From positions 1 to 32,943 of the forward strand of contig NZ_LXFF01000037.1 of assembly GCF_001655775.1 (NCBI RefSeq): a DNA stretch of 32,943 nucleotides, in the 5' to 3' direction. Below the pieces are notes generated by a model. It did no database searches and was not told the origin of the DNA. It saw only the letters and a list, made by a program, of their open reading frames with translations. The stretch comes from Candidatus Arthromitus sp. SFB-turkey (GTDB lineage: Bacteria; Bacillota; Clostridia; Clostridiales; Clostridiaceae). The position numbers and the translations under genes are program-made. Shown piece by piece: positions 1 through 32,943 of this stretch. Position 1 is the first letter of the stretch. Each line of letters begins with the position of its first letter.

Positions 1-57
1 TATATAGATAGTATATTAATTAAAGATGGACAAGTTTTTGAAGTAATATTTAAATAG
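1..57 (+). CDS. 3' end of an unidentified gene (partial)
   Basis: Only the last 18 codons and a TAG stop are inside the window. The residues visible end in LIKDGQVFEVIFK. Frame 1 is the only forward frame open here; the other two have stops within the first few codons. The fragment is too short to assign to a family. In many clostridia the gene upstream of dprA is a ComM/YifB-like ATPase, but this tail does not resemble the usual ComM C-terminus, so no function is given. Confidence 0.4.
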   Translation, partial: YIDSILIKDGQVFEVIFK

Positions 58-321
58 GGTTGTATTTATTATATTTTGAATTTTATTTTTATTAAAAAGT
101 TAAATAATAATGTATAATTTATTTAAGTAATAAATTATGCATTTATTTTTGAAAATACAATTTCAAATTTTATATGTTTAAAATTTTTATACTGTGAAAT
201 ATTATCTAAAAATAGTACATATCGATGTATTTAAAAATTTTAAAAATATGCTTTAAATAGAAATATTGAGATAAATGTAGATAAATAATGAAATTAATAT
301 ATCTATTGCTAATTAATATAG
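58..321. other. AT-rich non-coding stretch, probably decayed dprA 5' portion
   Basis: About 260 bases of almost pure A/T with stops in all frames lie between the partial gene at the window edge and the dprA remnant. An intact dprA would need roughly 250 more codons upstream of the surviving part, so most of the gene must have been deleted as well as mutated. I could not recognise any DprA Rossmann-fold motif in any forward frame, and I see no convincing promoter or hairpin. Confidence 0.5.
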
Positions 322-648
322 AATGTATGTTTGACATCACGTGGATGTAATAAATTAATAAAGGATGGTGCATATATAATTTCAGAGATTAAAGATTTAC
401 ATGAAATCTTTAAATTAGATAATAAAAGGAATGATAATTTTGATGGTGAAACACATGTAAGTTTGTTTAACGATCCATGTAAATATAAAGTTTTTTCCTT
501 TATAAAGAAGAAACCGAGTAACGTAGATGAAATAGTTAATGAAACAGGAATTGAAGTCGTTAAATTATATAAAATATTATTTGAATTAGAGAATTTAAAC
601 ATAATAGAGTCTTCAGGTGGTAACTTTTATAGAGCTAAAGTTGTATAA
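322..648 (+). pseudogene. dprA: dprA 3' remnant (DNA-processing protein A, C-terminal part)
   Basis: The open stretch reads TSRGCNKLIKDGAYII and then a winged-helix-like tail (DPCKYKVFSFIKKKPSNVDE, then an ESSGGNFYRA end). The first part matches the conserved end of the DprA Rossmann fold, normally PGN followed by S-x-G-x-N-x-L-I-x-D-G-A. The rest matches the C-terminal DprA winged helix. DprA loads RecA on incoming single-stranded DNA during transformation. Here a TAG at 319-321 closes the frame just upstream and the whole nucleotide-binding domain is gone. The only possible start, TTG at 331, lies inside a conserved motif and has no ribosome binding site. The position directly before topA is the usual dprA position in clostridia, which supports the identification. 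The 105 codons left without a stop suggest fairly recent decay or chance. Confidence 0.75.
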
Positions 649-671
649 ATTTTAATTAATCCATTATTAGA

Positions 672-700
672 TTGACTATATGTGAAAAAAAATATATTAT
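672..700 (+). promoter_or_regulatory. Probable sigma-A promoter for topA
   Basis: TTGACT (672-677), a 17-base spacer and TATTAT (695-700) form a near-consensus vegetative promoter. It gives a leader of about 70 nt before topA. It lies after the dprA remnant, so topA does not depend on transcription through the pseudogene. Confidence 0.6.
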
Positions 701-720
701 TATTAAAATTGGGTAGGTAT

Positions 721-749
721 ATTTTATTAATTAGTATTGTTAATAAAAT
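721..749 (+). repeat. Inverted repeat in the topA leader
   Basis: ATTTTATTAA (721-730) and TTAATAAAAT (740-749) are perfect reverse complements separated by 9 nt. The hairpin would end two bases before the GGAGGTG Shine-Dalgarno. The stem has no G or C, so its stability is low; it could equally be a DNA operator. Confidence 0.5.
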
Positions 750-750
750 T

Positions 751-777
751 GGAGGTGTAAATCCTTTAGGATAGATT
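751..777 (+). promoter_or_regulatory. topA ribosome binding site with interposed small hairpin
   Basis: GGAGGTG (751-757) is the only strong Shine-Dalgarno before topA, but it lies 20 nt from the ATG at 778, far beyond the normal 5-10 nt. Between them ATCC (761-764) and GGAT (769-772) are complementary around a TTTA loop. Folding these 12 bases would leave 8 unpaired nt between Shine-Dalgarno and start. A weaker AGG at 768-770 is the alternative binding site. Confidence 0.45.
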
Positions 778-2844
778 ATGGCAAAGTACTTAGTTATTGT
801 TGAATCACCAGCAAAAGCTAAAACTATAAAAAAATATTTAGGTTCTAATTATGATGTCGTGGCATCTATGGGACATATTAGAGATTTACCAAAAAGTAGA
901 TTAGGTGTATCTGTAGAAGATAATTATGAGCCTAATTATATAAATGTTAGAGGAAAAGCAGATTTAATAAAATCTTTAAAGAAAGCTTCTAAAAAAAGTG
1001 AGAAAATATTTCTTGCAACTGACCCAGATAGGGAAGGTGAAGCTATTTCTTGGCATTTAGCGCACATACTAGGGATTGATATAAATGATAAATGTAGAGT
1101 GGAGTTTAATGAAATAACTAAGACCACAGTTAAAAATTCTATTAAAAATGCAAGGAGTATTAATTTGAACTTAGTTAATGCTCAACAGGCAAGAAGAGTT
1201 GTTGATAGACTTGTTGGTTATGGTATAAGCCCTGTTTTATGGAAAACTGTAAAACCTAAATTAAGTGCGGGTAGAGTACAATCTGCGGCTTTAAAATTGA
1301 TATGTGATAGAGAAAATGAAATAAGTAAATTTCAGATTAAACAATATTTTACGATAGAAGGCCATGGGAAAAAAAATAAAATTAAATATATTATAAAGTT
1401 ACATTCATATAAACAAAAAAAAATTGAAAATTTAAATGAAGAACAGGCATTAGAAATATTAAAAGAATTATCTAATAACAATTATGTTGTAAAAGAAATA
1501 AAAAGTGGAGTGAAAAATAAGAGGCCGTTACCACCTTTTACTACAAGTACATTGCAACAAGATGCGTATAAAAAATTGAATTTTCAAAGTAAAAAAACTA
1601 TGTCTTTAGCGCAGACTTTATATGAAGGGGTAGAAATAAAAGGACATGGTACTGTTGGTTTGATTACATATATGAGAACAGATTCTGTTAGACTCTCTAA
1701 TGATTCTCTCAAACAGGCAAGTGAGTACATAGATTTTGAATATGGAGATAAATATAGATCAGAAAAACCTAGAGAATATTCAAAAAATAAAAATATACAA
1801 GATGCTCACGAAGCGATACGTCCTACAAATGTAAATATAACCCCTGATATTGCAAAGCAAACATTAAGAGATGATCAATATAAACTATACTCATTGATAT
1901 GGAAAAGATTTTTAGCTAGTCAAATGAGTGATGCTGTATATGAAACAATGTCTGTAAGTATTTGTAATGGGGATTATTTATTTAAATTAAGTGGATCAAT
2001 TTTAAAATTTGATGGTTTTTTAAAAGTCTATAACGATGATAAAGATGAAAATAAAGATTCAATCATACCCAAATTTAAAGAAAATGAAGAATTGGAAAAA
2101 ATAGAGGTAAAGCATGTAGAACATTTCACTCAACCTCCACCTAGGTATACAGAAGCATCTTTTGTAAAGCTTTTAGAAGAGAAATCAATTGGTAGACCTA
2201 GTACATATGTTCCTACGATTAGTACTTTATTTGATAGAATGTATATAAAACGCCAGAATAAGCAATTTATACCTACTGAGTTAGGTGTAATTGTGAATGA
2301 TTTAATAAAAGAAAATTTTACAGAAATAGTTGATGTTGAATTTACAGCTGATATGGAAAAAAAACTGGATTTTATTGAAGAAGGAAAGATGGAATGGAAA
2401 AGTATTGTTCATGAATTTTATGAACCACTTAAACAAAAAATAGATATTGCAGAAAATACGATTGAAAAAATTGTGATTGAGGATGAAATAACAGATGTTT
2501 TGTGTGAAAAATGTGGACGTAATATGGTTAAAAAACATAGTAGGTTTGGTATGTTTTTAGCGTGTCCAGGTTATCCAGAATGCAGAAATACAAAATCGAT
2601 TACAAAAGAGTTAAATGTTAATTGTCCCAAATGTAATGGGAAAATTCATGTTAAAAAGAGTAAAAAAGGAAAGTTGTTCTATGGATGTGAAAAATATCCA
2701 GAATGTGATTTTGTATCTTGGTATGAACCAACTGCAGATGTAAAATGTCCTAAATGTGGAGGTATTACTGTTAAAAAGAAAAATAAGAAAAAGCAAGATA
2801 TATATGAGTGTATTGATTCAAGTTGCGAATCACATAATAAATAA
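778..2844 (+). CDS. topA: DNA topoisomerase I
   Basis: Type IA topoisomerase that relaxes negative supercoils through a transient 5'-phosphotyrosine break in one strand. The 688 residues match the usual Firmicutes length. The TOPRIM domain is at the N-terminus, with E9 in the VESPAKAKT motif and the acidic pair D82/D84 in TDPDREGEA. The catalytic tyrosine is Y298 in LITYMRTDS. The C-terminus carries three four-cysteine zinc ribbons starting near CEKCGRN, CPKCNGK and CPKCGGI. The ATG start is supported by the family N-terminus MAKYLVIVESPAKAKT. The gene follows the dprA remnant and precedes rpsB. In relatives codY commonly sits just downstream, but here only 167 nt separate topA from rpsB. The ribosome binding site is unusually distant (see 751-777). 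Confidence 0.98.
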   Translation: MAKYLVIVESPAKAKTIKKYLGSNYDVVASMGHIRDLPKSRLGVSVEDNYEPNYINVRGKADLIKSLKKASKKSEKIFLATDPDREGEAISWHLAHILGIDINDKCRVEFNEITKTTVKNSIKNARSINLNLVNAQQARRVVDRLVGYGISPVLWKTVKPKLSAGRVQSAALKLICDRENEISKFQIKQYFTIEGHGKKNKIKYIIKLHSYKQKKIENLNEEQALEILKELSNNNYVVKEIKSGVKNKRPLPPFTTSTLQQDAYKKLNFQSKKTMSLAQTLYEGVEIKGHGTVGLITYMRTDSVRLSNDSLKQASEYIDFEYGDKYRSEKPREYSKNKNIQDAHEAIRPTNVNITPDIAKQTLRDDQYKLYSLIWKRFLASQMSDAVYETMSVSICNGDYLFKLSGSILKFDGFLKVYNDDKDENKDSIIPKFKENEELEKIEVKHVEHFTQPPPRYTEASFVKLLEEKSIGRPSTYVPTISTLFDRMYIKRQNKQFIPTELGVIVNDLIKENFTEIVDVEFTADMEKKLDFIEEGKMEWKSIVHEFYEPLKQKIDIAENTIEKIVIEDEITDVLCEKCGRNMVKKHSRFGMFLACPGYPECRNTKSITKELNVNCPKCNGKIHVKKSKKGKLFYGCEKYPECDFVSWYEPTADVKCPKCGGITVKKKNKKKQDIYECIDSSCESHNK

Positions 2845-2872
2845 AAGTTAAAGAAAAATAGTAAAAACTGTA

Positions 2873-2901
2873 TTGAACCATTGAAATTCATGTGGTATAT
2901 T
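2873..2901 (+). promoter_or_regulatory. Probable sigma-A promoter for rpsB-tsf
   Basis: TTGAAC (2873-2878), a 17-base spacer and TATATT (2896-2901). It is the best promoter match between topA and rpsB. It would give a leader of about 105 nt before the rpsB ATG, long enough for an autoregulatory structure, although I could see only weak AT-rich hairpins there. Confidence 0.5.
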
Positions 2902-3011
2902 ATTAACGTATTATACACGCTATTTAATTTTAAATATCGGTGCTTTTGAAAAAAAGTTTTATTTAAAAGTTGAGAATAGTGGAAGATTTAACCAAATGGA
3001 GGAATTTAAAA

Positions 3012-3737
3012 ATGTCAGTTATATCAATGAAACAATTATTGGAAGCTGGAGTTCATTTTGGGCATCAGACAAGAAGATGGAATCCTAAAATGGATAGATT
3101 TATATTCGCGGAAAGAAATGGTATTTATATAATAGATTTACAGAAAACTGTTAAAAAATTAGAAGAAGCTTATGAGTTTGTTAGGAATTTATCTGCAGAA
3201 GGAAAGGACATTTTGTTTGTTGGTACGAAAAAGCAAGCTCAAGAGACTATATCTGAAGAAGCGATAAGAGTTGGTATGCACTACGTTAATCATAGATGGC
3301 TGGGTGGAATGTTAACTAACTTTAGAACTATAAAGAATAGAATAAAGCGACTTGAAGAGTTGAAACAAATGGAAGAAAATGGAACTTTTTCGATTATGTT
3401 GAAAAAGGAAGTTATTAAATTAAGAGCTGAAATTGAAAAATTAGAGCGAAATTTAGGTGGAATTAAGAATTTAAATGCAAGTAATATAGGCGCTATGTTT
3501 ATAATTGATCCTAAAAAAGAGAGAAATGCTGTTTTTGAAGCTAAAAAATTAGGTATACCTATAGTATCTATTGTAGATACAAATTGTGATCCTGATGAAA
3601 TAGATTTTCCGATACCAGGGAATGATGATGCTATAAGAGCTGTTAAATTAATAACTAGCAAAATTGCTGATGCTATTATTGAAGGAAGACAGGGAGTAGA
3701 TGTTTTAGAAGAAGTAAATGAATCACAAGAAATTTAG
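3012..3737 (+). CDS. rpsB: 30S ribosomal protein S2
   Basis: Ribosomal protein S2 of the small subunit body, 241 residues and of normal length. The family N-terminus is clear ([20 protein letters not shown]), followed by [15 protein letters not shown] and the [11 protein letters not shown] block. The start is the ATG at 3012 because GGAGG lies about 8 nt upstream and the family begins here. An in-frame extension back to 2970 exists but has no family residues and no ribosome binding site. The gene is followed 23 nt later by tsf, the standard bacterial pair. The central region contains a lysine/glutamate-rich helix (about 120-155) typical of the S2 coiled-coil protrusion. Confidence 0.98.
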
Positions 3738-3760
3738 TTTTTTCAGGAGGTATTATTATT

Positions 3761-4687
3761 ATGGTAACTGCTCAATTAGTTAAAGAGTTAAGAGAATTAA
3801 CTGGAGCTGGAATGATGGATTGTAAAAAAGCTTTATCTGAGACAGGGGGGGACTTGAAAAAGGCCGTTGATGTTTTGAGAGAAAAAGGTCTTTCTTCTGC
3901 AGCCAAAAAAGCCGGAAGAATTGCAGCAGAAGGTGTAGTTTCATCTTACGTTAGTAACGATTTTTCTAAAGGTACTTTAGTTGAATTAAATTGTGAAACG
4001 GATTTTGTTGCTATAAATCCGTTATTTGTAGGTTTATCTAAAGAGATATGTGAAATCGCTTCGGAAAACTCATGTGATAATGTTAGTGATATTGAAAATT
4101 TAAATTATAAATTTAGTGATGAATTTCCTACAGTTAAAGATGCTATTGTTGGTTTAGTAGCTAAACTTGGGGAAAATATTTCTTTAAGAAGAGTTGTAAA
4201 TTACTATTCCAATGATGGAGTTATCAATACTTATATTCACGGTGATGGTAAAATAGGTGTTGTTATTGAATTAAAAAGTGATTTAAAAAATGAAGAAGTA
4301 GTTAAAGTAGCAAAAGATTTATGTATGCAAGTAGCTGCTACTAATCCTATGTTTTTAGATATTAATAGTGTTGATCAGAGTGTTGTTGAAAAAGAACGTC
4401 AAATTCTAAAAACTCAAGCATTAAATGAAGGTAAGCCAGAGCAAGTAGTTGAAAAGATGGTTGAAGGAAGAATTAAAAAATATTTTCAGGAAATATGTTT
4501 GGTTGAGCAAGGATTTGTTAAAGATCCAGATTTGACAGTTAAGAAGTTTATAGAGAATAAATCAAAAGAGCTAGGTTCTAAAATAGAAATTGTACGTTTT
4601 TCTCGTTTTGAAAAAGGAGAAGGTATAGAGAAAAATGAAGAAAATTTTGCTGAAGAAGTTCAGAAGCAAATGAATAAAGGGAAATAA
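3761..4687 (+). CDS. tsf: Elongation factor Ts
   Basis: Guanine-nucleotide exchange factor that regenerates EF-Tu-GTP. At 308 residues it has a UBA-like N-terminal domain (VKELRELTGAGMMDCKKAL) and the diagnostic TDFV motif at residues 80-83, which contacts the EF-Tu Mg site. Subdomains N and C of the core and the dimerisation region follow. The C-terminal 20 or so residues are a charged lysine/glutamate tail, probably disordered. The ATG has an AGGAGG Shine-Dalgarno. Co-transcription with rpsB is expected from the 23 nt gap. A strong intrinsic terminator follows, separating rpsB-tsf from pyrH. Confidence 0.98.
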   Translation: MVTAQLVKELRELTGAGMMDCKKALSETGGDLKKAVDVLREKGLSSAAKKAGRIAAEGVVSSYVSNDFSKGTLVELNCETDFVAINPLFVGLSKEICEIASENSCDNVSDIENLNYKFSDEFPTVKDAIVGLVAKLGENISLRRVVNYYSNDGVINTYIHGDGKIGVVIELKSDLKNEEVVKVAKDLCMQVAATNPMFLDINSVDQSVVEKERQILKTQALNEGKPEQVVEKMVEGRIKKYFQEICLVEQGFVKDPDLTVKKFIENKSKELGSKIEIVRFSRFEKGEGIEKNEENFAEEVQKQMNKGK

Positions 4688-4700
4688 GATTTTGTTTTAT

Positions 4701-4734
4701 AAAGAGAACATGTTTGGCACTGTTCTCTTTTTTT
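4701..4734 (+). terminator. Intrinsic terminator after tsf
   Basis: AAAGAGAACA (4701-4710) pairs perfectly with TGTTCTCTTT (4721-4730) around a 10-nt loop, followed by further T. It is a classical Rho-independent terminator. No good promoter is visible between it and pyrH, so pyrH may depend on read-through or on a promoter inside tsf. Confidence 0.85.
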
Positions 4735-4742
4735 GAAATTAA

Positions 4743-5471
<729 letters not shown>

Positions 5472-5490
5472 ATCTGAGGTGTTATTTGTG

Positions 5491-6045
5491 ATGGATAAAA
5501 CTATATTGACTTTGAAAGAAAAAATGTCTAAAACTGTTGATGTTTTACAAACAGACTTATCATCAATGAAAGTTGGAAGAGCTAATCCAAGTATGCTTGA
5601 TAGAATAGAAGTTGAATATTATGGGACAATGACAAAACTTAATCAAGTTGCAAATATTTCAACTCCTGAATCAAGGATGATTATGATACAGCCATGGGAA
5701 AAGGCAATTTTAAAAGATATTGAAAAAGCTATTTTGAAATCTGATTTAGGGTTAGCGCCAAATAATGATGGTTCATCTATAAGATTGCTTATTCCTGAAA
5801 TGACTGAGGAAACTAGAAAAAATACTGTGAAAAAGGTAAAAAAAATAGCTGAGGAATCAAAAGTTGTAATACGAACTATAAGAAGAGATGCGAATGATAA
5901 AGTTAAATCTTTGAAAAAGGATGGTTCGATAACGGAAGATGATTTAAAAAAAGCTGAGGATGAAATACAGAAAATAACTGATAAATTTATTAAAAATATA
6001 GATGAAATTGTTGTAAATAAAGAAAAGGAAATAATGTCAATTTAA
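5491..6045 (+). CDS. frr: Ribosome recycling factor
   Basis: RRF splits post-termination ribosomes together with EF-G. The 184 residues match the family (about 185). The three-helix-bundle and head sequences are recognisable: LSSMKVGRANPSMLDRIEV, PWEKAILKDIEKAI, and VVIRTIRRDANDKVKSLKKD with the conserved Arg pair. A Shine-Dalgarno-like GAGGTG at 5476-5481 serves either the GTG at 5488 or the ATG at 5491; both are plausible and differ by one residue. The frame stays open into pyrH, but that extension is not conserved. The gene sits 19 nt after pyrH. Confidence 0.97.
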   Translation: MDKTILTLKEKMSKTVDVLQTDLSSMKVGRANPSMLDRIEVEYYGTMTKLNQVANISTPESRMIMIQPWEKAILKDIEKAILKSDLGLAPNNDGSSIRLLIPEMTEETRKNTVKKVKKIAEESKVVIRTIRRDANDKVKSLKKDGSITEDDLKKAEDEIQKITDKFIKNIDEIVVNKEKEIMSI

Positions 6046-6059
6046 GAAAGGCTTATACT

Positions 6060-6785
6060 GTGGATAATAGAGATATAAATATTCCTAACCATGTAGCTAT
6101 TATATTAGATGGTAATGGTAGATGGGCAAAAAATAGAGGTTTTTCTAGAACGGAAGGGCATAAAGAAGGTGTAAAAAATCTTGAAATGCTTATTGATGAA
6201 TGTAGATGTCTTGATATTAAATATTTAACTTTGTATGTTTTTTCTACAGAAAATTGGAAAAGGCCAGCTTTTGAAGTTAATAATTTAATGTCGCTTCTAA
6301 ATAAATATTTAATTGAAAAGATTGAGGTATTAACTAAAGAAAATATAAAATTAAATGTTATTGGTGAAATTGAGAAATTGCCATCTAAAACTTTCAAACT
6401 CATAAAAGATACGATTGAGAAAACTAAAAATAATTCTAAATTAGTTTTAACTCTTGCTATAAATTATGGAGCAAGGAATGAAATAATTAATGGAATTAAA
6501 AAAATAGCCAAGGATATTTTGGATGAAAAAATTAAAATAGATTACATAAATGAAAGTGTATTTTCAAAATATTTATATACGCAAGATATACCAGATCCAG
6601 ATTTGTTAATACGTACAAGTGGTGAGTATAGGTTAAGTAATTTTTTATTGTGGCAGTGTGCTTATACAGAATTTTGGTTTACAGATGTTTTTTGGCCAGA
6701 TTTTAGAAAAGAACACCTATATGATGCTTTAGAAAATTTTAGTAAAAGGAAGAGAAGATTTGGAAAGGTAGACAATGAAAACTGA
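6060..6785 (+). CDS. uppS: Isoprenyl transferase (undecaprenyl diphosphate synthase)
   Basis: Cis-prenyltransferase that extends farnesyl diphosphate with isopentenyl diphosphate to the C55 lipid carrier for peptidoglycan. The 241 residues include HVAIILDGNGRWA with the catalytic aspartate D17 and the downstream arginine/tryptophan signature. The C-terminal PDPDLLIRTSGEYRLSNFLL and FWPDF blocks bind the IPP diphosphate. The start is GTG at 6060 with AAGAAAGG upstream. It lies 14 nt after frr and overlaps cdsA by 11 nt, so translation is probably coupled. Its substrate comes from the MEP pathway, to which ispG in this window belongs. Confidence 0.96.
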   Translation: MDNRDINIPNHVAIILDGNGRWAKNRGFSRTEGHKEGVKNLEMLIDECRCLDIKYLTLYVFSTENWKRPAFEVNNLMSLLNKYLIEKIEVLTKENIKLNVIGEIEKLPSKTFKLIKDTIEKTKNNSKLVLTLAINYGARNEIINGIKKIAKDILDEKIKIDYINESVFSKYLYTQDIPDPDLLIRTSGEYRLSNFLLWQCAYTEFWFTDVFWPDFRKEHLYDALENFSKRKRRFGKVDNEN

Positions 6786-7560
6786 TTTATCAAAAATTAA
6801 TAAAAGATATATAGGGTCTTTAGTGATTGTTCCAATAATTATTTCACTTATTGTAGGTGGTTTATTATTAAAAGCTATGATTCTATGTATTACAATATTT
6901 TCTTTAATAGAGTTTTCAAGTGCTTTGAAATATAAAAAAATAAATGTTAATAAATATTTGATTATATTTTTTACAATAATATATTATATTGTGGGATTTG
7001 AGTATGTAGATATATTGGTTTTTATGTTTTTTATTTTTTTGTTGTTATATACATTGAATAAAAATAATAATATTGTAGATATAAGTTTAAGTTTTATATC
7101 TATTTTTTATATAGTAATTCCATTTAGTTTTATTTTTATTTTAAATGAAAAAAATAATTATTTATCTTGGATTATATTTTTAAGTGCTTGGAGTACGGAT
7201 ACTATGGCTTATTTTATTGGTAAAAATTTTGGTAAACATAAAATAAGTCAAAATATTAGCCCAAATAAAACTTTAGAAGGTTTTATTGCTGGTGTTATAA
7301 GTTGTGTTTTAGTTATTTCAATATATGGTTTTATATTTAATGATAAGTTAAACATATCAATTTTAAATTTAGTTTTTCTTAGTATTTTTACTGGAATTGT
7401 AGGTCAAATAGGAGATCTGATTGCCTCATCAATTAAAAGATTTGCAGAAATCAAAGATTTTGGGAACTTAATTCCTGGACATGGAGGGATTTTAGATAGA
7501 TTCGATAGTATATTGATGATATCTATTGTTGTGTTTGTTTTTTCACAAATTTTAATGTAA
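6775..7560 (+). CDS. cdsA: Phosphatidate cytidylyltransferase (CDP-diglyceride synthase)
   Basis: Integral membrane enzyme that makes CDP-diacylglycerol from phosphatidate and CTP, the branch point for phospholipids. The 261 residues contain about seven to eight hydrophobic segments, very rich in I/F/L. The C-terminal signature is intact: SSIKRFAEIKDF, then PGHGGILDRFDS with the metal-binding aspartates. pgsA, near 30.0 kb, uses its product. The ATG overlaps the end of uppS by 11 nt and has GGAAAGG upstream. In most clostridia dxr lies between cdsA and rseP, but here only 11 nt separate them. Confidence 0.96.
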   Translation: MKTDLSKINKRYIGSLVIVPIIISLIVGGLLLKAMILCITIFSLIEFSSALKYKKINVNKYLIIFFTIIYYIVGFEYVDILVFMFFIFLLLYTLNKNNNIVDISLSFISIFYIVIPFSFIFILNEKNNYLSWIIFLSAWSTDTMAYFIGKNFGKHKISQNISPNKTLEGFIAGVISCVLVISIYGFIFNDKLNISILNLVFLSIFTGIVGQIGDLIASSIKRFAEIKDFGNLIPGHGGILDRFDSILMISIVVFVFSQILM

Positions 7561-7571
7561 AGGAGTATTAA

Positions 7572-8609
7572 ATGAATAATTTATTTGTAATACTTTTAGT
7601 TGCGTTAAGTTTTGGATTGCTTATAGTTGGGCATGAATTTGGTCATTTTATCGTAGCTAAGATGAATGGAGTAAAAGTTGATGAATTTGCCATAGGTATG
7701 GGGCCTTTAGTTTGTAAGTTTAAAGGCAAGGAAACAATGTATTCTTTAAGACTTTTACCAATTGGTGGATATGTTAAAATGTTAGGTGAGTATGACGATT
7801 CCGATAATGAAATTTCTGAGGAAGATAAGAAAAGAGCATATATATTTAAACATCCTCTTAGAAAAATATCAATAATTTTAGCCGGACCTGTAATGAATTT
7901 TATTTTGGCATTTATTATATTTTGGGGGTTAAATATTTTTGAGGGATATAATTCAACTATAATTGGTGAAGTTGTTGATGGAAGTCCTGCGCAAAATGCT
8001 GGATTAGAAGTTGGGGATGAAATTACTGCTTTAAATTCAAAAAAGTTTTTAAATTGGAGCGATTTTGTTTTTGAGTTGCAAAATGTTAAAAATAAAGAAA
8101 CCATAAATATAAAAGTTTTGCGAAATAATCAAGAAATGGAATTTAATATTAATCCTGAAATAAATGGTAATTCTATTATTATTGGAATTAAACCAAAGTT
8201 CATTGAAAATGCAGGATTCTTTGAAAGTATATCTAATGGATTTAAAGAAACTATTTCTGAAATAAAACAGGTAATAGGATCATTGGTTTATTTAATTACA
8301 GGTAAAGCTTCCTTTAAAGACTTAGGAGGACCGGTGACAATATTTAAGGTATCTGGTCAGGCGGCTAAAGCGGGATTTGCAGAACTTATGAATTTTACGG
8401 CATTTTTAAGTGTGAATCTTGGAATATTTAATTTAATACCATTTCCTGCTTTAGATGGAGGAGCTGTTATAGTTAATTCAATAGAATTAATTACTAGAAA
8501 GAGAATTAAACAGGAAATTCTTGCAAAAATTAATTATGTTGGTTTTACATTATTAATTTTGCTTATGATATTTGTTACTTTAAAAGATATCTTTTTTCCT
8601 ATAGTGTAA
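7572..8609 (+). CDS. rseP: Site-2 intramembrane metalloprotease RseP/RasP
   Basis: Zinc protease that cuts transmembrane segments within the membrane, acting on anti-sigma factors, signal-peptide remnants and division proteins in relatives. The 345 residues start with a membrane helix containing HEFGH (H21, E22, H25), the zinc site. A PDZ domain follows (about 120-195, GEVVDGSPAQNAGLEVGDEI). A membrane helix with NLIPFPALDGG supplies the third zinc ligand. A final hydrophobic helix ends the protein. The ATG has an AGGAG Shine-Dalgarno. Family and length are clear; the substrate here is unknown. Confidence 0.95.
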   Translation: MNNLFVILLVALSFGLLIVGHEFGHFIVAKMNGVKVDEFAIGMGPLVCKFKGKETMYSLRLLPIGGYVKMLGEYDDSDNEISEEDKKRAYIFKHPLRKISIILAGPVMNFILAFIIFWGLNIFEGYNSTIIGEVVDGSPAQNAGLEVGDEITALNSKKFLNWSDFVFELQNVKNKETINIKVLRNNQEMEFNINPEINGNSIIIGIKPKFIENAGFFESISNGFKETISEIKQVIGSLVYLITGKASFKDLGGPVTIFKVSGQAAKAGFAELMNFTAFLSVNLGIFNLIPFPALDGGAVIVNSIELITRKRIKQEILAKINYVGFTLLILLMIFVTLKDIFFPIV

Positions 8610-8651
8610 AGTTGTAATTATTATTTTTAAGTTAAAAGGAATGATTTATAA

Positions 8652-9700
8652 TTGAATAGAGTGTTAAAAAAAAAGTTAAAATAGGGACTAAATTTATTGG
8701 TGAAAATAGTCCTATTGCAATCCAATCTATGACTAATACTAATACAAAAAATATAGATGATACAATTAAGCAAATAAACGATTTAGAAAAAAATGGTTGT
8801 GATATAGTGCGTGTAGCTATTACAGATAGTTATGAAGCATCGTGCATACCTAAAATAAAAAATTCAACTAATATACCTTTAGTTGCAGATATTCAATTTG
8901 ATTATAGGTTAGCTATAGAATGTGTTAAAAATGGGATTGATAAAATTAGGATAAATCCAGGGAATATAGGAAATCAAGAAAAGGTAAGAGAAGTTGTTAA
9001 TGCGTGTAAAGAATACAATATCCCAATAAGAATCGGCGTTAATGGTGGATCTTTAGAAAAAGATTTATTAGAAAAATACAAGAAGAAAACTACAGATGCA
9101 CTTGTTAAAAGTGTACTTAGAAATGTTGAGCTTCTAGAAAAATTCAATTTTAATGATATTGTTATATCGGTTAAATCTTCAAATGTTAAGATGATGATAG
9201 AATCTTATACTAAAATTTCAGAACTTGTTAACTATCCTTTACATTTAGGTGTTACTGAAGCGGGATTGTTTTTATCTGGAGCTGTGAAGTCCAGTATTGG
9301 TATAGGAACTCTTTTGTATAATGGAATAGGTGATACTATAAGAGTTTCTTTAACAGATAATCCTATTAATGAGGTTAAAGTTGCTAAAGAGATTTTAAAA
9401 TCTTTAGATTTATATAAGAAGGGTGTTAATTTAATTTCTTGCCCAACTTGTTCAAGAACAAAATTTAATCTTATAGATTTAGCGAATCAAGTAGATGAGT
9501 TAACTAAAAATATTGATAAGAATATAACTATTGCAGTTATGGGATGCGCTGTTAATGGTCCAGGAGAAGCGAGAGAAGCTGATATTGGAATTGCTGGTGG
9601 AAATGGTGAAGGATTAATATTTAAAAAAGGTAAAATTCTTAGAAAAGTTAAGGAAGAAGAGTTACTTGAAGAATTAAAAAAGGAAATAGAGTCATTGTAA
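8652..9700 (+). CDS. ispG: 4-hydroxy-3-methylbut-2-enyl diphosphate synthase, with apparent frame change at an A9 run
   Basis: Iron-sulfur enzyme of the MEP isoprenoid pathway, converting methylerythritol cyclodiphosphate to HMBPP. The TIM-barrel body is intact, and so are the three 4Fe-4S cysteines (codons at 9440, 9449 and 9545, in SCPTCS and MGCAVNGPGE). The N-terminus is split. A TTG at 8652, preceded by AAAGGA, encodes MNRVLKKK, which fits the basic IspG start. It then runs into nine A (8666-8674) and stops at a TAG. The expected continuation VKIGTKFIGENSPIAIQSMT is in the neighbouring frame starting at 8675. One extra A (or two fewer) would join them. The in-frame ATG at 8729 would remove the conserved strand ending in QSM and has no Shine-Dalgarno. 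RNA-polymerase slippage, a sequencing error or early pseudogene decay could each explain this. Confidence 0.85.
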
Positions 9701-9724
9701 GAGAGGTGTTTAAACCTCTCTTTT
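9699..9724 (+). terminator. Intrinsic terminator after ispG
   Basis: AAGAGAGGT (9699-9707) pairs perfectly with ACCTCTCTT (9714-9722) around a 6-nt loop, followed by only a short T run. It overlaps the last bases of the ispG stop codon. It separates ispG from polC, although the short U-tract may allow read-through. Confidence 0.7.
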
Positions 9725-9751
9725 AAATTATAATTTTGCAGAGGATTTATA

Positions 9752-12700
9752 ATGAAAATTTTAAAAATTGAAATTTTTAAATCGTTACATAAAATTTTGA
9801 TTTACGTTAAAGATATGGATTTTGATAAAAATAAATTTATCAAAGATCTTAAAATAAATTTGGATAAAAATTTTGAATATAAAATTATTTTAATAAATTC
9901 ATTAAAGGAAAAAAGTTTAGAGTGTTTTGTTGAATATAGTTATGATTCTATGCAAGAATACATTAAATTTAATTTTCCAATGTTTTATCCGATTTTTTCT
10001 ATTAAACCTGAAATAAATTCTGAAAATTTAATTTATAAGACATCTAATGATTTTATAATTAAGAGGTTTAATGAAAATAATTTAAATGATGAAATTAAAA
10101 AGTTTTTGAAATATTTTTTTGATTTAGATGTTAATATTCAATTTATTAAAAATGAAAACCTAGTTAGTAGTAATTCTATTGAGTATAATATTCCTAAAAT
10201 AAAATTTGAAAAGAAAGAAACATATGTTGTTGAGCCTAAAAAAACGAATGAAGATACTGATGAAAATATTATTGTTGGTAAGATTATTCAAGAAAAATCG
10301 GTAGATATTAATTTGTTAGATGTGCCTGAAAAAAATATAGTTATAGAGGGAACTATTTTTAATCAAACTTTAATAAACACTAAAACGGGTAAAAAACTTA
10401 TTAGTTTTTTTGTTCATGATGATACGTCTTCAATTAATGTAAAATATTTTTTGAAAACAAAAGATTCTGATAATATAATTTCTAAATTATCCAATAATGT
10501 TTATGTCAAAATAAAGGGAGAAGTTATAATTGACCAATTTACAAAAGAGTTGACAATTATGGCCTATAATATAAATTTATGTAAAAAAATAGAGCGACTA
10601 GATAAATCAAATGAAAAAAGAGTAGAACTGCACCTTCATACAAATATGAGTACTATGGATTCGGTTATAAATGTTAATGAGCTTTTTAAAATGGCAAAGG
10701 ATTGGGGGCATAAGGCTATAGCTATAACAGATCATAATGTTGTTCAAGCCTACCCTAGCGTTATGGATGCATCAAAAAAGTTTGGAATAAAAGCAATCTA
10801 TGGAATTGAAATAAATCTTGTTGATGATTTAAAGCCTTTAATTAATAAAGTAGAAAATCAAACTATTGATGATAGTTTTGTTGTTTTTGATATTGAAACT
10901 ACAGGTTTTTCTAATTTAAATGAAAAAATAATTGAAATAGGTGCTGTCAAAATTAAAGATGGAAAAATTATTGATGAATTTTCAACTTTTATTAATCCAG
11001 AAAGAAATATTCCAATCAAAATAACTGAACTTACAGGAATAACAAATGATATGGTTTGTAAATCTCCTATTATTAATGATGTAATTGGTGATTTTTATAA
11101 ATTTTGTGAAGATTCAATTATGGTTGCTCACAATATAGATTTTGATATGTCGTTTATAAGAAGAAATGGAAAAAGTTTTGGATTTGAATTTTCAAACTCT
11201 TTACTTGATACAATCGATTTGTGTAAATTTTTATTTCCAGAATTAAAGAGATATAAGTTAAATGTAGTGGCAAAACATTTGGGTGTTAGTCTCGAAAATC
11301 ACCATAGAGCTGTAGATGATGCAAAGGCTACAGCGATGATATTAATTAAATGTTTTGAAAAACTAAAATCAAAAAATATTATTACTTTAAAGCATCTTAA
11401 TTATGAATACATACAAAATATAAACATTTCAAAACTTTATACAACTCATGCAGTTTTATTAGCTAAAAATCAAGTTGGATTAAAAAATATTTATAAGCTT
11501 GTATCTAAAGGTCATTTAGATTATTTCTTTAAAACTCCAAGAATTCCTAAAAGTGAACTTTTGAAACATAGAGAAGGATTGATTATTGGTTCCTCATTTA
11601 GGGAAGGTCAAATATTTAAAGGAATTATAGATTTTTATGATGAGGAAAGATTAAAAGAAATAAGTGAATTGTATGATTATTTTGAAGTATCTCCACCTTA
11701 TAATTGTAGAGAACATATAAAATCTGAAAGAATTGTTGGATATGAAGAAGCAGAAGAAATAATTAAATTAATTTATGATTTTGGAAGAAAAAATAATAAA
11801 TTAGTTGTAGCCGTTTCAAATTCTCATTATATAGAAAAAAAACATAATATTTATAGAAATATTTTAAGAGTTTGTCAAAATTTTAAGGTAGATCTTGAAG
11901 ATGATAGTCTTTATTTTAGAACAACAAAAGAGATGTTTGAAGAATTTAAGTTTTTGCCAAAAGACATAGCCAATGAAATAATTGTTTTAAATCCAAATAA
12001 AATTAGCGATATGGTTGAAGAAACTTTGCCTATTCCTAAAGGAACATTTCCACCTAAAATAGATGGAGCAGATGAAGAAATTAGAAAAATGACTTTTGAT
12101 AAAGCTCATTCTATATATGGAAATCCACTTCCTGATATAATACAAGAACGTTTAGATAAAGAAATAAATTCTATTATTAATAATGGTTATGCTGTTTTAT
12201 ATTTAATAGCTCATAAACTTGTTAAAAAGTCTTTAGATGATGGATATTTGGTTGGTTCAAGGGGATCTGTTGGATCTTCTATAGTTGCAACATTTTGTGG
12301 TATAACAGAGGTTAATGGATTACCACCTCATTATGTTTGTCCTAATTGCAAAAATAGTGAGTTTATTTTAGATGGAAGCGTTAATGCTGGAGTAGATTTA
12401 CCTGCGAAAAAATGTAATAAATGTGAAAGTGAATATTTAAGAGATGGATTTGATATACCATTTGAAACTTTTTTAGGATTTGATGGTGATAAAGAGCCTG
12501 ATATAGATTTAAATTTTTCTGGTGAGTATCAACCAACAGTACATAAATATACTGAAGAACTTTTTGGAAAGGGATTTGTTTTTAGGGCTGGAACAATTGG
12601 AACTATTGCAGAGAAAACAGCTTACGGTTATGTTAAAAAATATATTGAAGAATTAAGTTTGAAAATGCCTCAATCTGAGGTTGAAAGATTATCTAAAGGA

Positions 12701-13927
12701 TTAACTGGTGTTAAAAGAACAACAGGTCAGCACCCTGGAGGGATAATGGTAGTACCTAAAGATAATGATATTTTTAATTTTACACCAATTCAGCATCCAG
12801 CAGATGATAAAAGTGTGAATGTAATTACAACGCATTTTGATTATCATTCAATAAGTGGTAGACTTTTAAAATTAGATATACTTGGTCATGATGACCCTAC
12901 GATGTTAAAAATGTTAAAAGATTTAACTGGATTAAATCCACAAGAAATACCACTAAATGATTCTAAGGTGTTAAGTTTATTTAATGAGGTAACGGCTCTT
13001 GGTATAGATTCAAATGATATAGATTGTGAAGTTGGAACATTAGGAATACCTGAGTTTGGAACGAAATTTGTAAGACAAATGCTTTTAGATACTAAACCAA
13101 CAAATTTTTCAGATTTAGTTAGAATTTCTGGTTTATCACACGGAACAGATGTATGGTTAAATAATGCTCAAGAATTTATAAAAAATGGAAATACAACACT
13201 TAAAGGATGTATATCTACGAGAGATGATATAATGGTATATTTAGTTTATAAAGGATTAAAACCTAAAGCAGCTTTTGACATTATGGAAAATGTTCGTAAA
13301 GGTAAGGGGCTTACTTTGGAACAGGAAAAAATAATGATTGAAAATAATATTGAAGATTGGTACATAGAGTCATGTAAAAGAATTAAATATATGTTCCCTA
13401 AGGGACATGCAGTTGCGTATGTAATGATGGCTGTTAGAATTGCTTATTACAAAGTTTATTATCCTTTGGAATATTATACTGCTTATTGTACTGTTAGAGC
13501 TGATGAATTTGATGCAGATTTAATTTGTAATGGAACGGAATTAATTAATGAAAAGTTAAACCATTTAAAATCTCTTGGAAATAATTTAACTCAAAAAGAT
13601 AAAGGTCTTCTGACAATTTTAGAAATTGCACTTGAAGCGTACGCAAGAGGAATAAAATTTTATAAAGTGGATTTATATAGATCTCATTACAATGATTTTA
13701 AAATAGAAAATGGTGGGATTTTACCACCGATAAAATCACTTCAAGGTGTTGGAAGTACAGCAGCTAAAAATTTATATGATGCGGGAAATTTTTGTGAATT
13801 TATATCACTACAAGATTTGAAAAATAGAGCTAAAGTTTCTAAAACAGTAATTGAAACTTTGCAATCCCATGGATGTATAAAAGATTTACCAGAAACAAAT
13901 CAAACTACGATGGATTTAAAATTTTAG
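9752..13927 (+). CDS. polC: DNA polymerase III alpha subunit, Gram-positive PolC type
   Basis: Main replicative polymerase of low-G+C Gram-positives, with built-in proofreading. The 1391 residues read in the normal PolC order: an N-terminal domain, an OB fold (near 195-280), then a PHP domain starting HLHTNMSTMD (from about residue 294). An inserted DEDDh 3'-5' exonuclease follows, with D380 in DIETTGF, AHNIDFDMSF and HHRAVDDAKA. Then come the rest of PHP, the polymerase core with a zinc-binding region (CPNCKNSEF and CNKCES), and catalytic D917/D919 in EPDIDLNF. The tail has helix-hairpin-helix-like sequence near QGVGSTAAKNLYDAG. The ATG has GAGGA upstream. It is slightly shorter than the Bacillus protein, mainly in the N-terminal domain. 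The position between ispG and rimP is typical. Confidence 0.98.
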   Translation: MKILKIEIFKSLHKILIYVKDMDFDKNKFIKDLKINLDKNFEYKIILINSLKEKSLECFVEYSYDSMQEYIKFNFPMFYPIFSIKPEINSENLIYKTSNDFIIKRFNENNLNDEIKKFLKYFFDLDVNIQFIKNENLVSSNSIEYNIPKIKFEKKETYVVEPKKTNEDTDENIIVGKIIQEKSVDINLLDVPEKNIVIEGTIFNQTLINTKTGKKLISFFVHDDTSSINVKYFLKTKDSDNIISKLSNNVYVKIKGEVIIDQFTKELTIMAYNINLCKKIERLDKSNEKRVELHLHTNMSTMDSVINVNELFKMAKDWGHKAIAITDHNVVQAYPSVMDASKKFGIKAIYGIEINLVDDLKPLINKVENQTIDDSFVVFDIETTGFSNLNEKIIEIGAVKIKDGKIIDEFSTFINPERNIPIKITELTGITNDMVCKSPIINDVIGDFYKFCEDSIMVAHNIDFDMSFIRRNGKSFGFEFSNSLLDTIDLCKFLFPELKRYKLNVVAKHLGVSLENHHRAVDDAKATAMILIKCFEKLKSKNIITLKHLNYEYIQNINISKLYTTHAVLLAKNQVGLKNIYKLVSKGHLDYFFKTPRIPKSELLKHREGLIIGSSFREGQIFKGIIDFYDEERLKEISELYDYFEVSPPYNCREHIKSERIVGYEEAEEIIKLIYDFGRKNNKLVVAVSNSHYIEKKHNIYRNILRVCQNFKVDLEDDSLYFRTTKEMFEEFKFLPKDIANEIIVLNPNKISDMVEETLPIPKGTFPPKIDGADEEIRKMTFDKAHSIYGNPLPDIIQERLDKEINSIINNGYAVLYLIAHKLVKKSLDDGYLVGSRGSVGSSIVATFCGITEVNGLPPHYVCPNCKNSEFILDGSVNAGVDLPAKKCNKCESEYLRDGFDIPFETFLGFDGDKEPDIDLNFSGEYQPTVHKYTEELFGKGFVFRAGTIGTIAEKTAYGYVKKYIEELSLKMPQSEVERLSKGLTGVKRTTGQHPGGIMVVPKDNDIFNFTPIQHPADDKSVNVITTHFDYHSISGRLLKLDILGHDDPTMLKMLKDLTGLNPQEIPLNDSKVLSLFNEVTALGIDSNDIDCEVGTLGIPEFGTKFVRQMLLDTKPTNFSDLVRISGLSHGTDVWLNNAQEFIKNGNTTLKGCISTRDDIMVYLVYKGLKPKAAFDIMENVRKGKGLTLEQEKIMIENNIEDWYIESCKRIKYMFPKGHAVAYVMMAVRIAYYKVYYPLEYYTAYCTVRADEFDADLICNGTELINEKLNHLKSLGNNLTQKDKGLLTILEIALEAYARGIKFYKVDLYRSHYNDFKIENGGILPPIKSLQGVGSTAAKNLYDAGNFCEFISLQDLKNRAKVSKTVIETLQSHGCIKDLPETNQTTMDLKF

Positions 13928-13944
13928 TATAAAAAAATAATTGT

Positions 13945-13973
13945 TTGCATTAGTAACAAAATTGTGTTATAAT
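13945..13973 (+). promoter_or_regulatory. Strong sigma-A promoter for the rimP-nusA-infB operon
   Basis: TTGCAT (13945-13950), a 17-base spacer and a perfect TATAAT (13968-13973). Transcription should start near 13980, giving a leader of about 100 nt before rimP that contains the hairpin at 14009-14032. Confidence 0.75.
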
Positions 13974-14005
13974 TGCGAAATATAAGGTGTTTATTTGTGT
14001 TATGC

Positions 14006-14045
14006 GGGAGAGTAGGTTGTAAGGCCTACTCTTCTGTATTTTTAA
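14006..14045 (+). promoter_or_regulatory. Leader hairpin / possible attenuator upstream of rimP
   Basis: AGAGTAGG (14009-14016) pairs perfectly with CCTACTCT (14025-14032) around an 8-nt loop. G-C and G-U pairs can extend the stem outward to 14006/14035. It is followed by TGTATTTTT, so it could terminate transcription early. It lies only about 30 nt after the predicted start site and is among the most G+C-rich stretches nearby. NusA is encoded downstream and acts on hairpin pausing, so feedback control is possible but not shown. Confidence 0.6.
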
Positions 14046-14078
14046 AAGAAAATTTTTAGAATTAAAAGGAAGAGAGTT

Positions 14079-14555
14079 TTGAATAATTTAGTTGACTTAA
14101 TTAGAGAAAAAACAAGTGATGCCATAGAAAACTTAGGATATGAAATATATCACATTGAGTATGTTAATGAATTTGGGCACAATTATTTGAGAATAATGAT
14201 TACAAATCAAGAAACAGATAAAAAAATAAATATTACTGACTGTGAAATAGTTTCTAAAACTATAAACAGATTAATTGATGATTTAGGTATAGATAATAAA
14301 TTTTTTTTGGAAGTATCTTCTCCTGGAATTAACAGAAAATTATATACCTTTAAACATATGAAAGATGCAGTAGATAAAATTGTTTGTGTTAAATTAAACA
14401 AATCTATTAATGGAAGTAAAAAACATATTGGAATTTTGAAAGATGTTAATGATAGTGAAATTATATTAGGCGTTAAAGATGAGGAATTAAAAATTAATAT
14501 CGATACGATTAAAAATATAAATTTAGAGGAAATATCTCAGGAGGATATTCTATGA
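14079..14555 (+). CDS. rimP: Ribosome maturation factor RimP
   Basis: Assists 30S subunit maturation. The 158 residues show the family pattern LGYEIYHIEYVNEFGHNYLRI in the N-terminal domain and FFLEVSSPGINRKL, the hallmark VSSPGxxRxL motif. A C-terminal SH3-like domain follows. The start is TTG at 14079 with AGGAAGAGAG upstream; no ATG gives a complete N-terminus. It overlaps nusA by 4 nt (ATGA), so the two are translationally coupled. It is the first gene of the operon after a strong promoter and leader hairpin. Confidence 0.95.
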   Translation: MNNLVDLIREKTSDAIENLGYEIYHIEYVNEFGHNYLRIMITNQETDKKINITDCEIVSKTINRLIDDLGIDNKFFLEVSSPGINRKLYTFKHMKDAVDKIVCVKLNKSINGSKKHIGILKDVNDSEIILGVKDEELKINIDTIKNINLEEISQEDIL

Positions 14556-15664
14556 ATAAAGAATTTATAGATGCACTTAAAACAATAGTTAAAGATAAGG
14601 GAATAAGTGAGGATTTAATCTTTACAACTATTGAAGATGCTTTAATAGCTGCTTATAAGAAAAATTATTCTAATCAAGGTGCTTCTCAAAATGTAAAGGT
14701 AACTATGAATAGAGTTACTGGAGAAATAAAAGTTTTTGCACAAAAATTAATTGTTGAATCAATTAGATATTCTTCTATTGAAATTATTTTGGAGGATGCA
14801 AGAAAAATAAGTCCTTATTACAATATTGGAGATATATGTGATGTTGAGGTTACTCCAAAAAGTTTTGGTAGAGTTGCAGCAACTCTCGCAAAACAAGTTG
14901 TAACTCAGAGGATAAAAGAAGCTGAGAGAGATTTGTTATACAAAGAATTTGCACAAAAAGAATTTCAAATTATTACAGGAACTGTTCTTAGAAATGATAA
15001 GGATCATGTGTTTATAAACATAGGAAGAATAGAAACTATTTTGAGATCTAATGATAAAATTCCAAGGGAAAAGTTTGAGAGAAATGAAAAAATTAAGTTA
15101 TATGTGTCAGAGGTTATTAACTCACCTAAAGGTACACAAGTGCATGTTTCAAGAACAGATCCAAATTTTATAAGGAAATTATTTGAGATTGAAGTTAGTG
15201 AAATACAAGAAGGCATTGTTGAGATTAAAAATATTGTTAGAGAAGCTGGTGCCAGAACTAAAATGGCAGTTCATTCAAAATTAGAGGATATAGATCCTAT
15301 TGGAGCTTGTGTTGGAGAACAAGGAATTAGAGTTAAAAGTATTGTAAATGAAGTTAGAAATGAGAAAATTGATATTATAAAATGGAGTGAAGATCCAAAG
15401 GTTTACATATCTAATGCTTTAAGTCCAGCAAAAATTTTTAGTATAAAAGTTGATGAGGAAAAAAAGATTGCTGATGTAGTTGTTGAAGATTCTCAACTTT
15501 CTTTAGCTATAGGTAAAGAAGGACAAAATGTACGTTTAGCAGCTCGTTTAACAGGGTGGAAAATAGATATAAAATCACTATCCAAATGTAAAGATGATTT
15601 AATAAGTTCTGAAGAGGATAATGTTGAGCATTGTGAACAAGAGGATATTTTAAATGAAGGCTAA
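14552..15664 (+). CDS. nusA: Transcription termination/antitermination factor NusA
   Basis: RNA-polymerase-associated factor that promotes hairpin pausing and intrinsic termination. The 370 residues hold an N-terminal polymerase-binding domain (about 1-130), an S1 domain (about 135-200) and two KH domains. Motifs GACVGEQGIRVKSIVNEV and LAIGKEGQNVRLAARLTGW mark the KH units. It lacks the C-terminal acidic repeats of proteobacterial NusA, as is normal for Firmicutes. The tail is acidic. The ATG has an AGGAGG Shine-Dalgarno inside rimP and overlaps its stop. It overlaps rnpM by 11 nt. Confidence 0.97.
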   Translation: MNKEFIDALKTIVKDKGISEDLIFTTIEDALIAAYKKNYSNQGASQNVKVTMNRVTGEIKVFAQKLIVESIRYSSIEIILEDARKISPYYNIGDICDVEVTPKSFGRVAATLAKQVVTQRIKEAERDLLYKEFAQKEFQIITGTVLRNDKDHVFINIGRIETILRSNDKIPREKFERNEKIKLYVSEVINSPKGTQVHVSRTDPNFIRKLFEIEVSEIQEGIVEIKNIVREAGARTKMAVHSKLEDIDPIGACVGEQGIRVKSIVNEVRNEKIDIIKWSEDPKVYISNALSPAKIFSIKVDEEKKIADVVVEDSQLSLAIGKEGQNVRLAARLTGWKIDIKSLSKCKDDLISSEEDNVEHCEQEDILNEG

Positions 15665-15923
15665 GGGTATTTTAATTAGAAAATGTATTGGATGTAATGA
15701 AAGAAAGAATAAAAATGAACTTATAAGAATTTGTAGAACAACAAGTAATAGTGTTGAGATTGATTTAACGTACAAAATGGAAGGAAGGGGCGCTTATATC
15801 TGCAATAATAATTTGACTTGTTTAAATGATAGTATTAAATTTAACAAGATTTCTAGAGCTTTGAAAGTAGAAATTCCTTCAGAAATAGTTACGGAATTAC
15901 AAAAGAGAATAGATAAATTTTAA
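15654..15923 (+). CDS. rnpM: RnpM / YlxR family RNA-binding protein
   Basis: Small DUF448 protein of 89 residues. The diagnostic N-terminal RKCIGCNERKNKNELIRI and the later GRGAYICNN block are present. In Bacillus the family (YlxR) has been reported to bind RNase P RNA and modulate its activity, which is the source of the name; the function here is inferred. The ATG overlaps the end of nusA, with an AGAGGA inside nusA as ribosome binding site. In many relatives a second small gene for an L7Ae/L30e-like protein (ylxQ) lies between this gene and infB. Here infB follows after 27 nt with no room for it. Confidence 0.92.
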   Translation: MKAKGILIRKCIGCNERKNKNELIRICRTTSNSVEIDLTYKMEGRGAYICNNNLTCLNDSIKFNKISRALKVEIPSEIVTELQKRIDKF

Positions 15924-15950
15924 AATTTATAATTTGGGGAGGTAGATTTT

Positions 15951-18083
15951 ATGTCTAAGGTTCGAATTTATGAGTTGGCGAAAGAGTTAAATGTATCAAG
16001 TAAAGAATTGATTAATATTCTAAAAACGGAATTTAATGTAGATGTAAAGAATCATATGAGTGTTTTAAGTGATGAAGATAGTGAACTAATAAAAGAATAT
16101 TTAGAAATTAAAGATGATACAAAAGAAAAATCAAACAATGATAGTGAAATTAATTTTAAAAGTATTGAGAAAAATGAAGAAAAGCAAGATATTGTTCAAG
16201 AATATGAAGATATTATGATTGAACAAATAGATAAATTATCTCAAAAGAGTAAAAATAAGAATAAAAACAAAAAACAGTTTAACTTCAAAAATGAGAAATC
16301 TGTAGTTGATGAAAATAAAGTTGATGATATTATAGAAATCGGAAAAACTATAAGTGTAAAAGAGTTGTCTCAAAAAATTAATAAATCAACGGCAGATATA
16401 ATTAAAAATTTAATGTTTTTAGGGTTAATGGTATCAATTAATCAGGAAATAGATTTTGAGATAGCAAAAAAACTTTGTGAAAAATATGAAATTGAATGTA
16501 TTCAAAAAAGTTCGGAAGCAGAAGAAGAAAAGTATAAGTCAATTGAAGTTAAAGAAGTTGATGTTAAAAATTTAAGTAAAAGACCTCCAATAATTACAGT
16601 TATGGGGCATGTTGATCATGGTAAAACATCATTACTTGATTTTATAAGAAAAACAAATGTGACTCAGAAAGAGGCTGGAGGAATAACTCAACATATTGGA
16701 GCTTATAAAGTTCAGGTTAACGATGAAATTATAACTTTTATTGATACGCCAGGACATGAGGCATTTACGCAAATGAGAGCAAGAGGAGCTAAAGTAACCG
16801 ATATCGTTGTTCTTGTAGTTGCTGCTGACGATGGAATAATGCCACAAACTGTTGAAGCTATAAATCATTGTAAATCAGCAGGTGTTCCTATTATTGTTGC
16901 AATTAATAAAATTGATAAACCTGAAGCAAACGTAGATAAAGTTAAACAAGAATTAACAGAACATGAGATTGTTGCAGAAGACTGGGGAGGAGATACGGTT
17001 TTTGTAAGTGTTTCAGCAAAAACAGGTCAAGGAATAGATGAACTGTTAGAAATGATTATTTTAACAGCTGATATTCAAGAGTTAAAAGCAAATAAAAAAG
17101 CTAATCCTCAAGGTACTGTTATAGAATCTAAACTTGATAAAGGAAAAGGACCTCTTGCTACATTATTGGTTCAAGATGGTGTATTAAAAGTTGGAGATTC
17201 TGTTGTTGTCGGAAATACATATGGAAAAATTAGAGCTATGTATGATGAAAATGATAATGTTATTAAAGAAGCAGGACCATCTATACCAGTATTAGTTTTA
17301 GGATTAAATGAAGTTCCGGATGCTGGAGATAAATTTGAATTTGTTAAAGATGAAAAAGTTGCTAGACAAATTTCTGATGAAAGAAAACAACAAATTAAAG
17401 ATAATCAAAATAATAATTCAAAAATTTCATTAGAAACAGTGTATAGTCAAATAAAAGAAGGAACAATAAAAGAATTAAGTTTAATTGTTAAATCTGACGT
17501 TCAAGGATCTTCTGAGGCATTAAAACAATCTTTAGAAAAACTTTCTTCAGATAGTATTAAGGTTAAAGTTATTCATAGTGCAGTTGGTGCAATAAATGAA
17601 AGTGATATTATTTTTGCAAGCACATCTAATGCTATAATTATTGGTTTTAACGTTAGACCAGATAATAATGCACTTATTTTAGCTGAGAAAGAAAAAGTTG
17701 ATATACGTACATATAGATTAATTTACGAAGCACTAGATGATATGAAATCTGCAATGATTGGTTTATTAGATCCAGATATTAAAGAAGTTTATTTGGGACG
17801 TGTTGAAATAAGACAATTATATAAAATTTCAAATGTTGGTACTGTTGCTGGATGTTATGTACTTGATGGAAAAATTACACGAAATTGTAATGTAAGGGTT
17901 TTACGTCAAGGGGTAGTTATTTTTGAATCTAAACTTTCTTCATTAAAGAGATTTAAAGATGATGTTAAAGAAGTTGCAAAAGGATATGAATGTGGTTTAT
18001 CTATTGAAAACTTTAATGACATAAAAGAAGAAGATATTATTGAAGGATTTGAAATGAAAGAATTTAAAAGAAATAACCTTTGA
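15951..18083 (+). CDS. infB: Translation initiation factor IF-2
   Basis: GTPase that brings initiator tRNA to the 30S subunit and promotes subunit joining. The 710 residues begin with an IF2N domain ([20 protein letters not shown]), then a lysine/glutamate/asparagine-rich linker (about 60-125) and a second IF2N-like segment (about 125-185). The G domain follows with GHVDHGKT (219-226), DTPGHEAF and NKIDKPEA. Domains II, III and IV complete the protein. It is close in length to the short Bacillus form. GGGGAGG gives a strong Shine-Dalgarno for the ATG. Its last bases overlap an upstream extension of the rbfA frame, but rbfA itself starts 20 nt later. Confidence 0.98.
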
Positions 18084-18103
18084 TTATAAAAGAGGTGATA
18101 TAT

Positions 18104-18448
18104 GTGGCTAAATTTAGAATGGAACGTGTTAATGAGGAAATAAAAAAAGCATTGAGTTCATGTATTCAAAATGATTTAAAAGATTCAAGAATTACAGGAC
18201 TTATAACCGTAACAAGAGTTGAAACAAGTCAAGATTTTAAAAATGCAAAAGTTTATTTAAGCGTATTTGATAAACACAAACAAGAAGTTTTTGAAGTTTT
18301 AAAAAAATCAACAGGGAAAATGAAAAGAGCAATTTCTCAAAATGTTAAAATAAGATTTGTACCAGAAATTGATTTAAAATTAGATGATTCGATAGAATAT
18401 AGTTTTCATATAGATGAAATATTAAGAAAAACTAATAAAGAGGATTAA
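18104..18448 (+). CDS. rbfA: Ribosome-binding factor A
   Basis: KH-fold factor for late 30S maturation and cold adaptation, 114 residues. Motifs FRMERVNEEIKKALS, DSRITGLITVTRVETSQDF and the SVFDKHKQEVFEVLKK region match the family, ending with RFVPEIDLKLDDSIEYSFHI. The start is GTG at 18104 (MAKFRMERV) because AGAGGTG at 18091-18097 is correctly spaced. The upstream TTG at 18080 would add eight non-conserved residues. Confidence 0.95.
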   Translation: MAKFRMERVNEEIKKALSSCIQNDLKDSRITGLITVTRVETSQDFKNAKVYLSVFDKHKQEVFEVLKKSTGKMKRAISQNVKIRFVPEIDLKLDDSIEYSFHIDEILRKTNKED

Positions 18449-18452
18449 TAAA

Positions 18453-19412
18453 ATGATTTCATTTGAAAAAATTAAAGATTTAATTAATAATTCAAAAAAT
18501 ATAGGTTTAACTTATCATGTTTCTCCTGATGGAGATGCTATAGGAAGTCTTTTAGCATTAAAATGTGCTTTAGAAAAGTTAAATAAAAATGTAGAAGTTT
18601 TTTCAAAAGATAATCTTCAAAAAAATATTTCATTGAAATTTTTACCTAAAATAGGTGAAATAAATGGTACGAATTATGTTGTTAATAAAGAAATTGATCT
18701 TTTAATAATTGTTGACTGTGGAAATTTAGAAAGAGTTTCATGTGAATTTGATTTAAATAAAGTTGATACTTTATGTGTTGATCATCATATTAGTAATGAT
18801 TTATATTGCAAATATAATTTTATTGATAGTTTTTCTAGTTCTACAGGGGAGATTGTTTATAATTTAATAAAATATCTAGGCTTAGAAATAGATAAAAATA
18901 TAGCAACTTGTATATATACTTCAATAATGACTGATACAGGTGGTTTGCGTTTTGAATGTTCAACTCAAAAAACATTTAATGTAGTTGGAGAGCTTGTTTC
19001 TACTGGAATTGATTTTTGGAATATTTATGAAAAATTATTTTTATCTCAAACATATGAAAAAATTAAGCTTTTAGGATTGGTATTTGAAAAGCTTAAGATA
19101 GTTGATGAAAAAATTTGTGTTATAAAAGTTACAAATGATATGTTTGAAAAATCTGGTGCAACTGATGAACAAACTCATGATATAGCAAGTTTAGGTCTTA
19201 CAATAGAAAATGTTGAAGCTAGTATTTTTATTAGAAATTTTAAAGATAAAATAAAAGTAAGTTTGAGAAGTAAGAATAACATAAACGTTTGTGAAATAGC
19301 ACAAAAATTTGGCGGGGGTGGTCATATTAAGGCGGCTGCTTTCGTTACAGAATTAAAAATGGATGAAATAGAAGAAATATTATTAAAGGAATTTAGGAAT
19401 GTTTTGTCATGA
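18453..19412 (+). CDS. nrnA: DHH/DHHA1 phosphoesterase, NrnA type (nanoRNase / pAp phosphatase)
   Basis: Bifunctional enzyme in relatives: it degrades 2-5 nt RNAs to mononucleotides and dephosphorylates pAp. The 319 residues carry the DHH-family metal motifs: SPDGDAIGSLLAL, VDCGN, DHH at residues 110-112 and MTDTGG. The C-terminal DHHA1 domain has the substrate-binding GGGGHIKAAAF. The position between rbfA and truB is the conserved location in Firmicutes. It starts 4 nt after rbfA and overlaps truB by 4 nt. The NrnA assignment over a cyclic-di-nucleotide phosphodiesterase rests on length, absence of membrane or PAS/GGDEF domains, and synteny. Confidence 0.9.
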   Translation: MISFEKIKDLINNSKNIGLTYHVSPDGDAIGSLLALKCALEKLNKNVEVFSKDNLQKNISLKFLPKIGEINGTNYVVNKEIDLLIIVDCGNLERVSCEFDLNKVDTLCVDHHISNDLYCKYNFIDSFSSSTGEIVYNLIKYLGLEIDKNIATCIYTSIMTDTGGLRFECSTQKTFNVVGELVSTGIDFWNIYEKLFLSQTYEKIKLLGLVFEKLKIVDEKICVIKVTNDMFEKSGATDEQTHDIASLGLTIENVEASIFIRNFKDKIKVSLRSKNNINVCEIAQKFGGGGHIKAAAFVTELKMDEIEEILLKEFRNVLS

Positions 19413-20278
19413 TTAATGGAGTTATAAATGTATATAAACCTCAAAATATTTCTTCTAATCAAGTTGTTGTTAAAATTAAAAAATTTTTAGGTATTAAAAA
19501 AGTTGGCCATACAGGAACTTTAGATCCGTTAGCTTGTGGAGTGTTACCAATCTGTATTGGTAATGCTACAAAAATTAGTGATTATTTAATAAATAAAGAT
19601 AAAAAATATGTGGTAAGGCTTAAATTTGGTATTTTAACAGATACATATGATTGCGAAGGGAAGATTTTAGAAAAGGATACTGAATTTAAAGTTGATCCAC
19701 ATGAAGTAAAAACTGTTTTAGAAAGTTTTATTGGTGAGTATGAACAAGTTCCACCTATTTATTCAGCCGTAAAAGTTGATGGAAAAAGAGCATATGAGTT
19801 AGCAAGACAGGGAATGAACTTTGAGCTTAAAGCAAGAAAAGTGAAGATATATTCCATAGAAAATATTGAAATTAAAGATGATGAATGTGGTTTTGTTGTA
19901 GAATGTTCAAAAGGAACTTATGTAAGAAGTTTATGTAGAGATATTGGAGATAAGCTTGGAACATATGCTACTATGATTTTTTTGGAGAGAATTCAAAGTG
20001 GATATTTTACAAAAGAGACATCATTAAATTTTGATAATTTAACACCTGAATGTATTGAGAAAAATTTGATTTCAATAGATAAGGTTATTTCGATGCCTAA
20101 AATTGAAATAAATGATTTTAATATTTTAAAACTTTTATTAAATGGAGTTTGTGTTAAAAATCCTAATTATATAAATGGAATTGATAATGGAGTTTATCTT
20201 TTGTATAATCGTGATGTGTTAAAGGGTATTTGTGAAAGAAAGTTAAATTTTTTAAAGATGATTAAATTTTTAGGGTAA
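19409..20278 (+). CDS. truB: tRNA pseudouridine(55) synthase
   Basis: Makes pseudouridine at position 55 in the T arm of nearly all tRNAs. The 289 residues contain the catalytic motif HTGTLDPLACGVLPICIG with D39, the YVVRLKFGILTDTYDCEG block, PPIYSAVKVDGKRAYELAR and CSKGTYVRSLCRDIG. The C-terminal region is a small PUA-like extension. The ATG overlaps nrnA by 4 nt. ribF follows after 5 nt, a standard pairing. Confidence 0.96.
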   Translation: MINGVINVYKPQNISSNQVVVKIKKFLGIKKVGHTGTLDPLACGVLPICIGNATKISDYLINKDKKYVVRLKFGILTDTYDCEGKILEKDTEFKVDPHEVKTVLESFIGEYEQVPPIYSAVKVDGKRAYELARQGMNFELKARKVKIYSIENIEIKDDECGFVVECSKGTYVRSLCRDIGDKLGTYATMIFLERIQSGYFTKETSLNFDNLTPECIEKNLISIDKVISMPKIEINDFNILKLLLNGVCVKNPNYINGIDNGVYLLYNRDVLKGICERKLNFLKMIKFLG

Positions 20279-20283
20279 TAAAT

Positions 20284-21207
20284 ATGCAAATAATTAATTC
20301 TATATATGAAAAAATTAATGATAATATTGTGTTATGTATAGGAAATTTTGATGGTATTCACGTTGCACATCAAAAAATCATTTCAAGCGTTATTAATTAT
20401 GCAAGAGAAAATTCTTTTAAAAGTATGGTTATAACTTTTAAACAACATCCATTTTCAATATTAAATTCAGGAAATATTCCCAAAAGATTAATGCCATTAG
20501 ATGAAAAAATTAAGATAATTGAAAAAATGGGTGTAGATTATCTTGGATTATATGATTTTGCCGAAGTTAGGAATTTATCTGCTGAAAAGTTTCTTGGATA
20601 TTTATGTCAAAACTACAATATGAAAAAAATTTTTTGTGGATTTAATTTTAGATTTGGAAATAAGAACAAAGGAAATATTCAATATTTACGGCAGATGAGC
20701 CAAAAATTTGGTTATGAAGTAGAAGTTTTTGAATCTATGAAAATTTCAAACAAAAAAGTTAGTAGTACAAAAGTAAGAACTTATATTAAATTTGGTGAAA
20801 TAGAAAAAGCAAATAGGTTTTTAGGAAGATTTTTCAATATTAAAGGTGTTGTTGTTAAAGGTAAACAATTAGGAAGGCAGTTAGGTTTTCCGACAGCTAA
20901 TATTGAATTTAATCCATTATTTTGTACTCCTCAAAATGGTGTATATGCAACTATAACAGAATTTAAAAATAGAAAATTTCCTTCAATGACTAACATTGGA
21001 TATAATCCAACTTTTAAAAATAAGTATATATCCATTGAAACGAATATATTGGATTTTTCAGAAGACTTGTATGGTGAAACAATAAAAGTTAATTTTGTAA
21101 AAAAATTGCGTAATGAAGTTTTGTTTTCTGATGTTCACTCTCTTGTTGATCAACTTGTGAAAGATAGAAATGACACTTATCAAATAACAAAAAAATATTT
21201 GAAATAG
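20284..21207 (+). CDS. ribF: Bifunctional riboflavin kinase / FAD synthetase
   Basis: Converts riboflavin to FMN and then FAD. The 307 residues comprise an N-terminal nucleotidyltransferase domain (IGNFDGIHVAHQ, the HxGH-like motif with Ala in place of Gly; later NFRFGNKNKG and SSTKVRTYI). The C-terminal riboflavin kinase domain starts near residue 185 (GKQLGRQLGFPTANI, then GVYAT and a conserved NIGYNPTF). It is of normal length. No riboflavin biosynthesis genes are nearby, so the cell may import riboflavin. The rpsO promoter overlaps the 3' end of this gene. Confidence 0.95.
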   Translation: MQIINSIYEKINDNIVLCIGNFDGIHVAHQKIISSVINYARENSFKSMVITFKQHPFSILNSGNIPKRLMPLDEKIKIIEKMGVDYLGLYDFAEVRNLSAEKFLGYLCQNYNMKKIFCGFNFRFGNKNKGNIQYLRQMSQKFGYEVEVFESMKISNKKVSSTKVRTYIKFGEIEKANRFLGRFFNIKGVVVKGKQLGRQLGFPTANIEFNPLFCTPQNGVYATITEFKNRKFPSMTNIGYNPTFKNKYISIETNILDFSEDLYGETIKVNFVKKLRNEVLFSDVHSLVDQLVKDRNDTYQITKKYLK

Positions 21208-21226
21208 TCAATATTTTTGTTATACT
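21199..21226 (+). promoter_or_regulatory. Probable sigma-A promoter for rpsO-pnp
   Basis: TTGAAA (21199-21204), a 16-base spacer and TATACT (21221-21226). The -35 box lies over the last codons and stop of ribF. It gives a leader of about 75 nt before rpsO. Confidence 0.55.
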
Positions 21227-21234
21227 TATTATGT

Positions 21235-21262
21235 AAAACCTTAGACTAGGTTTTAGTTTTTG
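21235..21262 (+). promoter_or_regulatory. Hairpin in the rpsO leader (terminator or S15 control element)
   Basis: AAAACCT (21235-21241) pairs with AGGTTTT (21248-21254) around TAGACT, followed by AGTTTTTGG. It sits at the very start of the predicted rpsO transcript, so it could end the upstream operon or attenuate rpsO. S15 represses its own mRNA through leader structures in several phyla, but whether this hairpin is the S15 site cannot be told by eye. Confidence 0.45.
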
Positions 21263-21306
21263 GACTATGACTTGGTTGGAGGGGATTTTAGGAGGATTTT
21301 AAATTT

Positions 21307-21573
21307 ATGATTAGTAAAGAAAAAAAACAAGAAATAATTAAAGAGTATTCTAGACATGAAGGGGATACAGGATCTGTAGAAGTTCAAATAGCTTTGTTAA
21401 CTAAAAGAATATCTGAATTAACAGAACATTTAAAAGTACATAAGAAAGATCATCATTCAAGAAGAGGTCTTTTGATAATGGTTGGTAAAAGAAGAGGTTT
21501 GTTGAATTATTTAATGAGACAAGATATTTCAAAATATAGGGAACTTATTAAAAGTTTAGGAATTAGAAGATAG
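21307..21573 (+). CDS. rpsO: 30S ribosomal protein S15
   Basis: Primary binder of 16S rRNA helix 22 and part of the B4 intersubunit bridge. The 88 residues are the usual length. The N-terminal helix is followed by [19 protein letters not shown] and the conserved [22 protein letters not shown] and SLGIRR ends. The ATG has AGGAGG about 12 nt upstream, a little long but the only candidate. rpsO followed by pnp is the near-universal bacterial order. Confidence 0.97.
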
Positions 21574-21586
21574 TTTAGCATTTTGT

Positions 21587-21616
21587 TTTAAGAGCGGTTT
21601 TATATCCGCTCTTAAA
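21587..21616 (+). terminator. Stable hairpin between rpsO and pnp without a T-tract
   Basis: TTTAAGAGCGG (21587-21597) pairs perfectly with CCGCTCTTAAA (21606-21616) around an 8-nt loop. The bases that follow are AT-mixed, not a T run, so termination would be weak. An mRNA processing or 3'-end-protecting structure is equally possible. In E. coli the rpsO-pnp junction carries both a terminator and an RNase III site controlling pnp. Confidence 0.6.
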
Positions 21617-21653
21617 TTATATGAATTAAATTTGTGAATGGAGGATAATTTTA

Positions 21654-23780
21654 GTGCTAAATGTTTTAGAAACGACTTTTGAAGGGAGAAAATTAGCTCT
21701 TAAGTATGGTGATTTGGGTATGTTATCAAATACATCAATTCTCATGAGTTATGGTGATACATGCGTACTTGTAAATGTTAATGCATCTGAAAAACCAAGA
21801 GAAGGAATAGATTTTTTTCCATTAAGTGTTGAATATGAAGAAAGATTATATTCTGTTGGTAAAATTCCAGGTGGTTTTATTAAAAGAGAAGGAAAACCAT
21901 CAACTCAAGCAATATTAAATGGTAGAGCTATTGATAGACCCTTAAGACCTTTGTTTCCTAAAGGATACAGAAATGATGTGCAAGTAGTTTGTACTGTAAT
22001 GTCTGTTGAAAATGATAATTTACCTGATATTTTGGCAATTAATGCAGCTTCTTTAGCGTTATGTATTTCTAGTATACCGTATACAGAACCTGTTGGAGCA
22101 GTTATGGTCGGTTTAGTTGATGGCGAATTTGTAATAAATCCAACTTCTAAACAAAGAGAAGAAACTTTAATGAATTTGACTGTTTGTGCTACAAGAGAAA
22201 AGGTAATTATGATTGAAGCAGGTGGAGATGAAATACCTGAAGATGTAATGTTTAAGGCTATAAAGTTTGGTTTTGAAAAATGTCAAGAGGTTATTAAGTT
22301 TCAATTGGAAGCAGTTGAAAAATTTGGAAAAGAAAAACTTAAACCAGAGCTTTATGAAGTTTCAAAAGAGATAGTTGACGAAGTACATAAATTTGCTTAT
22401 GAAAAAATTAAAGAAGTTATGTATACAACGGATAAAGTTGAGAGAGCTGAAATAATGGGAAATCTTAAAGACGTAATTAACGATCATTTTATGGAAATTT
22501 TCCCTGATAATATGATAGATGTTAATCATGTGGTTTACAATATTCAAAAAGAGATAGTTAGGAAAATGGTTATTAATGAAAAACGTAGACCAGATGGTAG
22601 AAAATTTGATGAAATAAGACCTATTTCATGTGATGTTTCTATATTACCTAGAACACATGGAACAGGATTATTTACAAGAGGGTTAACGCAAGTTTTAACT
22701 ATTGCGACACTTGGGCCACTTGCTGATGTTCAAATAATTGATGGTATAGGTGAAGAAGAATATAAAAGATATATGCATCATTATAACTTTCCTTCTTATA
22801 GTGTTGGAGAAGTTAAACCTTTGAGAGGGCCTGGAAGAAGAGAAATAGGTCATGGTGCTCTTGCTGAGAAAGCACTTGAACCATTAATTCCATCAAAAGA
22901 AGATTTTCCATATACAATTCGTTTAGTTTCAGAAGTTCTTAGTTCTAATGGATCAACTTCACAAGCATCTGTTTGTGGTAGTACACTTGCATTACTTGAT
23001 GCTGGAGTTCCAATAAAAAGACCAGCTGCAGGGATTGCTATTGGTTTATTTACAAATGATGATTTATCAAAAGAAGAAATTCTTACAGACATTCAAGGGG
23101 TAGAAGATTTTTTTGGTGATATGGATTTTAAAGTTGCAGGTACAGAAAAGGGAATAACTGCAATTCAAGTAGATACAAAAATAAAAGGATTGTCTTGGAA
23201 TTGTATTGAAAAAAGTTTAGAATTAGCTAGAAAGGCTAGACTTGAAATTTTGAAAAAAATTCATAAATGTATTCCAGAACACAGAAAAGGTTTATCTGAG
23301 TATGCTCCTAAGACAAAGGTTATAAAAATTGATCCAGAAAAAATTAGAGATGTTATTGGTATTGGTGGAAAGGTAATTAACAAAATAATTTCTGATGCAG
23401 AATTGAAAAAACAAGCTATTCATATTGAGGATGATGGAAGAATTTTTATTTCTGATTATGATGTAGCGAAAATAGATTATGCGGTCAATCAAATAGAAAT
23501 TATTACGAAAGAAATTAAAGTTGGTGAGATATATCTTGGAAAAGTAGTTAAGATAACAAACTTTGGAGCTTTTGTGGATATTTTTAATGGTAAAGAAGGT
23601 CTTGTTCATTTATCAAAACTTTCTAATAAAAAAATTGATAAAGTTGAAAGTGAAGTTTCTGTAGGAGATGAAATTTTAGTTAAAGTAATTGATATTGATT
23701 CACAAGGAAGAATTAATTTATCAAGAAAAGATGTTTTAAATACAAAAGAAATAAAAGAAGATAAAACAGAACAAGAATAA
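21654..23780 (+). CDS. pnp: Polyribonucleotide nucleotidyltransferase (PNPase)
   Basis: Phosphorolytic 3'-5' exoribonuclease and main RNA turnover enzyme; a trimeric ring. The 708 residues contain two RNase PH domains (about 1-220 and 305-540) joined by an all-helical linker. The second has the active-site [21 protein letters not shown] and [19 protein letters not shown] domain ([17 protein letters not shown]) and an S1 domain ([20 protein letters not shown]) follow. The start is GTG at 21654 with GGAGGA upstream. A terminator follows the stop. rny, near the window end, encodes its usual partner ribonuclease in Firmicutes. Confidence 0.98.
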
Positions 23781-23797
23781 TTTTAATTTATAACAAA

Positions 23798-23830
23798 AGC
23801 AAGAGATTGTATATCCTTGCTATTTTTTTA
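23798..23830 (+). terminator. Intrinsic terminator after pnp
   Basis: AGCAAG (23798-23803) pairs with CTTGCT (23816-23821). After a bulged A the stem continues as GAT (23805-23807) with ATC (23813-23815) around TGTAT. A T-rich tract follows. This ends the rpsO-pnp unit. Confidence 0.75.
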
Positions 23831-23884
23831 TTTTTTGTGTAATAAAATTTGAAAAAAATAATATTTTATATTAGGAGGTATCAG

Positions 23885-24172
23885 ATGAAAGAAAAAAATA
23901 AATTTTATAGTGATATTCAAAAATATGAAATTATCAATATAAATGATGGTGAAAAATATGGTTGTCTATTTAATCATGATTTAGTGATTGATGAATATGG
24001 AAATTTTAAATATTTGATTATTAATGATAGAAAAAATAATGGAATATTTTTTAGAAATACTAGAAATTCCTTTAAGGTAGCTTGGAATTTTATAAAAAAG
24101 ATAGGAACTAAAACAATTATAATTGATATTGATGATATAAATGAAAAAATGATTGATTTATATATATATTAA
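23885..24172 (+). CDS. ymxH: YlmC/YmxH-type PRC-barrel sporulation-associated protein
   Basis: Small protein of 95 residues. After a short lysine-rich N-terminus it reads KYEIININDGEKYGC, then VIDEYGNFKYLII and KVAWNFIKKIGTKTIIIDID. This is the pattern of the YlmC/YmxH family (NVSNGKKLGxxxDxxxN and WxNIxKIGxDxILV). These PRC-barrel proteins occur in endospore formers; the molecular role is not known. The start is ATG at 23885 because AGGAGGT lies 7 nt upstream; an upstream extension to 23849 would read through the Shine-Dalgarno. It keeps the Bacillus order pnp, ymxH, aspartokinase, but the intervening protease and dipicolinate genes of relatives are absent. The last 20 or so residues are lysine/asparagine/aspartate-rich. 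Confidence 0.75.
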   Translation: MKEKNKFYSDIQKYEIININDGEKYGCLFNHDLVIDEYGNFKYLIINDRKNNGIFFRNTRNSFKVAWNFIKKIGTKTIIIDIDDINEKMIDLYIY

Positions 24173-24196
24173 TTTTTTTTTGGAGTTTAAACAAAT

Positions 24197-25396
24197 ATGG
24201 AATGTATATTACAAAAATTTGGTGGAACATCTGTACAAACTAAAAATTCAAGATTAATTTGTATTAGTAAAATCAAAGAATCTATTTATAATGGAAATAA
24301 AACAGTAGTAGTTATATCAGCTATTGGAAGAAAAAATGATCCATATTCAACTGATGAATTATTATCACTAGTTTCAGAAAATTTTAAAAAAAATAATCCA
24401 CTATATTTAGACAAGCTTATTAGTTGTGGTGAAATAATAAGTTCTATTGTATTCACATCTGAACTTCAATCTAATAATGTAAATGCACTCCCTTTAATAG
24501 GACAAGACATTGGGATATTAACTGATAATAATTTTGGAAATGCAAAAATTTTAAATATAGATACTTCAAACATAGAAAAATTATTATCTGAAAACATTAT
24601 TCCTGTAATAGCGGGTTTTCAGGGGGTTACAAGTGATGGGAATATTACGACTCTTGGAAGAGGTGGTAGTGATATTTCAGCTGTAAAATTAGCAACAGCT
24701 TTAAAATGTGATAGAGTTGAATTTTTTAAAGATGTTGATGGTTTAATGACTGCTGACCCTAAACTTGTATCAAAAGCAAAGTCTATTGAAGAGATAAGTT
24801 ATGAGGAATTATTTGAATTATCTAGTTATGGGAATAATATAATTCATCCTGAAGCAGTTAAGGTTGCTATGGATGAAAATATTCCAATAATTATTAAAAA
24901 TACGTTTAATAGCTTTAAAGGGACAGTTATAAATAATAATATATCTAAAGATGAAGATTATTTTAAGGGTATGACTTATTTAAAAGATTGTATTCAAATT
25001 AAAATATTTAAAAATGAGAATTTAAACAATGAGAATTATTATAAAGTTTTTCAAAAAATATCTGATGAAAATATAAATATAGATTTTATAAATATTTTTG
25101 TTGACCATAAGGTTTTTACTATTTATAAAGATGATTTTGAAGATATTAAAACAATTTTGAATGATTATGAAATCAAGTATGAAATTATTAGAGCATGTTC
25201 AAAAATTGGTATTGTAAAAGCAAATCTTAAAAAAATTTCTATTACAATAGCTAGATTGATAGAATTACTTCACAGAGAAGGTATTGATGTTTTACAAACT
25301 AATCATTCAAATATGAGTATATGGATTTTGGTTAAAAATTCAGATTTAGAGGAAAGTTTAAATATAATTCATGAGAATTTTTTTGATAAGAAATAA
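24197..25396 (+). CDS. lysC: Aspartate kinase (DapG/LysC type)
   Basis: Phosphorylates aspartate, the first step toward diaminopimelate, lysine, threonine and methionine. The 399 residues begin with the kinase motif LQKFGGTSV (K7, G9, G10, T11, S12). They also have TTLGRGGSDISAVKLATAL, FFKDVDGLMTADPK and the SYGNNIIHPEAVKVAM stretch. Two ACT-like regulatory domains fill about 265-399. The length resembles the monofunctional DapG/LysC enzymes. In Bacillus the equivalent gene lies between asd and dapA in the dipicolinate cluster; here it stands alone with ymxH. The likely role is diaminopimelate for peptidoglycan. The ATG has GGAG upstream. No lysine riboswitch fits the 24-nt gap before it. Confidence 0.92.
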   Translation: MECILQKFGGTSVQTKNSRLICISKIKESIYNGNKTVVVISAIGRKNDPYSTDELLSLVSENFKKNNPLYLDKLISCGEIISSIVFTSELQSNNVNALPLIGQDIGILTDNNFGNAKILNIDTSNIEKLLSENIIPVIAGFQGVTSDGNITTLGRGGSDISAVKLATALKCDRVEFFKDVDGLMTADPKLVSKAKSIEEISYEELFELSSYGNNIIHPEAVKVAMDENIPIIIKNTFNSFKGTVINNNISKDEDYFKGMTYLKDCIQIKIFKNENLNNENYYKVFQKISDENINIDFINIFVDHKVFTIYKDDFEDIKTILNDYEIKYEIIRACSKIGIVKANLKKISITIARLIELLHREGIDVLQTNHSNMSIWILVKNSDLEESLNIIHENFFDKK

Positions 25397-25437
25397 ATTA
25401 GCAAGTTTCAATATGGACTTGCTAATTTTTATTTTTT
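25395..25437 (+). terminator. Intrinsic terminator after lysC
   Basis: AAATTAGCAAGT (25395-25406) pairs perfectly over 12 bp with ACTTGCTAATTT (25417-25428) around a 10-nt loop. Further T-rich sequence follows. It overlaps the lysC stop codon. Confidence 0.85.
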
Positions 25438-25446
25438 TGAATAAAT

Positions 25447-25481
25447 AAAATATTTATTAACAAACTATTAATAAATATTTT
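25447..25481. repeat. 14-bp perfect AT-only inverted repeat upstream of tepA
   Basis: AAAATATTTATTAA (25447-25460) and TTAATAAATATTTT (25468-25481) are perfect reverse complements with the 7-nt centre CAAACTA. The repeat ends 6 nt before the GGAAGGAG ribosome binding site of tepA and directly follows the lysC terminator. It could be an operator or an mRNA hairpin. Confidence 0.6.
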
Positions 25482-25501
25482 GTCTTGGAAGGAGTTAATT
25501 T

Positions 25502-26284
25502 ATGTTTTACGATATGCCTAGTATTTATAAAAATGCTTTTCAGTTTTTATCATCTACGGGACAATTAGGGGATGGAAAAAGTGAAAATAATCAGCCAACA
25601 GAAACGGCAAAAAATATAAAAGATTTTGGAATGATTGAAGTTGTTAATTCAAAAGATCCTGCTAATTATATTCAAACAATAAATATAATTGGACAAATTG
25701 AGGGACATGGTGTTTCATCACCTCAAACTAAAAGTACAAAATATGAACATGTTATACCTGAGCTTATTGCTATGGAGCAAAATCCAAATGTAAAAGGGGT
25801 TCTTATAACTTTAAATACTCTTGGAGGAGATGTTGAGGCTGGACTAGCTATTGCTGAAATGATAAATAGTTTGAGTATGCCGACGGTTTCTTTAGTATTA
25901 GGTGGAAGTCATTCAATTGGGGTTCCTCTTGCAACTGCGTCCGATTATGCTTTTATAACTCCATCGGCAACAATGATTTTACATCCAATCAGAATGAATG
26001 GTCTTATAATTGGAGTTCCACAAACTTTTGATTATTTTAAAAAGATGCAGGAAAGAATTACTGACTTTATTGTTAGAACAAGTAGTGTTAAAAAAGAGGT
26101 TTTAGAAGGATTGCTTCAAGAAACAGGAGATTTATTAAATGATATGGGAACTATATTAATAGGTCAAGAGGCTGTTGATTATGGTCTTATAGAAGAAGTT
26201 GGAGGTATTACAGACGCTCTTACTAAATTAAATTCAATGATAAAAGAAAAGGAAAAGGAGAAAGAAAAAGAGAATAAGGAATAA
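25502..26284 (+). CDS. tepA: ClpP-like serine protease TepA (YmfB family)
   Basis: Member of the ClpP/crotonase-fold serine proteases. The 260 residues contain INIIGQIEGHG at the first strand, NTLGGDVEAGLAIAEMI, then GGSHSIGVPLA with the nucleophile position S138. MILHPIRM carries H161 and a later acidic residue completes the triad. In Bacillus TepA has been linked to protein translocation and to breakdown of small acid-soluble spore proteins; the role here is inferred. The location before ftsK/spoIIIE matches Bacillus and clostridia. The first 50 residues are poorly conserved. The last 16 are a low-complexity lysine/glutamate tail encoded by an almost pure purine run. GGAAGGAG precedes the ATG. 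Confidence 0.88.
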   Translation: MFYDMPSIYKNAFQFLSSTGQLGDGKSENNQPTETAKNIKDFGMIEVVNSKDPANYIQTINIIGQIEGHGVSSPQTKSTKYEHVIPELIAMEQNPNVKGVLITLNTLGGDVEAGLAIAEMINSLSMPTVSLVLGGSHSIGVPLATASDYAFITPSATMILHPIRMNGLIIGVPQTFDYFKKMQERITDFIVRTSSVKKEVLEGLLQETGDLLNDMGTILIGQEAVDYGLIEEVGGITDALTKLNSMIKEKEKEKEKENKE

Positions 26285-26287
26285 AGT

Positions 26288-26336
26288 AAATAAATTTCTA
26301 TTGAAATAAAAATTTATTTATGACAAAATATTTTGT
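26288..26336. repeat. Inverted repeat and perfect palindrome upstream of ftsK/spoIIIE
   Basis: Two symmetric elements lie side by side. AAATAAATTT (26288-26297) and AAATTTATTT (26310-26319) are reverse complements with a 12-nt loop. ACAAAATATTTTGT (26323-26336) is a perfect 14-bp palindrome. The sequence AAATATTTTGT also occurs at the right arm of the repeat before tepA, which hints at a shared DNA-binding site. Confidence 0.5.
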
Positions 26337-26381
26337 ACGATAAGTAGAGTTTAAGTTGTTTTCAAAGAGGGTTTTAAAATT

Positions 26382-28652
26382 ATGAAAAATATTAATGATA
26401 ATAAACGTAGAGAAATTATAGGAATTGTATTAATTTTAATGTCTTTTTTGTTACTAATAGGTTTTTATTCAAATACTGATGCATTTTTGTTAGTTGTTAT
26501 TAGAAATTTAGTTAAAGATGGAATAGGGGTTGGAGGATATGTTCTTCCATTTCTTATAGGTTTTTTAGGGGTATCGCTTATATCCCAGAAAAAAATTAGT
26601 AAATTAAATAAAAAATTTTACGGACTTGTGTGTTTTGTTGTAACTATTTATTTTATAATAAGTTTAATTACGTTAGATAAATATAATGAAAGAAATTATT
26701 TATTATCAATTCAATCAATTATAAATACAAATTCATTTTTTCATGGTGGAATTCTTGGTTTAACTATAATGAGATTAATGGAATCGGTAATAGGTTTTTT
26801 AGGGAGTTTAATTGCCTTAATTGCAATAAATATAATCAGTTTGATTTTAGTATTAGATAAATCTTTGTATGATATTGCAAGTGGTACTAAAAAAAAGGTA
26901 AATGATATTTCATCTAAAACAAAATCTAAAAAAGATATTAAATCCTCAAAAACAAATGAAATTATTTCAATAGATAAAAAAAAGAAAAGCAATGCTTCTA
27001 TAGTTAAGTTTTTATCTAAATCTCTATCTATTGAAGAACCGAAAGAAATAAATAACAATGATGAAATTATAGATGATATTGTAGAAGATAAAAAAGATGA
27101 ATTAGATGAATTTAAAAATGAAGAACAAAGCTCATTTGAGTTTGAAAATATAGATAAAAATTCTATTAAAATTGAAAGTGAAAAAAATGAAAATTATGAA
27201 ACTTTAAATCAAGAGCAAGGAAGCTATGAAGATGTTGATATAAATATTGATTACTTAGAAGATACAGAAAATAATATTTCTCAAGAAGTTGATGACGAAT
27301 TAAAAATAAAAAAGGATTTACTACAAAAGACTCTTGATAATTTTAAAGTTAAAGCAACAATCAAAAATGTTGAAAAAGGGCCAGCGGTAACGAGATATGA
27401 AGTTGAGCCAGATAAAGGGGTTAAGGTTAGTAAGATTTTAAATCTTTCAGATGATATAGCGTTAGCTCTTGCGACAAGTGGTATAAGAATAGAAGCTCCT
27501 ATACCTGGAAAATCTTTAGTTGGTATTGAGGTTCCAAATGATGTTGTTTCAACTATTAAACTTAAAGAAATAATACAGTCAGATGAGTTTAATTCTTCAA
27601 AATTAAAAATAAGTATTGGACTTGGTAAAGATATTAGTGGTAAAAGTATAGTTGCAGATCTTGCGACTATGCCCCATTTGTTGATTGCAGGGGCTACTGG
27701 TTCTGGTAAGTCTGTTTGTATAAACACAATTTTAGTTAGTATTTTGTATAAATATTTACCTGATCAAGTAAAAATCATTCTTATTGACCCAAAAGTTGTA
27801 GAGCTTAATGTTTATAATGGAATCCCTCATTTATTAATACCAGTTGTTACAGATCCTAAAAAAGCATCTAACGCTCTTAATTGGGCGATTATGGAAATGA
27901 CAAAAAGATATAATAAGTTTGCTGAAAAAGGTGTTAGAAACATTGATAGTTATAACGAGCTTTTTAATAAGAAGCAAATTGATGAAAAAATTCCGTACAT
28001 AGTTATAGTTATTGATGAGTTGGCTGATTTAATGATGGTATGTCATAATGAAGTTGAGGATTCTATAGCAAGACTTGCACAAATGGCAAGAGCTGCAGGA
28101 ATGCATTTAATAATTGCTACTCAAAGACCATCAGTTGATGTTATAACAGGAGTTATTAAAGCGAATATTCCTTCTAGAATTTCTTTTTCAGTTTCAAGTT
28201 CAATTGATTCAAGAACAATTTTAGATCAATCAGGAGCTGAAAAACTTCTTGGTCGTGGAGATATGTTGTTTTATCCTATGGGATATTTAAAACCTCAAAG
28301 GGTTCAAGGTGCTTTTATATCTGAGTTTGAAGTTGAGAAATTTGTTAATGAAATTAAAACCAAATACAGATCTAAAATTGAATATAGTGAAGAAATTATA
28401 GAACATATAAATAATAATGCTAGTGTGAAATCAGATGGAATGGATTTTGGTGGAGATGAGCTTATTGAAGAAGCGATAAAAATAATTTTTGAATACAACA
28501 ATACAAGCACTTCGTTAATTCAACGAAAATTAAAAATAGGTTATAATAGAGCTGCAAGTATAGTTGAAGAATTAGAAAAAAGAGGAATTATAGGAACTAG
28601 AGGTTCATCGAACAAAAGAGAGATTTTAGTTGATAAAGATGATATATTCTAA
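26382..28652 (+). CDS. ftsK: DNA translocase FtsK/SpoIIIE
   Basis: Membrane-anchored hexameric ATPase that pumps chromosomal DNA through the division or sporulation septum. The 756 residues open with about four membrane helices (within 1-170), then an acidic, lysine/glutamate-rich linker (about 175-310). The motor follows, with Walker A GATGSGKS (437-444), the Walker B region VIVIDELADLMM and IATQRPSVDVITGVIKANIP. The C-terminal gamma winged helix (about 690-750) reads DNA polarity sequences. The ATG has AGAGGG upstream. Neighbourhood with tepA and rimO matches spoIIIE of Bacillus. Whether it acts in division, sporulation or both cannot be told from sequence. Confidence 0.96.
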   Translation: MKNINDNKRREIIGIVLILMSFLLLIGFYSNTDAFLLVVIRNLVKDGIGVGGYVLPFLIGFLGVSLISQKKISKLNKKFYGLVCFVVTIYFIISLITLDKYNERNYLLSIQSIINTNSFFHGGILGLTIMRLMESVIGFLGSLIALIAINIISLILVLDKSLYDIASGTKKKVNDISSKTKSKKDIKSSKTNEIISIDKKKKSNASIVKFLSKSLSIEEPKEINNNDEIIDDIVEDKKDELDEFKNEEQSSFEFENIDKNSIKIESEKNENYETLNQEQGSYEDVDINIDYLEDTENNISQEVDDELKIKKDLLQKTLDNFKVKATIKNVEKGPAVTRYEVEPDKGVKVSKILNLSDDIALALATSGIRIEAPIPGKSLVGIEVPNDVVSTIKLKEIIQSDEFNSSKLKISIGLGKDISGKSIVADLATMPHLLIAGATGSGKSVCINTILVSILYKYLPDQVKIILIDPKVVELNVYNGIPHLLIPVVTDPKKASNALNWAIMEMTKRYNKFAEKGVRNIDSYNELFNKKQIDEKIPYIVIVIDELADLMMVCHNEVEDSIARLAQMARAAGMHLIIATQRPSVDVITGVIKANIPSRISFSVSSSIDSRTILDQSGAEKLLGRGDMLFYPMGYLKPQRVQGAFISEFEVEKFVNEIKTKYRSKIEYSEEIIEHINNNASVKSDGMDFGGDELIEEAIKIIFEYNNTSTSLIQRKLKIGYNRAASIVEELEKRGIIGTRGSSNKREILVDKDDIF

Positions 28653-28684
28653 TGATTAAAATTAAAAGTGAGGAAATTAAGAAA

Positions 28685-30001
28685 GTGGATAAATTAAAAT
28701 TAGGAGTTATTAGTTTAGGTTGTGATAAAAATACAATTGATACTGAAATGTTTTTAGGAAATTTAGTAGATAAATTTAATATCACAACAAATGAAGAAGA
28801 AGCAGATATTTTGATTGTAAATACATGTTCGTTTATTGAATCAGCAAAGCAAGAATCAATTGATACAATTCTTGAAATGGCCCAATACAAAAATAAAAAT
28901 TTAAAGGTGCTTGTTGTTACTGGATGTTTATCTAAACGCTATGGAAAAGATTTATTTGAATCAATGCCAGAGATAGATATAATTTTAGGAGTTATGAATT
29001 ATGATAAAATATATGAACACATAAAAAGCTTTTTGCAAAATAAACAGAGGATACTTGATAATGAAAACAAAGAAAATTCTATTTTTGAAGCAGAACGTAT
29101 CATAACAACTCCTAAACATTATGCGTATCTAAAAATTTCAGAAGGATGTAATAATAATTGTACATTTTGTATTATTCCAAAAATTAGAGGAAGACATGTT
29201 AGTAGAAGTATTGAAAGCTTAGTGTATGAAGCAAATACCATCGTTAAACAAGGTATAAAAGAAATAATATTAATTGCGCAAGATATAACGAAATATGGAA
29301 TTGATTTATATGGTAAAAAAAGTCTTGTAAAATTGATTAGAGAATTATCAAAAATAGATGAAATTAAATGGATAAGACTTCATTATGCTTATCCTGAGGA
29401 TATAGATAATGTTTTAATTGAAGAATTGAAATCAAATCCTAAGTTGTGTAAATACATAGATATTCCTCTTCAACATGTTAGTGATAATGTTTTGAAAAGG
29501 ATGGCAAGACATACTAGAAAAGATAAAATTTATAAACTTATTAATGAATTAAGAAAAGTTCCTGATATAGTTATAAGAACTTCTTTGATAGTTGGTTTTC
29601 CAGGTGAAACAAATGAAGATTTTGAAATGCTTGAAGATTTTATAAAACAAAAGAACATAGATAATATTGGAGTTTTTACATATTCTCAAGAGGAAGATAC
29701 AGTAGCAGCTACTCTTGATGATCAAATAGATGAAAATGTTAAAATTGAGAGACGAAATAAAATTATGAGTATTCAAAAAGATGTTTCAAGGGAGTTGTTA
29801 GAAAGAAAAATAGGACAAGTATTTGAAGCTGTTATAGATTCAAAAAATAACGAGTATTACGTCGGACGACTTAATTTTCAAAGTCCTGGAATTGATGGTA
29901 TAATTTACATAAAATCTAGCAATAATCTAAACATAGGTGAGTTTGTTAATGTTAAAATTACTTCTTGTTTGGATTATGACTTTATAGGAGAGGTTATTTA
30001 A
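28685..30001 (+). CDS. rimO: Ribosomal protein S12 methylthiotransferase
   Basis: Radical-SAM enzyme that adds a methylthio group to Asp of ribosomal protein S12 (by family; E. coli Asp89). The N-terminal UPF0004 domain has its three cluster cysteines in SLGCDKNTIDTE, NTCSF and TGCLSKR. The radical-SAM CNNNCTFC follows (C155, C159, C162 counted from the GTG). A C-terminal TRAM domain (about 370-438) completes the protein. SLGC-x-KN separates RimO from MiaB. I chose GTG at 28685 because GAGG lies 11 nt upstream and the family starts shortly before SLGC. The alternative ATG at 28652 overlaps the ftsK stop by one base, lacks a Shine-Dalgarno and adds 11 residues, but translational coupling could use it. 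Confidence 0.93.
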   Translation: MDKLKLGVISLGCDKNTIDTEMFLGNLVDKFNITTNEEEADILIVNTCSFIESAKQESIDTILEMAQYKNKNLKVLVVTGCLSKRYGKDLFESMPEIDIILGVMNYDKIYEHIKSFLQNKQRILDNENKENSIFEAERIITTPKHYAYLKISEGCNNNCTFCIIPKIRGRHVSRSIESLVYEANTIVKQGIKEIILIAQDITKYGIDLYGKKSLVKLIRELSKIDEIKWIRLHYAYPEDIDNVLIEELKSNPKLCKYIDIPLQHVSDNVLKRMARHTRKDKIYKLINELRKVPDIVIRTSLIVGFPGETNEDFEMLEDFIKQKNIDNIGVFTYSQEEDTVAATLDDQIDENVKIERRNKIMSIQKDVSRELLERKIGQVFEAVIDSKNNEYYVGRLNFQSPGIDGIIYIKSSNNLNIGEFVNVKITSCLDYDFIGEVI

Positions 30002-30573
30002 TGAATTTACCTAATAAATTAACTTTATTTAGGATTATTCTTATACCTGTATTTCTTGTATTTATAAATTTTAATACGGAAATAGGTGTGTTAGGAGCAC
30101 TAATTACATTTACAATAGCTTCTATTACTGATCAATTAGATGGATACATTGCAAGGAAGTATAATTTAATAACGGATTTTGGAAAATTTATGGATCCTTT
30201 AGCAGATAAATTGTTGGTTTCGGCCGCGTTTATTTCGTTTATAGAATTAAATTTAGTAAATGCTATTCCTGTTATAATTATAATTTTTAGAGAGTTTATA
30301 ATTACTGGGATAAGACTTGTGTTGTCCTCTAAAGGTGGAAAAGTTATAGCTGCAAATACATACGGAAAATTAAAAACAGTATTTCAGATTATTTCAATAA
30401 TATTTATTCTTTTAAAATTATATCTAATGAATTTTAATATTCAAAGTTATTACATAGTAGATTTGATTCAATTGATTGGTGATATTACCTTTTATATGTG
30501 CGTTTTTCTTACAATTCTATCTGGTTGGGATTATATTAGTAAAAATATTAAAAGTTTAAAGGAGATATTATAA
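30001..30573 (+). CDS. pgsA: CDP-diacylglycerol-glycerol-3-phosphate 3-phosphatidyltransferase
   Basis: Membrane enzyme making phosphatidylglycerol phosphate from CDP-diacylglycerol, the product of cdsA upstream. The 190 residues start [12 protein letters not shown], the family signature. They carry the CDP-alcohol phosphotransferase motif [10 protein letters not shown] followed by [13 protein letters not shown] with all conserved aspartates. Four to six hydrophobic helices follow. The ATG shares one base with the rimO stop. recA starts 2 nt after the stop. In many clostridia cinA stands between pgsA and recA, but here it is absent. Confidence 0.95.
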
Positions 30574-30575
30574 TT

Positions 30576-31634
30576 ATGTCTATAGATTTAGATAAAATGA
30601 AAGCTATAGAAATGGCTATGAGTCAAATAGAAAAACAATATGGAAAAGGCTCTATAATGAAACTTGGAGAACAAAGTGCTTTAAATATCGAAAGTGTATC
30701 AACAGGATGTTTGGATTTGGATATAGCACTAGGAATTGGTGGGCTTCCTAAAGGAAGAATAATAGAAATTTATGGTCCAGAATCTTCTGGAAAAACAACA
30801 GTTGCATTACATGTAATAGCAGAAGCGCAGAAAAAAGGAGGAGCTGCAGCGTTTATTGATGCAGAACATGCGCTCGATCCGAATTACGCAAAAAATTTAG
30901 GTGTAGATACTGAAAATTTAATAATTTCACAACCGGACAATGGAGAACAAGCTCTTGAAATTGCAGAAGCATTAGTGAGATCTGGGGCAATAGATGTTAT
31001 TGTTATAGATTCAGTAGCTGCTCTTGTTCCTCGTGCTGAAATTGAAGGCGAAATGGGAGATTCTCATGTTGGTCTTCAAGCAAGATTAATGTCTCAAGCT
31101 TTAAGAAAACTTGCAGGTCATATAAATAAATCTAAATGTGTTGCTATATTTATAAATCAATTAAGAGAAAAAGTTGGAGTTATGTTTGGTAATCCTGAAA
31201 CAACACCAGGAGGAAGAGCTTTAAAGTTTTATGCTTCTGTTAGATTAGATGTTAGAAGAGTTGATTCAATAAAGCAAGGAGACGAAATTGTTGGTAATAG
31301 AACTAGAGTTAAGATTATGAAAAATAAAGTAGCGCCTCCATTTAGATTATCGGAGTTTGATATTATATATAACAAAGGTATTTCACGTGAGGGAAGTTTG
31401 CTTGATCTTGCAGTTAAAGAAAATATAATTCAAAAAAGCGGATCATGGTTTTCTTATAATAATGAAAAAATGGGTCAAGGAAGAGAAAATGCTAAACAAT
31501 ATCTTGCAGATAATAGTGAAATATTAAATGAAATTGAAAAAATAATTTTAGAAAAGTATAATATTAAAAATGTAAACTCAGACAATAATACATCTGAAAT
31601 GAGTTTTTCTATTAACGAAAATAGTAAAGAATAA
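30576..31634 (+). CDS. recA: Recombinase A
   Basis: Strand-exchange ATPase for homologous recombination and SOS co-protease. The 352 residues contain GPESSGKT (67-74, K73), the [19 protein letters not shown] Walker B region, loop L1 with [19 protein letters not shown] and loop L2 with [22 protein letters not shown]. The C-terminal 30 residues are acidic and asparagine-rich, as is usual. GGAG precedes the ATG by 11 nt. Only 2 nt separate it from pgsA and no LexA-type box (GAAC-N4-GTTC) is visible before it. Either expression comes from the upstream operon or SOS control uses a different site. Confidence 0.98.
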
Positions 31635-31650
31635 ATTTTTAAAATTTATT
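31630..31650. repeat. 21-nt AT-only palindrome at the recA stop
   Basis: AATAAATTTT (31630-31639) and AAAATTTATT (31641-31650) mirror each other around a single T and include the recA stop codon. There is no G or C, so a hairpin would be weak. It may act as a poor terminator or be a chance product of base composition. Confidence 0.35.
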
Positions 31651-31669
31651 TATATATTTTACTTATAAA

Positions 31670-31698
31670 TTGACATTAAGTAAAAATTAATATAAAAT
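31670..31698 (+). promoter_or_regulatory. Sigma-A promoter for rny
   Basis: A perfect TTGACA (31670-31675), a 17-base spacer and TAAAAT (31693-31698). It gives a leader of about 100 nt before the presumed rny start and uncouples rny from recA. Confidence 0.7.
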
Positions 31699-31791
31699 TA
31701 GTATGATACTGGTTGCTAATAGATATTAAATGTTTTCAGTAAGAATAAAATATGACACCAACACGCTTTTTATAAATTAATTTTTAAAGGC

Positions 31792-31810
31792 AAGGAGGTG
31801 TTGTAATATA
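31792..31810 (+). promoter_or_regulatory. rny translation start region: 9-nt perfect Shine-Dalgarno with ATA as only in-frame start
   Basis: AAGGAGGTG (31792-31800) is fully complementary to the 3' end of 16S rRNA. The frame of the downstream RNase Y is open from 31781, after a TAA at 31778. The codon at normal spacing is ATA at 31808. GTG at 31798, TTG at 31801 and ATG at 31818 are in other frames and stop within one or two codons. The next in-frame start-type codon is TTG at 31871, inside the membrane helix and without a Shine-Dalgarno. Confidence 0.55.
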
Positions 31811-32943
31811 GTAGCGAATGGTATAAATAGTTATTTTTTTAGTATAGTTTTTTCTATTATAAATATAATATTGATTGTTTTTTTATTAGGATTATTAATT
31901 CTTGTAAAGAAACGTTTAAAAAAGCGATACGATGAATCAGTGATTAAGATGGCTGAAGATGAAGAAAAACGAAAACTTTTGTTAGAAAACACAAAAAAAG
32001 AAGCGGAAGCTCTAAAGAAAGAGTTATTAATAGAAGCTAAAGAAGATGCTCACAAATTGAGGTTGGAAGTTGAAAAAGAATCAAGAGATAGAAGAAATGA
32101 AATTCAAAGATTGGAAAGACGACTTCTTCAAAGGGAAGAAGTTTTAGATAAAAAATCAGATATTTTAGAAAAAAAAGAGCGTGAGATTAATGAACGAATA
32201 TCAGAAATTGATAAGTTGGAAGAAAATATACGTGAAGTTGATTGTAGGAAAAGACAAGAATTAGAATCTATTTCTAAAATGAATTCTGAAGAAGCTAAAA
32301 CGTTTTTATTAAGTGAAATTAAAAAAGAGATAACTCATGAGTCGGCCGTTTTGATAAAAGAGTTTGAAAATAAGCTTAAAGAAGAAAGTGCAAACAAAGC
32401 AAAAGAAATTATAACAGGAGCAATACAAAGGTATGCTGCTGATCATGTTTCAGAATCTACAGTTCATGTGGTTACTCTTCCTAATGATGAAATGAAAGGA
32501 AGAATAATAGGAAGAGAAGGAAGGAATATACGTACTTTAGAAATGTTAACTGGGGTTGATTTAATTATAGATGATACTCCAGAAGCAGTAGTTTTATCAA
32601 GTTTTGATCCTATCAGAAGAGAAATTGCAAAAATAGCATTAGAAAGATTAATTTTAGATGGAAGAATACATCCTACAAAAATTGAAGAGATGGTTGATAG
32701 AGCAAAAAGAGATATTGACAATGAAATAAAGGAAACAGGAGAACAAGCTTTATTTGAGACTGGTATTAATGGTGTACATAGTGAAATTGTTAAATTGTTA
32801 GGTAGATTAAAATATAGAACTAGTTATGGTCAAAATGTTTTGAATCATTCAATTGAAGTTGCAAAAATTTCAGGAATACTAGCTGCTGAGTTAGGCGAAG
32901 ATGTCATATTGGCGAAACGTGCAGGATTATTACACGATATTGG
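31808..32943 (+). CDS. rny: Ribonuclease Y (partial, 3' end beyond the window)
   Basis: Membrane-anchored endoribonuclease that starts mRNA decay in Firmicutes. The visible 378 codons show an N-terminal membrane helix ([17 protein letters not shown], about 19-36), then a long charged coiled coil (about 37-210, many K/E/R). A KH domain follows ([20 protein letters not shown], about 220-280). The HD domain begins with [17 protein letters not shown], and the window ends just after LLHDIG, the HD metal motif. The start is placed at ATA 31808 because of the perfect Shine-Dalgarno 7 nt upstream and the absence of any other usable start before the membrane helix; a TTG at 31871 is the fallback. A promoter at 31670-31698 drives it apart from recA. 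PNPase, encoded upstream, is a known functional partner in relatives. Confidence 0.93.

Follow-up and report, generated by a model that had tools for sequence, protein, structure and literature searches.

The start codon and the enzyme-coding body of ispG in the turkey segmented filamentous bacterium (SFB) stand in different reading frames, which meet at a run of nine A, and the gene as assembled is one base short of a continuous frame. On balance we favor a real one-base contraction that is rescued by slippage of RNA polymerase, perhaps helped by ribosomal -1 slipping, and we hold this explanation with slightly better than even confidence. The window, the whole 32,943-nt stretch of DNA analyzed here, is contig C37 of the 41-contig turkey SFB genome. 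A preliminary description of the window had reported the split and proposed poly-A transcriptional slippage as its remedy. The features at the 5' end of ispG are collected in Table 1.

Table 1. Features of the ispG frame break, in window coordinates
Feature	Position	Strand	Basis
Shine-Dalgarno AAAAGGA	8634..8640	+	read from the sequence; AAGGA and 11-nt gap kept in both congeneric genomes
ispG start codon TTG	8652..8654	+	homologous to TTG in G001 (L006) and GTG in L034, each continuing in one frame
Start-frame ORF, 10 codons, then TAG 8682-8684	8652..8684	+	direct reading
A9 run, one base short as compared with a continuous frame	8666..8674	+	direct reading, relatives and run census
A AAA AAG heptamer, a dnaX-type -1 slippery sequence read in the start frame	8669..8675	+	direct reading; tRNA-Lys found is UUU only
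Weakly supported candidate stem-loop with an outer stem of 7 bp, 8 nt past the heptamer	8684..8713	+	folding energy
ispG (GcpE) body frame, accepted start absent before ATG 8729	8660..9700	+	Pfam PF04551, 508 bits; PDB 3noy, E 3.1e-97

Direct reading bore out the arrangement that had been described: the Shine-Dalgarno (SD) sequence, the TTG and the first codons share one frame, the enzyme is in the -1 frame relative to it, and the two meet at the run, whose length in the assembly is exactly nine A. AAGGA (8636-8640) is followed by a gap of 11 nt to the TTG, after which the start frame reads AAT AGA GTG TTA AAA AAA AAG TTA AAA TAG. The body frame is closed upstream by a TAG (8657-8659), continues as AGT GTT AAA AAA AAA GTT AAA ATA GGG and, as had been claimed, has no ATG, GTG or TTG until the ATG at 8729. 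The conserved N-terminus indeed belongs to this frame. When the body frame was read from 8660, positions 2-342 of the GcpE profile were matched, with the match running from 8669 on, whereas only positions 22-342 were matched from ATG 8729. The best solved IspG structures likewise align with the protein no earlier than the residue coded at 8669: counted from 8660 in the body frame, the alignment starts at residue 4 for 3noy and 4mwa and at residue 6 for 2y0f and 4s38. The defect is one indel within a run of at least nine A/T in a gene that is otherwise intact, the form looked for in a frameshift bridged by slippage.

The turkey genome (G000) was compared with two congeneric genomes, one assembly per species: G001, a single contig of 1,515,556 bases that we take to be the rat SFB, and G002, a MAG. 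The leader in G001 reads TTG GAT AGA ATT TTA AAA AAT GAG GTA AAT and that in G002 (L034) reads GTG GAT AGA ATT TTA AAT AAA AAG GTT AGA; each runs in one frame into the enzyme. In both genomes AAGGA lies 11 nt ahead of a TTG or GTG that is homologous in place to the turkey start, and a single open frame follows. Since the relatives keep the same start, the same spacing and one frame, turkey ispG is one base short. An ATG at 8641 was rejected as the start; it is absent from L034 and leads into the enzyme in neither relative. Among the three genomes, each represented by one assembly, the break is private to the turkey SFB, so the relatives cannot decide between a real break and an artefact. A pattern scan of viral contigs gave no matches. 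In a Clostridium MAG (L072:1906-2000), the start and the body of ispG are in different frames with no long A run at the break. The ispG leader of Peptoniphilus timonensis JC401 (L047:1906-2000) is one A short, with A7 as compared with A8 in P. phoceensis (L035); the 454 platform is known for homopolymer errors, and this shortfall is probably a sequencing error and a cautionary parallel. Passages of the genome report of this strain give 454 reads at 35x (PMC3570796).

Runs of nine or more A are depleted inside SFB genes. Genome-wide, 26 sense-strand runs of at least nine A were recognized in turkey genes (25 in the census plus ispG) as compared with approximately 130-138 expected, and 22 in rat genes as compared with approximately 83-97 expected. 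The genome-wide census set against scaled synonymous nulls thus gives an approximately fivefold depletion in turkey and fourfold in rat. The nulls were built by synonymous shuffling within genes, using 214 decoded genes (66,587 codons) from the sample and the window for turkey and 171 decoded genes (57,440 codons) for rat. Shuffling predicted 18.6 ± 3.1 runs of at least nine A for turkey and 11.0 ± 2.5 for rat, and a second null, conditioned on the preceding base, gave 19.7 and 12.8. A8 runs are at or slightly under expectation (44 seen and 45.9 expected in turkey, 23 and 31.8 in rat), and A7 runs are mildly low (125 and 152 in turkey, 68 and 95 in rat). The 20-kb stretches of the sample were chosen outside the A9-centred stretches and contain no A or T run of nine or more, so that their observed count is unusable and the raw contrast of 1 seen versus about 19 overstates the depletion. 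Based on the fivefold depletion, runs of this length are slippage-prone in the turkey SFB and nine is a slippage-relevant length there; replication slippage could contribute to the depletion. Passages of Baranov et al., who compared the run-length distributions of 108 genomes, report that for a large share of them the limit lies at nine (PMC1088944).

For G000, G001 and G002, respectively, the pattern census counted 55, 33 and 20 runs of exactly nine and, once matches were grouped, 13, 4 and 4 longer runs. The analysis of breaks covers all the listed turkey and rat sites. Turkey has 71 distinct A/T sites of at least nine, 28 of them inside a decoded gene; ispG, which the decoder starts at 8729, is outside these. 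The decoder is based on codon usage, misses breaks near a start codon and missed ispG itself. "Two broken" below therefore means two recognized, and the other A-run genes are called "intact" on the strength of a single decoded frame rather than of homology.

The two recognized breaks among the 26 turkey genic sense-strand runs are in ispG and rae1/yacP. The latter (G000:C11:17333, L140:4706; PF05991, 151 bits) is split at A9-G and shares with ispG the phase NNA AAA AAA AAG with the remainder in -1; its orthologues in rat and in the MAG each keep a single frame. Two of the 22 rat runs are also broken, one at A9T in a Fumble/CoaW-type pantothenate kinase (L096:2412, PF03630 match to the second half) and one at A9C in an ORF with no Pfam match (L090:1496, G001), whose remainder is in -1. 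All four breaks are one A short. In 212,540 nt of turkey coding sequence away from runs of at least nine A, the decoder flagged no break with at least 10 codons on both sides; three links were flagged there, each with four codons or fewer on one side, and one of them is the tail of the coaW pseudogene. The A9-centred stretches gave nine links in turkey and two in rat, several of which are overlapping or adjacent genes or N gaps, and the 20-kb stretches of rat gave two links, accounted for by two adjacent ribosomal protein genes and a transporter tail. The rat site L180 was scored as a shift.

Several further candidates were set aside. Turkey coaW, a type II pantothenate kinase (L194:6400-7300, G000:C23), carries stops in its frame, has lost its N-terminus and is frameshifted, and the decoder called overlap starts inside it. 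The coaW copies were dropped as further support since the turkey copy is a true pseudogene and the rat copy may be one too. The transporter-like ORF before turkey coaW also looks frame-broken. A spoIIAA-like gene (named by eye) at T9 (L141) was rejected as a near-start break because a TTG start lies at SD distance. In a turkey primase-like gene (dnaG by eye; L089 near 1287 and 1588), NN gaps shift the frame in the assembly.

The best-surviving alternative is an error in the consensus or a mixture of strains, in which the true in-frame length (ten A, or nine A followed by GG) would give an ordinary ispG. We give it a serious but clearly minor share of belief. The site is a single base away from a continuous frame, and the breaks are tied to the hardest class of runs, as the 212,540 nt elsewhere indicate. 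The turkey draft, "Candidatus Arthromitus" UMNCA01 (1,631,326 bp in 41 contigs, 26.14% G+C, 60 annotated pseudogenes), comes from a PCR-amplified Nextera XT metagenome library that was sequenced by MiSeq and HiSeq and assembled by CLC at approximately 100x (PMC6979296), and such a library and draft leave room for an error; its raw reads (BioProject PRJNA319431; SAMN13392129) are described as publicly available. That depth of Illumina reads, however, argues the other way, and A10 runs were assembled elsewhere, four of them genic and inside a single decoded frame. An error would require 2 of the 26 genic sense-strand runs of at least nine A to be wrong, a proportion that we judge high for Illumina. 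Against a real break stand its singleton status and the intact relatives; passages of the GeneTack study show its authors treating homology-confirmed singletons as sequencing errors or pseudogene indels (PMC3711429). Should the assembly be in error, ispG would serve as a warning on essential-gene frameshifts in metagenome drafts.

A real break could also be rescued purely by the ribosome, through dnaX-type -1 frameshifting on A AAA AAG with no role for the polymerase. This is a sub-case of the real break, and its confidence overlaps with that of the explanation we favor; taken by itself we find it rather unlikely. The heptamer, which the preliminary description missed, is in the right frame with the body in -1, as in the dnaX type. 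In passages of a study in E. coli (PMC5009743), A AAA AAG is more shift-prone than four other named A or U heptamers, and the sole tRNA-Lys reads both AAA and AAG. Turkey SFB has two tRNA-Lys genes, both UUU and thus a single kind, among 31 of 32 tRNA places read in the draft genome; the published tRNA count is 33 (PMC6979296). Both broken turkey genes carry the heptamer. Among the turkey genic sense-strand runs of exactly nine, both that are followed by G are broken as compared with none of the 20 others, a post hoc contrast (p = 1/231). The heptamer is not a general marker of broken genes, since rat genes break at A9T and A9C whereas the sole A9G inside a rat gene keeps its frame. Genes show no avoidance of in-frame A AAA AAG (25 seen and 23.2 expected in turkey, 26 and 31.7 in rat), so avoidance was dropped as support for ribosomal slipping; AAG in rat is commoner after NNA-AAA (26/57) than after NNB-AAA (45/213).

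The stem-loop that begins 8 nt after the heptamer has an energy of -8.8 kcal/mol, which is reached by 2.1% of 9,502 coding 40-nt windows. Of 3,000 synonymous recodings, however, 9.3% fold at least this stably, with z = -1.07 over 100 nt for the site, and the hairpin was therefore rejected as strong evidence. The rae1 hairpin is not comparable (-2.6). The SD-like stimulator of dnaX lies about 10 nt upstream; by eye, no such element is present upstream in ispG, where only GAATAGAGTG precedes the run. Nor is the dnaX-type arrangement conserved, both congeneric ispG genes being in one frame.

One ispG match was found in G000. The MEP partners checked (dxr, ispH and ispF) are present in all three congeneric genomes and stop-free within the match, with turkey dxr a 400-aa open frame. 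HMG-CoA reductase was found in none of the three genomes, as compared with 5 of 14 controls positive. The usual clostridial place of dxr is between cdsA and rseP; dxr is absent from this place in the window (7560-7572) and was found on contig C28, so the decay of ispG that might be inferred from the missing dxr was dropped. Passages of a study of SFB state a complete MEP pathway for all strains studied (PMC9482736). The pairwise dN/dS is 0.085/1.10 (approximately 0.08) between turkey and MAG, 0.124/1.40 between turkey and rat, and 0.114/1.35 between MAG and rat. Residues unique to turkey, MAG and rat are 19, 13 and 25 of 323, respectively, which argues against relaxed evolution of turkey ispG. 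The gene is thus retained under purifying selection, in agreement with what had been surmised from its intact cysteines, and needed. With a sole ispG found, three intact partners, no HMG-CoA reductase found and purifying selection, decay of ispG is unlikely.

Recent inactivation, either as a new pseudogene or with function from a downstream start only, accordingly receives very little of our confidence. Genuine decay does exist in this genome, as coaW shows, but ispG evolves without relaxation and belongs to the sole isoprenoid route observed, and a start at 8729 loses 21 profile positions and has no SD. Least credible of all is termination at TAG 8682 with re-initiation in the body frame at the overlapping AUA 8681, as the AUAG overlap does join the stop to a near-cognate codon but AUA start codons are very rare, no SD lies at the right distance and the protein would lose part of its first conserved strand.

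In the real contraction rescued by slippage that we favor, turkey ispG would have lost one base in its lysine-rich leader, leaving A9. RNA polymerase would slip on A9 and a share of the mRNAs would gain one extra A, and ribosomes starting from TTG 8652 on the ten-A mRNA would read MNRVLKKK-VKIGTKFIG. Additionally or instead, a -1 slip of the ribosome at the in-frame A AAA AAG may lead to this protein. The transcriptional slippage of the preliminary description stands as the leading explanation based on the depletion of runs of at least nine A, the second A9 break in the same direction, the sign of the defect and the need for the gene. What does not stand is its exclusiveness: because the in-frame A AAA AAG yields an identical protein, the transcriptional and the ribosomal slip are inseparable by sequence. 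We infer from these patterns that the nine A are genuine in the DNA, that slippage occurs and that the polymerase is the likelier machine.

Passages of a study in E. coli and Buchnera report that 80% of the insertions made in transcription add a single base, that insertions climb exponentially as runs lengthen, and that over all sequence in E. coli transcriptional deletions outnumber insertions (PMC5574713). Rescue by poly-A slippage is indeed known in AT-rich symbionts, as had been stated: passages of the Blochmannia vafer report describe eight genes frameshifted in this way and 153 poly-A tracts of at least nine within genes, and mention approximately 30% full-length transcripts in earlier work (PMC3017870). 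The turkey rate of 2 in 26 is of the same order, a point against an assembly error. A more daring idea, to which we attach a low probability, is that A9-G sites serve turkey SFB in decoding a handful of genes, the essential ispG among them: an A added by the polymerase (+1) and a -1 slip of the ribosome would converge there on one protein, and the efficiency of recoding next to the start codon would set the level of this Fe-S enzyme. A literature search gave no paper combining segmented filamentous bacteria with transcriptional slippage, and, in one of four papers that mention Arthromitus and a frameshift, the passages deal with matters other than frameshifts in SFB.

If the favored explanation is true, poly-A frameshift rescue would reach beyond the endosymbionts of insects to an immunologically interesting gut symbiont of a vertebrate, and a second look would be needed at some of the 60 annotated pseudogenes. 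The site would also be a natural one for comparing transcriptional and ribosomal slippage.

A slippage-rescued ispG is likely another case of a known phenomenon and not a new kind. It resembles the rescued poly(A) frameshifts of Buchnera and Blochmannia in that an AT-rich, host-restricted symbiont carries an essential-type gene that is intact except for a single A-run indel. The likeness is closer still for dxs, given in passages on B. vafer as one of the eight genes (PMC3017870) and belonging to the MEP pathway as ispG does. In contrast, turkey SFB is a Clostridia-type vertebrate gut symbiont, its break is at codons 5-8, and it has 26 recognized genic runs of at least nine A, whereas Blochmannia has 114-153 genic poly-A tracts. 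With E. coli dnaX, turkey ispG shares the start-frame heptamer, a shift toward -1, tRNA-Lys genes that, among those found, are all UUU, and a possible downstream hairpin; unlike dnaX, it has no SD-like stimulator, its hairpin is statistically weak, its site is next to the start codon and the arrangement is unconserved in relatives. In Thermus thermophilus dnaX, a nine-A run gives mRNAs in several frames, according to passages of PMC1088944. Whereas slippage there makes an extra short product, ispG would need slippage for its only functional product.
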